Notes under the pieces: generated by a model
Database searches by the model: none
Told to the model about the DNA's origin: nothing
Seen by the model: only the letters and a program-made list of their open reading frames with translations
Shown here: piece after piece, positions 1 to 64,000 of the stretch
Position numbering within the stretch: position 1 is the first letter of the stretch
Layout of the letters: each line of letters starts with the position of its first letter
Assembly: GCA_018401705.1 (NCBI GenBank)
Contig: JAGYKL010000007.1
Location: forward strand, 1-64,000
Source: Bacteroidia bacterium
GTDB taxonomy: Bacteria > Bacteroidota > Bacteroidia > M30B66
DNA: 64,000 bases
Reading direction: 5' to 3'
Translations under genes and position numbers: made by a program

Positions 1-99
1 GAAATTGGCTTAAACGAGGGTAAAAAACTAACTTTACAGCTTTAAACCATTCGATTTAATCGTTGAATTATCTTCCCAAAGAAAGTCAATACATTTTTT

Positions 100-1350
100 A
101 TGCAAGCAACAAGCTCCACCCAAAAAGCAATTAGCCTTAAGAATCAGCAATTTATAAACACTGAAGAAAATCACACCGCACACAATTATCATCCTATACC
201 TGTTGTGCTTGAGCGTGGGGAAGGTGTTTTTATGTGGGATGTAGATGGCAAAAGATATTACGATTTCCTTTCGGCATACTCAGCTGTTAACCAAGGTCAT
301 TGCCACCCTAAAATCGTAAAAACACTAGTTGACCAAGCTCAAACACTTACATTAACATCAAGAGCGTTTCACAATAAAACGTTTAGTGAGTTTTCTGAGT
401 TTATTACTTCCTACTTCGGTTTCGACAGGTTTTTACCAATGAATACTGGTGCAGAAGCCGTTGAAACAGCCATTAAACTTTGCAGAAAGTGGGCATATCA
501 GAAAAAAGGAATTCCCCAGAATACCGCAAAGATTATTGTGTGTGAAGGTAATTTTCACGGGCGCACAATTACTATTGTTTCTGCTTCGACCGACCCTGAT
601 GCCAGGAAAGATTTCGGTCCATACACTCCAGGATTTGAGGTTATTCCCTACAATGATACTGCAGCATTAAAGAAAGCATTAGAAGACCCTAATGTGGCAG
701 GTTTTCTCGTAGAACCCATTCAAGGCGAAGCCGGAGTTTTTGTTCCTGATGAAGGCTATTTAGCCGAATGTTTCATGCTTTGTCGCGAAAAGAATGTCTT
801 ATTCATCGCAGATGAGATTCAAACAGGAATTGCGCGCACCGGAGAACTACTTGCAGTTTGTCATGAAGGCGTGAAGCCAGATATTCTAATATTAGGAAAA
901 GCCATTTCCGGCGGATTATATCCCGTTTCCGGAGTTTTGGCAAGAAATGAGATTATGCTTTGCATTAAGCCCGGTGAACATGGTTCTACTTTTGGGGGAA
1001 ATCCTTTAGGTTCGGCTGTTGCTAAAACTGCTTTGGAAGTAGTTCGCGATGAAAAGCTTGCCGATAATGCTAAAGCACTTGGAGAATTGCTTCGCAAGGA
1101 ATTAAAAGCAATTCAAAGTAGCAGAATTAAACTAGTAAGAGGCAAAGGTTTACTTAATGCTATTGTGATTGAAGAAAAGGACAATGTATCAGCTTGGGAT
1201 ATTTGCATCAGACTGATGGAAAATGGTTTATTAGCGAAACCTACTCATGGCGACATCATTCGCTTCGCTCCGCCTTTGGTTATCACTAAGGAGCAATTGA
1301 TGGAATGCATTAACATAATCAAAGACACAATACTTTCATTTGATGAATAA
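100..1350 (+). CDS. rocD: Ornithine--oxo-acid aminotransferase
   Basis: Cytosolic PLP enzyme that moves the delta-amino group of ornithine to 2-oxoglutarate, giving glutamate semialdehyde and linking arginine breakdown to proline and glutamate. The 416-residue length is normal for class III aminotransferases of this type. Visible signatures are the phosphate-binding NTGAEA (115-120), the cofactor-contacting ADEIQTG (237-243) and the Schiff-base lysine K267 in ILGKAISGG. The N-terminal substrate region (SAVNQGHCHP) is characteristic of ornithine aminotransferase rather than of acetylornithine or GABA enzymes. The ATG at 100 follows an AT-rich leader with no Shine-Dalgarno sequence. The end overlaps the next gene by 8 bases, so the two are probably cotranscribed. 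Function call is from family resemblance. Confidence 0.93.
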   Translation: MQATSSTQKAISLKNQQFINTEENHTAHNYHPIPVVLERGEGVFMWDVDGKRYYDFLSAYSAVNQGHCHPKIVKTLVDQAQTLTLTSRAFHNKTFSEFSEFITSYFGFDRFLPMNTGAEAVETAIKLCRKWAYQKKGIPQNTAKIIVCEGNFHGRTITIVSASTDPDARKDFGPYTPGFEVIPYNDTAALKKALEDPNVAGFLVEPIQGEAGVFVPDEGYLAECFMLCREKNVLFIADEIQTGIARTGELLAVCHEGVKPDILILGKAISGGLYPVSGVLARNEIMLCIKPGEHGSTFGGNPLGSAVAKTALEVVRDEKLADNAKALGELLRKELKAIQSSRIKLVRGKGLLNAIVIEEKDNVSAWDICIRLMENGLLAKPTHGDIIRFAPPLVITKEQLMECINIIKDTILSFDE

Positions 1351-1837
1351 GCAAGTATTTAGACTCATTTTTCTTTTAGCCATTGCAACTGGTACAGCCT
1401 ATTTCATTTACAATAGATATAGAGTGGCTCCGGAAATCGTATTTTCTGAAATAAAAGCTAATGCTTTGGATGGTAGTAAAATTGATTTCATTGCCGATGG
1501 CCAATCAAATACAATAGTTTTATTTTTTGCAACATGGTGTATTGATTGTCGTCGCGAGTTACCCGTTCTTCAAAGCCATTCAGCACTATTGAACAAGCTT
1601 AATACAAAAGTTTACCTTATCAGTGATGAAGATTTAAATACACTAACTCCATTTTCAACTCGGCTTGAGGCCCCCTTTCAATTATTAAAACTTGAAGGAA
1701 GCTTTAAAGAAAGTGGAATCTATACTTTGCCTACAGCATTTCTTTATTGCAAAGATGGAAGCATTCATCTAAATAAAACCGGAGCAATAGATTGGACCGA
1801 AGGCTATCTGCGTTCATTTGAGCAAGCCTGTAAATGA
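1343..1837 (+). CDS. Membrane-anchored thioredoxin-like (TlpA/ResA-type) protein
   Basis: Likely a periplasm-facing thiol-disulfide oxidoreductase. A single N-terminal hydrophobic segment (about residues 7-24) anchors it, followed by a thioredoxin fold with the redox motif WCIDC (C66 and C69), and a later LPTAFL segment containing the cis-proline expected of the fold. Length (164 aa) fits minimal TlpA/ResA proteins. I chose the ATG at 1343 over the TTG one codon upstream. It overlaps the end of rocD by 8 bases, an operon-like arrangement, although no metabolic link is evident. The partner or substrate (for example cytochrome c maturation) cannot be told from sequence. Confidence 0.8.
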   Translation: MNKQVFRLIFLLAIATGTAYFIYNRYRVAPEIVFSEIKANALDGSKIDFIADGQSNTIVLFFATWCIDCRRELPVLQSHSALLNKLNTKVYLISDEDLNTLTPFSTRLEAPFQLLKLEGSFKESGIYTLPTAFLYCKDGSIHLNKTGAIDWTEGYLRSFEQACK

Positions 1838-1840
1838 CAA

Positions 1841-1885
1841 AAGCGCTAAAATTAGTTTTCGGTAGAAAAATCAATTTTAGCGCTT
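1841..1885. repeat. 13-bp perfect inverted repeat after the thioredoxin-like gene
   Basis: The arms AAGCGCTAAAATT (1841-1853) and its exact complement (1873-1885) are separated by 19 bases. It lies 3 bases after the stop of the upstream gene, so it probably acts as a transcription stop or 3' stabilising hairpin, but no T-run follows on the plus strand (a short TTTT follows on the minus strand). The rest of the gap up to 2147 contains no convincing gene; AT-rich sequence just before 2148 probably contains the next promoter, but I found no exact TAnnTTTG. Confidence 0.55.
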
Positions 1886-2147
1886 ACCAATTGGCGGTTA
1901 TTGAAATGGTGGTTGTGAACCTCTCTAAAAAGAGATATGCAAGAATACACCCTAATTGCATTCAAAGTTTCAATTCACCGTGTACAACCCATGGGACAAT
2001 TTAACACACAACGTAGACTAAACCGTGGACAGCATATGTCATTTCCCTGATAATAAAACAATTAACAATTAATAGCTATGGACTGTTGCTAAATAATACT
2101 TTCTAATTTTACAAGCTAAGAAAGTAAGTGTTACTTTGACAACCAGA

Positions 2148-4001
2148 ATGAAACTGAGAAAATCGCTTAATAAGGTACTTTCTATAATTCTTTTGTTGTA
2201 CTTATTTTCATGTCAAAATGATAATAATAATCAAACAAATGGGATTATAAATGAAGGAGAATGGAGGTCTTCAGACTTATTAATCAATTCTGATAATTTT
2301 AGTTTTTTTAAAGACAACCTTAAAGGAGTAAGGAAGGCTTCTAATATTATAGAAGCTGATTCCATATTAAGGAGTGCCATTCTGGAGCACGAAAATGAAA
2401 TTAGCTCTGAAAAGTTCATCGAAATATTAAAGATCTACCAAAAAGATTTTTACAATTCTCCCGAAAGTAGCGCATTTGCCAATGAAGAAATGGCTGTTGC
2501 ATTTCTTCGCTTATCTAAATTAGATAGTGCATTGCATTGTTCGCAAATAGCCAACTTAGAATACAGAAAAAAAAATGATAAAGGCGGAATTTCACGTACA
2601 GAATTAATTACAGCTGCTGCTTTAAGCTTTAAAGGAGACTTTGCTTCAGCGATGACACACCAAATGATAGCACTTGAAATATACACTCAACAAAAAGACA
2701 GTGTAGGTATTTATAGTGTTTTGGCTGAGTTGAGTATAAATAATTTTAATGACAAGCGATATGAAACAGCAGCTAAACTAAGCGAAAAGGTTTTGCAATA
2801 TGCAGAAAGTCAAAAAGATACATTCCTTGCTGCAGATATGTTAAATACTCTTGGGGCAGTATATCATCAGCTCAAACGAGACGACAAAGCCAAAGTTAGC
2901 ATACTTAAGTCAATTGAACTTAGGCAAAAGCTAAAAGATGATTTTGGTTTATCGCAGGCATACGGCGGAATGTCTATGGTAAATATGAGTGAGCAGAAAT
3001 GGGAAGAGGCTGCAGATTGGTGCAAAAGAAGCATTGCTATTAGCGAAGAAATAGAAGATTACAGAAATTTAACTACAATTTATTACAATTTAGGAACTTG
3101 CCTTTTTGAAATGAAAGACTTCGAAAAAGCAGAAGTCATTTTTAAGAAGGTAATTAGCTTATCAGATAGTAACGGAATAAAGGATGTTGCCCTTATTCAA
3201 TCCTTAGAAAGAATTTCAGGCATTATGAAAGCTCAGGACAGAATAAGGGAGCAAAATGAGTATTTATCAAAACTCCTGAATATTAAAGAAGAGCTATTCT
3301 CGGAAGATAAGATAAGGATAGTCGAAGAGTTAAATGCGAAGTACATGATCTCTGAGAAGCAACGAAAGCTAGACATGATAGCTCTTGAAAAATCTCAATT
3401 AGAGGAGAAGAGATTAATAATGGCAATTGCCTTAGTTCTAGTTATTTTCCTGTCAGTAACACTCACATATTCAATGTTTCAAAGAAGTAAGAATAGGAAA
3501 AAACTCTTTGATGCAGAACAAACTCTAAAACAAGAATTAGTTAATAAAATTCAACGAGAACTTGAGTTTAATAAGGAGCAACTAAACGACTTTACTCATC
3601 ACTTGGTTGAGAAAAACAAGATTATTCATGACCTTGAGAACAAATTAATAAACAAGGTAAAATCTGAAGAATATCAACAAAAACTTCAAAATCCAGATGA
3701 AGAAGACGTGTCAAGTTTGTTGCAGCTACGTATTCTTACTGAGGACGATTGGAGCAAATTCAAGATATACTTCGATAAAGTTTTCCCGGGAATGATTATC
3801 AGTTTGAGACAAACATATCCAGACATCACCGGATCTGAAGAACGCCTGTTCTTACTTATGAAACTAAAATCAGATTCGAGAGAGATGTCCGAAATTTTAG
3901 GGATATCTATGGAAAGTGTGAGAAAAAATAAATATCGTTTAAAGAAAAAGCTTAATCTAAACGAAAACACCACCCTTGAAGATTATATCCATTCTTTTTA
4001 A
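2148..4001 (+). CDS. TPR-repeat lipoprotein/membrane regulator with C-terminal helix-turn-helix
   Basis: Architecture typical of Bacteroidota TPR-LuxR-like regulators. An N-terminal signal with a lipobox-like LFSC is followed by about 350 residues of tetratricopeptide repeats (for example 'LNTLGAVYHQLKRDDKAK' and 'YYNLGTCLFEMKDFEKAE'). A transmembrane helix at roughly 422-445 leads into a coiled coil and a cytoplasmic helix-turn-helix (about 557-610, SREMSEILGISMESVRKNK). The TPRs would sit outside the inner membrane and the DNA-binding part inside. I prefer the ATG at 2148 to the TTG at 2136. The gene points tail-to-tail at the giant adhesin gene; whether it regulates it is unknown. No kinase or receiver domain is seen. 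Confidence 0.78.
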   Translation: MKLRKSLNKVLSIILLLYLFSCQNDNNNQTNGIINEGEWRSSDLLINSDNFSFFKDNLKGVRKASNIIEADSILRSAILEHENEISSEKFIEILKIYQKDFYNSPESSAFANEEMAVAFLRLSKLDSALHCSQIANLEYRKKNDKGGISRTELITAAALSFKGDFASAMTHQMIALEIYTQQKDSVGIYSVLAELSINNFNDKRYETAAKLSEKVLQYAESQKDTFLAADMLNTLGAVYHQLKRDDKAKVSILKSIELRQKLKDDFGLSQAYGGMSMVNMSEQKWEEAADWCKRSIAISEEIEDYRNLTTIYYNLGTCLFEMKDFEKAEVIFKKVISLSDSNGIKDVALIQSLERISGIMKAQDRIREQNEYLSKLLNIKEELFSEDKIRIVEELNAKYMISEKQRKLDMIALEKSQLEEKRLIMAIALVLVIFLSVTLTYSMFQRSKNRKKLFDAEQTLKQELVNKIQRELEFNKEQLNDFTHHLVEKNKIIHDLENKLINKVKSEEYQQKLQNPDEEDVSSLLQLRILTEDDWSKFKIYFDKVFPGMIISLRQTYPDITGSEERLFLLMKLKSDSREMSEILGISMESVRKNKYRLKKKLNLNENTTLEDYIHSF

Positions 4002-4353
4002 TGTATTTCTCTGCTTAATTGCTTCGTGAAGTAATGTTTAAAGAATAAGCTATCGACAATGATAGTTTATCTTGTCTTTGATTAGCATTCGGCTTCTTTA
4101 CATAACATTCTGATGTAGATTCAGCTATTAAAAGAACACCTAATAGCCACAGCTGAAACTCTGTGCAATTATGACTGAAATGAACTGGCACTATGAATAA
4201 ACTTTCTATTCTTGTCTTGATATTAGGAATAACAAATCATCATAATATTGAATTAGTTCTTGCTACTAATGCCGGCAATCAAGTCTATTTAATTGTATAA
4301 CTAGATTATATGAAGTTTCAATAACCATTTCAAATGGGTCAAATGCGGCTAAT
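4002..4353. other. Intergenic region, no confident gene
   Basis: About 350 AT-rich bases between the TPR regulator and the terminator of the adhesin gene. The only candidate is an ATG-started frame at 4193-4300 (plus strand) encoding 35 residues that begin MNKLSILVLILGI, resembling a short secretion leader. I see no ribosome-binding or promoter support, so I do not annotate it as a gene. Confidence 0.4.
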
Positions 4354-4389
4354 AAAAAAGCCCGGTAAAGAGCATGCTCTTTACCGGGC
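4354..4389 (-). terminator. Strong intrinsic terminator of the giant adhesin gene
   Basis: Positions 4360-4389 are a perfect 30-bp palindrome (arms GCCCGGTAAAGAG and complement around CATG). On the minus strand it is followed at once by six T residues (4359-4354). It lies about 20 bases beyond the adhesin stop codon. Confidence 0.9.
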
Positions 4390-4409
4390 CGAATGAAAAT
4401 TTATAATAA

Positions 4410-7400
4410 TTATCTGCTTATTGTAAGTCTTGCAGAAGAAGAAATCTTCTCTCCGTTAAGAAGCACTTGGTAAACCCCTGTAGCTAAGTCAGAAACATCT
4501 AACTGCAGCATTCCTGTTGCATCTACTTTTGTGAAATTAACAGTTTTAACAAGTTTACCTGAACCGTCTAATAAGAAAACAGATACTTCTTTTTCTCTTT
4601 CTGGCAGATTCAATTTGATTGAAGCGCTAGCATTAGCTGGATTTGGATACATAGAAAAGACCTGACCTTCAGAGTCATTTATTCCTGTAGTTATGTCGCT
4701 CACAGTAATTTGCATAGTTTGAACATCCATACAAGTAACATTTGATGCAATAAAAGTTACGGTGTAAGTACCAGGCAAAGTGTAAATATGCGTTGGACTA
4801 ATTACTCCCGTTACAATTGAACCATCACCAAAATCCCAAGTAATATCACTTGCGCCCTGAACTTGGGCATTAAACTGAATAAAACCTTCATTTAGATTAA
4901 TAGTTTGTGCGCTCGAGCTTATTGTAGCTTGAACTGGAGCCCCGGAAGCAATTTCAACTGCCTGATTGATATGAGATCCAAATATGTTACTCATTGAGAC
5001 AAGGTATACACCTCCGTTTAATCCGCTAATTGTTTCATTTCCTGTTAAACCTAATCCTTCAGCAACTAAGGTTCCTTCAGAAGAAGTTACTGAATAAGAC
5101 CAAGAAGTTTCAGATGGGCTTGAAATAATTAGTTCGCCATCGTTTTGAATACAACTTTCTGTAGATGTAGCAAACGTAACCTCAGGCTTGAAATGTAATC
5201 TAAACCTGTTTTGGTCTGTTGCAGGATTGTACTGATATGTATACTCATTTTGTGAGCGCATATTTACAAAAGTTCCAGTCTTAGTATCTTCCAAAATAAT
5301 TTGAGAAGTATTAGATAGACCATCAATATGCTTAAGTGCTATTGTTTGAGTTCCAGCGGCAGAAGCCTCCAAACCTAAATGAACTACCCTATCCATATCC
5401 AATTCTGGCAATGCTTGAATTGCATAATCTTCGTTACCAATTTTTGAGTAGAATGCTAAATCTTCATTCCCTCTCAATTTCTTAGCATCATACTGATTGT
5501 CGGCAGCTTCAGTAGCGTCATCTTTGAAGGCGATTAATAATTCATTATAGTTTCCTGAAGCAGTTGTTACATTCATCCAAATTCTGTCAATTACTTGAGC
5601 ATCAAAGAAATCATCATTCTGAGTTCTTCTCATAGAATTGTTAAAAGTAACTGAGCTTGAAGAAGAAGCTTCAACAAAGAAACCTTGACCAGAAGCTATA
5701 AATCCATTGAATCCAGATCCGCTGTTTGGTCCAACAAAACCAATACCGTTCCAAACACCATAATCTGTTTGGTCGTAATCTGCACCAGAAGAGTTATCAT
5801 CATCCCAGAAATAAAGTGCACCTCCAACAAATTGAGGATTAGCAGCAACAAAATCACTCGCGCTAACAGCGCTAGGATAAGGATTTCCGATCAAGTTGAA
5901 ATTTGTAAACGTTGCAAGAGAAAGCGGACCGTAAACAACAGTGCCATTATTAGGCACGCCATTAAATATAGCAGTACCAGTACCTGTGGCGATGTATCCG
6001 CGTCCAGGGGTCATAATAGATCCAGGACTAACCCATCCATCCCTTAATCCTTCTACTGTGTTAGCAGAAGCTGATCCAGGATTGTATGCGTATCGATTTC
6101 CTCCTAGAACACCTAAACTTGATGATACTATTGGAGATGACCAATAATTGTAGCTTATACTAGAAGAAGTACCTGTTCTTCTGATTCTTGCGGTACCAAC
6201 AACAGAACCTCCAGCTCCAGGAGTTCCAACACCATGCATTAGAGATCCTCCATCCCCAATAATCAGAGAATTATTGGTATTAAGCACAGCACCAGTAAGG
6301 ACACTTACAACTCCGTTGAATGTTGTAGAACCATTAATTTGAGCAGTTGGTGAAGTAAATTCTACATTACCATCTCCATCTACTGTGGCAGACACTCCCG
6401 ACCAATTCCCATTTACAGTTATTTTATATCCTGTAGGAATCGTTACAACAGCACCAGAGTTAAGAACTATATTTCTAACAGAACCATTTCCAGGTGTTAA
6501 GAAATTAGGTTGATTTGATACAACAGGTACAGTAACATTGTCAGAGCCGCCAGGTATTAGGCTAGGATTCCAGTTTCCTGGATTATTCCAGTCGCTATTA
6601 ACTGCTCCTGTCCATGTGATACCTGCTGAGAATGGCTCGGCAAGTTGGAACTCTCCAAATGTAGTTAAAGATGTTGCTTCGGTAGAAGTTGCTGTTCTAA
6701 CACCCACAGATGCAGCATTCCAAGTTGAAGAACTATAACGAGCTACAGACAAATTGCTGGTGTTCACACTAACATCAAGATCAGATGCATTAAAATTGAA
6801 CTGAACAGATGCTGATGTAAAGCCTGCAACTCCGATATTTTGTATACTCCAATATCTGTTAACAGAGCTTGAAGGATCAATGCCTGATGTTGCAGCATTG
6901 GGATGATCTCCTGACAAAGTAAATGCTGTTATTGAACCAACATTGTTTGTTGTACCTGTAAAGAATATAGTTAAAGGAGCATAGTTAGAAGCATCGCCTA
7001 TCTCGAAACTTTTAGATGCCGTTGCAGAAGCAATGTTCTTTTGCAAATTACCATTTACATAACTATTTGCATTAGCTCCTATAACTGTAGCCCCGTTGAG
7101 TACATTCACTACGTTCGAACCTGTTTGAATTATTCCATCAACTAGGTTCAATTCAGCACTGACAAGAATTGAACTGTTTAGCAATTTAACACCAGCTCCG
7201 TTTAAACTTAATTTTCCGAATGAAGTTGCCCCTGTTATTGACTGAGCTCCACCTGTTAAACTAAATACTCCAGACCCAGTGTTCAATCCTGCAATTCCCG
7301 AATTATTCGTCAAATTACCTTTCAAAGAAATATTCCTGTTAGATATATTGTTGACATTTCCAGCGAGAATTGAGATGTTTCCGTTTATAACGATGTCTGT

Positions 7401-7445
7401 ATTAAACAAATTCTTATTACCAACTGCGCGGCACAACAAATGCAT
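4410..7445 (-). CDS. C-terminal part of giant T9SS-exported adhesin (interrupted gene)
   Basis: This 1011-codon frame is in the same reading frame as the larger frame upstream and is separated from it only by two adjacent stop codons (7452-7454 and 7449-7451). It should be read as the downstream part of one gene. It begins inside a beta-rich repeat module, contains a fifth module start (TWTGAVNSDWNNPGNWNP), a region of GNPYPS-type T9SS-cargo sequence, a PKD-like domain (WDFGDGS...PTHIYTLPGTYTVTF) and a C-terminal type A T9SS sorting domain starting at MYPNPANASASIKLNLPE and ending in ARLTISR. The product is expected at the cell surface or released. The ATG at 7445 is unlikely to be a natural start because no signal peptide or promoter precedes it. 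Confidence 0.82.
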   Translation of the reverse strand: MHLLCRAVGNKNLFNTDIVINGNISILAGNVNNISNRNISLKGNLTNNSGIAGLNTGSGVFSLTGGAQSITGATSFGKLSLNGAGVKLLNSSILVSAELNLVDGIIQTGSNVVNVLNGATVIGANANSYVNGNLQKNIASATASKSFEIGDASNYAPLTIFFTGTTNNVGSITAFTLSGDHPNAATSGIDPSSSVNRYWSIQNIGVAGFTSASVQFNFNASDLDVSVNTSNLSVARYSSSTWNAASVGVRTATSTEATSLTTFGEFQLAEPFSAGITWTGAVNSDWNNPGNWNPSLIPGGSDNVTVPVVSNQPNFLTPGNGSVRNIVLNSGAVVTIPTGYKITVNGNWSGVSATVDGDGNVEFTSPTAQINGSTTFNGVVSVLTGAVLNTNNSLIIGDGGSLMHGVGTPGAGGSVVGTARIRRTGTSSSISYNYWSSPIVSSSLGVLGGNRYAYNPGSASANTVEGLRDGWVSPGSIMTPGRGYIATGTGTAIFNGVPNNGTVVYGPLSLATFTNFNLIGNPYPSAVSASDFVAANPQFVGGALYFWDDDNSSGADYDQTDYGVWNGIGFVGPNSGSGFNGFIASGQGFFVEASSSSSVTFNNSMRRTQNDDFFDAQVIDRIWMNVTTASGNYNELLIAFKDDATEAADNQYDAKKLRGNEDLAFYSKIGNEDYAIQALPELDMDRVVHLGLEASAAGTQTIALKHIDGLSNTSQIILEDTKTGTFVNMRSQNEYTYQYNPATDQNRFRLHFKPEVTFATSTESCIQNDGELIISSPSETSWSYSVTSSEGTLVAEGLGLTGNETISGLNGGVYLVSMSNIFGSHINQAVEIASGAPVQATISSSAQTINLNEGFIQFNAQVQGASDITWDFGDGSIVTGVISPTHIYTLPGTYTVTFIASNVTCMDVQTMQITVSDITTGINDSEGQVFSMYPNPANASASIKLNLPEREKEVSVFLLDGSGKLVKTVNFTKVDATGMLQLDVSDLATGVYQVLLNGEKISSSARLTISR

Positions 7446-7451
7446 CCGTTA

Positions 7452-10400
7452 TTATATGTTCCTTGAGATGGAAGACCGGCTGTTGGAAACAGAGTTATAC
7501 TCAATTGTTCCCCGGCCTGCATTAACAAAGTTTGAATAATCACCGCCCGGGAATATGAATTGGTTAGACAAAGTCGGAGTCATTCTTATTGTACCAGTTC
7601 CAGTAACAGAGCCGAAATTATGGCCTAGTGTTCCATTCAAATTAAGAGTCCCTTCTACAATTGCAGTAGATGCTGATCTATTATCATTGGCAACATTGAT
7701 AGTATGTCCAGCTGCAATCACAACCGAATTAAATGCAGGTGCTGAAGAAGCTGCTGGGCCTGCATGCATTAGAATAGCATCTGTTGACCATGAATTAGGA
7801 TCACTCCAAGAACCTCCAAGTGTTGCATTTCTACTGTAGTAGACCAATAATTGGTCAAATTCAGACTGTTCACCAGCTGTGTAATCACCATTGAAATAAT
7901 TTACAGCTGCAAGAGTCATAGTGTTTGTTGCAGAATTTACGCTGGCAGGAATCCCAAATTGTGGCACCCAGATGTTACTAAAATATCTTCCGACTCTATA
8001 TTGAGTTTCATCACCATTAGTTGCATCAGTTTGCAAGTAATTATATGTATGAGTCACTGCTGTAGCTGCACTAAATCCTGTTGAGCTTGTATTCCAGTAA
8101 TAAGTAAGCTCCTTTGCTAAAGGATCTGTTGTAGCTGGATGCTTAACATTCACAGGCTTGATAGTCACTGATCCTGCTGTATTATTTGAAGTAACGTTTA
8201 TTCTCGCAGGAGTATATTTAAGTGTAACTCCAATTGGGAATGTAAAGTCGTGAGCAGTTGCAGGATACATTTTTCTTAATCCAGCATCACTAAGTACACC
8301 ATTCAAACGAATCATTGAAGCTTGATTGATAGTACCAGAAGTTGATGCATTAACTCCTAGAGTTAACAGGTTATTATTTATATAAAACGAACCAGCTTGG
8401 AAATTAAGATCACCATTTATCGTAGTAGCTGTTAATAAATCAACACCAGCGGAGTTACTTAGTCTCACACTGCCAAACACTCCTGATCCATTTCCTGAGA
8501 TTGTTTGATTTGAAGATCCATTAAAGACAAGATATCCCGGCGAAACACTTGTATGTGTTCCGTTATTTATAACATTGCCGGTTACTGATACAAAATTATC
8601 ACCTGCTGCAAGTGTACCATTGAGCAATGACATATTGCCGTTTATTCTCAAATTGGTATTAGCAGAAATAATATAAGACCCTCCAATAAATGTGTTATTG
8701 AAAACCAAATTTGCAAAATTTGTTAAGTTCCCAGTAACACCTGTAATTGTAGGATTCATTGAAGTACCTGCAAAGGTTGTAACCTGAGTTGCGTTCTGTG
8801 TTCTGAAGCCGCCTAAAGTTAAACTAGCTGTAGCATTTGGGTTTTCATTAATTAAACCTCCTCCAATATTAACATTCAGTCCATTAGTATTGAACACTGA
8901 TGAATTAAGAATGCTTAGGTTGTTTTTAATTGTAATCGGATTACCTTGAATTGTAGCTGTTTTACTAGTTATTGTACCGTCAACAGTGAAATCCCAAAAA
9001 CCAACATTAGAGTTAACTGCAAAATTTGAAGAGGCAGGTGGAGTACTTGACGTTCCAACTCTTACTTCTCCTCCAGAAACTGAAGAGCTAGAAGGGGCAA
9101 GGTATAAATCGCCGAAAATGCCGCTTGCTAGACCCGTGCGGTCTATTATAAGAAGCGAATTCCCTGACATATTAAATGAACTACCAGGGTTAAGCACCTC
9201 AAATTTTGCTCTGTTCAAATTGAACGAAGATGCAGCCTCTGCATTCTTACCTCTTACTAATACTGTGCTATTATCTGCTTGTGAATATGATAATGCACCT
9301 AATAATACACTTGTACTTCTTCTAATTTGACCATTTACATTCAGTATCCCATTTCCTGATACTGTTATCACTGGAACATTTGTAGCAGAATATTCGATGT
9401 CATTATGTGATGTATGTGCAACATTACCAACATTCAGTGTACCGTTAAGTACTTCAAGTTTACCTGCAAGAATTAAGTCAGCATCATTATCATCTACCAT
9501 GGCTGCATTTATAACAGCTCCAACATGATTCAGAGACAATGCTGTAGTTGCTGGAATAACGAAATCAGAAGCTGGCTGATTGGTTAATGTTAATGTGCCT
9601 GATTTAGACAATCTGAATGTACCATTAACCAATGATAGCCAAGAATCGCTAGGAGCAGATAGCGAACCAGCAACATCAACATTTAGAAGAATTGCCGAAG
9701 AAGTTCCTTTGTTAAGAATAACTTTAGCAAAGTTTGTAGAAGCTGCGCCGTTTGTTCCGGTAACTGACCTACTATTTTCACCAATAAAGGAAATTGTAGC
9801 AGAACTAGCCTGATTCATTTGAAGCGTTCCATTATTGGTTATATTTCCTAATAATGATATTTGGTGCTCTACAGAACCAGTATTTGCAACATCAAATCTT
9901 CCGGCATTTCCAATTACAATATTTCCATCTACATTAACTGCTTGAGTAGTAACAGAGCCTAATCTTAATGTTCCAGAAGTAATGTTAAGATTTCCTCTTA
10001 AATTCAGTGTACGTTCAGAAACATCAGAGAATAAGGCAATTCCTGATGCGTTTCCATTCACGGTAAGATCCTGATAAATCTCTAAATCACTATCAGCTAT
10101 TGTTACGGTAGCTGAAGAAGATGGATTTAAGGAAAGATTCTTATAAGTTCTAATCTCCATATTTGTGGGAGCTCCAGTAAAAGCTGGTGCTGTGAAAGAA
10201 GTACTTGTACTGTAGTATTCTGTTGTACCTCCATCAAGAGTGAAGAACAATCCAAAGTCACCTCCGGGGAATTCTGCGGTTGCAATAGCTGATGAAATCC
10301 TTAATCTTCCAGCTCCTCCTGCTGTTGCATATGGAAGTGCACCAAAGTTATTTCCTGTTGTAGCTCCAACATCTAATGTTGAACCAGAGTCAATAATCAA

Positions 10401-13400
10401 AGAGCCTGCTAAAGTATTATTTGCAGTAACAGTTACTGTGTGAAAAGCGGCTGTTCCATCACCTATAAATACAGGAACAGAAGCACTTGGAATTGTTGCT
10501 GAAGCAGCACCAGTATGCTTTAAAATCGGGTCATTTGACCAAGTTGATGGTGTATTCCAATTTCCATTGGTTCTACTGTAATAAGGAACTACTACACCAA
10601 ATGCAGCAGGAGCGCCAGCAGTAAAGTCGCCATCCAGCTTATTAAAGCTGTTAAAACTGATGTTATTACTAGCTTCATCTACGGCATTTATATCATTTAC
10701 TGTAGTGTACGCAATTTCCTGAAAGTTATAATAACCTGGGATGTATGCTAAATCATCAGCTAGATTTCCATAATTGAAAGTGAAATCCATAGAATTAGCA
10801 GGTATTCCACTAAACCCACTAGAAATAACCTTCCAATAATATGGTAATGCTTGTGGATCTGTTACATAGAGCTGCTGAGCATTCACTGGCCTTACATTTA
10901 AACTTCCATAAGCACTAGGTGCTGAGTTGAAAGCAATAGTTGCTGGAGTGTAATTAGTTCCAGAACCAAAGGGGAAAGTGAACGAAGTTGTGCTGCTACT
11001 GTATGTTTTTAAAATACCTGCATCAGAGAGGAATCCACCAGTACGAATAAACTTGGTAGGCCCAAAAGGCCCAGAAGTTGCAAGAATGCCTGCACCTGCA
11101 GGTAATGTTATTTTATGGTTATCGATAGAAAAAACTCTTGCACTAACAAGTTCGAGCTGATTTTCAATTATGAAATCAGAAAGCATGTTTACCTGAGCAT
11201 CACCTGCAACTCCGCCTGTATTATCAAGAGTAAGATTTACAAATGAACCATTTCCTTCGCCAAAGATGCTTTGAGTTGAAGTACCAAACATTCTTACTTT
11301 AGAAAGTGCTGTTCCTTGAACTTGAGTATTGTTTACAATATTACCAGCTACATTCAGTGTTTTACCACCTATATTAATGATTCCGGTGTTAACTCTTAAG
11401 TTTCCGTTAACATTAAGTGTAGTTGCAGAACCAAGAATTGAAACGATTGAACCTGTGGCTTTGTTAATTTCTAAGGAATTGATACCTGCTGTTGCTGATG
11501 AAGAAGTGTAAGGGGTTGCTACGGATCCACTTTCAACTTTCGCTCCCCATGCATAGATTCCTAAACTTGGATTTCCAGTATAACTGTCTTGGCAACTTGC
11601 ATTGTTAACATATAAACGCATTCTATATGATGCAATTCCATTTGACGTTGCAGAAATACGATACCACCCGTTTGCTTCTGAAGTAATTGCGGCACTTATA
11701 ACTTGTCCGTTCGTAGAAACAACCGAACCTCCACCTGTTAAATTAAACCTTGCAATTGCAGGATTACCAAAATCACCTAATCTTAGCGAAACACAAGTCC
11801 TACCGTTGGGTTTAACGAAAATACTAGCAGTTACCGGACCTGAGGTTGGAATAACAGGAGTGTAGAAACGATGATCTCCATTTTGATTTGTCTCCATTAT
11901 GCGCTCTGCAGTCATTGTACCGATAGGAGAAAGCTCAACATTAGAGCTTGATGTTAAACGTTCAAACGTGTAGTTAGCTCCGTTAACGATATTTTCAGGT
12001 CCGTTAATAAAGCTTGAGCCACCACTTGAGGAAGCACTGGCAAGTCCATTAATTGTAAAAGACTGTGATGAATTACCATTAAAAATAAGTGAGTTACTTC
12101 CCGACTTTAATTCTGCACCACTGGCAATTAGGAAGTTTCCACCTATTACAAGGTCTTGCTCACCAACTTCTAAAATTGCTGAATTACCAGAATTAATATT
12201 AAGGTTATTTAAGACTACCAAAGGCTGAGCATTGATTGTTGCTCTATTTCCATTTGAACCATCATAAGACCAATCAATATCCATTAAGCGAACTTTACCT
12301 GAGCCTGATGAAATTTGAGCAATATTTAAGTCATAAAACGGGGCTGTTGAAGATATATCAAATAAAAAGTTGCCAGTTACATTTACGTTAATTACACCAC
12401 CGGTAACATTATAATTTTGTGAATTAGAAGCAATTAATATCCCTCCAGTTGGAGTTATTCCACTTGAAGTAACTTTGGTAATATTTATTGTACCTCCTGT
12501 CATGCTGAAAACGTTTTCAGGATAAGGAAGTGAGAACGTTGCATAATAATCATTGGTACCGTTTCCAATCATATTTAATGTCCCACCTGTCATTTCGAAT
12601 GAACCACGGTGAGTAACCGCTGTTACAGAAGTCCTAAAAAGCCCCATATTAACAACACCACCATCAATCTTAAGGAAACCTGACTCACGAATTACAATTG
12701 ATCTTTGTCCGTTTTGACAAGTAAGTGATCCCTGCGTTATACGTATTGTACCATAAGGTACAATTGCCCCACCAACACCTCCATCAGTCACATTTGCTCC
12801 GTCAATCCATAAAGTTGGCAATACTCCGGGGGCACCCAGATCATAGTTTCCACCACTCGGTCCATTTAATCTTGGAACATTTATGTTTTGACCTAATCTT
12901 AGGGTACCTGAAATTGGTTCAACTGTTGGACCGGCTCCATTAAAAGCGACATTAGAAGAAGGAGAAGCTGAAACGAATAATTCATAGCCTTCATTCTTAT
13001 TCACTCTTAGATCGTAAAAATCTGCGATTGCAGAAGGCCCAAAGGTAGCTACCGTATTAGAAGTTGCTCCTAAGAATGTGATTATTGATTCTCCGGATGT
13101 GGAATTAGCATATGCAGCACCATTCTGCAAATCAATGTTTCCATTTACAGTTAAATTGCCATAGATGTTAAAATTATGAGCACCATTATAGGATGCCACA
13201 CCCAATGAACATCCAATTGAGACTGTTACATTTCCAAATACATTAAGAGTTCTATTTCCAGTGGTGCTTCCTAGATTAAATGTAGGTGAACCTGTTGAAG
13301 ATCTACTTATAGACAAATTACCATTTAGGGTAAGATTTGCATTTGGCATTGTTAATACGTAGGATGTTGCATTTGAACTACTTACAATTAAATTATTGTA

Positions 13401-15659
13401 AGTAAGTTGAGTTGCACTTAAAGCATTTGTTCCTGCAGGAAGATTGTAGTATTCTACTGTTCCGCCTGTTGAAGAAACAAACTGAGAATATGAGCCTCCA
13501 GGGAAACTCACACTTGAAAGTCTTAATGTGCCTTTTCCATCTACCGCTCCAAAATCATTACCTGTAGTAGTTCCTATGTCAAGTGTTCCTCCTTCTTGAA
13601 TAGTCATTGAGCCGATTGTGCGATCTGCTATTGATGTAACAGTTCTACCATTTAGAATAACTACCTGATCTCCCGGTCCGGGAACAATTGGAGAAACCAA
13701 TGTAGATCCTGAGGGATCTGTAGTCCAAGTGTTTGGATCAGCCCAATCACCTGATTGATAGCTATAAAGCGATGTTCTAACAGTTGGATCAAAAGCAGTC
13801 CACTGACCCGTTAAAAAAGTTGAACCTGTCGAGAAAAAAGGATTTGAACCTGGAGTGCTTGGTCCACTCACTGTATTTAATGATGAGCCATCCCATACAC
13901 GTGGCTGATATAGTGCAACCGAACCAATAACCTCTGCTGGTGAAAAGTTAAAACTAACTGAAGCAGTAATGCCATTCATGTTAGCTGTTTCTACATCCCA
14001 AAACTTGATAAGAGCATTATTAAAATATGGAATATTTGGTTGCCTGTCAGGAACTGCCCTTACTGCAATAGAACCTGTTCCAACAAAAGAACAAGTTAGA
14101 GAAGTCACGGTCATTGGGGTATAAAAACCATTTGAACCTACAGGGAATCGTCCACCTGGAAGATTTGTAGTTATATGACTTAAAGCTGTACATTCTTTCA
14201 CAAAACGGCCCTGGCCATCAGTAACAATCATTCGAGAAGAATTCCAAGAACCAGCAGCTGCTGGTAATAAAGTTGCGTTAGGGCTTAGCTTTAAACTATT
14301 TGCACCCAGAACCATTCGCACTGCGGTGGAAAAATTAAGCACACCATCGATGGCTAATCCGCCAGATAATGTTTTTTCTCCACTTCCGCTAAGTGTTACA
14401 TTTTTGCAATTAAGAGATGCGAGAACAGTTTGATCTCCTGAACGATTATAATTAATTGAAGATGAACCTGTAGCTGCTGCTGTATTTAAAGTACCAATTG
14501 AATTTGAAGCTCCGCCTAAATTCATAGTATGATTGGCTCCAGACACATTTATGGCTCCAGCACCTGATAAATCACCTTGAACTGTTAAAGTGGTAGCTGT
14601 AGTACCAAGATTTAATGTACCTGCGGCAATAGTTAAAGATGCAAAAGTTGTGGTTGTAGTTGCAGAAGGCACAAAAGTTAGAGAACCACCTGCTTTATTA
14701 ACTACGACACTTGGAAATGTTTCGGCATTAGAGAAATTATAAGTTGCTGAAGAAGAACCATCAAATATTATGGTTGATCCTGAGAAAGTTGCATTTAAGG
14801 CTCCTCTGTTAAAATTGCCAGAAATAGTTATATCAGGAACTGTTTTAGTTCCTGAACCACTCAATGTTAAATTGTAATAAGACGCATCCCTGATAGTTTG
14901 AGTACCCCCACTGTAATTAACTAAGCTACCAACTCCATTCGCAATAAAAGTCCCCGAAACCATTGGAGCAGTTGCATTTTTATAGTCAAGAGAAGAACCT
15001 GCAGCATTTATCCAAGTAGAACCAGCGTTTGAACCGTTCAAAGTTCCCGATACAACATTTACTGAAGCTGTTGAAGTAACAACAACATCTGGATCAAGAA
15101 TCATTGGACCTGTAAATGAGAGTGCATTTGAACCGCTAATTGAAAGACTAGATTCAAAAGTAGAAGCACTAGTGTTACCTTTATTAAAGGTTCCATTATT
15201 CACTATGTCTCCACCAAAAATAAAGTTACTGGCTTGAGTAATTGAGAACGATCCTCCAGTGTTAACAGTTAATGTCCCAAAGAATGAATTTGTTCCACCA
15301 TTATTGTTATCTGCTACAGATCCAGAAATCACAGTGGCCCCATTAACGGTAAAATTCTGTGCCGAAATTGTTAAAGTTCGGGCAGAGTTTACAGTAAGTT
15401 CATTAATATCTACAACAACATTAGCTGTTACATTTGTATTAATGATTACATTGTCTCCCGGGCCAGGTGTTCCTAAAGGAGCCCATACTACTGTTGACCA
15501 GTTTCCTGCTGTAGTACTTGTATAAGTTGTTTGAGCATTAATCGACCCTCCCAATCCTGAAAACAACAGAAATAGCAAGGCAATTAAACTAAAACTCCTT
15601 CCCTTCCATGACTGTCGAAAGGATGGAGCTTGTTGAATGGGTAGAGTAATTGTATTCAT
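7452..15659 (-). CDS. Giant modular cell-surface adhesin, N-terminal and central part
   Basis: Together with the downstream frame this would encode about 3750 residues. I place the start at the ATG at 15659, giving a signal peptide (LIALLFLLFSGLGGSINAQ). The open frame actually extends 130 codons further to 16049, but that segment is not signal-like. The body is Ser/Thr/Asn/Gly-rich beta-strand sequence in modules opening with a W-rich motif (AGNWSTVVWAPLGTPGPGD; SGDWADPNTWTTDPSG; NGNWNTPSTWSNDP; GGSWSDPNSWSTDAI). Each module later carries FxFPxGxxxxYTPAxI followed by YYW. A distinct GWYRISATS...YAWGAKVESG region (about plus 11480-12000) resembles carbohydrate-binding or tail-fibre domains. 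The modular design suggests adhesion or carbohydrate binding; ligand unknown. The frame ends at stop codons that I think are not genuine (see findings). Confidence 0.82.
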   Translation of the reverse strand: MNTITLPIQQAPSFRQSWKGRSFSLIALLFLLFSGLGGSINAQTTYTSTTAGNWSTVVWAPLGTPGPGDNVIINTNVTANVVVDINELTVNSARTLTISAQNFTVNGATVISGSVADNNNGGTNSFFGTLTVNTGGSFSITQASNFIFGGDIVNNGTFNKGNTSASTFESSLSISGSNALSFTGPMILDPDVVVTSTASVNVVSGTLNGSNAGSTWINAAGSSLDYKNATAPMVSGTFIANGVGSLVNYSGGTQTIRDASYYNLTLSGSGTKTVPDITISGNFNRGALNATFSGSTIIFDGSSSATYNFSNAETFPSVVVNKAGGSLTFVPSATTTTTFASLTIAAGTLNLGTTATTLTVQGDLSGAGAINVSGANHTMNLGGASNSIGTLNTAAATGSSSINYNRSGDQTVLASLNCKNVTLSGSGEKTLSGGLAIDGVLNFSTAVRMVLGANSLKLSPNATLLPAAAGSWNSSRMIVTDGQGRFVKECTALSHITTNLPGGRFPVGSNGFYTPMTVTSLTCSFVGTGSIAVRAVPDRQPNIPYFNNALIKFWDVETANMNGITASVSFNFSPAEVIGSVALYQPRVWDGSSLNTVSGPSTPGSNPFFSTGSTFLTGQWTAFDPTVRTSLYSYQSGDWADPNTWTTDPSGSTLVSPIVPGPGDQVVILNGRTVTSIADRTIGSMTIQEGGTLDIGTTTGNDFGAVDGKGTLRLSSVSFPGGSYSQFVSSTGGTVEYYNLPAGTNALSATQLTYNNLIVSSSNATSYVLTMPNANLTLNGNLSISRSSTGSPTFNLGSTTGNRTLNVFGNVTVSIGCSLGVASYNGAHNFNIYGNLTVNGNIDLQNGAAYANSTSGESIITFLGATSNTVATFGPSAIADFYDLRVNKNEGYELFVSASPSSNVAFNGAGPTVEPISGTLRLGQNINVPRLNGPSGGNYDLGAPGVLPTLWIDGANVTDGGVGGAIVPYGTIRITQGSLTCQNGQRSIVIRESGFLKIDGGVVNMGLFRTSVTAVTHRGSFEMTGGTLNMIGNGTNDYYATFSLPYPENVFSMTGGTINITKVTSSGITPTGGILIASNSQNYNVTGGVINVNVTGNFLFDISSTAPFYDLNIAQISSGSGKVRLMDIDWSYDGSNGNRATINAQPLVVLNNLNINSGNSAILEVGEQDLVIGGNFLIASGAELKSGSNSLIFNGNSSQSFTINGLASASSSGGSSFINGPENIVNGANYTFERLTSSSNVELSPIGTMTAERIMETNQNGDHRFYTPVIPTSGPVTASIFVKPNGRTCVSLRLGDFGNPAIARFNLTGGGSVVSTNGQVISAAITSEANGWYRISATSNGIASYRMRLYVNNASCQDSYTGNPSLGIYAWGAKVESGSVATPYTSSSATAGINSLEINKATGSIVSILGSATTLNVNGNLRVNTGIINIGGKTLNVAGNIVNNTQVQGTALSKVRMFGTSTQSIFGEGNGSFVNLTLDNTGGVAGDAQVNMLSDFIIENQLELVSARVFSIDNHKITLPAGAGILATSGPFGPTKFIRTGGFLSDAGILKTYSSSTTSFTFPFGSGTNYTPATIAFNSAPSAYGSLNVRPVNAQQLYVTDPQALPYYWKVISSGFSGIPANSMDFTFNYGNLADDLAYIPGYYNFQEIAYTTVNDINAVDEASNNISFNSFNKLDGDFTAGAPAAFGVVVPYYSRTNGNWNTPSTWSNDPILKHTGAASATIPSASVPVFIGDGTAAFHTVTVTANNTLAGSLIIDSGSTLDVGATTGNNFGALPYATAGGAGRLRISSAIATAEFPGGDFGLFFTLDGGTTEYYSTSTSFTAPAFTGAPTNMEIRTYKNLSLNPSSSATVTIADSDLEIYQDLTVNGNASGIALFSDVSERTLNLRGNLNITSGTLRLGSVTTQAVNVDGNIVIGNAGRFDVANTGSVEHQISLLGNITNNGTLQMNQASSATISFIGENSRSVTGTNGAASTNFAKVILNKGTSSAILLNVDVAGSLSAPSDSWLSLVNGTFRLSKSGTLTLTNQPASDFVIPATTALSLNHVGAVINAAMVDDNDADLILAGKLEVLNGTLNVGNVAHTSHNDIEYSATNVPVITVSGNGILNVNGQIRRSTSVLLGALSYSQADNSTVLVRGKNAEAASSFNLNRAKFEVLNPGSSFNMSGNSLLIIDRTGLASGIFGDLYLAPSSSSVSGGEVRVGTSSTPPASSNFAVNSNVGFWDFTVDGTITSKTATIQGNPITIKNNLSILNSSVFNTNGLNVNIGGGLINENPNATASLTLGGFRTQNATQVTTFAGTSMNPTITGVTGNLTNFANLVFNNTFIGGSYIISANTNLRINGNMSLLNGTLAAGDNFVSVTGNVINNGTHTSVSPGYLVFNGSSNQTISGNGSGVFGSVRLSNSAGVDLLTATTINGDLNFQAGSFYINNNLLTLGVNASTSGTINQASMIRLNGVLSDAGLRKMYPATAHDFTFPIGVTLKYTPARINVTSNNTAGSVTIKPVNVKHPATTDPLAKELTYYWNTSSTGFSAATAVTHTYNYLQTDATNGDETQYRVGRYFSNIWVPQFGIPASVNSATNTMTLAAVNYFNGDYTAGEQSEFDQLLVYYSRNATLGGSWSDPNSWSTDAILMHAGPAASSAPAFNSVVIAAGHTINVANDNRSASTAIVEGTLNLNGTLGHNFGSVTGTGTIRMTPTLSNQFIFPGGDYSNFVNAGRGTIEYNSVSNSRSSISRNI

Positions 15660-16062
15660 AGGGTTAGGGTTAGCATAGTTATTAAACATAAAACGCCTGA
15701 TAAGTAGCCAAAACGGACCACTATCAGGCAGTTGAATCATCTTGTTTCGCCGGCTATTACCGGGGTTCAGTCTGGTAAAATTGATCATATATTCAAAATC
15801 GTAGAGAATCTTTGTGGTTTCTGAACGAAGAGTTCTAATAAAGGTTATTGGCAATCCCGATAGGACTGTAAGTAATTTGCTTATTTTCGAATCAACTGAC
15901 AAATAAGCACCATGTACAACATGCAATTTCGGCGAAAAATTACAACTACACCTCTGAGTGTCATAAAAACACATTAAACTGCTTAAAGCCCAACAATAAA
16001 AAGACTTCAAGACGTTTATTAATGAGTGTGATTTATTATTTGGGCGCATTTTTACAGGTTAG
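15660..16062 (-). promoter_or_regulatory. Long leader (or N-terminal extension) of the adhesin gene, with hairpin
   Basis: About 400 bases separate the predicted transcription start (near 16063) from the signal-peptide ATG at 15659. The segment is open in the adhesin frame from an ATG at 16049, which lies about 14 bases after the predicted start, so either it is a long untranslated leader or a 130-residue extension is made. Near its 3' end is an inverted repeat GCCTGATA (15695-15702) / TATCAGGC (15722-15729), which could form a hairpin about 35 bases before the start codon. Confidence 0.45.
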
Positions 16063-16069
16063 GATTCTG

Positions 16070-16098
16070 CAAAATTACGAAAAAATCTTACATGCAAA
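16070..16098 (-). promoter_or_regulatory. Bacteroidota-type promoter of the adhesin gene
   Basis: On the minus strand TTTG (16098-16095), 17 bases, then TAATTTTG (16077-16070) matches the TTG-N17-23-TAnnTTTG consensus known for flavobacteria. Transcription would start near 16063. Confidence 0.65.
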
Positions 16099-16109
16099 TT
16101 TAATTAGCG

Positions 16110-18050
16110 TTAAAAGGATGTTTGCTTATTTTTTAAATAAGGCAAACTAAATCGCTTATTATCAATAATAAAGACAAGCCAACTGACAGATTGTGACCAG
16201 CTAAAGTTATTCTCAAGTCGAACCCTTCCATCTGTTGATACTTCAAATTCGCCCTGAAGTTTTCCATTTCCATCATAAACGCTCACTTTCTTAGGTAATT
16301 CTAAACCTGACTTACTGATTAAATAAACGTCTGTAGATGAAGGGTTTGGATATAACAAATAATCGTCAGAAATATCTGCTGACAATACATGGTTCTTACG
16401 AGATTCAACTAAAACATCGTTTTTAGGGTCTATTATTATGTCAGTGCATATAAAATCAACATTCATTTTAAATGTTTGAGTTGATTCTGTTAAGTCTATG
16501 TGGATTAATGAATCACCAAGATCTGACTGAAGTAATACCGGAAGCTTTAATATTTTTAAGTCTGAAGAATTTACCGAAGTAGACTGCGTAAGTTCAAACT
16601 CGAGGACATCGAGGTTTTGTGACCAGTTAACAGAAACTAAGGCATGGCCTTGCTCAAAAATCCAGTTTTGAAAAAACTGCTGTAAGTCGCAAGAGCACGC
16701 TGACTCAACGATATAAACAAAGTCAACTGTTTTTGCAAACCCATCGCTAGAGAATTCAGTAAGGTAATTTCTTAGAGCATTAAAAAATGCAACATCACCA
16801 ATTTGGTTTCTAAGCATATGCAAAACCATAGCCGCTTTAGAATAGCTGAGTCTTCCGCTAAAAATATCTGTTACTGAATTAGTATCACTCACATAAATAG
16901 AACCTCCTGGAATAGATAAGATAAACTCCTTTTGATCCTTCTTCCATTTCTCAAATTCATCTGGCCTAAAGCGCTCAAAATAAACTGCCGTTAAATAGGT
17001 TGCAAAACCTTCATTCAGCCATATATCCGACCAGGAGCCGCAGGTTACCAGATTTCCAAACCATTGATGAGCTAATTCGTGAATTTTCAAGGTTTCGTCG
17101 GGATTACGCATAGAGCTCATTGTTTGATGTTCCATTCCCCCTGACCAGGGGAACTGAGCATGACCATACTTCTCATTGCTGAATGGATATGGCAATAACA
17201 AACTATCAACAAACTGAATCATTGGAGGAAACCGAGGATCTGTTTCTTCCCATATTGAATTTTCTTCGGGATAGACATAATCTAATATCGGCAATGACGC
17301 TTCCCTTAAATTAACAGTATCTGACCTTACAAAATAATCTCCAACAACAGTCGAAATAAGGTATGGTGCAATTCTATATTTGTGTTTCCAATGATGAATC
17401 CATGAAACACCAGAAGAATCTATAGATTGCAATAACCCGTTTCCGGCAGCTAACATGCCACTTGGCGTTTCAATAAAGACATCTATTGAGTCAATTTTTG
17501 AATTGCGGTAAACAGGACATGGCCACCAATCTCCCGAGCCATATGGCTCGGATAAAGTATAAATATACGACCTCCCATAGGGACTCTGATTTATCTCAAA
17601 AGACCCAAATCCACTTGAAGGAGGTTCGCCATGATAATAGATTTCGACTTGAATAAGCTCACCATCAGCAAATTGAAGTAAATCAACTTCAAGTTTATTT
17701 TCATTATGATTAAAATTCAGCGAGATTCCCGCAGATGAAAGCACCGAATCTACTTCTAGCTCATCACTTAGCAGAAGTCTAATATTACTGCCCTTAGACG
17801 CATCATATAAAAATGTATGTTTTACATATCCATCAATGAACCTTTGGGCGGGCGATAATTTCCAATATGCTTCTAAATGTATCGTGGATTGAGAAGGGCT
17901 TTCTTCATCAAGAATAAACTCTTGTATGCTCTTAAGTCTTGATTCTGAGGCAGCCAATTCTTTAGTCAAGCCAACGTGATTGATTTGCCCTTGTATTAAA
18001 GCGCTATAAAACAGTGCAATACCAACTAAATAAGCTACTAACCCTTTCAT
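16110..18050 (-). CDS. Secreted M1-family zinc aminopeptidase with T9SS sorting domain
   Basis: Cleaves N-terminal residues from peptides outside the cell. A signal peptide (about residues 1-21) precedes the M1 N-terminal beta domain. The substrate-binding GGMEH motif (304-308), zinc ligands HELAH (324-328) and third ligand E347 in NEGFA are all present, so it should be active. After the catalytic part a beta-rich tail starting LLYPNPSSTDVYLIS and ending near the C-terminus is a type A T9SS sorting domain, which predicts export across the outer membrane. It lies 60 bases upstream of the adhesin promoter on the same strand and is separated by it, so the two are probably separate transcripts. 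Confidence 0.92.
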   Translation of the reverse strand: MKGLVAYLVGIALFYSALIQGQINHVGLTKELAASESRLKSIQEFILDEESPSQSTIHLEAYWKLSPAQRFIDGYVKHTFLYDASKGSNIRLLLSDELEVDSVLSSAGISLNFNHNENKLEVDLLQFADGELIQVEIYYHGEPPSSGFGSFEINQSPYGRSYIYTLSEPYGSGDWWPCPVYRNSKIDSIDVFIETPSGMLAAGNGLLQSIDSSGVSWIHHWKHKYRIAPYLISTVVGDYFVRSDTVNLREASLPILDYVYPEENSIWEETDPRFPPMIQFVDSLLLPYPFSNEKYGHAQFPWSGGMEHQTMSSMRNPDETLKIHELAHQWFGNLVTCGSWSDIWLNEGFATYLTAVYFERFRPDEFEKWKKDQKEFILSIPGGSIYVSDTNSVTDIFSGRLSYSKAAMVLHMLRNQIGDVAFFNALRNYLTEFSSDGFAKTVDFVYIVESACSCDLQQFFQNWIFEQGHALVSVNWSQNLDVLEFELTQSTSVNSSDLKILKLPVLLQSDLGDSLIHIDLTESTQTFKMNVDFICTDIIIDPKNDVLVESRKNHVLSADISDDYLLYPNPSSTDVYLISKSGLELPKKVSVYDGNGKLQGEFEVSTDGRVRLENNFSWSQSVSWLVFIIDNKRFSLPYLKNKQTSF

Positions 18051-18137
18051 AAGGCAAAACCTTAAATTTAGTTAATTAATGTTACACCTTGGGATAATAA
18101 AGTAATTTAGCCACCCTTGATTTAAAAAAGCTTCATT

Positions 18138-18386
18138 ATGTGGGAAACTGTTGACGAAAAGCTGCATCGTAATTTCGAGTTTAAGAACTTTATTGAAGCC
18201 TTTGCTTTTATTAGTAAAGTGGCGTTAATTTCTGAAAGGGTAAATCATCACCCTGAGATTAGAAACATCTATAACAAGGTGGAGATATTCTTATATACTC
18301 ATGACGAAGAGAATACAATAACTGAGAAAGACAGGCATCTTGCCGAGAAAATAGATCAGGCGTATAAAACTACGGTTGCTGTCTAA
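18138..18386 (+). CDS. phhB: 4a-hydroxytetrahydrobiopterin dehydratase (pterin-carbinolamine dehydratase)
   Basis: Dehydrates the carbinolamine form of the pterin cofactor after aromatic amino-acid hydroxylation. The 82-residue product has the whole compact family signature: NHHPE (36-40) with the catalytic histidine pair, then IYNKVEIFLYTHD (44-56). Length is at the short end of the family, lacking the first alpha helix extension some members have. It is read divergently from the M1 peptidase and converges on tonB with only 36 bases between. No phenylalanine hydroxylase gene is in the window. Confidence 0.9.
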   Translation: MWETVDEKLHRNFEFKNFIEAFAFISKVALISERVNHHPEIRNIYNKVEIFLYTHDEENTITEKDRHLAEKIDQAYKTTVAV

Positions 18387-18422
18387 ATTCCCGACAATCT
18401 CTGCCTATGCTGCTAAAGAAAT

Positions 18423-19247
18423 TTACCTAATTGTGAATTTTACAGGCATTCTAAATCTTACTGAAACAGGCTGACCACTTTGCAAACCTGGTTTCCAAAC
18501 TGGCATTTTGCTAATGACTCTAATAACTTCATCATTGAAGCCAGGGTCGGGTGTTTGCAGAATTTCAATATCTCCAATCTTGCCTTCCGAATTCACAACG
18601 AAAGCAACAAAGACAGTTCCGCCAATACGGTCTGTTCTTAACCTTTGAGGATACCTTAGGTTCTTACCTAAATAAGAATACATTTTCTCAATACCACCAG
18701 GAAATTCTGGCATAATCTCAGCAAAATCTGTAATACCAGGCTTCGAAACAGACCCAACACCTTTTTCTGAGCCGCTTTCATTACCTTCTGATGGCAAAAT
18801 CTCTCCCTTATCGCCTTGACCCTGAGAATTATAAGCAAGTGTATCTGGGTTTTCTTTCTGCTCCACTTTTTTCTCCTCCTTCTTTGCATCAGTATCAGGA
18901 ACAGGTGGCAAGTCATCCTTATTTATCTCTTTTCTTCCGGCAAGTGGCATTATATTTTTTTTGGGAGGAAAGTCTTTAGGGATCTCAGGTGTTTCGGGAT
19001 TAATAATTTCCAAAACTCTTTCATTTAAATCTTTGAAAGTTGTTTCAAAAACACCCGGAGCTTGTCGCAGGTAGGTAATATAAATACAACCAACAATTAA
19101 TGCTAAGGCTGTTGATGTGATAAAAAAGCCTGCTAACAAGTTCGAATCCTGCTCTTTTCTTAGCTGAAAAGCACCATAGTTTTTGTTTCTGCGCTCAAAC
19201 ACGATCTCATTGAATGAAATCATGGAGCCTTTTGATTTATTGAACAT
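18423..19247 (-). CDS. tonB: TonB-family energy transducer
   Basis: Couples the inner-membrane proton gradient to outer-membrane TonB-dependent receptors. An N-terminal cytoplasmic stretch containing FERRNKNYGAFQLRK is typical of Bacteroidota TonB proteins. It precedes one transmembrane helix (about 38-58), a Pro/Lys/Glu-rich periplasmic linker, and the C-terminal TonB domain (about 185-274) with YPQRLRTDRIGGTVFVAFVV and a C-terminal VRFRMPVKFTIR strand. The 274-residue length is normal. The start at 19247 is chosen; an internal Met at codon 9 is the alternative. ExbB/ExbD genes are not adjacent, so this may be one of several paralogues. Confidence 0.87.
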   Translation of the reverse strand: MFNKSKGSMISFNEIVFERRNKNYGAFQLRKEQDSNLLAGFFITSTALALIVGCIYITYLRQAPGVFETTFKDLNERVLEIINPETPEIPKDFPPKKNIMPLAGRKEINKDDLPPVPDTDAKKEEKKVEQKENPDTLAYNSQGQGDKGEILPSEGNESGSEKGVGSVSKPGITDFAEIMPEFPGGIEKMYSYLGKNLRYPQRLRTDRIGGTVFVAFVVNSEGKIGDIEILQTPDPGFNDEVIRVISKMPVWKPGLQSGQPVSVRFRMPVKFTIR

Positions 19248-19338
19248 AAGCCGTGTTTTTTTTAGGTTCTTATGCTCCTATAACGCAAGGGTTGAACAGA
19301 AATGATAGTTATTGCGCTACAATATTTTTACTTTATCG

Positions 19339-20238
19339 CTAAGCGCGAGGATGAAATCCAATGATTACTTCTCGCAAGTATTCTCTATCAAGATGGGTGT
19401 AAATCTCTGTGGTAGTAATGCTTTCATGCCCCAACATTTCTTGTACTGCCCGTAAATCGGCTCCGCCTTCAACTAAAGATGTAGCAAAAGAGTGTCTGAA
19501 AGTGTGTGGACTAATTTTCTTTTTTAAACCTATCTTCTCGGCAAGAGATTTTATCATTAAAAAAACCATCACCCGACTGAGTCTTTTGCCACGTCTATTG
19601 AGGAAAACGATATCCTCTTCCCCCAAAAGGGGTTTAATTTTAACCCTTGAATACTGTAAATAATGCTCAAGCCTCTTTTTAACCATGGAGCCGGTTGGAA
19701 CAATCCTTTCTTTGTCGCCTTTACCTACAACCCTTAGAAAGCCGGCATTAAGATGCAAGTCTGAAATTTTAAGGTTTACTAGTTCAGAGACCCGCAATCC
19801 ACAACTATATAATGTTTCGAGAATAGCCCTGTTTCTTTCGCCTTCAGCAAGGCTTAAGTCAATAGCAGCTATAAGCTTGTCAATCTCCTCCATTGAGAGT
19901 ACATCGGGCAATTTACGTCCAAGCTTGGGTAAATCAATTAAGTCGGAAGGATCATCTTTAATTTCATTTTCAATTAACAGATAATGGAAAAATGACCTTA
20001 AACCAGAAATCATTCTAGCCTGCGACACTGGCTGCATTCCCAGTTCATTGCACCATTTAAGAAGGCCTCTTAAGTGCTCTGTTTGCACATGTAAAGGACT
20101 CACTGTCATTCCATGAGTTTCATAAAAGCTAACCAGCTTCATGATATCACGAACGTATGCCTGATTGGAATTCTCAGACAAAGACTTCTCAAGCTTCAAA
20201 TATGCTTTATAACCGCGGATGGCCGATTTCCAGTCCAT
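19339..20238 (-). CDS. xerD: Site-specific tyrosine recombinase XerD
   Basis: Resolves chromosome dimers at dif together with XerC. The 299-residue protein has the N-terminal SAM-like core-binding domain (about 1-90) and the catalytic domain with R149, K173, H245, R248, H271 and Y280, all in standard contexts (SCGLRVSEL, HTFRHSFAT, LGHESITTTEIYTH). Full length and complete active site argue for the housekeeping enzyme rather than a mobile-element integrase, and no att-like or phage genes flank it. It is divergent from aroQ, the two starts being only 23 bases apart. Confidence 0.92.
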   Translation of the reverse strand: MDWKSAIRGYKAYLKLEKSLSENSNQAYVRDIMKLVSFYETHGMTVSPLHVQTEHLRGLLKWCNELGMQPVSQARMISGLRSFFHYLLIENEIKDDPSDLIDLPKLGRKLPDVLSMEEIDKLIAAIDLSLAEGERNRAILETLYSCGLRVSELVNLKISDLHLNAGFLRVVGKGDKERIVPTGSMVKKRLEHYLQYSRVKIKPLLGEEDIVFLNRRGKRLSRVMVFLMIKSLAEKIGLKKKISPHTFRHSFATSLVEGGADLRAVQEMLGHESITTTEIYTHLDREYLREVIIGFHPRA

Positions 20239-20248
20239 TTTTCTGTTG

Positions 20249-20256
20249 TACTTTCG
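20249..20256 (+). promoter_or_regulatory. Possible -7 element for aroQ-bioD-bioA
   Basis: TACTTTCG differs from TAnnTTTG in one base and sits 5 bases before the aroQ ATG. If used with normal spacing, the transcript would begin at or next to the start codon (leaderless). Confidence 0.35.
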
Positions 20257-20261
20257 TGCGT

Positions 20262-20681
20262 ATGAAATTGCTCATTCTTAACGGACCAAATTTAAACCTT
20301 ATCGGCTCACGAGAACCCGATATTTATGGAAATGAGGATTTTGAAACAATGCTCACTGCATGGAAAAAGCAATATCCTCAAGTTGAATTAAATTATTTCC
20401 AAAGTAATATTGAAGGTGAAATCATTGATCAATTGCAAGTCTGTGAAGGCAAATATGATGGAATAATTATAAATGCAGGTGCTTACACGCATACTTCAAT
20501 TGCTATTGGCGATACTGTGAGAGCTATAAAAGTACCAGTAATTGAAGTGCATTTAAGTAATGTGATGAAACGAGAAGAATTTAGACATGTGAGTTATATT
20601 TCGCCTGCGGCTGATGGCGTTGTCTCAGGCTTTGGCATGAAAAGCTATGAGCTTGCAATTTTACATTTTATAAATTCTTGA
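20262..20681 (+). CDS. aroQ: 3-dehydroquinate dehydratase, type II
   Basis: Third step of the shikimate pathway, dehydrating 3-dehydroquinate. The 139-residue product is standard for the type II dodecameric enzyme. NGPNLNLIGSREPDIYG (7-23) contains the active-site tyrosine Y22; NAGAYTHTS and the C-terminal EVHLSN and SYISPAADGVVSGFG segments complete the substrate pocket. I start at the ATG at 20262 because the open frame upstream of it runs antisense into xerD and shows no family similarity. bioD begins 16 bases after the stop, suggesting a transcript shared with biotin genes. Confidence 0.94.
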   Translation: MKLLILNGPNLNLIGSREPDIYGNEDFETMLTAWKKQYPQVELNYFQSNIEGEIIDQLQVCEGKYDGIIINAGAYTHTSIAIGDTVRAIKVPVIEVHLSNVMKREEFRHVSYISPAADGVVSGFGMKSYELAILHFINS

Positions 20682-20697
20682 ATTTGAGAATAAAAGG

Positions 20698-21318
20698 ATG
20701 CGCGGTCAAAAGCCAATATTTATTACAGGAATAGGAACAGGAGTTGGAAAAACAGTTGCTAGCGCTATTATTTGTGAAGCTTTAAAAGCAGATTACTGGA
20801 AACCTATACAAGCTGGTGAATTGGAAAATAGCGATACGATAAAAGTAAGAACGCTTATTTCAAATAAAGAGAGCAAGTTCTTTGCAGAAGCGTATCAACT
20901 TCCTCACCCTCTTTCGCCGCATGCTTCTGCTGCTATGGCTAACATAGACGTTGATGTTAAAAAGATAAATATTCCATATAGCGAAAAGCAATTGATAATT
21001 GAAGGAGCCGGAGGTCTATTGGTTCCTTTGAATTATCATACATTATATATAGAGCTCATTAAAAACTGGAATGTTGAAGTAATCTTGGTGAGCCGCCATT
21101 ATCTTGGCAGTATCAATCACACTTTACTAAGTGCTGAAAGTCTTCTAGGCAGAAACATTCCTGTTAAAGGAATCATTTTCAATGGAGAAGAAAACTATCA
21201 TACAGAGGAAGTGATTTTAAAAATGACTGGCTTAAAAATGCTTGGGAGAATTGATGAAACCAAAAGAGTTACCAAGGCATTTATTAAAAAGCAATCGGAG
21301 AAATTTACAGAATTATGA
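20698..21318 (+). CDS. bioD: ATP-dependent dethiobiotin synthetase
   Basis: Closes the ureido ring of biotin, converting 7,8-diaminopelargonate, CO2 and ATP to dethiobiotin. The P-loop GTGVGKT lies at 13-19, WKPIQAG supplies the conserved lysine, and EGAGGLLVPL is the family's second signature. 206 residues is normal. Its stop overlaps the bioA start (ATGA at 21315-21318), a classic translational coupling, and the two catalyse consecutive biotin steps. Confidence 0.94.
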   Translation: MRGQKPIFITGIGTGVGKTVASAIICEALKADYWKPIQAGELENSDTIKVRTLISNKESKFFAEAYQLPHPLSPHASAAMANIDVDVKKINIPYSEKQLIIEGAGGLLVPLNYHTLYIELIKNWNVEVILVSRHYLGSINHTLLSAESLLGRNIPVKGIIFNGEENYHTEEVILKMTGLKMLGRIDETKRVTKAFIKKQSEKFTEL

Positions 21319-22592
21319 GTTTGCAGGAAAGAGATTCTAAAGTTATCTGGCATCCATTTACTCAGGTGGCAGAAAGTCAAGCTCCTGTAGCTATAGTTTC
21401 TGCTGAGGGGTGTTGGCTTACTGCCGATGATCACAAAAAATATCTCGATGGTACTTCTAGTTGGTGGGTAAATGCTCACGGACATGCACATCCGTATATT
21501 GCGCAAAAGATTTTTGAGCAGGCATCGAAGCTCGAACATATCATTTTTGCAGGCTTTACGCATGCTCCGGCGGTTGAACTTGCTGAGCGAGTTATTGCAA
21601 TGCTTCCCGGTAAACAGAGTCGTATTTTTTATTCCGACAATGGTTCAACATCTGTTGAAGTTGCTTTGAAAATGACTTTGCAGTATTTTCATAACCAGGG
21701 TGAAAAAAGAAATAAATTCATCGCATTCAGAAATGCCTATCATGGCGACACCTTTGGTGCGATGTCGGTAGCAGAAAGAAATGCATTCTCGGCTCCGTTT
21801 AATGATTTGTTGTTTGAAGTTGAATTTATTGATGCGCCAGAAAGTGCTGAATCGCAATCTGAAAATCAATTAGCTATGCATTTGGAGGCTGGCAATGTTG
21901 CCGGGTTTATTTTCGAACCTTTGGTTCAAGGTGCAAATGGAATGCGCATGCATTCGGCAGAGAGGTTGAGCAATATGATTGAGCTATGTCGCAAGCATGG
22001 AGTTTTGACAATAGCCGATGAGGTGTTTACAGGATTTTATAGAACCGGAAAAAAATTTGCAAGCTCCCATCTTATAGAGCAGCCTGATATTATGTGTTTG
22101 TCAAAAACCCTCACTGGAGGTACACTTCCTTTGGGAATTACAGCAGCTCCTGAGTTTATATATGATGCATTTATTAGCAATGACAAAAGAAAAACCTTTT
22201 TTCATGGTCATTCATTTACAGCTAATCCAATATCCTGCGCTGCAGCCATAGCCTCAATTGATTTATTAGAAAAAACAGAGTGCATTCAGAATATTGCCGA
22301 AATATCCAGGCAACATGAAGAATTCGCCAAAACAATTAATAATCATCCCTCGATTTTCGAGGTGAGACATTTGGGAACCATATTGGCCATTGAGCTGGAA
22401 ACTGAGGCAGAGCGAGGCTATATGAATCCAGTGGCTGCGGAAATAACCCAGTATTTTCTCAAACTAGGAATCTATTTAAGACCACTTGGAAATGTTATTT
22501 ACGTAACTCCTCCTTATGTAATTAATAAGGAGGAATTACAATTAATTTATAAAGCTATCAGGCAATTCCTTGAAAGTTATAGAGCTAGTTAA
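21315..22592 (+). CDS. bioA: Adenosylmethionine-8-amino-7-oxononanoate aminotransferase
   Basis: PLP enzyme making 7,8-diaminopelargonate for BioD, with S-adenosylmethionine as amino donor. WHPFTQ near the N-terminus and GTSSWWVNAHGH (46-57) are diagnostic of BioA. The PLP contacts are YSDNGSTSVEVALK (about 106-119) and ADEVFTG (234-240), and the Schiff-base lysine is K264 in SKTLTGG. 425 residues is normal. The end overlaps the convergent minus-strand gene by 8 bases. bioB, bioF, bioC and bioH are not in the window. Confidence 0.94.
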   Translation: MSLQERDSKVIWHPFTQVAESQAPVAIVSAEGCWLTADDHKKYLDGTSSWWVNAHGHAHPYIAQKIFEQASKLEHIIFAGFTHAPAVELAERVIAMLPGKQSRIFYSDNGSTSVEVALKMTLQYFHNQGEKRNKFIAFRNAYHGDTFGAMSVAERNAFSAPFNDLLFEVEFIDAPESAESQSENQLAMHLEAGNVAGFIFEPLVQGANGMRMHSAERLSNMIELCRKHGVLTIADEVFTGFYRTGKKFASSHLIEQPDIMCLSKTLTGGTLPLGITAAPEFIYDAFISNDKRKTFFHGHSFTANPISCAAAIASIDLLEKTECIQNIAEISRQHEEFAKTINNHPSIFEVRHLGTILAIELETEAERGYMNPVAAEITQYFLKLGIYLRPLGNVIYVTPPYVINKEELQLIYKAIRQFLESYRAS

Positions 22593-24294
22593 ATTTAATT
22601 CTTGCCAAAGCCGACTTCTCAAGTTTTAAATCTGAATATTCTGTGTAAACAATGCTAATTAAATCGCCTCTTTTATCTTTAAAATAAACTGTACCATCTA
22701 AAAGAGGCAGCATTTGTTTTCCCTTAGCTCCCGGGAGTGTTGGCCAGTAGACTTGCCAGAGTCCTTGTTGACCTATATCAGTAAATCTAAGTGCTGAGTT
22801 TAAACCCTTCCAAGTATCTAATAACATAATATCATCAGAATCGGTTGCTGGGTGAACAACTGGCTTTGAGTTTTTCTTGGGTTTAGAATTTACACCCGAG
22901 GCCAATTGGTTAAGAGGCTCCATGTTATTTTCGTTATCATTAAAGAGAATATGTGATTTTCCATCTTTTATAAAAACTATTGGGTTTAATGTATAGGTAA
23001 TTTGAGGAACCATCGAAAAGCGTGGAACGACTGTATTCCATTCAACAATTCCTGATTTATTGAACTTGCTAACAATAATAGAATTAGAATAATTTGTAAT
23101 GTTAGTGGGGCCTGAATATGAACTTTGAGTTATGCTGGTAATTGAATATTTAGCAATGCCAACTAAGGTAAAATCACCAACATCATTAACATGCAGTTCC
23201 TTGAGCGAAATATTTATTATTTCTGAATAATAACTCATAGCTCCATAAGTAGGAGTCAAATCTTTTACAAACAAAGCTTTCTTTTGATTATCTGTTAACT
23301 CTAAGGCTTCTACTTTTAGAAGAGTGCCAGAGCTTGGCTCAATCTGGGCTATGTAAGAGCCTGCAGAAAAAACTTTAGAAAGACCTGGAGGTTTTACTAC
23401 AAGGGTATATAAACCACAAACAAACACTTCTCCAGCAGGTGTAACGTTTATTAATCCAGTGAATGGATTCCCCTCTGATAGCTCTATATTATTCGAAGAT
23501 ACCTCACCGCCACGGGCGGGAATTCTTGTTACGTTAATCCAAATTTTACTTTCCCAGGATGGCTTGAGCGCTTCTGAAACAGCACTCAATACATAAAAAT
23601 TTCCACTTTCATCAATCTCAAAATCTTTAAGCTCTGCTCCCAATCCGCCACCCTTCAGTTCTATAGTCTCATCATTCAATATATTATTCTTAGTATCTAT
23701 TCTTCTTATATTAACTGAAGTTTTTATTGGTATGGATTTGTGAGCAAAATAAACGATTCCATACTGTTTTAACTGGTCAAAATATTTAACCTTGACGCCA
23801 CCTACATCGAATTGACTTTCATCCAATTGAGCTAATAATTTTGCTTTTGAAGTTAGGGGTTTCAATGTGTTAGCGTTTAAAGACCACACATGAATAAAGA
23901 AATTCTTGGTGCCCTTATCATGCAATGTTGTAAAAACCTGAAGTGTGTCTCCAATTAAACAGCTAAATTCAACATAGACATTCCCGGATCTCGTGACACC
24001 CTCTCCTTCAAACTCCGGAAAGGCTAGCAACTTAGTTTTATTCAAGGTTTCCTTGTTATAATATGCAACCCGCATAAATTTAAATGAGAATGAACCTCCT
24101 TTTAATAGTGAGATTGATGAAATACTTGGAATTCTAGACAAAACAAGATATTCAGAATTGGTTTCACCAATAAATGACTCTGAAATGAAGTCGTCTACTG
24201 AATTACTTTCACCTAAAGTAAAGACAGCTTCTTGAGCATAGGCCTTCACAGAAATAAGCAAGGCCAGTAATAAATATTTCAGCGTGTGTTTCAT
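22585..24294 (-). CDS. Secreted protein of unknown function, tandem paralogue 2
   Basis: I do not recognise the family. The product (569 aa from the ATG at 24294, which begins a clear signal peptide ending near KAYAQ) is an extracytoplasmic protein rich in short beta strands, like a beta-propeller. It is a close paralogue of the gene at 24582-26288, sharing the N-terminal FTLGESN..DFI and GETNSEYLVLS, the LNANTLKPLT segment, DNQKKALF and the C-terminal SALARIKFN. No lipobox and no T9SS sorting domain are visible. The last 8 bases overlap bioA on the other strand. Duplication followed by divergence is the simplest history. Confidence 0.7.
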   Translation of the reverse strand: MKHTLKYLLLALLISVKAYAQEAVFTLGESNSVDDFISESFIGETNSEYLVLSRIPSISSISLLKGGSFSFKFMRVAYYNKETLNKTKLLAFPEFEGEGVTRSGNVYVEFSCLIGDTLQVFTTLHDKGTKNFFIHVWSLNANTLKPLTSKAKLLAQLDESQFDVGGVKVKYFDQLKQYGIVYFAHKSIPIKTSVNIRRIDTKNNILNDETIELKGGGLGAELKDFEIDESGNFYVLSAVSEALKPSWESKIWINVTRIPARGGEVSSNNIELSEGNPFTGLINVTPAGEVFVCGLYTLVVKPPGLSKVFSAGSYIAQIEPSSGTLLKVEALELTDNQKKALFVKDLTPTYGAMSYYSEIINISLKELHVNDVGDFTLVGIAKYSITSITQSSYSGPTNITNYSNSIIVSKFNKSGIVEWNTVVPRFSMVPQITYTLNPIVFIKDGKSHILFNDNENNMEPLNQLASGVNSKPKKNSKPVVHPATDSDDIMLLDTWKGLNSALRFTDIGQQGLWQVYWPTLPGAKGKQMLPLLDGTVYFKDKRGDLISIVYTEYSDLKLEKSALARIKFN

Positions 24295-24520
24295 TATTTT
24301 TTTTTGCAGAAGCCCCAAATACGTGTATATCGTTGATTTTCAATGAATATTGAATATCAACACCCATAAAACTAATACAAAGTTTAGCTTCTGATTGATT
24401 TTTAAAACCTTTATGATTCTGCTTTAAATTGATAGTTAATTGTTGATTGCTCTTAAAATCAAAAGAAAGCTAAGAGGCATGAAGGTAATATCTATTATGC
24501 TTCACCATGACTTAAGGATA

Positions 24521-24568
24521 AAAAAAAGAGGAACTGCAACTGATTTTTAAACTATCAGGCAGTTCCTC
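24521..24568 (-). terminator. Intrinsic terminator of tandem paralogue 1
   Basis: Inverted repeat GAGGAACTGC (24528-24537) / GCAGTTCCTC (24559-24568), followed on the minus strand by seven T residues (24527-24521). It separates the transcripts of the two paralogues, so paralogue 2 probably has its own promoter in 24295-24520. Confidence 0.85.
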
Positions 24569-24581
24569 AAAAGCAATAAGA

Positions 24582-26288
24582 CTAGTTAATTTTAATTCTG
24601 GCCAATGCTGACTTCTTCAATCCGAACGGTCCATATTTGGTGTAAACAGAAGTGATTACATCTCCATTAGAATCCTTGTGTACAACAGTACCTTCAATAG
24701 CCGGGCATTTATCCTTTTCTTCTGCACCTTCAGGACTTAGCCAATCAACTTTCCAAAGTCCCATTTGATCTATCGTTGTAAATCTCAAAGCTGTGCTTTT
24801 TAAATTCCAAACTTCCATTTTTTCAATTTCATCTGACTCTGTAGGTGGGTAATCTTTTGGTTTGAACGGTTTTGAAGATGATGAACTTGACTTCTTGCCT
24901 GATGCTAATTGAGATAAAATAGGAATATTCTCTTCATCGTCATTGAAAAGTACATACGTTTTTCCTTTGTCAAAATATATGAGTGGATAAACAGCATAAC
25001 TCATAGAACTAAGAAAAGCTGACCTAGGAATAACTGTTTGCCAAGCCACTTCTCCTGAACTTTTAAACTTGCTCACAATTAATGAATTTGAGTAATATGT
25101 AATTCGGCTTGACTTAGTTGAAGAAGTAACCACTGTATATTGAGCAGATCCAACTAAGGTTGTATTGCCCATTTCGTCAACAACAAGCTTTTTAGGAAGC
25201 ATGCTATTCATTTCGCGATAATATGACCTTGCCGCAGAATTAGGATTCATACTCCTTGTATAAAGAGCTTTCTTTTGATTATCTGAAAGCTCTGCCTCAT
25301 CAATTTTTGTAACGTCACCTGTTGAAGTTGATATTTGTGCGACATACGAGCCTCCGAAAAATTCTTTTTCACCGTCTTTAGGATCGGTTAACATGGCATA
25401 ATAACCACAAACAAAAACATTTCCGTTGGGGCTTGTAGAAATCATACCATTAATTGGATTTCCTCCAGTTAATTCAATATCAGCAGATGTAATTGTACCA
25501 CCACCAGCAGGAATCATTGAAACTCTAATCCATCTTGCATCATCCCAACCTGGAAAAGGCTCCTCAGAAACTGCATTAATAAAGTACATATTTCCCTTTA
25601 AATCAATCTCAATATCTTTAATTCCTATGCCATGCTTTGTGCCTTGCATAGTTAATGATTCGTTACTTAAAGGCTTAAGTTGGTCATCTAATCGGATAAC
25701 ATGAATATTCGTCTCTTTTGTTTTTTTCGAATACTCAGTGTAGATAATTGCAAACTGCTTGATATAATCAAAGTACTCTATTGTAACTCTTTTCATATCA
25801 TCCCTTCCATTATCTTCAATTCTTGCAAGAAGCTTAGCTTTAGGGGTTAAAGGCTCAAGCGTGTTTACGTTTAATGGCCAAACATGCACCGTATAATCTT
25901 TTGCTTCTTTATCCCATGCAGAAGTAAACATATTTAATGTATCACCTTTAATTTCAACTGCTTCTAGTATAATCTTTCCTGTTTTGGTAATTGATTCGCC
26001 TTGGAATTCAGGAAATTTTAGCAGCTTAGTTTTATTCAAGGTTGATTTATCCATATAAGCAACTTTCAAATCCTTGATTGAAGTCACAGAATTGGATAAA
26101 GCCGATGAAAGTGTGAGTCCGAATACCCATGAAAGCACCATGTATTCTGATTTTGTTTCTCCAAGTAATTCTTGAGGAATAAAATCTGTAGTAGCATTGG
26201 ACTCACCAACGCTAAAAGTAGGAACTTGAGCTCTTAGATTATTAATAAGACATAATACAGCAAGCAAGTATGGTAAAAATTTTTTCAT
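24582..26288 (-). CDS. Secreted protein of unknown function, tandem paralogue 1
   Basis: A 568-residue exported protein with a signal peptide (about residues 1-20, ending NLRAQ). It shares with its downstream neighbour the FSVGESN..DFI opening, GETKSEYMVLS, LNVNTLEPLTPKAKLLA, DNQKKALYTRS, the VSKFKSSGEVAWQTVIPR region and the closing SALARIKIN. The repeated short hydrophobic strands separated by acidic turns suggest a beta-propeller-like fold, and a Ser/Lys-rich loop (KKSSSSSSKPFK) sits late in the protein. No catalytic motif is obvious and there is no T9SS domain. I cannot assign a function. Confidence 0.7.
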   Translation of the reverse strand: MKKFLPYLLAVLCLINNLRAQVPTFSVGESNATTDFIPQELLGETKSEYMVLSWVFGLTLSSALSNSVTSIKDLKVAYMDKSTLNKTKLLKFPEFQGESITKTGKIILEAVEIKGDTLNMFTSAWDKEAKDYTVHVWPLNVNTLEPLTPKAKLLARIEDNGRDDMKRVTIEYFDYIKQFAIIYTEYSKKTKETNIHVIRLDDQLKPLSNESLTMQGTKHGIGIKDIEIDLKGNMYFINAVSEEPFPGWDDARWIRVSMIPAGGGTITSADIELTGGNPINGMISTSPNGNVFVCGYYAMLTDPKDGEKEFFGGSYVAQISTSTGDVTKIDEAELSDNQKKALYTRSMNPNSAARSYYREMNSMLPKKLVVDEMGNTTLVGSAQYTVVTSSTKSSRITYYSNSLIVSKFKSSGEVAWQTVIPRSAFLSSMSYAVYPLIYFDKGKTYVLFNDDEENIPILSQLASGKKSSSSSSKPFKPKDYPPTESDEIEKMEVWNLKSTALRFTTIDQMGLWKVDWLSPEGAEEKDKCPAIEGTVVHKDSNGDVITSVYTKYGPFGLKKSALARIKIN

Positions 26289-26659
26289 TCGCTTTTTTCT
26301 GCCAAGATATTTCTATAATAAATATCACACAATGCCAATTCATTAAATTTATATAATAACATATGTCTATTCGGAAGTCTTACTGTTAAATTATATTACA
26401 CAAATTAAGATTTTGAGAACTTTAGGAAAATCAAGCTCTATTTTATTGGAAAATTTAAAATACTATTTGCGAAATAATTCTTGATTTAAACGAGTCGTAT
26501 TTCAAATTAATGAATCACTGCTGTCAAAATCAGTAAAAACACCTAGGCTAACAAATAATGCTGTTTGCGAACAAACTCCCAGTTTATATTATTGTAATTA
26601 GACATCGAAGTTAAAACATTCATGGAATATCTTGTATTTGACGTAAAATTGTGCTCATT
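26289..26659. other. Divergent intergenic region
   Basis: About 370 AT-rich bases between the minus-strand paralogue 1 and the plus-strand membrane protein. It must hold promoters for both, but I found no exact TAnnTTTG and no gene, tRNA or strong hairpin in it. Confidence 0.4.
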
Positions 26660-27223
26660 ATGAAAAATCAACCACAATTCGATTCAGAAAGAATACAGAT
26701 TAATACAAATGGTGAAGACACTGAGATAATCATCTCCGGTAAAATCCCTCAGAATCAATTTATCATGCTGAGTGCCTGGGTTTTAGCATGGAGTATTTCG
26801 GGCATTTATGTCTTGATTCAATTATTTGGTGATTTACCCCAAGAAACTAAATCTTTCATGATGGTTTGGCTGGCATTCTGGTTTTATTTCGAATATAAAA
26901 TAGGTAGTGCCTGGCTTTGGAGAAAGTACGGAAGAGAAGTCATAAAAATCGGAGAGGAAAAAACTCAGCTTCGATTTGAAGTAGCCTACGGCGGAAAAGG
27001 GTTTGAGTTTGATACCGATTCACTGCGTGATTTTCATTTGCTCGAATCGAAAAAAGGAGTCTTTATAAAGAATTATTTCGATTCTTTTTGGGTTGTTGGA
27101 GGAGAGAGCGTTGGCTTTTATGTTTCCGGAAAACTAAAAATGCTTGGCAGACAATTGTCTGAAAAAGATGCCGAAAAGCTTATGAAATTCATTCAGGCTA
27201 AGGTGAAAAGATTTGGCAAATGA
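26660..27223 (+). CDS. Small inner-membrane protein of unknown function
   Basis: 187 residues from the ATG at 26660 (a GTG three codons earlier is possible). Two adjacent hydrophobic helices (FIMLSAWVLAWSISGIYVLI and SFMMVWLAFWFYFEY) lie in the first half. They are followed by a soluble domain with strands (EVIKIGEEKTQLRFEVAYGG, FHLLESKKGVFIKNYF) that resembles the bPH-like domains found after paired helices in bacterial membrane proteins. That resemblance is my inference. The stop overlaps the start of the kelch gene (ATGATGA at 27220), so the two are likely translated from one message. Confidence 0.6.
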   Translation: MKNQPQFDSERIQINTNGEDTEIIISGKIPQNQFIMLSAWVLAWSISGIYVLIQLFGDLPQETKSFMMVWLAFWFYFEYKIGSAWLWRKYGREVIKIGEEKTQLRFEVAYGGKGFEFDTDSLRDFHLLESKKGVFIKNYFDSFWVVGGESVGFYVSGKLKMLGRQLSEKDAEKLMKFIQAKVKRFGK

Positions 27224-28521
27224 TGAAAATTGCATATTCACTCTTTTTCGTGGTTTTGATGCATTTTTATGCTGATGCTCAGTTTAATCTGGAGACTTTG
27301 AGTCCCTTGCCCGAACCTTTGAGCAACGGTGCTATTGAACATGCTCGAGTAAATGGAGAGGATTTTATTTATGTGTGGGGTGCATTAGATTCAACAAGAA
27401 GTGCTGAGGGTATTCACCAAAGAGGCTATACACTTGATGTGAATGCTAATTTATGGACTACCCTACCCGATTTACCTGATACTACAAGAAAACTGGCTCT
27501 ATCGGCAAGCAGAATTGGTGACATAATATATGTAGTTGGAGGATATCATGTTTTGTCAAATGGAAATGAGGTTTCTTCAAATAAAGTCCATCGGTTTTCT
27601 GTTTCACAGAATGCTTTTCTGAGCGATGCGAGCCCTATACCTGTAGCAATTGATGATCAAGTTCAGACGATTTATCGAGATAGTTTAATCTATATTATTA
27701 CAGGATGGAGCAATACCGGAAATGTTGGAGATGTTCAGGTTTACAACCCACAAACCGATACTTGGAATGCGGCAACGCCAGTTCCTGTGGTTGGCGGCTT
27801 TAGAGCATTTGGCGCTTCAGGCTGCATAGTTGGAGATACGATTTACTACTTTGGTGGAGCATCGAGCAGTGGCATTAATTTTCCGGCATCGAACCGACTT
27901 TGCAAGGGTTATATTAATCCGGAGAACCCTTTGGAAATCGCCTGGGAGTCGTCAATTCCCGATTCGAATTTGAGGCGATATCGTTCAGCATGTATTGTTG
28001 CGGGTGCATTCCCCCACTGGGTGGGGGGAAGTTCAATTTCCTATAATTATGATGGTATTGCGTACAATGGAAGTGGCGCTGTGAATCCGGAAGAGAATAT
28101 TTTAAAATGGAATCGATCGTCATTTGAGGTAATAGCGCTAGAAGGTTTACCAATGGATATTAGGGCTGTCGCCCGGATGGATGATTCTACCTGGGTCATT
28201 GCTGGCGGAATGATTGGTGGACCTCAGGTGAGTGATTTTGTTTGGAAACTAAGTTTTTCAAATCCCTCAGGATTACACAACTTAAAGACCGATTTGAAAC
28301 TTTATCCTGTCCCGGTTGATCAGGTATTAAAGATTGAAACAAACAAGCAGATTGACTTTTGGAGTATTCTTGATTATTCACTTCAGGAAATAAAATATGG
28401 TGTTCATCAAAATGCCGGAGCTTTAGAACTTGAATTAGCTGACCTTTGCGATGGAGTTTATTGGTTGAGGCTGCATCACCCGAGAGGGGAAACCACATTT
28501 AAGAAGTTCATTAAGCGATAA
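27220..28521 (+). CDS. Secreted kelch-repeat protein with T9SS sorting domain
   Basis: After a signal peptide (SLFFVVLMHFYADAQ), about 330 residues contain kelch repeats, recognisable from GDIIYVVGGYHV, YNPQTDTWNAATPVP, GDTIYYFGGAS and WVIAGGMIGG. These should fold as a six- or seven-bladed beta-propeller, a binding platform outside the cell. The last 75 residues (LKLYPVPVDQVLKIETN ... GVYWLRLHH ... FKKFIKR) are a type A T9SS sorting domain. The start could be the ATG at 27220 or the next one at 27223. Overlap with the upstream membrane-protein gene suggests cotranscription; ligand unknown. Confidence 0.83.
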   Translation: MMKIAYSLFFVVLMHFYADAQFNLETLSPLPEPLSNGAIEHARVNGEDFIYVWGALDSTRSAEGIHQRGYTLDVNANLWTTLPDLPDTTRKLALSASRIGDIIYVVGGYHVLSNGNEVSSNKVHRFSVSQNAFLSDASPIPVAIDDQVQTIYRDSLIYIITGWSNTGNVGDVQVYNPQTDTWNAATPVPVVGGFRAFGASGCIVGDTIYYFGGASSSGINFPASNRLCKGYINPENPLEIAWESSIPDSNLRRYRSACIVAGAFPHWVGGSSISYNYDGIAYNGSGAVNPEENILKWNRSSFEVIALEGLPMDIRAVARMDDSTWVIAGGMIGGPQVSDFVWKLSFSNPSGLHNLKTDLKLYPVPVDQVLKIETNKQIDFWSILDYSLQEIKYGVHQNAGALELELADLCDGVYWLRLHHPRGETTFKKFIKR

Positions 28522-28530
28522 CATAAAGAC

Positions 28531-29505
28531 ATGAGTAAAATCCAAATTGGGAGCACAGTAAAATTGCTTGATCAGGTAGGCGAAGGAATTGTTACTGCAT
28601 ATACTCGGGATAATAGGATTCTAGTTTTAATGGACGATGGATTTGAAATTCCCTATTTTGAGAAGGAGCTGGTTGTAATTGGTCAAACTTCCGTGTCAGA
28701 AATTAGCAGTTCAACTGAAACTATTAGCCAATCGGCAAGTTCACAATTGCAAGAAGCTGTATATATGGCATTTATCTTAAATGGGATTGTAAAAGATTTT
28801 CCATTGATTGATGTTCAATTAATGAATCGCCGCAAGGAAGCTATGCTTTTTGCTTTGTACAGCGAATCTGAGAAGAACTTCATACTTGAAGGCAGGGGAG
28901 AAATTGCAGCGGGCGCTTCAAAAAGCATCATCAAAATTGCTTTGCCCGAACTTCTGGCAAAGGATAGATTTTTCATTCAGCTTCAACCGTTTAGCAATAA
29001 GCCTAGTGTGCCGCCTATTTCATGGAGCGGTTTTGTGAAACATCAAACCCCTCATGTTATTGAACCACCATCATGGCCAATGATTGAAGAGCTTTCATCA
29101 AGAGCGATGCTTGTTCAGGTGTATCCCGACAAGGGACAAAACATTCAGGTATCAAGAAACAAAGAAAGCGAGAATGCCGGTAAAATGCTCAAAGCCAGTC
29201 AGGAATGGCTTCTAAAAGAAGGGCGAGACGGCAAGTTTGAGGTCGATTTACATATTGAAGAACTGCTTGAAAATACTGCTGGTATGGATAATTCTGAAAT
29301 TATACGATATCAATTACGGTATTTCGAAAAGTGTATGGATGAAGCCCGAAGAAGACCAATCAAGCGTTTTGTTGCCATTCATGGAATAGGAAAAGGCAGA
29401 TTGCGTGATGAAATCAGGAAACTCTTATCAGCCGATAATATTGAGCATTACGATGCACCGCTCTCAAAATATGGTTATGGCGCAACTGAGATTATTGTGA
29501 AGTGA
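28531..29505 (+). CDS. DUF2027 and Smr domain protein
   Basis: A 324-residue cytoplasmic protein with the Bacteroidota DUF2027 architecture. An N-terminal SH3-like segment (IGSTVKLLDQVGEGIVTAY, about 5-50) is followed by a beta-sandwich middle. The C-terminal Smr domain (about 245-324) carries FEVDLHIEEL, AIHGIGKGRLRDEIRKLL and YGYGATEIIV. Smr domains are endonuclease-like and found in MutS2 and ribosome-rescue proteins, so an RNA- or DNA-cleaving role is possible but unproven here. It starts 9 bases after the kelch gene stop and is the last coding gene before RNase P RNA. Confidence 0.82.
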   Translation: MSKIQIGSTVKLLDQVGEGIVTAYTRDNRILVLMDDGFEIPYFEKELVVIGQTSVSEISSSTETISQSASSQLQEAVYMAFILNGIVKDFPLIDVQLMNRRKEAMLFALYSESEKNFILEGRGEIAAGASKSIIKIALPELLAKDRFFIQLQPFSNKPSVPPISWSGFVKHQTPHVIEPPSWPMIEELSSRAMLVQVYPDKGQNIQVSRNKESENAGKMLKASQEWLLKEGRDGKFEVDLHIEELLENTAGMDNSEIIRYQLRYFEKCMDEARRRPIKRFVAIHGIGKGRLRDEIRKLLSADNIEHYDAPLSKYGYGATEIIVK

Positions 29506-29546
29506 TTTCCTTTTAATTTCATGATATAAAGTATTTAAGCAAAACC

Positions 29547-29554
29547 TACCTTTG
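29547..29554 (+). promoter_or_regulatory. -7 promoter element of rnpB
   Basis: TACCTTTG matches TAnnTTTG exactly, and its final G lies 7 bases before the first base of the RNase P RNA P1 helix (29561). The RNA end therefore independently supports this start. No clear TTG lies at the -33 position. Confidence 0.7.
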
Positions 29555-29560
29555 TAAAAA

Positions 29561-29933
29561 ACAGTCCGCCTTGTCGCGAGGTATTTCGGTACCGCGAGGA
29601 AAGTCCGGGCAACACAGAGTACCTTGCTTCCTAACGGGAAGGCAGCGAGCGGGCAACCAATCGTTGACAGACAGTGCCACAGAAAACAAACCACCTCAAT
29701 GTATTGGGGAAAGGGTGAAAACGCGGGGTAAGAGCCCACGACGCAGCTGGTGACAGTTGTGATGGTAAACCTCAGGGGTTGAAAGACCAAATAGGCTAAG
29801 TATAGAGCTACTCGCTCTCTATCTTCGGATTAACTTAGCGGGTAGGTCGCTAGAACCTGCGGGCGACTGCAGGTCCAGATAAATGACAAGGGTTCGCCTC
29901 ACCGCGGATACAGAACCCGGCTTATAGGACTGT
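29561..29933 (+). ncRNA. rnpB: RNase P RNA component, class A
   Basis: Catalytic RNA that trims tRNA 5' ends. Universal landmarks are present in order: GAGGAAAGTCCGGGC near the 5' end, GACAGACAGTGCCACAGAAA, the GTGAAAACGCGGGGTAAGAG block, and GATAAATGACAAGGG followed by ACAGAACCCGGCTTATAG at the 3' end. The ends were set by the P1 helix, ACAGTCC (29561-29567) pairing with GGACTGT (29927-29933). The length of 373 nt is typical. A run of T follows immediately, as expected for termination. Confidence 0.95.
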
Positions 29934-29967
29934 TTTTTTCTTCCTCTTATTTGAAAAATAAGAGGAA
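29932..29967 (+). terminator. T-run and hairpin after rnpB
   Basis: P1 is followed directly by a run of seven T (29933-29939). Next is a 12-bp perfect stem TTCCTCTTATTT (29941-29952) / AAATAAGAGGAA (29956-29967) with a 3-base loop. Either could end the rnpB transcript; the hairpin has no T-run of its own downstream. Confidence 0.5.
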
Positions 29968-30050
29968 ATTCTAGCAATAATAAATTAGAGTAACTGTATC
30001 TTCTGCGCTAAACCTACCTATATATCTGACAAACAGTCGCAAGGGGGCTA

Positions 30051-30083
30051 TTGTCGAGCATGTATTTTAAATCAATACCTTTG
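30051..30083 (+). promoter_or_regulatory. Promoter of the DEAD-box helicase gene
   Basis: TTG (30051-30053), 22 bases, then TACCTTTG (30076-30083), matching the Bacteroidota consensus; predicted start near 30090, ten bases before the ATG. Confidence 0.65.
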
Positions 30084-30099
30084 CACCTCAAATTATTCA

Positions 30100-31905
30100 A
30101 TGACAACTTTTTCAGAATTGGGGCTTCGTCCGGAGCTCCTTGAAGCAGTAACGAAGCTTGGCTTCACTGCTCCCACTCCAATCCAGGAGCAAACAATACC
30201 ACTACTCACCGAAAATATCACTGACCTGGTAGCATTAGCTCAAACAGGAACGGGTAAGACCGCTGCGTTTGGTTTACCTTTATTAAATATACTCGACGAA
30301 GAAAGAAAGACTCCACAAGCCTTGATTCTTTGTCCAACGCGTGAACTTTGCATGCAAATAAGCAGAGACCTTGAATCATACGCAGTAAACTTACCAATGG
30401 TAAAGCTAGTTGCTGTGTATGGTGGAGCTGCAATTTCAACGCAAATTTCAGCCATTAAAAGAGGTGTGCAAATCGTAGTGGCAACTCCAGGTCGACTTAA
30501 AGATCTTATCGAAAGAAAGGCTGTCCGCCTCGATGAAGTAGAAACAGTAATTCTCGATGAAGCAGATGAAATGCTGAACATGGGTTTCAGAGAAGACATC
30601 GACTTTATACTTTCAACTACTCCGGAAGAAAAGCAAACCTGGCTATTTTCGGCCACTATGCCTCCTGAAGTTGCTTCAATTTCTAAAAACTACATGGTTT
30701 CTCCTGTTGAGATAGCTGTGGGGAAAAAGAATGCAGGTGCAACCAACATCAGCCATATGTATTATATGGTTAATGCCGGCAACCGTTACAATGCATTAAA
30801 GCGTATTGCCGATTCTCACCCTGATATTTACGGTATCATCTTCTGCCGAACAAAAGTTGAAACCCAGGATATTGCCGAGAAACTTATTAAAGACGGTTAT
30901 AGTGCAGATTCTTTGCATGGCGATTTAAGTCAGGCTCAGCGTGATGCTGTAATGCGTAAGTTCAGAAACAAATCTCTTCAAATGCTTGTTGCAACTGATG
31001 TTGCGGCTCGTGGAATTGACGTAGATGACATTACACACGTAATTCACTACAATATTCCTGATGATATTGAAAGTTACACTCACCGAAGCGGTCGTACAGC
31101 CAGGGCTGGTAAGTCAGGAATTTCTTTGGCTATCATAACGCCTCGCGATTTGAATAAGATTCGTCAGGTTGAACACAGAATCGGAACTACATTCGTTCAC
31201 AAGCCGGTGCCTACTGGTATTGAAGTTTGCGAACAACAATTGCTTCACTTGGCTCAAAAAGCTCACGATGTAGCAGTGAATCCTGATATTGAGCAGTATT
31301 TGCCTTCTATTATTGAAAGTTTTGGGGATAAATCGAAGGAAGAGGTTATTAAGAGCTTCTTAAGTCTTGAGTTCAATCGTTTTCTTGATTATTATAAGAA
31401 TGCTCAAGATCTAAATGAAAACAAAGGCGCAAGCCGCGAAAGAGGTCGCGCCGATGGTGTTCCGATGACTCGCTATTTTGTGAGTGTTGGTGAGCTGGAT
31501 GGGGTTGATAAATCTGGAATGGTTCGTTTAATTTGTGACTCAACCGGAATTCCAAATGCTAAGATTGGTAAGATTGAATTACGTAGAAGCTTCTCATTCT
31601 TTGAAGTGCCTGTTCAATTTGAAAATATTGTAGAAACTCGTTTCGAGGAAGTTCTAGTAAATGACAGACCTGTTCGTCTTGAAAAAACTGCTGAAAGCTC
31701 TGGTGGCGGTGGCGGTGGATACCGTGGCGGAAGTTCTGGCGGCAGAGGCCGCTCGGGCGGTGGCTACCGTGGATCAAATGATTCGGGAGAAAAGCGTCCA
31801 TTCAGAAGTCGCGACAAAGAAAGAAGCGGCGGAAGCGGCGGTGGTGGTTACCGAGGTAAGTCTGGTGGAGGTGATAAGCCGGCATACAAGAAGAAGACTT
31901 GGTAA
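30100..31905 (+). CDS. deaD: DEAD-box ATP-dependent RNA helicase, DeaD/CsdA-like
   Basis: Unwinds structured RNA, typically in ribosome assembly and cold adaptation. All core motifs are present: the Q motif TPTPIQ (25-30), Walker A AQTGTGKT (47-54), PTREL, DEAD (153-156), SAT (184-186), ARGIDV and HRSGRTARAGKSG. A C-terminal DbpA-like RNA-binding domain (about 455-530, RYFVSVGELDGVDKSG) is followed by a Gly/Arg/Ser-rich tail (about 540-601, with GGGYRG repeats) that probably adds nonspecific RNA binding. 601 residues is normal for DeaD. The gene has its own promoter and no operon partner; a field of 7-bp repeats begins 3 bases after its stop. Confidence 0.93.
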   Translation: MTTFSELGLRPELLEAVTKLGFTAPTPIQEQTIPLLTENITDLVALAQTGTGKTAAFGLPLLNILDEERKTPQALILCPTRELCMQISRDLESYAVNLPMVKLVAVYGGAAISTQISAIKRGVQIVVATPGRLKDLIERKAVRLDEVETVILDEADEMLNMGFREDIDFILSTTPEEKQTWLFSATMPPEVASISKNYMVSPVEIAVGKKNAGATNISHMYYMVNAGNRYNALKRIADSHPDIYGIIFCRTKVETQDIAEKLIKDGYSADSLHGDLSQAQRDAVMRKFRNKSLQMLVATDVAARGIDVDDITHVIHYNIPDDIESYTHRSGRTARAGKSGISLAIITPRDLNKIRQVEHRIGTTFVHKPVPTGIEVCEQQLLHLAQKAHDVAVNPDIEQYLPSIIESFGDKSKEEVIKSFLSLEFNRFLDYYKNAQDLNENKGASRERGRADGVPMTRYFVSVGELDGVDKSGMVRLICDSTGIPNAKIGKIELRRSFSFFEVPVQFENIVETRFEEVLVNDRPVRLEKTAESSGGGGGGYRGGSSGGRGRSGGGYRGSNDSGEKRPFRSRDKERSGGSGGGGYRGKSGGGDKPAYKKKTW

Positions 31906-31908
31906 GGA

Positions 31909-32048
31909 CGATTGTCGATTTTCGATGAACGATTAGCGATAGTCGATTTACGAGGTGCGATAATCGATAGGCGATTTATGAGGTTCGATAAACGATTGGC
32001 GAAGTTCGATTGACGAGGTTCGATGTGCTAACGGCGATAATCGAGAAG
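31909..32048. repeat. 7-bp tandem array, CGATNNN, 20 units
   Basis: Twenty consecutive heptamers with exact 7-bp spacing and no indel. The first four bases are CGAT in 14 units and start CGA in most others, while the last three vary. Units 6-9 and 10-13 form a 28-bp higher-order repeat (31944-31971 and 31972-31999). The array begins 3 bases after the helicase stop codon. It is not open in a useful frame. Function unknown. Confidence 0.85.
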
Positions 32049-32181
32049 GATTTTGCTTGTAGCTGAGATTATGTAAAGCTCATCCCGGACTTTTCACAAA
32101 AAACTTATAATCAGGCTTCTATTGTCAGCTATTTGCATGACTTGATTTACTCTGCTTTTTGAAACTACTGTCTAGTTTAAT

Positions 32182-32196
32182 AAAGTCGGAGACTTT
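32182..32196. repeat. Small hairpin between two heptamer arrays
   Basis: AAAGTC (32182-32187), GGA, GACTTT (32191-32196), extended by flanking TTAA-like bases. It might be a weak terminator for the helicase transcript. Otherwise 32049-32220 holds nothing I recognise. Confidence 0.35.
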
Positions 32197-32220
32197 AATT
32201 TCTTATGCCCACAAGATGTT

Positions 32221-32297
32221 CGATGTACGATAGTCGATGTACGATGAACGATAAACGTGAGTCGTTGTACGTATGTCGTTGTACGTAAGTCGTTTTA
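32221..32297. repeat. 7-bp tandem array, CGATNNN drifting to CGTNNNN, 11 units
   Basis: Eleven heptamers in exact register: five start CGAT (with CGATGTA twice), then five start CGT (CGTTGTA twice), then CGTTTTA. It is separated from the first array by 172 bases and is not in phase with it. Confidence 0.8.
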
Positions 32298-32326
32298 CAC
32301 AGACAACGCTAATTCAACAAACCTAT

Positions 32327-32375
32327 ACTAAATCCTTAGTACTTGATACGAATTACGTAGTACTTAGTACTAATC
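32327..32375. repeat. 7-bp tandem array, ACNNNNN/TAGTACT type, 7 units
   Basis: Seven heptamers with exact 7-bp spacing (ACTAAAT, CCTTAGT, ACTTGAT, ACGAATT, ACGTAGT, ACTTAGT, ACTAATC), rich in the palindrome AGTACT. The last unit touches the stop codon of the convergent S8 protease gene. Confidence 0.65.
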
Positions 32376-34065
32376 ATTCCTGCTTTATAATCTGCCTGCT
32401 GTAAGTGCTTGTAGCAGTTTGAACACTTACCACATAATTGCCGGGCTTTAAGCGACGAACATTGCTTAACTGAAGCAAAGTGTTGGCAAAAGGATACACC
32501 TGAAACTGCTCTGAAGTGATTTTCTTACCGTTTGTTTTGAAAATGCTCACCGTAACTTGTTGCTCTCGTTCTGAAAAGAACTCAATATTTACCCCTTCAA
32601 TGAAAGGGTTAGGATAAACATTTACAATGCTGTCCTTCTTTGGCTTCTCGTCTTCCATTCGGCTAAGAATGCTATGTGCCCTCAAGAAATTAGGAATTCC
32701 AAAACCTAAGTAAGCATCGGGACTGTCGGCCTGACTTGCTGATTTTTCTATTGCCTTAAATACCTGCATCATTTTAGCATCAGGGTGAGCTTGCCATAAA
32801 CAAGCTACCATACCGGCAGTAACCGGAGACGAAAATGAAGTTCCGTTTGAACGACCAACATTGCCTGATGAATTAACCACCAAAGTCATTTGTCCCATGG
32901 CTGTTACATTGGGTTTGATTCTGCCATCATAACTTGGTCCACGGGAGCTGAATGAAGCATATTGCCCTTCCGAATCAACCGCTCCAATAGTTAAAACACT
33001 ATCGCCATCAGCAGGAGCACCAATGAATTTCCAGGAATCTGCACCGGAGTTTCCGGCGCTGTTTACAACAAGAATCCCTTTTGATGCAGCTAAATCAGCA
33101 CCTATTGTAATTCGTGTGGTATTTCCATCCAATTGAGAATACGTATGACTCGTTTCGGGATCATCAAAATTAGTATAACCCAATGATGAGTTAATAATAT
33201 CTGCACCAACTGAATCGGCAAACTCTGCTCCCCTAACCCAGTTGTCTTCCTCAATAATGAATTCAGAATCTGCATCTTCGGTGCGAAGCAACCAGTAATT
33301 AGCTTCCGGGGCTGTTCCAACAAAAATGCCCGGGTAATTCGAAGCCATGGTAGATAATACCGAAAGTCCGTGACTGTTATCTTCAAAAACAGATTCTCCT
33401 CCTTCAACAAAATCGCGGGTTCCTAATAATCGGCCTGAGTTCATCAAACTATCAAAAAACGGGAATTCGTTGGCTCTGTTAAAACCTGCATCAAGCACTG
33501 CAATTGTCATCCCCGCACCGCGGAAACCCATTTCATGCAGTTTATCGCCCTGCAGCATCTTAATTTGAACATCACCATCGCCATAATAAGCATCGGCACC
33601 GGTGCTTGCTTTCAGCTCAACTTTGGCTTGAGCCTGAGCTTGCTCATACATTTTCATTAAATCCTGCATGAATTCATCAGCAACAGTTTTAACCTTCACC
33701 CGAGCTACGCGACGGGTTTCTCGAACAAAATCAAGGCTTTGAATCTGATTCAACAAGCTTGAATCTTCCAATTCAATAGTAATTGCATTGAACCATTTGC
33801 TGCGATTTAAAATCCTTGCTCCTAAAGCTGCAACTTCATCAACATAAGCCGGATTCACGGGAATATCGTTTTCCTTAATTTCTATTCCTTGCTTCGTGCG
33901 CCTTTGAAGAGCTTTTTCGGACAAGAAATCCTGCGGAGCAGAAATGCTAAAAGGAGAGTTTGATTTGTCAGTAAACTGAATCCAATATTTTTTCGGAGCC
34001 ACATCCTGAGCAAAGCTCAGAAGCGGAAATAATGCCACTGAAAATGATAAAAGGAAATTCCTCAT
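32374..34065 (-). CDS. Secreted subtilisin-like S8 serine protease with T9SS sorting domain
   Basis: Extracellular endopeptidase. A signal peptide (residues 1-19) and a propeptide-like region (about 20-130, resembling peptidase inhibitor I9 domains) precede the catalytic domain. The triad is complete: D192 (VLDAGFN), H232 (SHGLSV) and S410 (GTSFSSP), with oxyanion residue N335/N339 in NSAGNS. The last 80 residues (VNVYPNPFIEGVNIEFFS ... GNYVVSVQT ... RQIIKQE) are a type A T9SS sorting domain. 563 residues is usual for such cargo. It is the last gene of a four-gene minus-strand cluster, 11 bases after the lipoprotein gene. Confidence 0.92.
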   Translation of the reverse strand: MRNFLLSFSVALFPLLSFAQDVAPKKYWIQFTDKSNSPFSISAPQDFLSEKALQRRTKQGIEIKENDIPVNPAYVDEVAALGARILNRSKWFNAITIELEDSSLLNQIQSLDFVRETRRVARVKVKTVADEFMQDLMKMYEQAQAQAKVELKASTGADAYYGDGDVQIKMLQGDKLHEMGFRGAGMTIAVLDAGFNRANEFPFFDSLMNSGRLLGTRDFVEGGESVFEDNSHGLSVLSTMASNYPGIFVGTAPEANYWLLRTEDADSEFIIEEDNWVRGAEFADSVGADIINSSLGYTNFDDPETSHTYSQLDGNTTRITIGADLAASKGILVVNSAGNSGADSWKFIGAPADGDSVLTIGAVDSEGQYASFSSRGPSYDGRIKPNVTAMGQMTLVVNSSGNVGRSNGTSFSSPVTAGMVACLWQAHPDAKMMQVFKAIEKSASQADSPDAYLGFGIPNFLRAHSILSRMEDEKPKKDSIVNVYPNPFIEGVNIEFFSEREQQVTVSIFKTNGKKITSEQFQVYPFANTLLQLSNVRRLKPGNYVVSVQTATSTYSRQIIKQE

Positions 34066-34076
34066 AAATTATATGC

Positions 34077-34757
34077 TTATTCTTCGCCAATCTCAACGGC
34101 CTTCATGGTAAAAATCACACCCCTTCTGATTGCCGGTCCCGGAACAACGTATTCTACGTCAACATAACGTTTGTAAACCATACCAACGCGTGCAGCAAAG
34201 GTTTCAGTATTTCTGAACTCAGAAACAAGATTTTCAGGGTCAGTGTTTATGGTAGTTACAGTTGAATCGAAAGAAAAAGCTCCGGTAGAATAAGGCTGAT
34301 GTGCATTTTCATAAACAAAACTCCTGTCGCCCAATGAGTTAAGTGCATTCCCATTCCACTCCTTGCCATCTTTAACAGGGAAAACCAATTTGATATAACG
34401 TACATCTTCCTCAATCTTTTCTACTTGATTATCTGTGGCTGTGACAAACCAAACATCCTTCAAAAACCAGGAAGTTGTGTCGGAAGCTTTTTTGTAACGC
34501 TCAAGGCGGATTGCCCTACGGCCTGCATTGTCGGTGAATTCTGACTGATAATATTCCTTTATCTGAAAACGAAAAGTATCAACAGTGTTGTTGAAATCAT
34601 CATAAACAATTGAATCACAATCGTAAGTGATATAAGAGCCAACTTGCGTTGGGAAGTAATCGCGATAGAAAGGATCTGGCGGAATAACCGAATCTTTTTT
34701 ACAAGCAGGAAGAATCAGCAAAAAGGCTGAAAAAGCAAAAAGTAAGTGCTTCATCAT
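34077..34757 (-). CDS. Lipoprotein of unknown function
   Basis: 226 residues with a lipoprotein signal peptide: hydrophobic core FAFSAFLLILP followed by the lipobox ending at C19 (PACKKDS). The remaining sequence is beta-rich and begins with FPTQVGSYITYDCDSIVYDD. Such sequences occur in small Bacteroidota outer-membrane lipoproteins with no known activity. The start codon is the base immediately after the mnmA stop, so it is translated from the mnmA message and sits between tRNA modification and a secreted protease. I cannot assign a function. Confidence 0.72.
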   Translation of the reverse strand: MMKHLLFAFSAFLLILPACKKDSVIPPDPFYRDYFPTQVGSYITYDCDSIVYDDFNNTVDTFRFQIKEYYQSEFTDNAGRRAIRLERYKKASDTTSWFLKDVWFVTATDNQVEKIEEDVRYIKLVFPVKDGKEWNGNALNSLGDRSFVYENAHQPYSTGAFSFDSTVTTINTDPENLVSEFRNTETFAARVGMVYKRYVDVEYVVPGPAIRRGVIFTMKAVEIGEE

Positions 34758-35858
34758 TTAATCAGGTTTCTTAATAAATCCACCACCAACAAGGTCATTG
34801 CCTTCATAAAACACAGCCGATTGTCCGGGAGCTATTCCTGAAACGGGTTCAAGAAAATCTACTTCCATAATTCCATCAGGCCTTTGATTAAGAATGCTCA
34901 TGGTGCCTTCGTGCTTGTAGCGGATTTTGGTTAGTGACTGAAAATCTTCGGGAAGTTCAGCATATTTCATCAGGTTTACGTTCCTTACCTGCATTTGGTT
35001 TTTAACAAGCTCTTCTTTATTTCCTATCACAACCGTATTTGAATCGGGCTTGATATCCAGAACAAACATAGGTTTACCTAAAGCAATCTCAAGTCCTTTG
35101 CGCTGACCAATGGTATAAAAAGGGTAACCGCGATGCTTGCCAACCACTGTACCATCGGCTAAAACAAAATCACCACCATCTACTTTTTCTTCCAAGCCGG
35201 GAACCTGGCGCTTTAAGAAACCGCGATAATCATTGTCGGGCACAAAGCAAATTTCATAACTCTCACTTTTATTCGCCAAATCAACAAAACCACTTTCGGC
35301 GGCCATATCTCTGATTTCACTTTTACGAAAGCCTCCCAAAGGAAAACGCGTACGAGCAAGACTTTCCTGAGAAAGCCCCCAAAGTACGTAGGACTGATCT
35401 TTACTTAAATCTAAACCTCGTGAAATAACATGACGACCGTTTTCCTGAATGCGATGTTGGGCATAATGTCCGGTAGCTATAAACTCACAATCGAGCATGT
35501 TTGCTCGTTTGAGCAGAGCTTCCCATTTAATATGCGTATTGCAAAGCACACAAGGGTTTGGAGTTCGTCCGGCTATGTATTCATCAACAAAATTATTGAT
35601 AATGAAGGAGCCAAATTCATCGCGTATATCAAGGATAAAATGCGGGAATCCGAACTTAACTGCCAGTGATCTTGCATCGTTTATTGAGTCGAGACTGCAA
35701 CAACCGGTTTCTTTCTTTGAGCCGCCTGATGATGCATAATCCCATGTTTTCATGGTAATTCCAATTACTTCATAGCCTTGCTCATGAAGCATCATTGCCG
35801 CCACGGAGCTATCAACTCCCCCACTCATGGCCACCAAAATTCTACCGTTTTTACTCAT
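34758..35858 (-). CDS. mnmA: tRNA-specific 2-thiouridylase
   Basis: Installs the 2-thio group on wobble uridine 34 of Lys, Glu and Gln tRNAs using ATP and persulfide sulfur. The PP-loop SGGVDSS is at 12-18. The catalytic cysteine pair is C106 (in VLCNTHIKW) and C204 (in YEICFVPDNDYRGFL), both in conserved contexts. TGHYAQ and the C-terminal beta-barrel with IAPGQSAVFYEGNDLVGGG complete the family pattern. 366 residues is normal. The start overlaps the stop of the upstream MORN-like gene by 4 bases (ATGA). Confidence 0.94.
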   Translation of the reverse strand: MSKNGRILVAMSGGVDSSVAAMMLHEQGYEVIGITMKTWDYASSGGSKKETGCCSLDSINDARSLAVKFGFPHFILDIRDEFGSFIINNFVDEYIAGRTPNPCVLCNTHIKWEALLKRANMLDCEFIATGHYAQHRIQENGRHVISRGLDLSKDQSYVLWGLSQESLARTRFPLGGFRKSEIRDMAAESGFVDLANKSESYEICFVPDNDYRGFLKRQVPGLEEKVDGGDFVLADGTVVGKHRGYPFYTIGQRKGLEIALGKPMFVLDIKPDSNTVVIGNKEELVKNQMQVRNVNLMKYAELPEDFQSLTKIRYKHEGTMSILNQRPDGIMEVDFLEPVSGIAPGQSAVFYEGNDLVGGGFIKKPD

Positions 35859-36613
35859 CTTACAGGTGGTGTATTCAAAAATTCTTCTTCGTTTACATCG
35901 AGTTTTTCGAATTTCTGAATATTCAGATTTTCTGAAACTCCATCTTTAAACACTTCTGTTTCTTTAATGTTTCCGTTTTCTTCGTAATGATACCAGGTTC
36001 CTTGTCTTAGGTCTTCAACATAATTCCCCATCAATTTGGGTTTGCCATTTTCGAAGAAATAGGTGGTTTTACCATGCAAATTGCCTTCTTTGTAGTTAGA
36101 TGATAATCTAACAGATCCGTCTTCATAGTACTGTTTCCAGGCACCGTGGCGTTTGCCATTTTGATAGGACATTTCTTCAGAAACCTGACCTTCGGGATAA
36201 TAGACAAACCAGGTATTTATTTTAGTTCCGGCATTATACGATTCTCGGGCTACAACCTGTTTTGCTTCGTTGTAATACGTCCAAACCGAATCTTTTTGTT
36301 GTTTGAGGTAATTCCCGTCAGAAATGATGTTGCCCTTGGCATCAAAGCCTTTACAATGCGATTTTGTTCCTCTGTCAGAATAAAAGCAAACCATTTTTAG
36401 TTCGCCGGTTTCTTGAAAATACCTAAAAACTCCTTCAGGTTGATCATCCTTAAAATTTCCTTCGTAGCGTGGAGTTCCGTCGGGAAAGTTCTTTCTCCAG
36501 AAACCCTGTTTCATACCTTTAGCATCCGTTTGATTAGGAGCTGTTTGCGAAAAACAAGTGCTGCTCATCATAAAAATGAATAGGCTTAAAGAAAATGTGA
36601 TAAAGAATTTCAT
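35855..36613 (-). CDS. Exported MORN/YwqK-type repeat protein
   Basis: 252 residues from the ATG at 36613, which opens a signal peptide (FFITFSLSLFIFMMSSTCFS). I reject the longer frame to 36709 because it runs into the upstream gene and lacks a signal. The mature part is built of about nine repeats of the type G-x-W/T-x-Y-Y-x-E-x-G-x-x (for example NGKRHGAWKQYYEDGSVRL and EDLRQGTWYHYEENGNIKE), the pattern of MORN-like/YwqK proteins. Automated pipelines often call this family antitoxin, but nothing here supports that. It overlaps mnmA by 4 bases and has a promoter immediately upstream. Confidence 0.75.
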   Translation of the reverse strand: MKFFITFSLSLFIFMMSSTCFSQTAPNQTDAKGMKQGFWRKNFPDGTPRYEGNFKDDQPEGVFRYFQETGELKMVCFYSDRGTKSHCKGFDAKGNIISDGNYLKQQKDSVWTYYNEAKQVVARESYNAGTKINTWFVYYPEGQVSEEMSYQNGKRHGAWKQYYEDGSVRLSSNYKEGNLHGKTTYFFENGKPKLMGNYVEDLRQGTWYHYEENGNIKETEVFKDGVSENLNIQKFEKLDVNEEEFLNTPPVR

Positions 36614-36623
36614 AATTCGGGGG

Positions 36624-36631
36624 CAAAAATA
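36624..36631 (-). promoter_or_regulatory. -7 element upstream of the MORN/YwqK-type gene
   Basis: TATTTTTG on the minus strand (exact TAnnTTTG) ends 11 bases before the ATG at 36613, so the predicted transcript would begin only about 4 bases before the start codon. No -33 TTG is evident. Confidence 0.45.
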
Positions 36632-36656
36632 CATAAAATCAGGGCATTTGATTGCT

Positions 36657-38396
36657 TCATGGAATAGTGAATGGCAGCTCGAACGAACTTTCGTTATTGT
36701 ATTCATCAACGGCGTTTACTTTAAACAAGTGTTCTCCTTGGCTGAGGTTCTTGTCGAGGTTGACATACCAAGAATTTTTTCCACTCGCCGGATACATCAA
36801 AACCCATTCGTTATCTATGTAAGCCTGCCATGAAAATGACCCACTTACAGGGTCGGTAACTAGGATTTTGATATATCCCGCTTTAGCGGGGGAAAGGGTC
36901 TCGAGACGACCAGTTTTTTTGTTTTTCGCTTTGCGAGGAAGGTATTGAATCTTTGGAGGGATGGTATCGGCAATAACCTCAAAATCACCGAAATACTTTG
37001 AGCTAGCTGTCAACCAATCACCTTCCCACGAAGTGGATAAAACATCATATTTGCCTCCAGTTTTCTCAGCAATACAGAGCTTCTCACGAAGCGAAGGCGG
37101 ATAATTTTGTGGTTTGAATTTTAATTTCATCCCGCTGTGAAGCGGTTGATAAACACTGCCAACTTCAATCAATGATGAATATTTCCCTGGTTGCGGGTGA
37201 ACAACAAATTTTACATCTGTTGTATCATAAAAGCAGCGTTTTGAAAACTGAACTCTAGCATTCTCATTCTGTTGTAAAATTCCTCCCGAAGGGAGCATTC
37301 GCTGGTAACTGGCAAGTACAGCAGAAGAGGCAAATTTCTCAACAGCACTTGGTCCGTTCACATCAAGATTTTGAACTGTTTTATTTCCGGCAACATCACT
37401 GAACTCCCAGGTAATCTTGTATTTACGATTCTCCTTGAAATTAAAATAACCCTGATTTAAGCTGGCTTTGTAAATCCCAATAAGTGGATTGGCTGGGACT
37501 ACACATCGCTGGTACTTTTTATTACCACGTTTCTTCTCTTTGTAATCAATCCAGCAGTTTACCGAGCGGCTTTCATCAAAAGAAAATTCATCCATTCTGG
37601 ATTTAAAAATCTCGAGGTCATCAACTAAAACCCTCACCTGATAAATTCCTGAATAATTTCCCGGTTTACCAATAACATCGCCACCTTCAAAGCCAAAACC
37701 TACCCAACCTGAGAGTCTGGGAGTAGCTGTTTTTGATGAAATACTTCTTTCACCGGTTTTCGAATTCCGGTAAAGTGGCAACCTTAAATATGATTTTGCA
37801 TTATTCACTTTTCCGTAATCTTCCTTCGGAAAAATGAGCAAAGAACTTGGTGCAGGCGTCGTTTTATCGTTACCAAATCCAAATAATAGTGGATTAAACA
37901 CATTTTCAATGACCTTATCTCTGATTTCAAAATGCAAATGGGGAGCTGTTGAAGAGCCCGAATTTCCGCTTTTGCCAATCACTTCGCCTTGTTTGAAACT
38001 GAACATAGCAGAATCTACAAGCACATCAATTTCGTAATCTTTGGCTGCTTTCTGCATTTTGAGGACATACTCCTGAAGCGGAGCGGCAAATTGGCTAAGA
38101 TGCGCGTAAACGGTGGTGTAGCCTTCGGGATGATCCATATACAAGGCGTTTCCATATCCGCTAAGCGAAACTTTTATACGACTTATATATCCGGAAGCAG
38201 AAGCCACAACGTCTTGTTCTTTGCCTTGAGTAGAAAAATCTAGCCCAGAATGAAAGTGATTCGGACGAATTTCACCAAAGCCGGCAGTAATTACCAGCGG
38301 AATTTTGAGAGGCGAAATAAATACTTGTTTCCCACTCTGTGCAAGACTATGAGCAGCTATTCCTAAACAAAAAATCAAGCCTTGTAGCTTCAACAT
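36657..38396 (-). CDS. Secreted M23 family metallopeptidase
   Basis: Predicted peptidoglycan endopeptidase of the LytM type. A signal peptide (residues 1-20) leads to a catalytic domain starting at about 35. Zinc ligands H49 and D53 (HFHSGLD) and the HLHFEIRD motif (H153, H155) are all present, so it should be active. The other roughly 400 residues are beta-sandwich-like segments with no T9SS sorting signal, indicating a periplasmic location. 579 residues is long for a simple LytM protein but usual for the Bacteroidota form. Its stop lies 43 bases before the MORN-like gene on the same strand. Confidence 0.9.
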   Translation of the reverse strand: MLKLQGLIFCLGIAAHSLAQSGKQVFISPLKIPLVITAGFGEIRPNHFHSGLDFSTQGKEQDVVASASGYISRIKVSLSGYGNALYMDHPEGYTTVYAHLSQFAAPLQEYVLKMQKAAKDYEIDVLVDSAMFSFKQGEVIGKSGNSGSSTAPHLHFEIRDKVIENVFNPLLFGFGNDKTTPAPSSLLIFPKEDYGKVNNAKSYLRLPLYRNSKTGERSISSKTATPRLSGWVGFGFEGGDVIGKPGNYSGIYQVRVLVDDLEIFKSRMDEFSFDESRSVNCWIDYKEKKRGNKKYQRCVVPANPLIGIYKASLNQGYFNFKENRKYKITWEFSDVAGNKTVQNLDVNGPSAVEKFASSAVLASYQRMLPSGGILQQNENARVQFSKRCFYDTTDVKFVVHPQPGKYSSLIEVGSVYQPLHSGMKLKFKPQNYPPSLREKLCIAEKTGGKYDVLSTSWEGDWLTASSKYFGDFEVIADTIPPKIQYLPRKAKNKKTGRLETLSPAKAGYIKILVTDPVSGSFSWQAYIDNEWVLMYPASGKNSWYVNLDKNLSQGEHLFKVNAVDEYNNESSFELPFTIP

Positions 38397-38492
38397 GTAC
38401 CTTCAACGTTAGGCTTTGCAAAATATTGGTTGTTTTTGTAGTGTTAAGAATGGATTTTAAATACTTTTAAACCCTTTAACCAACAATAGAAT

Positions 38493-38789
38493 ATGAGTAA
38501 TTTGTCGGAACAGGCAAGCAAGCTGGAAGCCAAGATTAAAAAATTGATACATTTGCACGTCGCGCTTCAGAAAGATTGCACCACTTTGAAGTCTGACAAT
38601 GAACTTTTAAAAACAACCATCCACAAACAGCAGGAGCAAATCAGGCAGCTTGAGGAAGGAAATAAAGCCTTACAGCTTGCAAAAGCATTAATGTCGAATG
38701 ACGATAGCAAGGATTCGACTGCAATGAAGAGCAAGATTAACGAAGTAATAAGAGACATAGATTCATGTCTGGCATTGCTTAATAAATGA
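38493..38789 (+). CDS. Small coiled-coil protein next to zapA
   Basis: 98 residues, almost entirely predicted coiled coil (heptad-like LEAKIKKLIHLHVALQKDC, LLKTTIHKQQEQIRQLEEG). It lies 10 bases upstream of zapA. Size, structure and position suggest a ZapB-like or other divisome-associated coiled-coil partner of ZapA, but the resemblance is to a fold class, not a family signature. Confidence 0.62.
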   Translation: MSNLSEQASKLEAKIKKLIHLHVALQKDCTTLKSDNELLKTTIHKQQEQIRQLEEGNKALQLAKALMSNDDSKDSTAMKSKINEVIRDIDSCLALLNK

Positions 38790-38799
38790 TAAGAAACCC

Positions 38800-39090
38800 A
38801 TGCAGGACGTATCTATTGAACTGCACATCGCTAACAGAAAATATCCGCTTAAAGTAACAGCGGAAGAGGCAGATTCTGTGAAGAAAGCTGCCGAGCTGAT
38901 TAACGAGAAGCTTAAATCACTGGAGCAACGTTATGGGGTAAAAGACATGCAGGATTTGTTCGCAATGAGCGCTTTACAAATTACCACTCAACTGGTAAAA
39001 CTTGAAGCCGGTCATGAGTCAAATTCTGAAGATTTGGAAAAACAAATCGAAACTATGTCGCAGCAAATTGATGCTGTTCTTAGTCAGTAA
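38800..39090 (+). CDS. zapA: Cell division protein ZapA
   Basis: Cytoplasmic FtsZ-ring crosslinker. The 96-residue protein has the family's N-terminal strand-turn-strand (SIELHIANRKYPLKVT), the helix EEADSVKKAAELINEKL, and the C-terminal coiled coil starting at LFAMSALQITTQLVKLE. It lies between a coiled-coil protein gene and rny, a common order in Bacteroidota. Confidence 0.9.
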   Translation: MQDVSIELHIANRKYPLKVTAEEADSVKKAAELINEKLKSLEQRYGVKDMQDLFAMSALQITTQLVKLEAGHESNSEDLEKQIETMSQQIDAVLSQ

Positions 39091-39147
39091 ACTTTATTTC
39101 TAACTCTGTACTAATTTGATTCTGAGGTTTGTATAAAGACAAACTAA

Positions 39148-40692
39148 ATGGATACACTTATTTATGCAATTGTGGGATTGCTTGCAGGCCTTGGAGGAGG
39201 ATATGCATTAGCTACCACAGCATTGCGAAAGGGCATTGAAAAGAAAAGTGCTCAACTTGTTAAAGATGCTGAAGCTGAAGCCGAAGTGATTAAAAAGGAG
39301 AAAATGCTTCAGGCAAAAGAGAAATTCCTCCAGCTAAAATCTGAGCATGAGAAGTCTATCTCTCAGAGAAACAACGAAGTAGGGCAAGCAGAGAACAGGA
39401 TTAAACAAAAAGAAAGCTCGCTAAATCAACGTCTTGAAGAGACGAAAAGAAAGCAATCAGAACTTGATAAGCATCGTGAGCATCTCGAAAAGCAGCAAGA
39501 AGTGATTAAAACAAAGCAAGAAGAACTAGACAAACAACACCGTATTCAGGTTGAAAAACTTGAATCAATTGCAGGCCTCTCGGCCGATGATGCCAGAAGC
39601 CAGTTGGTTGAAGCATTGAAAGAGGAAGCAAAAACGGAAGCTTCATCACATATTAAAGACATCGTTGAAGAATCTCGCTTAACAGCTAGCAAAGAAGCTA
39701 AGCGAATTGTGGTTCAAACCATTCAACGGGTTGCTACTGAGCATGCTGTAGAAAATTCAGTATCCGTTTTCAATATTGAAAACGATGAAATCAAAGGTCG
39801 AATTATTGGTCGCGAAGGAAGGAACATCCGTGCTATTGAAGCTGCTACGGGTGTTGAGATTATTGTTGACGACACTCCGGAAGCAATCATCTTAAGTTGT
39901 TTTGACCCGGTTAGAAGAGAAATTGCTCGTCTTGCTTTACATCAGTTGGTAACTGATGGAAGAATTCACCCGGCAAGAATTGAAGAAGTTGTTGCTAAAA
40001 CCAAGCGTCAGATTGAAGAAGAAATTGTTGAAACAGGAAAAAGAACCTGCATCGATTTAGGTATTCACGCACTTCATCCAGAACTAACCAGAATGGTAGG
40101 TAGGATGAAGTATCGTTCGTCATATGGTCAGAACTTGCTTCAACACTCGAGAGAAGTTGCGAACCTTTGTGCAATCATGGCAGCAGAATTAGGCTTAAAT
40201 GTTAAGCTTGCCAAAAGAGCCGGACTTCTCCACGATATTGGAAAAGTTCCTGATGATGAACCAGAATTGCCACACGCAATTTTAGGTATGAAGCTGGCTG
40301 AGAAATACAAAGAGAAAGCCGAAGTATGCAATGCCATTGGAGCTCACCACGATGAGGTGGAAATGACCAGTTTGATTTCACCAATTATTCAGGTGTGCGA
40401 TGCTATTTCAGGTGCTAGACCAGGTGCAAGAAGAGAGATTGTTGAGTCATACATCAAGAGATTGAAAGACATGGAACAATTAGCCTTGTCTTATCCGGGT
40501 GTTTCAAACACCTACGCAATTCAGGCCGGACGTGAACTTAGGGTGATTGTTGAAAGTGAGAAAGTAAGTGATAAGGATGCCGAAATGCTTTCTTTCAATA
40601 TCTCGCAGAAGATTCAAAACGAGATGACATATCCTGGTCAGGTAAAAGTAACTGTGATTAGAGAGACTAGAGCGGTGAGTGTAGCGAAGTAA
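39148..40692 (+). CDS. rny: Ribonuclease Y
   Basis: Membrane-anchored endoribonuclease that starts mRNA decay. An N-terminal transmembrane helix (about 3-24) is followed by a long charged coiled coil (to about 200), a KH RNA-binding domain (about 210-270, [19 protein letters not shown]) and an HD hydrolase domain with HSREVA and LLHDIGK (HD about residues 360-361). 514 residues and the domain order are canonical. It is 57 bases from zapA and 14 bases from the flippase gene, so transcription may run into the polysaccharide cluster. Confidence 0.95.
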
Positions 40693-40706
40693 TTAAGTGA
40701 AGGCCT

Positions 40707-41987
40707 ATGATGTTTTCAAATCCATTGAAAAGTGAGTTCGCTCGTCATGTCGTAGGTCTTTCACTAACCACTGCTTTTGCTCAAATTTTACCTTTTCTTG
40801 CTATGCCTATTTTGCAGAGGTGGTTCTTCAGCCCTGCCGAATTTGGGATTTATTCAACCTTTGTATCTGTTGCCTCAGTTTGGATTGCAGTAGCTTCATT
40901 CAAATATGAATTTGCTATTGTTATTGCAAAGGAAGAAGCCGAAAGAATCAGGCTATTGGGCTTAGCTCTATGTTTTACGGCTTTAACAGCAATTTTGATT
41001 TTAGTATTAGGATTAATTCCCAATTCTTTCTTCAATAATCTTCAAGGTCTTCCAAACTCCTATTGGTATACCTTGTTATTAGCACTCTCTGTTATTGGAT
41101 TTGCTGGAACTCAGATATTAAACTACTGGCTCAATTACGCTAAGAAATTTAAGTCAATTGGTTTTGCTAAAATTGTTCAATCCTCAACAGGAGAAAGCGC
41201 CAAGATTATTTCTGGAATTTTAAAATTCAATCAATTTGGCCTAATCGGCGGAAGAGCAATAGGTCAGCTATTTAGTCTTACTTGGCTTTCAGTTAAAGTT
41301 TATCCCGAAATAAAAGGGAAAATAGCCTCAGAATTGACGTTTGATAAGCTTAAAGGTGTAGCTATCCGTTTTAAAGAGTACTTCCTCTTCTCCACTCCAA
41401 GTGCTGTAGTAGGAACATTTTCTAACAACCTCCACATCCTGATTCCGGTTCAATTTTATCCCAATCATATAATCGGAATAATTGGCGCTGCTTATGCATA
41501 TCTGGCGGTTCCTGCCGGAATTATTTCAGGTTCGTTTTCACAGGTTTTCTACAAAAAGATTTCAGAGATTGAAGACAGAAGTGTTCTTTTAAACTTTTAT
41601 AAAAAGTTTGGATTTAGGCTTTTCCTCTCAGGATTACCCTTTGCTATTGCCTTACAGTTTATTCCAAATGAATGGCTGACTTTCATTTTAGGAAGTTCCT
41701 GGGATGGATTTATGATTTATGCTAAAATGATGATTTGGTATATTTTGATTTGGTTCGTTTCCTCCTCAATGTCATTTATTTACATCAGACTGAAGGCGCA
41801 AAAGAAAATGCTAATTCTTGATATTTCTCGCGCTGCGCTAAATGCTGGAGCATTGATAATTGGTCATAATCTATATCATGATCCTGTTATTACTATTAGC
41901 TTTTTTGTTGTTGCTCAAATTATTTCATACGGAATAGCAATTCTTGCTGCAATTTATTTTATTAAAACTTCTAAGCTGCTTAACTGA
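40707..41987 (+). CDS. Polysaccharide flippase, Wzx/MATE-fold type
   Basis: Predicted lipid-linked oligosaccharide flippase of the inner membrane. 426 residues with about twelve hydrophobic helices and the N-terminal pattern of the polysaccharide biosynthesis family (FARHVVGLSLTTAFAQILPFLAMPILQRWF, seen in two parts at residues 10-40, ending SPAEFGIYSTF). It opens the surface-polysaccharide cluster, and its last base is the first base of the next gene's ATG (41987), so translation is coupled. Confidence 0.85.
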   Translation: MMFSNPLKSEFARHVVGLSLTTAFAQILPFLAMPILQRWFFSPAEFGIYSTFVSVASVWIAVASFKYEFAIVIAKEEAERIRLLGLALCFTALTAILILVLGLIPNSFFNNLQGLPNSYWYTLLLALSVIGFAGTQILNYWLNYAKKFKSIGFAKIVQSSTGESAKIISGILKFNQFGLIGGRAIGQLFSLTWLSVKVYPEIKGKIASELTFDKLKGVAIRFKEYFLFSTPSAVVGTFSNNLHILIPVQFYPNHIIGIIGAAYAYLAVPAGIISGSFSQVFYKKISEIEDRSVLLNFYKKFGFRLFLSGLPFAIALQFIPNEWLTFILGSSWDGFMIYAKMMIWYILIWFVSSSMSFIYIRLKAQKKMLILDISRAALNAGALIIGHNLYHDPVITISFFVVAQIISYGIAILAAIYFIKTSKLLN

Positions 41988-43135
41988 TGCACATCCTTGT
42001 CATACCGGGTTCTTTTCCTTCAGTTGTGCATCCTTATGCTGGAATTTTCTTTCAGCAGCTTACGGATGCTATGCAGGAATCTGGTTTTAAGATGGGAGTG
42101 ATTGCACCCGACATTAGACCATTCAGATCACTAAAGAACCCAGGCATACTTAATCAGTTTGGCAAGAAATATTCTTACCAAACGAATGCAGGCGTTCCAG
42201 TTTTAAGAAAAACGGCAGTCAACTTAGCTCCAGGAATAAGAATGTTCAACCAAAAGGTCTTTGTTGCTTTTTGTCATCAGCTATTTGATGATTACATTTC
42301 CAAGCATGGAGAGCCCGATTTAATCCATGCTCATACAAGTCTTTGGGCTGGCCTTGCAGCTAAAAGTTTATCAAGGAAGCACCTCATTCCTTACTTCGTT
42401 ACTGAGCATTCTTCAGATATTCTGAGAAATCAATTGAGTAGATACGACAATGCTCTTGTTAATCAAGTATTTCAGGAAGCGGAGGTGATAATTGCTGTTA
42501 GCACTTCTCTTCAAAAAGCTATCGAAAGCAACTTCAGATTCAAAACACTACTTGTTCCCAATATGGTTGATTTCGATAAAATATCACCATGCAATGGGGA
42601 ATCAAACAAGCTAATTACCATTGGAAATCTGCTACCTGTTAAAGGGTATGAGTTCCTAATTGACGCTTTTGCTATTTGCCTTAAGGAAGAAAAAGATTTA
42701 AGTCTCACCATCATTGGCGGTGGACCTGAAAGAAAAAAACTGGAGCATAAATGTGCTTCTCTTAGTATCAGCAATCATGTTGAATTTAAAGGAATGCTCA
42801 GTCCAGAACTTACAAAAGAAGAACTTCGAAATCATGGAATCTTCATTTCCTCGAGTCTTTTTGAGACTTTTGGAGTAGCACTTGTGGAAGCACTTGGCAG
42901 TGGGATGCCATCAATAGCAACAAAAAGCGGAGGACCTGAAGGAATAATTAATGAAATGAATGGAAGACTTTGTGAAAAGGCTAATGCCAACGCTCTTTCT
43001 ACTGAAATTTTGTATGTTTATCGCAACTATCAAGCATTCGATAGAGATTTCATTAGGCAAAATGCAATAGATAGATTTGGGAAAAGGACAGTAATTCAAC
43101 TTATGAAAACAATTGTTCATGGAATCAGGAGATAA
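41987..43135 (+). CDS. Glycosyltransferase family 4 (GT-B fold)
   Basis: Transfers a sugar to a growing lipid-linked chain in the cytoplasm. The N-terminal half has YAGIFFQQ and DLIHAHTSLWAGLAAK; the C-terminal half has the donor-binding pattern LTIIGGGPERKKLE and the catalytic E-x7-E region around SSLFETFGVALVEALGSG. 382 residues is normal for GT4. The donor and acceptor sugars cannot be predicted. It overlaps the preceding and following genes. Confidence 0.86.
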   Translation: MHILVIPGSFPSVVHPYAGIFFQQLTDAMQESGFKMGVIAPDIRPFRSLKNPGILNQFGKKYSYQTNAGVPVLRKTAVNLAPGIRMFNQKVFVAFCHQLFDDYISKHGEPDLIHAHTSLWAGLAAKSLSRKHLIPYFVTEHSSDILRNQLSRYDNALVNQVFQEAEVIIAVSTSLQKAIESNFRFKTLLVPNMVDFDKISPCNGESNKLITIGNLLPVKGYEFLIDAFAICLKEEKDLSLTIIGGGPERKKLEHKCASLSISNHVEFKGMLSPELTKEELRNHGIFISSSLFETFGVALVEALGSGMPSIATKSGGPEGIINEMNGRLCEKANANALSTEILYVYRNYQAFDRDFIRQNAIDRFGKRTVIQLMKTIVHGIRR

Positions 43136-44429
43136 AGAAACACTTAAGCAAAAGTTCTACAAAGCCCTTTTCTTTGTTCTTATTTTAAGTATTCCATTTG
43201 GGTATTATCTTTTCCCTTTTGCAGTAGGAAACATTCACCTGTTTGGGTTCCGAATCGTACATGTTTTAAGTCTTTTGGTACTGATTATCAACCGAGATTT
43301 AGTATTATTTACTGGCAAATACAGTAAAGCGCTATTTATAAGCTTTTGCATCTGGATTACTTATGCACTGTTAGGATATTTCTTTGCTCTTGATTCAAAA
43401 GCTGTTCTTTATGAATCTGCATTTCTCATTTCCGGGCTTAGCTTAGTGTTGATATTTCAATCATTTCTAAAGCATGTCAAATATGGACCAAGAGTCATGT
43501 TTTATGCATGGGCTGCCGGTTTAGCGGGGCAATTAGTAATTAATTCAATTGAGATTTTTCAAGGGACTCACCTTGCAGGAAATTTCCTTGAAGTAGTTAG
43601 CTTATATGATACCAACAGTTTAGTAAAGTTTATTCCTGCCGGCACTTTTGATAATCCTAATAACCTTGCATTATTCTTAGACCTTAGCATTTTGGTGCTT
43701 CTAGCATTGATGAAGCTAAAACCCCATCGAAATGATGTATGGCTGCTTTTACTTGTATTTAGTTGTATTGTGCTTTTTAGCTGCTTTAGCCGATTCGGTT
43801 TAATAAGCTTAGCATTAATCGCAATCACATTTCCATTCTTAATAAATTACCCGGGCTACATTAAAGATCTTATTTTTAAAAGTTCTACGATTAGGTATAT
43901 GTTGCTTGGAATTGGCCTTGCAAGCTCTGTTGTTCTTTATAACGGAATGGATTATAAAGTCATTCATAAAACATCAGGCAATTCTAAAGACAAGTCTATC
44001 GAAGTAAGAAAGAATTTAATCCATAATGGTTTAGAATTATTTAAGAATTCGAATGGACTAGGCATTGGAGCTGGAAACTTTGAGAGCTACCACACAAAAG
44101 GAAAAATAAAATATGGCACAAATGATATAATCAATTCACACAACTGGCTCATTCAAATTTTAGCTCAATATGGTATATTAATTTCAGTCCTTTTGTGTAT
44201 TTGGTATATTGCTACAGGCTGGCATATCTTCAAAATGATTACTTCAAAAAGTATTCTGAGAAATAAATTTAGACCCTTCATAGTTATAGTTTTTAGTATG
44301 ATGGTGATTTATCCAATTCTATCAATGATGCCAAGTAATTTCCTTCAAAATCCATATAACTGGTTGATGCTGGGCTTATTTGCATTTGTAGCGGATCAGG
44401 GAAGTCAATTGAGCAAAAATGAATTTTAG
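43119..44429 (+). CDS. O-antigen polymerase/ligase-like membrane protein (Wzy/WaaL)
   Basis: 436 residues from the ATG at 43119, with about eleven transmembrane helices and a large periplasmic loop (about 270-330) containing NGLGIGAGNFESYHTKG and INSHNWLIQILAQYG, the pattern of PF04932-type polymerases and ligases. It overlaps the previous glycosyltransferase by 17 bases and the next gene by 11 bases. Whether it polymerises or ligates cannot be told from sequence. Confidence 0.82.
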   Translation: MESGDKETLKQKFYKALFFVLILSIPFGYYLFPFAVGNIHLFGFRIVHVLSLLVLIINRDLVLFTGKYSKALFISFCIWITYALLGYFFALDSKAVLYESAFLISGLSLVLIFQSFLKHVKYGPRVMFYAWAAGLAGQLVINSIEIFQGTHLAGNFLEVVSLYDTNSLVKFIPAGTFDNPNNLALFLDLSILVLLALMKLKPHRNDVWLLLLVFSCIVLFSCFSRFGLISLALIAITFPFLINYPGYIKDLIFKSSTIRYMLLGIGLASSVVLYNGMDYKVIHKTSGNSKDKSIEVRKNLIHNGLELFKNSNGLGIGAGNFESYHTKGKIKYGTNDIINSHNWLIQILAQYGILISVLLCIWYIATGWHIFKMITSKSILRNKFRPFIVIVFSMMVIYPILSMMPSNFLQNPYNWLMLGLFAFVADQGSQLSKNEF

Positions 44430-45420
44430 CGAAATAAAGTCAGCTCATGGACCAAAATCATGGAATCATACTGCTGAGAAAAATGCTTCAGCCGAAACTC
44501 TATTAGGAATTAGGAGCATGAGTTATTCTTACACAGATTTGCTCAACCCGATTAAGCTTCTAAAAATTCTGAGAAACACCCATGTTTTTCATTTTTATGC
44601 TGGATATACATTAATTCCAATAAGTACTAATCATTTCAAGCTTTATGCCCTATTGGGCGGATTAGATATTAAAATTCTGAAACTCTTCGGTAAGAAGGTT
44701 GTTATGCATTTCCAAGGATGTGAGCTTAGAGATAGGTTCAATCCTCTTGCTAATGTTGTTTGCGAAACTTGTCAAAAAAGAGAGGTTTATTGCAAAGAGA
44801 ACAGAGCAAAAGGAAGAAGAAACAGAATGATGAAGAATAGCAAAAATGCAGATGCTCTTGCTGTTACCACTCCTGATTTGCAAGCCTACCTATATCCATT
44901 AACTTCAACATGGATTCCTAAAATTGCTCTTAAGAATACCAATCGGTCAATTACTGAAATACCTGAGACTGGCAAATTAAAAATAATCCATGCTCCTTCT
45001 AATCGCTCTATTAAAGGCAGTTCGAAAATAATTGAGGTACTTAATAAACACAAAGATAAATTTGAGCTTGTGCTGTTAGAGAATGTTTCTCGTGAAGAAG
45101 TTTACAAGCAAGCTAAACAATCTCATATTGCAATAGACCAAATTAGGATTGGCTGGTATGGTAACTTTGCTGTAGAAATGATGTCTTTAGGCTTACCCGT
45201 AATTTGCCATATTAGCGAAACCAATATGCCGGAGAAAAAGGATGGTTTCCCAATAATTAATGCCTCTTCACAAAATCTGGAAGAGGTTTTAATATCTATC
45301 TACAACAACAGAAGCCTTGCACGTCAAAAGGCTGGCTTCAATCAAACTTATTTAGAAGAATATCATTCAGAACAAGCCATTGCAAATAAATTAAAGTCTA
45401 TTTATCAAACTATTTATTAG
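44419..45420 (+). CDS. Probable glycosyltransferase with a cysteine cluster
   Basis: 333 residues. The C-terminal half resembles the GT-B donor domain (KIIHAPSNRSIKGSSKI, then YGNFAVEMMSLGLPVICHISE with the conserved acidic residue), and the N-terminal half has VVMHFQGCELRD. Unusually it contains C101, C115, C118 and C125 (spacing C-x13-C-x2-C-x6-C) between the domains, like a zinc-binding knuckle. It sits inside the operon, overlapping the upstream wzy-like gene by 11 bases. Family membership is inferred from fold-like motifs, so the exact reaction is unknown. Confidence 0.7.
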   Translation: MNFSEIKSAHGPKSWNHTAEKNASAETLLGIRSMSYSYTDLLNPIKLLKILRNTHVFHFYAGYTLIPISTNHFKLYALLGGLDIKILKLFGKKVVMHFQGCELRDRFNPLANVVCETCQKREVYCKENRAKGRRNRMMKNSKNADALAVTTPDLQAYLYPLTSTWIPKIALKNTNRSITEIPETGKLKIIHAPSNRSIKGSSKIIEVLNKHKDKFELVLLENVSREEVYKQAKQSHIAIDQIRIGWYGNFAVEMMSLGLPVICHISETNMPEKKDGFPIINASSQNLEEVLISIYNNRSLARQKAGFNQTYLEEYHSEQAIANKLKSIYQTIY

Positions 45421-45459
45421 CTTCTAAAACATTTCAAATACAACATCTGAATACTGCTC

Positions 45460-46683
45460 ATGAGGATACTCATACTTTCTCAATACTTTCCACCCGAAAC
45501 AGGAGCCCCGCAAAACAGGCTATTTGAAACTGCTATTCGTTTAAAGCAAGCGGGTGATGATGTTGAAATCCTGACAGCGATGCCTAATTATCCAAAGATG
45601 GAAATCTTTGAAGGATATCGTGGGAAATGGTTTATGAAAGAGAATATGCAAGGCATGCCTATTTACCGTTCCTTCATATATAGCGGCAAAAGTCGAGCTA
45701 TTCTGGCACGATTGCTAAACTACTTTTCGTTTGTGTTTTCCTCAATGATCATGGGCATGAGGATAAAAGGCAAGTTTGATTATGTGATTTGTGAAAGTCC
45801 ACCGCTCTTTCTTGGGATTAATGCTGTTTGGATTGCTCGCTTAAAAAAAGCTAAACTCGTTTTTAATGTTTCAGACCTTTGGCCAGAAAGTGCCGAAAAA
45901 CTTGGTATCATATCGAATAAACTCTTACTTAATTCAGCCGAAAGGCTTGAATTATGGCTCTATAAAAAAGCACATATTGTATCAGGTCAAACCCAAGGAA
46001 TAATTGCCAGCATTTCAGAAAGGACAAATCACAAGCGCTTGTATTGGCTCCCAAATGGTGTGGACCCCAAAATTTTCAATCCGGATGAAATAGGTAAAAC
46101 CTGGAGAATTGAACAAGGCTTTAAAGAGGATGATTTCTTGCTGCTTTATGCAGGAATAATTGGTCATGCTCAAGGTTTAGAAGTTATAATCAAAGCTGCG
46201 AAGCAGCTTGAAACTTATACCAAAATCAAGTTCTTATTGGTGGGTGATGGACCTGAAAAAAGCAAGTTGGAAAAAATGACTGCTGAATACAATTGCAAGC
46301 AGATCTTCTTCTATCCTAATCAGGAAAAGAAAAGCATGCCTGCCATAGTCAGTTCATGTGATGCAACAATTGTCCCACTCAAAAAACTACCTTTATTCCT
46401 AGGAGCAATTCCTTCAAAGATATTCGAGAACTTGGCAATGAGAGTTCCTGTAATCCTGGGAGTTGAAGGAGAAGCCAAAACACTCTTTATTGAAGAAGGA
46501 AAGGCTGGTCTTGCATTTGAACCTGAAAACCATTTAGAATTGGCTGATAAGATTCTTGAATATTATTCTGACCCTAAAAAACTTAATGAAGCAGCCCAAA
46601 ATGGGCGGAATTATGTTTTAGAGTATTTCAATCGTGATAAATTAGCCAATAACTTCAGGGCTTTTCTGAAGGAAAATCTATAG
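45460..46683 (+). CDS. Glycosyltransferase family 4, WbuB-like
   Basis: 407 residues with the WbuB-type opening ILILSQYFPPETGAPQNRLF and the mid-protein VFNVSDLWPESAEKLG, typical of enzymes that add N-acetyl-L-fucosamine or related amino sugars to the lipid-linked chain. The C-terminal donor domain has LLVGDGPEKSKLE and CDATIVPLKKLPLFLGAIPSK. The sugar specificity is inferred from the subfamily and not proven. It lies 39 bases after the Cys-cluster transferase. Confidence 0.85.
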   Translation: MRILILSQYFPPETGAPQNRLFETAIRLKQAGDDVEILTAMPNYPKMEIFEGYRGKWFMKENMQGMPIYRSFIYSGKSRAILARLLNYFSFVFSSMIMGMRIKGKFDYVICESPPLFLGINAVWIARLKKAKLVFNVSDLWPESAEKLGIISNKLLLNSAERLELWLYKKAHIVSGQTQGIIASISERTNHKRLYWLPNGVDPKIFNPDEIGKTWRIEQGFKEDDFLLLYAGIIGHAQGLEVIIKAAKQLETYTKIKFLLVGDGPEKSKLEKMTAEYNCKQIFFYPNQEKKSMPAIVSSCDATIVPLKKLPLFLGAIPSKIFENLAMRVPVILGVEGEAKTLFIEEGKAGLAFEPENHLELADKILEYYSDPKKLNEAAQNGRNYVLEYFNRDKLANNFRAFLKENL

Positions 46684-46701
46684 AATGATATCCTTAAATT
46701 C

Positions 46702-47946
46702 TTGAAACTTAAATTTCCATATAACGCGCAAAGTAATCAGCTAATTATTATTTGTCTGTTGCTTTTTTTGATGCCTACTTTTCAAGGATTAATGTCAATT
46801 GCCTTAGTCTTTCTGATTTTCAATACCATTTATTCTTTCGCAACAAAAGAGGCTCCTTCAGTCTTCAAATCTGAGTTCTTCAAGTGGAGTTTAGTTCTGG
46901 CTTTGATTTACTTATTTGGCAGTATAGGAACAAGCTATCCCGACAAAGCTCAGTTTGATGTTATTCAAAAAAGCTCGGTAGCTTTGATCGGTTTCCTGCT
47001 TATTTCAGGTAACCTAAACCACCCATCGCTTCTTAAGAGGGCTAAGCTTACTTTCATTTTAAGTAACATCTTGGCATTGCTCATTTGTTTAGTTGTTGGA
47101 GTCATTGATTTTATAAACACTAGTGAGATTGCAGCGCTATTCTACACTAGACTTTCACTATTTCTTCACCCCGGATACTTCTCAATGTATCTATGTTTAA
47201 GCCTGGCCTTTTTACTTTATGATTTATCTCAAGAAAAGCAGATTCTTTCAAACAAAACCACTACTTGGATTGCAGTAACCTTCATATTTATTGGACTTTA
47301 TCTTTTGGCTTCAAAAAGTGGAATTCTAACTGGGATTCTTATAATTCTACTGTTCACCTTTCGAGCAATTCGTCAATCGAAATTTTCTAGAAGGTTGTTA
47401 AGCATTATTGGCTTGAGTTTTATCGGTTTATTGCTGCTTTTCGTTCTGCTTCCCTCTAAAAGCAACAGATTAAAAACACTATTTAGTGATTTCTCCAAAG
47501 TTGAGAATAAGAAAGATTATGAGTTAAATACGGCAGGACAAAGGATGCTTATTTGGCAAGCTGCCTCCGAAGTTATTAGCGATAATTTCTGGATTGGAAC
47601 TGGAGTTGGGAATGAGAATGCTGCTTTGAAATCCGAATTTGAAGAAAGAGGGTATTTATATTTAGCTTCAAAAAACCTTAACGCTCACAATCAATTCATT
47701 CAAGCCTTTATAGCACTTGGTATTACTGGCTTTATTTTCATGCTTATATATTTGCTATATCCTTTGTGGCTTGGCTATAAAAACAAAGACTACTTACTGA
47801 TAGCTTTCGCCATAATAATCATATTCAACGCATGTACAGAAAGTATACTGAACCGTCAGGCAGGTGTGATTTTCTTCACTGTGTGGGCAGTTATTTTAAG
47901 CAGAAATTATTCGTCTACCAGCAAAAATCCAAAAGAGCTCGAATAG
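46702..47946 (+). CDS. Second O-antigen polymerase/ligase-like membrane protein
   Basis: 414 residues, about eleven transmembrane helices and a periplasmic loop with DNFWIGTGVGNEN and NLNAHNQFIQAFIALG, again a PF04932-type polymerase/ligase. It has no ATG at its N-terminus; I use the TTG at 46702, 18 bases after the stop of the previous gene, because the only nearby upstream ATG (46685) is out of frame. Two such proteins in one cluster suggest division between polymerisation (Wzy) and ligation (WaaL). Confidence 0.76.
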   Translation: MKLKFPYNAQSNQLIIICLLLFLMPTFQGLMSIALVFLIFNTIYSFATKEAPSVFKSEFFKWSLVLALIYLFGSIGTSYPDKAQFDVIQKSSVALIGFLLISGNLNHPSLLKRAKLTFILSNILALLICLVVGVIDFINTSEIAALFYTRLSLFLHPGYFSMYLCLSLAFLLYDLSQEKQILSNKTTTWIAVTFIFIGLYLLASKSGILTGILIILLFTFRAIRQSKFSRRLLSIIGLSFIGLLLLFVLLPSKSNRLKTLFSDFSKVENKKDYELNTAGQRMLIWQAASEVISDNFWIGTGVGNENAALKSEFEERGYLYLASKNLNAHNQFIQAFIALGITGFIFMLIYLLYPLWLGYKNKDYLLIAFAIIIIFNACTESILNRQAGVIFFTVWAVILSRNYSSTSKNPKELE

Positions 47947-47947
47947 C

Positions 47948-48391
47948 TTAATGAGCTTTAGGAACTTTCGCAGCTACAGCTTGCTCATTATAAACAAGTT
48001 GCACAGTGTAAACACCTTTGGCTAAATTCCCTTGTGATGGACTGCTAAACTGATTTACTCCTTTAATGCCTTGAATTTGCGTTCTTGAAACCAATCTTCC
48101 GTTTAAGTCATAACAAACAACTTCAACTTGCCCAGTGCCGCCAAGAGTAAATGAACCCGAAAGGTCATTACCATTATCAAAGCCAGCATGAATTAGCTGA
48201 AACGATTGTGATGATGCACTTAAATGAACAGGTATAATTTCAGAATCACTTGATTGACCGTTAAAATCAACTTGATGCAAACGGTAATAAAGCAAATCTG
48301 CTCCGGCATACATCGCTTTATTATCAGGAAGCTCATGAAGTCTTACGTGATTTGAGTTGCCTGCTCCACTAAGTAGGCAATTGCTTGAGGT
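47948..48391 (-). pseudogene. Remnant of a T9SS cargo protein (C-terminal end)
   Basis: A minus-strand frame of about 148 codons with no signal peptide, running from a TAA stop at 48392-48394 to its own stop at 47948. It contains GAGNSNHVRLHE and YAGADLLYYRLHQVDFNGQ, the conserved hinge found before T9SS sorting domains. A sorting-domain-like end with GRLVSRTQIQG and GNLAKGVYTVQLVYNEQ follows. Only the end of a larger secreted protein is left, and the ATG at 48313 is probably not a true start. It lies opposite in direction inside the polysaccharide cluster, between a polymerase and an aminotransferase gene. The 230 bases after it (48395-48628) contain no recognisable gene. Confidence 0.75.
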
Positions 48392-48628
48392 TTACTTTCT
48401 ATTACATAAATTGTTACTACTTAAGTGGGGCAATGAATACCAATACCTATAACACCTTTATATCTACCTGATTTTGTGGGTATTAAGAAGCTATTCAATC
48501 TTCAATTGAAACTTACATAGTAGAATGTGGTTCAGCTTTTGGCTTATTTAGCCGCAAACGCTCACTATGCTCTAATTATATTTCTGTGAATGATAATTTT
48601 TTAAATAATTTCGCATGATACCTTACTC

Positions 48629-49855
48629 ATGATACCATTTTCTCCCCCTCACATAAGTCAAAAAGTTTTAAATGAAATTGCAGATGCTTTAAAATCCGGG
48701 TGGATTACAACCGGACCCAAAACAAAGCAATTTGAAAAAGAACTCACTACATACGCCGGCAGTCAAGCAACACTTTGCTTAAATTCGGCAACAGCAGGAT
48801 TGGAAATAATGCTTCGTTGGTTTGGTGTTGGCGAAGGAGATGAAGTAATCGTGCCTGCTTACACCTATTCTGCAACAGCAAATGTGGTTGAACATTGCGG
48901 AGCAAAAGTGGTTTTTGCAGATGTTAATCTAGATGACTTTAACATTTCATTAAACTGCATCGAAAAACTAATCACGTCAAGAACTAAAGTGATTATGCCC
49001 GTTGATTTTGCAGGTTTCCCTTGCGATTATGACTCAATTAAGGCAGTAGTCAACAAACCTGATATTAAAAGTCGCTTTAAGGCTGAAACTGAGGTGCAAA
49101 AGTTATTAGGAAGAATCCTTGTTTTGTCTGATGCTGCTCATTCTATGGGAGCTTCGATTATGGGTAAAAAGACAGGAAGTTTAACAGATGTTTCTGTTTT
49201 CTCTTTTCATGCAGTTAAAAACCTTACAACTGCAGAGGGAGGAGCAATTGCCTTAAATCTACCTGAACCGTTTGATAATGAAGAAGTTTACAAAAACCTC
49301 TGTATAAAAACATTGCATGGTCAGAATAAAGATGCTTTAGCAAAAATGCAAAAGGGAAACTGGAAGTATGACATTGTTGAACCTGGCTATAAATGCAATA
49401 TGACGGATATTACTGCAGCAATTGGTTTAGTAGAATTAGCAAGATATGAGTCTGAAATACTCCCTAAAAGGAAGCATATTTTTGAATTATACGACGCTGC
49501 TTTCAAAAATAAAGTCTGGGCAGAATTGCCAGTGTATTTTAATGACCAAAAGCAATGCTCATATCATCTTTACCCGCTTAGAATAAAGGGAATTACTGAA
49601 GAAACAAGAGATAAAATTATTCAATCAATCTTTGATCAGGATGTAGCTGTGAACGTGCATTTTATTCCTGTGCCAATGATGAGCTACTATAAAAATAAGG
49701 GATATAACATAAACAACTATCCGGTGACCTATTTTAATTTCAGTCGAGAGATAAGCTTACCTGTTTATGAAGATTTAGACGATTCATTGGTAAAAACCGT
49801 CATAGAAGCAGTTGTTCATGCTGTTGAAAAGGAATTATTAGCTCTGACTTTGTAA
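48629..49855 (+). CDS. DegT/DnrJ/EryC1/StrS sugar aminotransferase
   Basis: PLP enzyme that converts a nucleotide keto-sugar to an amino sugar for surface polysaccharide. The 408-residue protein has LNSATAGLEIMLR (51-63), the cofactor-binding D168 in SDAAHS, and the Schiff-base lysine K197 in FSFHAVKNLTTAEGG. PglE-type (UDP-4-amino) enzymes are the closest match I can suggest, because the next gene is a PglC-like transferase, but the substrate is not proven. Confidence 0.86.
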   Translation: MIPFSPPHISQKVLNEIADALKSGWITTGPKTKQFEKELTTYAGSQATLCLNSATAGLEIMLRWFGVGEGDEVIVPAYTYSATANVVEHCGAKVVFADVNLDDFNISLNCIEKLITSRTKVIMPVDFAGFPCDYDSIKAVVNKPDIKSRFKAETEVQKLLGRILVLSDAAHSMGASIMGKKTGSLTDVSVFSFHAVKNLTTAEGGAIALNLPEPFDNEEVYKNLCIKTLHGQNKDALAKMQKGNWKYDIVEPGYKCNMTDITAAIGLVELARYESEILPKRKHIFELYDAAFKNKVWAELPVYFNDQKQCSYHLYPLRIKGITEETRDKIIQSIFDQDVAVNVHFIPVPMMSYYKNKGYNINNYPVTYFNFSREISLPVYEDLDDSLVKTVIEAVVHAVEKELLALTL

Positions 49856-49863
49856 ACTAATCA

Positions 49864-50451
49864 ATGAAAAGGGCTTTTGACTTTATTGCGGCTTTGCTTG
49901 GATTTGTTATCCTGTTGCCTCTTTTCGTAATTCTTTGGCTTTGGGTTGTATTTGATTCCCCTGGCGGGGGATTTTACCGCCAGATAAGAGTTGGCAAATC
50001 CGGTAAAGATTTTGGCCTTTGGAAATTCAGAACTATGCATGTTAATGCTGATAAAAAAGGTTTGCTTACTGTTGGTGGAAGAGATCCCAGAGTGACAAAA
50101 GCGGGATATTATCTAAGGAAATATAAGCTCGACGAACTACCTCAACTGATAAACGTTTTAGTCGGAGATATGAGTCTTGTTGGGCCAAGACCAGAGGTTA
50201 GAAAATATGTTTCGATGTATACGAAGGACCAATTAAGCGTGCTTGATGTAAGGCCCGGAATTACAGACTATGCAAGCATCGAATACATGGATGAAAATGA
50301 ACTTCTGGCTAAATCTGATCATCCCGAGGAAACATATATCAAAGAAATAATGCCTGCAAAACTGAGGCTGAATTTAAAATACATTCAAGAAAGGAGCTTT
50401 GTAGGTGACGTAGGTATAATAATCAGGACAGTAAGTAAAATCTTAAACTGA
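49864..50451 (+). CDS. Undecaprenyl-phosphate sugar-1-phosphate transferase (PglC/WcaJ type)
   Basis: Starts assembly of the lipid-linked glycan by moving a sugar-1-phosphate to the undecaprenyl-phosphate carrier. One reentrant N-terminal membrane helix (about 5-28) is followed by the catalytic domain with GLWKFRTMHVNAD, KYKLDELPQLINVLVGDMS, LVGPRPE and RPGITDYASIEY. At 195 residues it is the short monotopic form, as in PglC. It starts 8 bases after the aminotransferase stop. Confidence 0.9.
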   Translation: MKRAFDFIAALLGFVILLPLFVILWLWVVFDSPGGGFYRQIRVGKSGKDFGLWKFRTMHVNADKKGLLTVGGRDPRVTKAGYYLRKYKLDELPQLINVLVGDMSLVGPRPEVRKYVSMYTKDQLSVLDVRPGITDYASIEYMDENELLAKSDHPEETYIKEIMPAKLRLNLKYIQERSFVGDVGIIIRTVSKILN

Positions 50452-50537
50452 AGAATACGATTTTCTTTAGAAGCATTGAAACTATTGGGATGTTTTAATT
50501 TGCCAAATCTGCTTATTGTTTATTACTTCTTAAAAAG

Positions 50538-50572
50538 ATAAAGCCTAACCGAAAATTTCAGTTAGGCTTTAT
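50538..50572. terminator. Bidirectional intrinsic terminator between convergent genes
   Basis: A 12-bp stem ATAAAGCCTAAC (50538-50549) / GTTAGGCTTTAT (50561-50572) encloses a further small self-complementary loop. The next gene is convergent, so the hairpin probably ends both the polysaccharide operon and the DUF4476 transcript. Confidence 0.75.
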
Positions 50573-50595
50573 AATCATTTTATGAATCTTAAAGA

Positions 50596-51666
50596 TTATC
50601 GTCTTGGCTGAGTTGCAATAAATGCGTTTAACTCATCTACAGATGATGAGAAGTCGAATGCATTATTTACTACAAAATAGTTTCCGATATCAAAAGTTCT
50701 TCCGTAAGCAAATTTGGCAAACTGAAGCTTAGTATCTTCGAAAGTAAAGGCTTGCATTAGAGATGCAACTTGAGCTGAAGTCATGCAATTACTTCCTAAA
50801 ACTTGTTGAGCAACTTGCAATTTATTATCCTCAAATGTTTGATTGTTGATTGTTGACTGAGCATTTGCAAAAGTAGATTGATCCATTGGCCAAGGGCATC
50901 CAACAGGCCCGTTATAGCCAGGCATAACATAAACTTGCTGCTGTTGCTGAACCGGAACAACCTGCTGCTGAGTGCCATAAGTAGTTGTTGTGGTCGTTTG
51001 TTGTACAGAAGTACTACCTCCAACAACAGCTCCGGGAACGCCAACACTCATATTAAAGTTAACTCCCAAATCCGGATCATTTACACTCATATTAACACCC
51101 GCACCTGGAGCAACCACAGCAGTTGGGGTGCCTGTTGTAGTAACAGTTGTTTGCTGTGTAACACGTCCTTGCTGCACAGGTGGCGGATTTTGAACCACTA
51201 CAGCTGTAGGAGCTGGTGCATAAGCTGGAGGTGGTGCAGCAACCATTAATGGTGTTTCAGAGACAAATCGCATAACATAAATCTCTGGTTGCTCTGCATC
51301 AACTTCAGAAGAATCAATCATATTTACATCCCTCTGTACCTGACGGCTAGCTCTCTTTATTGCTTGACCAACTTCGGTTTTCTTCTTAGTACGAATATTG
51401 AAAGTGTATTCAATTGCTGGATCTAAAGGAATCGTTTTTGTTACTTGACCTAATGAAGCATCGTCAAAAATAGCTTTGACTTTATATGTTGCAGGTTGAA
51501 GGTTAGTTACTTTAACATTTGTTTGAGGTTCTTCATTATATCGTATTCCATTCATCACGATATAGAACTTCTCGCCATTTTCGGCAAAAAAAATCAGGTT
51601 AGATGTTGGCAATTGAGCTGACAAAGAACCTGCGATTAAAATCAATAACAGTAGTATTTGTTTCAT
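50596..51666 (-). CDS. Secreted DUF4476 protein
   Basis: 356 residues with a signal peptide (LLLLILIAGSLSA), an N-terminal beta domain (about 25-100), and a low-complexity middle rich in Val/Thr/Gln/Pro (Ala-Pro and Gln repeats). The C-terminal helical DUF4476 domain (about 260-350) has repeated FEDNKLQVAQQVL and FEDTKLQFAKFAYG. The family is common in Bacteroidota and its function is unknown. It ends just before the bidirectional terminator. Confidence 0.82.
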   Translation of the reverse strand: MKQILLLLILIAGSLSAQLPTSNLIFFAENGEKFYIVMNGIRYNEEPQTNVKVTNLQPATYKVKAIFDDASLGQVTKTIPLDPAIEYTFNIRTKKKTEVGQAIKRASRQVQRDVNMIDSSEVDAEQPEIYVMRFVSETPLMVAAPPPAYAPAPTAVVVQNPPPVQQGRVTQQTTVTTTGTPTAVVAPGAGVNMSVNDPDLGVNFNMSVGVPGAVVGGSTSVQQTTTTTTYGTQQQVVPVQQQQQVYVMPGYNGPVGCPWPMDQSTFANAQSTINNQTFEDNKLQVAQQVLGSNCMTSAQVASLMQAFTFEDTKLQFAKFAYGRTFDIGNYFVVNNAFDFSSSVDELNAFIATQPRR

Positions 51667-51706
51667 GGGGATTATTTTAAGGCTATGGTTTTTTCAAATA
51701 ACATGC

Positions 51707-51714
51707 CAAATATA
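51707..51714 (-). promoter_or_regulatory. -7 element of the DUF4476 gene
   Basis: TATATTTG on the minus strand (exact TAnnTTTG), predicting a transcript start near 51700 and a leader of about 34 bases. Confidence 0.5.
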
Positions 51715-51771
51715 AGACAGGAAAATGTCAATTAAAACCTAGCGGTGAATGAATAAAAGAACTGATATGTT

Positions 51772-52803
51772 TTACCAATTCCAGGTGTTTAATTGTTCAA
51801 TACTTGATTTAAGTAACATTATCGAATTTGAAACATCATCAGAATGCACCATTTCAATAACCTGATGTATATGTCGTGTAGGGATACTAACTGCGCCAGA
51901 AATTGCACCTCCCGCAGTCATCCTTTGAATTCCTGCGGTATCAGTTCCTCCTCCAGTAAGAATTTCGGCTTGCCAAGGAATGGAATTCCTGGAAGCAACA
52001 TCTTTCATATAAGCAACCATCCTTGAATCACAAATCACTGAAGAATCCATGACCTTAATAGCAGCTCCTTCTCCTAAACGAGTTACTTGTTCGTGCTCTT
52101 TTGAGCCTGGAACGTCATAGGCAATTGTTGTATCAAGACCAAAACCGAAATCAGGTTGAATATTTAATGTAGCCACCTGTGCTCCACGAATACCTACTTC
52201 TTCTTGAACAGTAAAAACTGCGTACAAGTCGTAAGGCATATCCTTAATATCCCTCAATGTTTCAATCAAGATGAAAACCGAAATTCGGTTATCCAAGGAT
52301 TTACAATTGAAGCACTTTCCCATTTGAATAAACTCACGTTCGCGAGTAATCACATTTCCTATTTCAACGTCTCTTTTAACTTCATCGGCCGTTAGGCCAG
52401 TATCTATGAAGAAATCAGAAATTTTAACAGATTTCTCACGTTCATCAGGAGACATTAAGTGAATAGGCTTACTGCCCATTACCCCAATAATATCTCTTTT
52501 ACCATGAATAATTACTCGTTGAGCAGTAAGTGTTTTCGGATCAAAACCGCCCAAAGTTGTGAACCGGATGAATCCTTTCTCGTCAATATGGGTGACCATG
52601 AATCCTATTTCGTCCATGTGTGCCCCGACCATTACTTTTTTGGGTTCTCTGCCCTTAACATGCACGGTTACATTACCCAAATTATCAATCTGAGCTTTAT
52701 GACCCATTGATTCTACTTCACGCAGAACCACTTCCCTAATGCGGTTTTCATATCCTGGTGCACCAGGAGTTTCGCAAATTTCTTTAAGTAGCTGAGTATT
52801 CAT
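51772..52803 (-). CDS. M42 family metallopeptidase (glutamyl aminopeptidase-like)
   Basis: Cytosolic dinuclear-metal aminopeptidase. Metal ligands and catalytic residues are in expected positions: H62 and D64 (AHMDEIGF), D171 (SLDNR), E201 and E202 (TVQEEVGIRG), D224 (FGLDTT), and a C-terminal H in PTRHIHQVIEMV. 343 residues matches the FrvX/YsdC group. It is the last gene of the acpP operon, 8 bases after pyk. Confidence 0.92.
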   Translation of the reverse strand: MNTQLLKEICETPGAPGYENRIREVVLREVESMGHKAQIDNLGNVTVHVKGREPKKVMVGAHMDEIGFMVTHIDEKGFIRFTTLGGFDPKTLTAQRVIIHGKRDIIGVMGSKPIHLMSPDEREKSVKISDFFIDTGLTADEVKRDVEIGNVITREREFIQMGKCFNCKSLDNRISVFILIETLRDIKDMPYDLYAVFTVQEEVGIRGAQVATLNIQPDFGFGLDTTIAYDVPGSKEHEQVTRLGEGAAIKVMDSSVICDSRMVAYMKDVASRNSIPWQAEILTGGGTDTAGIQRMTAGGAISGAVSIPTRHIHQVIEMVHSDDVSNSIMLLKSSIEQLNTWNW

Positions 52804-52810
52804 TAATAAT

Positions 52811-54241
52811 TTAATCTACGTAACTAAGTTTTAACATGTTAGATTTCCCAAATTCATGCATTGGAATACTAGCAACATTTATAATAAGTTGATCTTGCTC
52901 AATGAAGTTTCCTTTTTTAAGAATATTCTTAATATCACTAATTGTATGATCTGTTGAAACCATTTTATCGTAATAAAAACCTCTAACTCCCCAAATTAAA
53001 CTCAAGGTGTTAAGTAAGGATTTATTTCCAGTAAAAATATAAATATTAGCTGAAGGTCTATAACTAGAAATTCTAAAAGCTGTATACCCCGAATGTGTCA
53101 TTGCAATTATGGCTGATGCCTCGGTTTGTTCAGCCATATTAACGGCATTATAGCAAATGGCATCAGTTATCATTCTTGATTTATGAGAGCTCTCTTTATG
53201 ATCTTTGTGATAAATCCCTTCAAAGCCTTCCACATTCTGGAGAATTTTCTGAACTGTCTCAATCACCCTAACAGGGTGAGCACCAACTGATGTTTCACCA
53301 CTAAGCATTACCGCATCAGCTCCATCCATCACTGAATTTGCCACATCATTCACTTCTGCTCTTGTAGCATTATAATTAGTAATCATAGATTCCATCATCT
53401 GGGTAGCTACGATTATTGGTTTTGATGCTTTAAGACATTTTTGGATAAGCATTTTCTGAATAAGTGGAACGCTTTCCATAGGAACTTCAACACCCAAATC
53501 TCCTCTAGCCACCATGATAGCATCTGTGTGCTTAATGATTCCGTCTATTTCCTCAATCGCTTCAGGCTTTTCAATTTTTGCAACCACCCTTGCATTCTTG
53601 TTGTTTTTTGCAATAATCCCCTTCAATTCCAGAATATCTGAAGCTCTTCTCACAAACGATAAACCTATCCACTCAACATCAAGCTCAAGCGCAAACTGCA
53701 AGTCTTCTAAGTCTTTCTTAGTTAAACAAGGAAGAGATATTTTAGTGTTTGGAAGATTTACGCCTTTTTTAGAAGATAGCTTTCCTCCATGAATTACAGT
53801 TGCAACAACCTCATCCTCTCTGTTAGTTTCTTTTACTTCAAGAACTAGTTTTCCATCATCAACCAAAATCGTTTCACCAACTTGAACATCTTTTGGAAAT
53901 TCCGGATAGGTCATATAAACACGTTCAGCTGTTCCAATCATCTTCTTGGAGGTGAACCTTAGTTCAGCTCCTTTGACCAAATCCACTCCATTATTTTCAA
54001 CTTCTCCAATTCTAAGTTTTGGTCCCTGTAAGTCAGCTAAAACAGCTGTATGTAAACCATTCTCCTCGTTGATTTCTCGAATTAAGTTGACCACCTTCGC
54101 ATGATCTTCATATGCCCCGTGGCTGAAATTGATACGACAAACATCTACGCCGGCCTTGATTAAATTTGTAAGAACCTCTTTGCTTGAAGTTGCAGGTCCT
54201 AAGGTGGCAATAACTTTAGTTTTACTTTGAGCTTTGATCAT
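52811..54241 (-). CDS. pyk: Pyruvate kinase
   Basis: Makes pyruvate and ATP from phosphoenolpyruvate and ADP. The 476-residue protein has the catalytic AKIEKPEAIEEIDGI stretch (with the active-site lysine), ARGDLGVEVPME for metal binding, ATQMMESM, and an effector-binding C-terminal domain. Length is full. It follows the IPExxxVDY gene by 3 bases, an association I know from other Bacteroidota. Confidence 0.95.
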   Translation of the reverse strand: MIKAQSKTKVIATLGPATSSKEVLTNLIKAGVDVCRINFSHGAYEDHAKVVNLIREINEENGLHTAVLADLQGPKLRIGEVENNGVDLVKGAELRFTSKKMIGTAERVYMTYPEFPKDVQVGETILVDDGKLVLEVKETNREDEVVATVIHGGKLSSKKGVNLPNTKISLPCLTKKDLEDLQFALELDVEWIGLSFVRRASDILELKGIIAKNNKNARVVAKIEKPEAIEEIDGIIKHTDAIMVARGDLGVEVPMESVPLIQKMLIQKCLKASKPIIVATQMMESMITNYNATRAEVNDVANSVMDGADAVMLSGETSVGAHPVRVIETVQKILQNVEGFEGIYHKDHKESSHKSRMITDAICYNAVNMAEQTEASAIIAMTHSGYTAFRISSYRPSANIYIFTGNKSLLNTLSLIWGVRGFYYDKMVSTDHTISDIKNILKKGNFIEQDQLIINVASIPMHEFGKSNMLKLSYVD

Positions 54242-54244
54242 AAA

Positions 54245-54664
54245 TCAAGTAATAATATTTTCGATGGATTTGAGTGATTCAGGTTTTAACACGAAAGCGG
54301 TCATTACCTGAGGTAACTTTTTTATGGACTTAAGGATTCTTTCTTCATCATACAACTCATTTTCCCCAACAATTCTCAGCAGGTAATCTGTCTGTTTTTG
54401 CTCTGGAATAAGCCAATAATTTCCATTCCTGTTAGAAATGAGATAGTAATCGAGTTCAGTTTCAGCATCATGATAAAAGAAACAAGCGAAATTAATTTGA
54501 TTCTTCTGTTTAGCATGTAACAACTCAATGTCGGCTACCCTTTCAAAATCAAGTCCGAGTGCTTTATTCAAGCACCAACAAATTTTAAAATCGTCTTCCT
54601 GACTACAAATACCGAAAAGCGCGAAGTCAAAATCGATATAATTAGTTAGAGTGAGTTTCTTCAT
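54245..54664 (-). CDS. IPExxxVDY family protein
   Basis: 139 residues from the ATG at 54664 (the longer frame to 54688 adds eight residues without support). It carries the defining LIPEQKQTDYLLRI motif, an acidic helical C-terminus and a beta-rich N-terminus (LTLTNYIDFDFALFGICSQ). The family is restricted to Bacteroidota, usually next to pyk or rnc as here; its role is unknown. Confidence 0.82.
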   Translation of the reverse strand: MKKLTLTNYIDFDFALFGICSQEDDFKICWCLNKALGLDFERVADIELLHAKQKNQINFACFFYHDAETELDYYLISNRNGNYWLIPEQKQTDYLLRIVGENELYDEERILKSIKKLPQVMTAFVLKPESLKSIENIIT

Positions 54665-54703
54665 GAGCTGGCCACGAAGATACAGCACATTGTTTAAAAA
54701 ACA

Positions 54704-55426
54704 CTAAGATAAGGTTGTATCAACAAGCAGGTTATTGCAAGCGCTCTCTGAGGCTGACTGTTCTGCACTTTTTTTAGAAAACCCTGTACCTGTGCCCATA
54801 GCCTCGTCATCGATGTAAACAGTTACATGATACAATCTTTGGCGCTCATCAGAATTATCTTCCCTCGCATCAAAAGAGATAGATTTCCTATTTCGTTGTG
54901 CCCAATTAATGACTTTCGACTTAAAATTTAACTCTTGTTTTTCAAGCTCGTCTATATCGACATGAAACCGAATAATACGATTTAGGACAACTTTTTCAGT
55001 AAAATCGAAGCCCTTATCTAAGTATATGGCACCAATAAGAGCCTCAAAAGTATCTCCACAAATAGATTTGTATAGTCGATTTGATTCATCGTACTGAACC
55101 AACTTATCGATACCAATTTTAAGAGCAAGCTTATTTAGATAAACTCTGCTAACCATTTTAGAGCGTAGCTCTGTTAGAAAGCCTTCGTCTTTGAAAGGAA
55201 ATTTACTAAAGAGGTAATTTGCAACAATAGCTCCTAGAACTGCATCACCTAAAAATTCCAAACGTTCGTTTGAATCTTTTACACCATCTCTAATCTCTTT
55301 GGCAACTGAGCGATGCCTGAATGCTAATTCATATAAAGAGATATTCTTGGGACGGAATCCCAAAAGATTATGAATAGAACGGTGTAAATCCCGCTTTTTA
55401 GAAAAATATGCGGAAAAGAGACTCAC
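54704..55426 (-). CDS. rnc: Ribonuclease III
   Basis: Cleaves double-stranded RNA in rRNA and mRNA processing. The catalytic domain has ERLEFLGDAVLG (54-65) and EALIGAIYLDKGF with the metal-binding acidic residues. The C-terminal dsRBD has YHVTVYIDDEAMGTGTGFSK and SAEQSASESACNNLL. 240 residues is normal. It lies 3 bases after fabF in the conserved acpP-fabF-rnc order. Confidence 0.94.
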   Translation of the reverse strand: MSLFSAYFSKKRDLHRSIHNLLGFRPKNISLYELAFRHRSVAKEIRDGVKDSNERLEFLGDAVLGAIVANYLFSKFPFKDEGFLTELRSKMVSRVYLNKLALKIGIDKLVQYDESNRLYKSICGDTFEALIGAIYLDKGFDFTEKVVLNRIIRFHVDIDELEKQELNFKSKVINWAQRNRKSISFDAREDNSDERQRLYHVTVYIDDEAMGTGTGFSKKSAEQSASESACNNLLVDTTLS

Positions 55427-55429
55427 TAA

Positions 55430-56677
55430 TCATTCTTCGTATTTGCGGAAAATAACGGAAGCGTTATGTCCACCAAAACCGAAAGTATTGCTTAAGGCAG
55501 CTCTTACTTCCCTCTTCTGAGCTTTGTTGAAAGTAAAATTCAGTTTTGGATCCAGTGCAGGATCTAAGTTCTCTTGATTGATAGTAGGAGGAACTATATC
55601 ATTTTTGACAGCCAACAACGAAGCAATTGCTTCAACAGCACCTGCAGCTCCAAGTAAATGACCTGTCATCGACTTCGTAGAACTAATATTGAGGTTGTAA
55701 GCATGTTCGCCGAAAACACCAAGTATTGCCTTTGTTTCAGCAATATCTCCTAAAGGAGTTGAAGTTCCGTGAACGTTAATATAATCTAAATCTTCGGGCT
55801 TCATTCCTGCATCGTTAAGTGCAGACTTCATAACATTGAGAGCACCAAGCCCCTCAGGATGCGGAGCTGTAATATGATGCGCGTCGGCAGAAGCTCCACC
55901 GCCAGCAACCTCAGCATAGATGGTAGCGCCTCTCCTTTTAGCGTGCTCTAATTCTTCAAGAATAAGCGCTCCACCACCTTCTCCCATAACAAACCCATCG
56001 CGAGATACATCAAATGGTCTAGATGCCGTTTTATACTCATCATTTCTGACTGATAGCGCATGCATAGCGTTAAAGCCACCCATTGCAGGTTCGTTAACCG
56101 CAGCCTCAGAGCCACCAGTAATCATAACATCTGCTTTACCCATTCTAATGTAAAACATCGAATCGATAATTGCATTGGTTGATGACGCACAAGCAGAAAC
56201 AGTAGTGAAATTAGGCCCCCTGAAGCCATAACGCATAGATATATGACCTGATGCGATATCGGCAATCATTTTTGGAATGAAAAACGGATTAAAACGGGGA
56301 GTTCCATCGCCTTTGGCAAAGGCATAAACTTCATTAAAGAAAGTTTCAAGGCCTCCAATACCTGAACCCCAGATAACACCAGAGCGGTCAGGATCGAAAT
56401 TTCCCTCTTCTAAACCAGCATTCTTATAGGCTTCAGCACTGGCATATAGCGCATACTGAGCAAAAAGATCGAGTCGTCGTACTTCCTTTTTATCAATTAC
56501 TGTGAGCGGATCAAAGTCTTTAACTTCACAGGCGAACCTGGTTTTAAACAATGATGCATCAAAGTGAGTGATAAGATTAGCGCCACTTACCCCATTAACG
56601 AGACCCTGCCAAAAATCTTCGACATTGTTACCTAAAGGGGTAACCGCACCAAGGCCGGTAACGACGACTCTTCTCAA
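55430..56677 (-). CDS. fabF: 3-oxoacyl-[acyl-carrier-protein] synthase II
   Basis: Condensing enzyme that extends acyl chains with malonyl-ACP. The Cys-His-His active site is intact: C163 (SACASSTN), H302 (VHGTSTPLGD) and H339 (MTGHLLGAAG), plus the C-terminal NTFGFGGHNAS loop. 415 residues is normal. It starts 22 bases after acpP. Confidence 0.95.
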   Translation of the reverse strand: MRRVVVTGLGAVTPLGNNVEDFWQGLVNGVSGANLITHFDASLFKTRFACEVKDFDPLTVIDKKEVRRLDLFAQYALYASAEAYKNAGLEEGNFDPDRSGVIWGSGIGGLETFFNEVYAFAKGDGTPRFNPFFIPKMIADIASGHISMRYGFRGPNFTTVSACASSTNAIIDSMFYIRMGKADVMITGGSEAAVNEPAMGGFNAMHALSVRNDEYKTASRPFDVSRDGFVMGEGGGALILEELEHAKRRGATIYAEVAGGGASADAHHITAPHPEGLGALNVMKSALNDAGMKPEDLDYINVHGTSTPLGDIAETKAILGVFGEHAYNLNISSTKSMTGHLLGAAGAVEAIASLLAVKNDIVPPTINQENLDPALDPKLNFTFNKAQKREVRAALSNTFGFGGHNASVIFRKYEE

Positions 56678-56699
56678 ATGCTAGTTTTGAAGTATTAAA

Positions 56700-56936
56700 T
56701 TACTTCGCGTTTTTTTCGATGTACGTTATAGCATCACCTACAGTACCGATATTCTCAGCCTGATCATCAGGGATAGCAATGTTGAACTCTTTTTCGAATT
56801 CCATGATCAATTCAACAGTGTCGAGCGAATCGGCACCAAGATCATTTGTGAATGAAGCCTCTGGGTTCACTTCACTTTCGTCTACTCCAAGCTTATCAAC
56901 AATAATAGCTTTAACGCGGGCAGAAATGTCTGACAT
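56700..56936 (-). CDS. acpP: Acyl carrier protein
   Basis: Carries fatty-acyl chains on a 4'-phosphopantetheine arm attached to S37 in [10 protein letters not shown]. The 78-residue acidic four-helix protein starts at the ATG at 56936. The longer frame to 56981 includes 15 residues with no family match. First gene of the acpP-fabF-rnc-IPExxxVDY-pyk-M42 operon. Confidence 0.95.
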
Positions 56937-57231
56937 TTTATATGTGTTAGTAAAATTCGGTGCAAAGAAAGTCTTTCGCAAAATACAAACAAAATCTTTT
57001 TTACAACTAAGAACATTTAAACTTCTCCAACATACATTTCATTATCCTGTTTATGCATGTTAATCAGCACTTTGTGTTGATTTATATTTATATGTTTTGT
57101 GCATATATTATTCAAGAACCTCTTAAATCGGAGAACATCAGACGATTACTACATATTTTATAATTAATCATGTTTTAGAACTCATTAACTCGAATTTATT
57201 CACATACTAGCAAATAGTGACGGTATTACTT
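56937..57231. other. Divergent intergenic region between acpP and purN
   Basis: About 295 AT-rich bases holding the promoters of both divergent operons. For acpP I see a TTTCTTTGCA (minus strand, around 56960-56975) that loosely resembles the -7 region, but not an exact match. No gene, RNA or strong hairpin recognised. Confidence 0.4.
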
Positions 57232-57239
57232 TATTTTCG
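57232..57239 (+). promoter_or_regulatory. Possible -7 element for purN-rnhA
   Basis: TATTTTCG, one mismatch to TAnnTTTG, 15 bases before the purN ATG; predicted leader of about nine bases. Confidence 0.35.
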
Positions 57240-57254
57240 CCGCAAAGCATATCA

Positions 57255-57821
57255 ATGACCAGAATAATCATTTTCGGCTCAGGCAAGGGAAGCAACGCTA
57301 GGAATCTCCTGAACTATTTTAAAAACGATGCGAATATCCAGATAAAGGCTTTGGTGAGCGACAAACCAAGAAGGGGCTTTTTAGACATTTCTTATGATTT
57401 CAGAGTTAACCTCGAAATTATTAAAGGACATGAGCTGTCTGAAAGCAAATGGATAAATCACCTAAAATTAAGTTATCGTCCTGATTATATATTATTACTT
57501 GGCTTTCTTCAAAAAATCCCTGCTGAGCTAATAGCCGCTTTTCCTGGAAAGATTATCAATCTTCATCCCTCACTCCTACCGTCTTTTGGTGGTGAAGGTA
57601 TGTATGGAAAAAAAGTACATGAGGCTGTAATTGAAGCTGGGGTTAAGCAAAGTGGTATCACCTTACATATTATCGATGAAGAATATGACAGAGGTGAAAT
57701 ACTAAAACAATATATATGTGATGTAGATTCCAATGATACTGTAGAATCTCTTGAGCAAAGGATTGCTGAGCTTGAGCATATGAATCTTCCTCACTTTGTA
57801 GAATACTTATGTAGTTTATGA
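57255..57821 (+). CDS. purN: Phosphoribosylglycinamide formyltransferase
   Basis: Third step of purine synthesis, transferring a formyl group from 10-formyltetrahydrofolate to GAR. The N-terminal nucleotide-phosphate loop is GSGKGSNARNLL (8-19). The catalytic triad corresponds to N102 and H104 (in INLHPSLLPSFGG) and D145 (EEYDRGEIL). 188 residues is normal. Stop and start overlap with rnhA by 4 bases (57818-57821). Confidence 0.93.
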   Translation: MTRIIIFGSGKGSNARNLLNYFKNDANIQIKALVSDKPRRGFLDISYDFRVNLEIIKGHELSESKWINHLKLSYRPDYILLLGFLQKIPAELIAAFPGKIINLHPSLLPSFGGEGMYGKKVHEAVIEAGVKQSGITLHIIDEEYDRGEILKQYICDVDSNDTVESLEQRIAELEHMNLPHFVEYLCSL

Positions 57822-58273
57822 TTGAGATATACACCGATGGCTCTTCAAGAGGAAACCCGGGCCCCGGAGGATATGGCGTTATTCTTAGGTCGGGAAGTCA
57901 TTATAAGGAATTAAGTGCGGGCTTTAGGCTTACAACAAACAATAGAATGGAGCTATTAAGTGTAATTGTTGCTCTTGAAACGCTTAAAAAACCCGGTTCT
58001 GAAGCAGTTATTTTTTCTGACTCAAAGTATGTGGTCGATAGTATCACTAAAGGTTGGGTCTTTGGTTGGGTAAAAAAAGACTTTAAGGATAAAAAAAACA
58101 AAGACTTATGGATTAGATTTTTACAGATTTATCCTAAACATCGTGTAAAATTTCAATGGGTTAAAGGACATAATGACCATCCCGAAAATGAACGTTGTGA
58201 TGAACTTGCTGTTCAAGCTGCGCTTGGAGGATCATTGGGTATCGATACCGGATATGAGGAACTTGAAAAATAA
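57818..58273 (+). CDS. rnhA: Ribonuclease HI
   Basis: Degrades the RNA strand of RNA-DNA hybrids. The DEDD metal site is complete: D7 (YTDGSSRGNPGPGG), E45 (NNRMELL), D68 (FSDSKYVVDSI) and D128 (ERCDELA), with a basic loop (WVKKDFKDKKNKDLW) that binds the hybrid. 151 residues is normal. Confidence 0.95.
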   Translation: MIEIYTDGSSRGNPGPGGYGVILRSGSHYKELSAGFRLTTNNRMELLSVIVALETLKKPGSEAVIFSDSKYVVDSITKGWVFGWVKKDFKDKKNKDLWIRFLQIYPKHRVKFQWVKGHNDHPENERCDELAVQAALGGSLGIDTGYEELEK

Positions 58274-58310
58274 TTCTTAATTACTCTATGCTAATGGATG
58301 AATAACAAAC

Positions 58311-58341
58311 AAAAAAGCTTCCCCGAAATGAGGAAGCCTTT
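58311..58341. terminator. Bidirectional terminator between rnhA and the tRNA
   Basis: GCTTCC (58317-58322) / GGAAGC (58332-58337) with an A-run on the left side (58311-58316) and CTTTTG on the right, giving T-runs for both directions. It would end the purN-rnhA transcript and the minus-strand tRNA transcript. Confidence 0.7.
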
Positions 58342-58346
58342 TGTTG

Positions 58347-58419
<73 letters not shown>

Positions 58420-58432
58420 TAAATTAGGGTGG

Positions 58433-58463
58433 CAAATATACATTCAATTCGCATTCATGCAAA
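58433..58463 (-). promoter_or_regulatory. Promoter of the CAU tRNA
   Basis: On the minus strand TTTG (58463-58460), 19 bases, then TATATTTG (58440-58433); predicted start near 58426, seven bases upstream of the mature 5' end. Confidence 0.7.
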
Positions 58464-58468
58464 CGACT

Positions 58469-58476
58469 TACTTTTG
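58469..58476 (+). promoter_or_regulatory. -7 element of the HAD phosphatase gene
   Basis: TACTTTTG (exact TAnnTTTG); predicted start near 58483 with a 21-base leader. It is back-to-back with the tRNA promoter. Confidence 0.6.
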
Positions 58477-58503
58477 CCTTACCAATAAAATTGAAAATAA
58501 ATT

Positions 58504-59136
58504 ATGATTTATAACGGTCAGCTAATAAACAGCATCATTTTCGACCTTGGAGGCGTGATACTAAATATTGATTATCAACTACCTGTAAAAGCTTTTAAGA
58601 AATTAGGAATTGATGATTTCTCTTCACAGTTTTCTCAGCAAGCTCAAACTCGCTTGCTGGATGATTACGAAACTGGAAAAATTAGCTCTGAAGATTTCCT
58701 CGAAGTAATTAGAGGAATGGTAAAACCAGGAACAGGTGACTTGGAAATTATAGATGCTTGGAATTCAATCTTGCTTGACCTCCCAGAAAGAAGGCTATTC
58801 ACTCTAGAGAAAGCTGCTGAGAACCATAGAACTTTCCTGCTTTCAAACACCAATGACCTTCATATTGAAGAGTTTAACTCCTATTTGCTTGATGAGCATA
58901 ATATACCTTCTCTTGAACCATTCTTTGAGTCTCTCTACCTTTCTTATGAATTAGGTTTGAGAAAGCCCGACCCTAGAATATTTGAATACGTATTACAAGA
59001 TTCCGATTTAGACCCCGAAACAACACTCTTTATAGATGATTCAATTCAACATATTGAGTCTGCTTCGCAATTAGGAATCATAACCCATCACCTTCAAAAC
59101 GAAGATATTTCAGATTTTCTGGAGGAATTACTCTAA
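58504..59136 (+). CDS. HAD-superfamily phosphatase, YihX-like
   Basis: Predicted cytosolic sugar-phosphate phosphatase. Motif I is FDLGGV (nucleophile D14; the usual second Asp is Gly, as in YihX-type proteins), motif II LLSNTND (S114), motif III lysine K154 in LRKPDP, and motif IV FIDDS (D178, D179). The helical cap (about 22-100) is of the C1 type. Length (210) is normal. The substrate is not predictable. Confidence 0.85.
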   Translation: MIYNGQLINSIIFDLGGVILNIDYQLPVKAFKKLGIDDFSSQFSQQAQTRLLDDYETGKISSEDFLEVIRGMVKPGTGDLEIIDAWNSILLDLPERRLFTLEKAAENHRTFLLSNTNDLHIEEFNSYLLDEHNIPSLEPFFESLYLSYELGLRKPDPRIFEYVLQDSDLDPETTLFIDDSIQHIESASQLGIITHHLQNEDISDFLEELL

Positions 59137-59183
59137 ATATTTAAAATATCACACGATTAAACTTCCCTCGAAGGGGAAAACCA

Positions 59184-59191
59184 TATTTTTG
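59184..59191 (+). promoter_or_regulatory. -7 element of ettA
   Basis: TATTTTTG, an exact TAnnTTTG match, 17 bases before the ATG; predicted leader about 11 bases. Confidence 0.55.
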
Positions 59192-59208
59192 CAGCTAAGA
59201 ATAATACT

Positions 59209-60894
59209 ATGAGCGACGATAAGAAAGTAATATTTTCAATGGTAAAGGTGAACAAAACCTTTCCTCCACAGAAACAGGTTTTAAAAGACATTTACCTTAG
59301 TTTTTATTATGGTGCCAAGATTGGAATCATCGGTCTAAACGGTTCAGGCAAGTCAACTCTCCTTAAAATTATTGCAGGTATTGAAAAATCATATCAAGGT
59401 GATGTGGTTTTTTCTCCCGGTTACAATGTTGGTTATCTAGAACAAGATCCTAAACTGGATGAGAATAAAACAGTCATTGAAATAGTGCGTGAAGGTGTTC
59501 AACCAATCATGGATATTCTTGCAGAATATAATGAAGTGAACGAAAAGATGGGCCAGGAGGAATATTATTCAGACATGGATAAAATGGATAAGCTGCTTTC
59601 TCGTCAAGGCCAACTTCAAGATGAAATTGATTCAAAAAATGCTTGGGAAATAGATTCTACCCTTGAACGGGCGATGGATGCACTACGCTGCCCCGATCCT
59701 GATAGAACCATAGGAACTTTATCAGGCGGAGAACGCCGCCGAGTTGCTCTTTGCCGATTACTTCTTCAACAACCAGAAATCCTCCTTCTTGATGAGCCTA
59801 CCAATCACCTTGATGCAGAATCAATTGATTGGTTAGAGCAACATCTTCAACAATATCAGGGAACAGTAATAGCAATTACTCACGATAGGTATTTCCTTGA
59901 TAATGTAGCAGGTTGGATACTGGAACTTGACCGTGGCGAAGGAATTCCTTGGAAAGGAAATTACTCCAGTTGGCTTGAGCAAAAAGGAAAACGTCTTTCT
60001 CAGGAAGAAAAAACTGAATCGAAAAGACAAAAAACTCTTGCACGCGAACTTGAGTGGGTAAAACAGGGCGCAAAAGGCCGGCAGGCTAAGCAAAAAGCGC
60101 GCTTGCAAGCATATGACAAACTCATGAATGAGGATGTTAAAGAGAAAGAAGAAAAACTTGAAATCTTTATTCCAAACGGACCTCGCTTAGGGAACAAAGT
60201 TATTGAAGCTGAAGGCGTTGCAAAGGCTTTTGGAGATAAATTGTTATATGAAGAATTGAACTTCAGACTGCCTCCGGCAGGAATTGTGGGAATTATTGGT
60301 CCTAACGGTGCCGGAAAAACAACAATTTTCAAAATGATTATGGGTCAGGAACAGCCCGACAAAGGCAGTTTCAAAATTGGCCCTACGGTGAAGATTTCAT
60401 ATGTAGATCAAACACATGATGCATTAGATCCAAACAAATCTGTTTGGGAGGTTATTACCGGAGGTAACGAAAACATTGAGCTTGGTGGCAGATCATTAAA
60501 CTCAAGAGCTTATGTGAGTCGTTTTAACTTTAGCGGTGCCGACCAGGGTAAAAAGGTTGGTGTTCTTTCTGGTGGAGAAAGAAATCGATTGCATTTGGCC
60601 ATGGCACTCAAAGCTGAAGGGAACGTACTTTTGCTGGATGAGCCAACAAATGATATAGATGTGAATACTTTAAGAGCACTTGAAGAGGGTCTTGAAAATT
60701 TTGCCGGATGTGCTGTGATTATTAGTCACGACAGATGGTTCCTTGACAGGGTTTGTACTCACATATTAGCATTTGAAGGAGATTCTCAAGTTTATGTTTT
60801 TGAAGGTGGATACTCAGAATATGAGGAGAACAAGAAAAAGCGACTTGGTGATCATGAGCCTAAACGTATTCGATATAAGAAACTGGTAAATTAG
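59209..60894 (+). CDS. ettA: Energy-dependent translational throttle protein EttA (ABC-F)
   Basis: Cytosolic ABC-F ATPase that binds the ribosomal E site and gates elongation according to ADP/ATP. Two ABC domains are complete: Walker A GLNGSGKS (42-49) with signature LSGGERRRVAL, and second Walker A GPNGAGKT with LSGGERNRLHLA. Walker B segments are LLLDEPTNHLD and LLLDEPTNDID. The interdomain linker carries the EttA arm and long basic helix (EWVKQGAKGRQAKQKARLQ). 561 residues is diagnostic for EttA against Uup or RbbA-type paralogues. Confidence 0.94.
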   Translation: MSDDKKVIFSMVKVNKTFPPQKQVLKDIYLSFYYGAKIGIIGLNGSGKSTLLKIIAGIEKSYQGDVVFSPGYNVGYLEQDPKLDENKTVIEIVREGVQPIMDILAEYNEVNEKMGQEEYYSDMDKMDKLLSRQGQLQDEIDSKNAWEIDSTLERAMDALRCPDPDRTIGTLSGGERRRVALCRLLLQQPEILLLDEPTNHLDAESIDWLEQHLQQYQGTVIAITHDRYFLDNVAGWILELDRGEGIPWKGNYSSWLEQKGKRLSQEEKTESKRQKTLARELEWVKQGAKGRQAKQKARLQAYDKLMNEDVKEKEEKLEIFIPNGPRLGNKVIEAEGVAKAFGDKLLYEELNFRLPPAGIVGIIGPNGAGKTTIFKMIMGQEQPDKGSFKIGPTVKISYVDQTHDALDPNKSVWEVITGGNENIELGGRSLNSRAYVSRFNFSGADQGKKVGVLSGGERNRLHLAMALKAEGNVLLLDEPTNDIDVNTLRALEEGLENFAGCAVIISHDRWFLDRVCTHILAFEGDSQVYVFEGGYSEYEENKKKRLGDHEPKRIRYKKLVN

Positions 60895-60919
60895 AACAGT
60901 TCTGATAAAACTCTTTTTT

Positions 60920-60951
60920 TATACGTATTGATTTTTTATCTTTGTCGTATA
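60920..60951 (+). promoter_or_regulatory. Promoter and candidate operator of the toxin-antitoxin pair
   Basis: TATCTTTG (60937-60944) is an exact -7 element 28 bases before the antitoxin ATG. It is flanked by TATACG (60920-60925, also inside the palindrome ATACGTAT 60921-60928) and CGTATA (60946-60951), an inverted pair. Such flanking repeats are where ribbon-helix-helix-like antitoxins usually bind to repress their own operon. Confidence 0.5.
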
Positions 60952-60971
60952 ACCACTTAAAGTTATTAGAC

Positions 60972-61226
60972 ATGGATGCGAAAGTAACACTTAGCTTTGA
61001 TGCTTCTGTTATTGAAAAAGCCAAGAACTACGCAGATTCTCAAGGAATTAGCCTTAGCAGGCTTACAGAAGTGCTTCTGAGGCGTCTCACCTCAGGTGGA
61101 TATCAAAGCCTAGAAGATTTTCCTGTGTCAGATTGGGTTCAACAATTATCTGAAGGTGAGGCGCAATACATAAAAATACCAAAGAGTTCAAAAGATCTTA
61201 GAGCCAAAATGAGAGATTCAAAATAA
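60972..61226 (+). CDS. DUF6364-type antitoxin (ribbon-helix-helix-like)
   Basis: 84 residues from the ATG at 60972. The N-terminal strand-helix-helix (KVTLSFDASVIEKAKNYA ... GISLSRLTEVLLRRL) is the pattern of DUF6364 proteins, which precede PIN toxins in many Bacteroidota. The C-terminal part (SDWVQQLSEGEAQY, then a basic tail) would cover the toxin. The stop is 8 bases before the toxin gene. Confidence 0.78.
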   Translation: MDAKVTLSFDASVIEKAKNYADSQGISLSRLTEVLLRRLTSGGYQSLEDFPVSDWVQQLSEGEAQYIKIPKSSKDLRAKMRDSK

Positions 61227-61234
61227 GAGATAGA

Positions 61235-61648
61235 ATGAATGTTTTCATTGATGCCAATGTTCTAATTGCTGTTATCAATAAAGAGTATCCTGCATTTGAT
61301 TCCTGTTCAAGGGTGCTGAGCCTAACGGCGGATAAAAGATTTAAATTTTTTGTTTCTACCCTATCTTTAGGCATTTGCTGGTATTTTGCTGAAAAGAAAA
61401 GTGGTAGAAAAGTAGCTAATGAGAAAATCCAGCTAATCATGAAGCATTTATCAATTAGTGATTGCGGTAAAAAAGAAGCTATGGCGGCAATCGCCGAGAA
61501 AAGGGCTGATGATTTTGAGGATGCAATGCAGGTAAATTCAGCAAGGAGCTCTTCTTGCTCAAGTATTATCACTCTTAATGAGAAAGACTTTTACTTTGCC
61601 AATATGGAAGTAATTAGACCTCAAGACTTTCTGTACAAATATGCCTGA
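61235..61648 (+). CDS. PIN-domain toxin, VapC-like
   Basis: Predicted RNA endonuclease. The 137-residue protein has the acidic PIN residues: D6 (FIDANVL), the central ADDFEDAMQ (D93/E95/D96) and D118 in LNEKDF. The order antitoxin-toxin with an 8-base gap is the canonical type II arrangement. RNA target unknown. Confidence 0.82.
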   Translation: MNVFIDANVLIAVINKEYPAFDSCSRVLSLTADKRFKFFVSTLSLGICWYFAEKKSGRKVANEKIQLIMKHLSISDCGKKEAMAAIAEKRADDFEDAMQVNSARSSSCSSIITLNEKDFYFANMEVIRPQDFLYKYA

Positions 61649-61721
61649 TTGAACCTACGTCATGTTAATGTGAATACGAGCACCTGAATGAAGTTCAAAG
61701 AGTATTACAAGCTTAGAAATC

Positions 61722-62189
61722 ATGAATAGATTTATCAAACTGCTATTATTGTTATTGCTACCTTTAAGCATTGGTGGAATTTCTGGATACTTCACAGTTA
61801 GCGGGGTATCAAGTTGGTATGCCGAACTTAGTAAACCGAGTTGGAATCCCCCAAATTGGCTATTTGGACCGGTTTGGACTACTTTATATCTTATAATGGG
61901 TTATTCTAGCTTCAGAATTACTGAAAAGAAAATTACGATAGCCAGGAATAATGCACTTTTGATTTATGGATTGCAGCTTTTCTTTAATTTCTGGTGGAGT
62001 ATTTTGTTCTTCAAGTTTCACTTAATTGGTACAGCCTTGGTGGAGATTATTATCCTGTGGGTTTTAATTGTATTGATGATTTTAAAATTCCGAAAGATTG
62101 ACGCTCCGGCTGCCTATATGAATATTCCATATTTGTTGTGGGTAAGTTTTGCCAGTATTCTAACAGCTACTATTTACTCTTTGAATTAA
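61722..62189 (+). CDS. tspO: TspO/MBR family protein
   Basis: Five-helix membrane protein (155 aa) related to the mitochondrial translocator protein, which binds porphyrins and tryptophan-derived ligands. Recognised by WYAELSKPSWNPPNWLFGPVWTTLY (read in parts at about 33-57) and the later NFWWSILFFKFHLIG. No carotenoid or haem gene is adjacent, so its role here is open. Confidence 0.88.
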   Translation: MNRFIKLLLLLLLPLSIGGISGYFTVSGVSSWYAELSKPSWNPPNWLFGPVWTTLYLIMGYSSFRITEKKITIARNNALLIYGLQLFFNFWWSILFFKFHLIGTALVEIIILWVLIVLMILKFRKIDAPAAYMNIPYLLWVSFASILTATIYSLN

Positions 62190-62194
62190 AGAAC

Positions 62195-62641
62195 TTGCTC
62201 AAATCAAAACTTATTAAAACATGTCAATCCCTTCTCGAAGAGAAGGAGATTGAATTAAAAAGTTCAGAAGAATCTGCCAGGCAATCTGCTGCATCTGAAA
62301 CAAAAAGCAGTGCCGGAGATAAGCATGAAACAGCTAGAGAGCTGATTCATCAGGAAAGAGAAATTATTACCCAAAGACTTACCGAACTTTATAAACAAAT
62401 GAATGAGCTGAATCTTGCAGGCTCTAACAATGAAAGTGATGTTATAAAACTAGGCTCGCTTGTAAAAACAAGTCTCGGATATTTTTTTTTAGGTCCGTCG
62501 TTAGGTTTTGTAAAAGTGAACGACCTAAAGATTGCTTGCGTTTCTACTTCATCACCGATAGGTGAGGTTTTACTGGGAAAAACAACTGGTTCGGTAACAG
62601 AATTCAGAAACAATCCAATAAAAATCGAGTCGATTGAATGA
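62195..62641 (+). CDS. GreA C-terminal-like protein of Bacteroidota (often mislabelled 3-oxoacyl-ACP synthase)
   Basis: 148 residues from a TTG at 62195, five bases after the tspO stop. The longer frame starting at a GTG at 62138 overlaps tspO and adds no family residues. An N-terminal helical region (ACP-synthase-like KSSAGDKHETARELIHQEREI, read in parts) is followed by a beta domain with IKLGSLVKTSLGYFFLG and CVSTSSPIGEVLLGKTTG, which resembles the C-terminal FKBP-like domain of GreA/GreB. No condensing-enzyme motif is present, so the common annotation should not be trusted. Confidence 0.72.
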   Translation: MLKSKLIKTCQSLLEEKEIELKSSEESARQSAASETKSSAGDKHETARELIHQEREIITQRLTELYKQMNELNLAGSNNESDVIKLGSLVKTSLGYFFLGPSLGFVKVNDLKIACVSTSSPIGEVLLGKTTGSVTEFRNNPIKIESIE

Positions 62642-62693
62642 ATGAAAGAAAAAAGCGCTTAGCAACTTCTTTTTTCCATTAAAATCTAAAGTT

Positions 62694-63680
62694 ATGCGTC
62701 CTTCACTTACATTTTCACTATTTTTCTTGACCACATCTTTGCTATTTGCGCAAGTACCTCAAACAGTTGTTGTAGAGCATTTCACCAATACAAGATGCAG
62801 CATATGTGCTTCAAGAAACCCCGGATTTTATGCAAATCTTGCCAATCAAGAGAACACCATTCACATTGCATTTCATCCAAGTTCTCCATATCCAAGTTGC
62901 CTTTTGAACGAGTACAACATGTCTGAAAATGACGGAAGAACCAACTATTATGGATTGTTCGGGTCTACTCCTGATTTTGTAATTCAAGGAAATATTATTT
63001 CTCCTTCATCTAATTTTTCTAGTCCTGCATTGTTTACACCCTTTCAAAATCAGACAACTCCTGTTTCAATCCAAATCAGACATATAATTTCTGGTTCAAG
63101 TGTAACTCTGCGCGCTACTATTATAACAGAAGCCCCAAATTCACTAGGCAATCTCAGGCTTTTTGCAGGCCTAAAAGAAGACGTGTTGAATTATGTTGCA
63201 CCTAATGGCGAGAACGTTCATTATGATGTTTTTAGAGATTCATATTTTAGTGTTGATGGGACCCAAGTTAGTCTTGCTGAATCTATTGGAGATTCTGTGG
63301 TTGTTACAGCTTCTTTGCCACTAGATGCGAGTTGGGATTTAAACAATATTAGTTCCCTGCTTATTCTTCAGCAAGAAGATAACAAGGCTGTTGTCCAAGC
63401 AGCTGAGTTTGGGCTAAACGAAATCCCTTTATCCGTGTCAAAAAATTTAGCGCTTGAGTACAAAGTATTTCCCAACCCTTCAAACTCTGTAGTTAATATT
63501 GTTGCCCCCAACAATACATTTTCAAATTATGAAGTATACAGCGCTCTGGGCAATAAATTAAAGGAAGGAATGTTTGTTGGACAAATCACATTTACTGTAT
63601 CAGACTTGCCTAAAGGCATTTACTTTCTCAAAATCAGACAATCTAATTTTGAAAAAGTTCAGCGCATATTTGTATACTAG
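62694..63680 (+). CDS. Secreted thioredoxin-fold protein (Omp28-like) with T9SS sorting domain
   Basis: 328 residues with a signal peptide (LFFLTTSLLFAQ). The N-terminal domain has EHFTNTRCSICASRNPGFYA with a CxxC pair (C35, C38) and a later FGSTPDFVIQGN, as in Omp28-related outer-membrane proteins. A beta-sandwich middle and a type A T9SS sorting domain (YKVFPNPSNSVVNIVAPN ... GIYFLKIRQ) follow. Redox or binding function outside the cell is inferred from the fold. Confidence 0.8.
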   Translation: MRPSLTFSLFFLTTSLLFAQVPQTVVVEHFTNTRCSICASRNPGFYANLANQENTIHIAFHPSSPYPSCLLNEYNMSENDGRTNYYGLFGSTPDFVIQGNIISPSSNFSSPALFTPFQNQTTPVSIQIRHIISGSSVTLRATIITEAPNSLGNLRLFAGLKEDVLNYVAPNGENVHYDVFRDSYFSVDGTQVSLAESIGDSVVVTASLPLDASWDLNNISSLLILQQEDNKAVVQAAEFGLNEIPLSVSKNLALEYKVFPNPSNSVVNIVAPNNTFSNYEVYSALGNKLKEGMFVGQITFTVSDLPKGIYFLKIRQSNFEKVQRIFVY

Positions 63681-63690
63681 ATATTGAATT

Positions 63691-64000
63691 ATGCGACTAT
63701 TAATCATCATGATTTTTCTTCTTGCCTCTGGGCTAAAAGCCCAAGATGTGATTGACTTTGAAGGACTTCAAAAAAGAATTGAAAAACAGAATGATACACT
63801 TTACTTAGTTAATTTCTGGGCCACTTGGTGTAAGCCATGCATTGCTGAACTTCCATTTTTTGAAAATGCATCTGAATCTTTAAGAGATAAGCCCATTAAA
63901 GTTTTACTTGTGAGTCTCGACTTCAAATCTGATTTAGAACGTGTCTCTGAATTTATTCAAAAAAAACAAATTAGCACTGAAGTCGTTTTGTTAAGTGCTG
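63691..64000 (+). CDS. TlpA/ResA-type thioredoxin, truncated by the window end
   Basis: The first 103 codons of a gene that continues past the window. A signal peptide (IIMIFLLASGLKAQ) is followed by a TlpA-type redox site FWATWCKPC (C47, C50) and IKVLLVSLDFKSD. It starts 10 bases after the T9SS thioredoxin-fold protein, suggesting the two thiol proteins share a transcript. Confidence 0.85.
   Translation, partial: MRLLIIMIFLLASGLKAQDVIDFEGLQKRIEKQNDTLYLVNFWATWCKPCIAELPFFENASESLRDKPIKVLLVSLDFKSDLERVSEFIQKKQISTEVVLLSA

Follow-up and report, generated by a model that had tools for sequence, protein, structure and literature searches.

Known Heptanucleotide Repeats and the Position of This Locus

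Heptanucleotides are the commonest class of long simple sequence repeats (SSRs) in many bacteria, and slippage tied to the DNA polymerase has been proposed for them (Mrazek et al. 2007, as cited in PMC4679880 and PMC4692102). The preference of bacteria for 7-bp tandem repeats has been an open question for about two decades. Direct repeats of TAACTGA have been described in Beggiatoaceae, cyanobacteria, and five Bacteroidetes (MacGregor 2015, PMC4679880), while gaps of Gramella and Aequorivita contain other heptamer repeats, with close relatives having shorter gaps devoid of them (PMC4679880). GGGAATC/GGGANTN and GGGGA(C/T)T arrays are found in Xanthomonas and Nostoc (PMC4692102).

The locus compared here lies in a Bacteroidia bacterium, within the window, which is the whole stretch of 64,000 nucleotides that was analysed. 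Its features are as follows.

30100 to 31905, plus strand: gene of a DEAD-box RNA helicase (DEAD, Helicase_C, and DbpA domains), the upstream neighbour
31909 to 32048, plus strand: array 1, 20 heptamers of consensus CGA(T)NNN, with 18 distinct units
31944 to 31999, plus strand: two 28-bp (4-unit) higher-order copies within array 1, 24/28 identical
32049 to 32220, strand undefined: spacer between arrays 1 and 2
32221 to 32298, plus strand: array 2, 11 CGNNNNN units, CGATNNN changing to CGTNNNN
32325 to 32373, plus strand: array 3, seven TAC-centred heptamers (GTACTTA, ATACGAA, TTACGTA, and others)
32374 to 34065, minus strand: gene of an S8 (subtilase) peptidase with a T9SS sorting tail, the convergent neighbour

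With its 7-bp units in register, its intergenic position, and its sporadic occurrence between genomes, array 1 belongs to the broad bacterial class of heptanucleotide tandem repeats, a class that is already known and whose cause is unexplained. Dominance of period 7, intergenic location, and sporadic distribution are also features of the long SSRs of Mrazek et al., as these are described in the citing papers; those are (near-)perfect, whereas 18 of the 20 units of array 1 are distinct, which sets it apart from strict heptanucleotide long SSRs and makes it invisible to exact SSR searches. As in the Bacteroidetes gaps of MacGregor, the array-bearing gap is long here and shorter and repeat-free in relatives (PMC4679880). 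The TAACTGA repeats, in contrast, have one fixed sequence and, in Beggiatoaceae, are mostly situated just upstream of start codons (PMC4679880), while array 1 has a CGANNNN unit and lies between two stop codons. The arrays of Xanthomonas and Nostoc resemble it in that their heptamers are degenerate, some positions being fixed and others free, and in that they lie between genes and near ORFs, likewise with no gene-class preference and with length turnover between relatives; they are, however, G-quadruplex-forming and mostly of four units (PMC4692102), and array 1 has no GGG tract (0 GGG). DRT10/telomerase-like synthesis also yields short tandem repeats with a machinery-determined period, but DRT10 units are of 9 nt and are not chromosomal arrays (PMC12632851), and this genome is devoid of an RVT_1 protein, with no PF00078 match in it. 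Neither a stable hairpin nor a match to a known RNA family was found that would make array 1 a Rho-independent terminator or structured RNA. It is, in short, a member of the broad class that matches neither the strict SSRs nor the named families as these are defined by sequence or structure. New are the very pronounced degeneracy in which the CG anchor is preserved, the near-absence of C elsewhere on one strand, the family-specific word sets, and the siting at gene ends.

Array 1 and the Gap between Helicase and Peptidase

The gap between the helicase and the S8 peptidase genes comprises 468 bp and holds three heptamer arrays, the second and third of which had been missed in the preliminary description. 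Array 1 begins 3 bp downstream of the helicase stop codon, and the peptidase stop codon is the end point of array 3. In the counted units of array 2, C is found only within CG. Positions 32049–32214 of the spacer are single copy, no copy being present elsewhere in the genome or in family members.

The exact 7-bp register that had been described for array 1 is borne out, with 20 consecutive heptamers from 31909 and 0 indels. CG occurs at 18 of the 20 steps, compared with at most 9 in 2000 dinucleotide-preserving shuffles of the array itself and at most 6 in shuffled windows; the periodicity is thus real and far above the chance background against which it was to be held. Of the CGAT core originally assigned, the CGA portion stands (18/20 units, the same as for CG), but CGAT itself is present in 14/20 units only. 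Columns 1–3 are C 19/20, G 19/20, and A 20/20, column 4 is T14 G4 A2, and the later columns are near-even in A, G, and T; the constant part of array 1 is, consequently, CGA. The terminal units are decayed (CTAACGG, CGAGAAG). The assumption that the remaining bases vary freely did not hold: positions 4–7 contain 1 C per 80 bases, with about 14 expected from an intergenic C content of 0.171 (P = 5e-6), and C is nearly missing from the plus strand except in CG. Replication-strand or gene-strand skew was considered as the source of this avoidance and rejected, there being no consistent relation to the local skew.

The 28-bp higher-order repeat was confirmed. Copies 31944–31971 and 31972–31999 match at 24 of 28 bases, and TRF reports a period of 28 bp with 3.4 copies at 31908–32002, which shows a multi-unit (28-bp) duplication within array 1. 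Substitutions per position number 1, 1, and 0 at positions 1–3 versus 6, 13, 12, and 12 at positions 4–7. The sparing of positions 1–3 has P = 1.6e-5 against an even spread, a value rendered optimistic by shared unit ancestry, and the 28-bp copies taken by themselves are weak evidence for the sparing of CG(A). The earlier view that spacing and core have been kept rather than the full sequence is in agreement with these counts. In array 1 and in several other arrays of this genome, adjacent units resemble each other less than at random (P for an adjacency this high or higher: 0.987, 0.94, 0.997, and 0.987). A fold as single-stranded DNA was also considered and rejected (z -0.92).

Core positions that vary far less than the others would be expected of a protein-binding array, in which a putative protein would recognise CGA(T) at 7-bp intervals, with three sites in two helical turns, and selection would maintain the core and its spacing but leave the intervening bases to drift; that CG is constant in nearly all strong arrays of the genome points in the same direction. 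Such an array is nevertheless unlikely, given that C is avoided at the supposedly free positions, that other cores are found at the same period here and elsewhere, that gene orientation is not consistent, and that the array is missing from the same gap in four relatives. The two-turn helical phasing put forward in the preliminary description may still apply to a protein array, but the phasing of one binding protein does not explain the period, since arrays with entirely different cores, and arrays of unrelated phyla, also have period 7. A GATC-like methylation target, also suggested there, is at odds with the 0 GATC in array 1.

Heptamer Arrays across the Genome

The genome was sampled by stretches amounting to 1.14 of 3.74 Mb. 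In these 1.14 Mb, intergenic repeat segments with a score of at least 16 number 13, 11, 11, 11, and 10 at lags 7, 14, 21, 28, and 35, respectively, and 0–2 at all other lags. Strong arrays, usually abutting a stop or start codon, occur at about 12 per Mb in the same 1.14 Mb. CGATNNN repeated six times is found at four places in the genome and CG repeated ten times at 7 bp gives 75 overlapping matches, the reversed control being 0 in both cases; CG repeated ten times at 8 bp gives 0 matches in this genome. Array 1 is one of some tens of heptamer arrays in the genome. Most strong arrays are CG-centred, exceptions being GTAATAC/CTTAATA, CTACTAT, and CTTTTCAC, and within arrays there are adjoining blocks with different heptamer words. 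The 7-bp period holds irrespective of the sequence, and arrays often extend as far as the neighbouring codons. The longest array seen, of 468 bp (L079, 7856–8323), extends over most of a 111-amino acid ORF that is probably spurious.

On the C-poor strand of the CG arrays, 24 C stand against 113 G in 895 inner bases, a contrast inflated by the choice of strand per locus. Recurrent words are CGATGTA (8/13 loci), CGTTGTA (7/13), and CGTAATA (7/13); the number of unit types common to several loci, 15 versus 16 in a composition null, shows no excess.

With regard to location, proximity to gene ends was found, an array edge lying within 13 bp of a gene end in 10 of 13 array-bearing gaps (random placement in these gaps 5.1, P = 0.0004; 13 loci, array edges defined by score, genes called as longest ORFs only). 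A preference for convergent genes was not, since the 6 of 15 arrays concerned come from 4 gaps, which is too few. Orientation of the genes around the arrays follows no consistent pattern, some arrays being located between divergent genes or at start codons.

The frequent start of arrays a few bases past a stop codon would be consistent with a transcript 3'-end element, such as a signal for Rho loading or for the mRNA end, the minus-strand RNA being C-rich and G-poor with TC every 7 nt, and C exceeds G on the peptidase strand. Judged by C-poor strand versus neighbouring genes, however, the co-directional transcript is C-rich at four loci and G-rich at three, and the arrays between divergent genes or at start codons do not conform to such a role. 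No terminator was found in the 468-bp gap, the RNA fold has z -1.57 and thus gives no signal, and the four syntenic relatives do without the array. The RNA 3' element of the preliminary description is not upheld by these data, and a transcript element of any such kind appears rather improbable.

At L025, arrays at 7258–7468 and 10046–10236 are 2.8 kb apart and have about 95 bp of common flank (74% over 218 bp); this pair is a local duplication of array plus flank. In relatives (L223, L266, L268), three CG heptamer arrays have a flanking motif in common, GGAAACGGTAGCCC or ACGGGTAAAAACG, a hint of a dispersed element. Both observations, together with the frequent occurrence of two arrays around a spacer in one gap, would suit a dispersed mobile repeat (MITE-like element) with the heptamer arrays as its ends. 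As the spacer of the array 1 locus is single copy and most arrays are without a common flank, we regard this origin as doubtful at best.

The Same Gaps in Related Genomes

The relatives are represented by one genome per species, in draft form. Four family members, G004, G006, G008, and G005, possess the same convergent helicase/peptidase pair, separated by 85 bp with a terminator in G004 and by -4 bp (overlapping stops) in G006, as well as, by reading of the sequence, by about 118 bp in G008 and about 12 bp in G005. No heptamer array is present in the gap of any of the four. Because these syntenic gaps are short and array-free, the 468-bp gap with its three arrays is lineage-specific among the genomes seen. 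Similarly, a 173-bp array occupies the gap upstream of glyS here, and this gap is short and without array in G001 (same genus; 440 contigs, 73% complete), G003, and G008.

Turnover at one site was observed in G004 and G008, where one gene is 91.7% identical at the DNA level and ends in the same stop codon, followed within a few bases by different heptamer arrays.

L277 and L278, just after position 2031, gene strand: differing post-stop arrays of G004 and G008

The array is of the CG type in G004 and consists of TAGTCTT/AAGTCTT heptamers in G008, with a lag-7 identity of 0.68 and 0.63, respectively. No array follows this gene in the present genome, in G001, or in G003. Heptamer arrays thus turn over at a single site between sister species.

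The differing arrays that sister species carry at one site, words common to many loci and related genera, and a period independent of sequence could be accommodated by templated synthesis, in which an enzyme acting in trans would copy an RNA or DNA template (compare telomerase and DRT10) into heptamers at DNA ends or gene borders. No reverse transcriptase (PF00078) match is present in the genome (98.5% complete), though, DRT10 repeats are of 9 nt (PMC12632851), and near-perfect arrays in unrelated phyla fit slippage, which makes templated synthesis highly improbable.

Other Genomes and Phyla

Similar arrays do occur at other loci of the genome and in other Bacteroidota, in agreement with the preliminary description. 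G004, G006, and G007 have one short CG array each, those of G004 and G007 using words of this genome (CGTACAA, CGTATTA, CGAATTA, CGTATTG); heptamer words common to related genomes occur at unrelated sites. CG repeated ten times at 7 bp was detected in 34 of 395 genomes of the same taxonomic class, many carrying the GC control instead. Period 8 was detected in 4 of 149 genomes, mostly as perfect repeats, so that period 7 is dominant in the class and not exclusive. Long perfect 8-bp arrays were seen in G067, G120, and G128 (CGTTTTAC, CGGACTTT, CGCTGGAC).

In G291 (L225–L236), 240 kb contain 36 strong intergenic heptamer segments with many cores, corresponding by extrapolation to about 600 heptamer arrays per genome. 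Their units shift gradually along the array, adjacent units being more alike than random, opposite to the situation in array 1, and some period-8 arrays are also present. Heptamers of G291 are sometimes arranged as inverted pairs, for example GTCCGGC..CGGATGCCGGA.

CGATNNN repeated six times is found across genome_contigs in many phyla, among the matches listed. Again among the matches listed, 102 of the 120 arrays read are near-perfect with 1–2 distinct units; array 1 is an unusually degenerate case.

Proposed Origin of the Arrays

Array 1 would, with a probability of roughly 0.6, be young, lineage-specific intergenic heptanucleotide tandem DNA that has grown by whole-unit duplication. The excess at lag 7 and its multiples, the 28-bp step found by TRF, the 75 matches at 7 bp against 0 in the control and at 8 bp, the array-free syntenic gaps, including those upstream of glyS, the turnover in G004 and G008, and the similar, mostly near-perfect arrays of many phyla speak for it. 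We read array 1 as fast-turnover DNA rather than as a conserved binding site, methylation target, or RNA element, and it probably has no dedicated function for helicase or peptidase.

An array would arise from heptamer words that the genome already contains, close by or at other loci, and would grow, by replication slippage or recombination, through duplication in whole-unit (7n-bp) steps, here mostly of 28 bp, that is, 4 units. The duplicated units would subsequently mutate, and those without the G+C-rich CG anchor would pair worse when misaligned and drop out of further duplication. Eventually, CG(A) would survive while the other positions drift; that the CG step acts as a pairing anchor in misaligned intermediates is a guess. 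Slippage by one unit predicts similar neighbouring units, and the neighbours in array 1 and several other arrays resemble each other less than at random; steps of 2–4 units rather than one are therefore suggested. Plain mutation, on the other hand, fails to explain the C avoidance and the sparing of positions 1–3, which counts against growth by duplication. It is conceivable, albeit improbable, that some bacteria possess a machinery working in fixed steps of 7 bp, which would write or extend degenerate heptamer arrays at the borders of genes, frequently directly behind stop codons, using genome-specific words with a common anchor dinucleotide; it would act on the same site in each of two sister species separately.

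The arrays of this genome and of its relatives retain their period as their sequence changes, and at gene ends sister species show turnover of arrays; polymerase slippage, recombination, anchor-pairing, and binding-site models thereby become separable. Degenerate arrays that escape exact-repeat searches can fill a visible share of intergenic DNA.

The Rfam search of the window returned an RNase P RNA and a tRNA only. The bacterial RNase P RNA (class A) at 29558–29940 on the plus strand (269.7 bits) is located directly upstream of the helicase gene, and the tRNA is at 58347–58419 on the minus strand.
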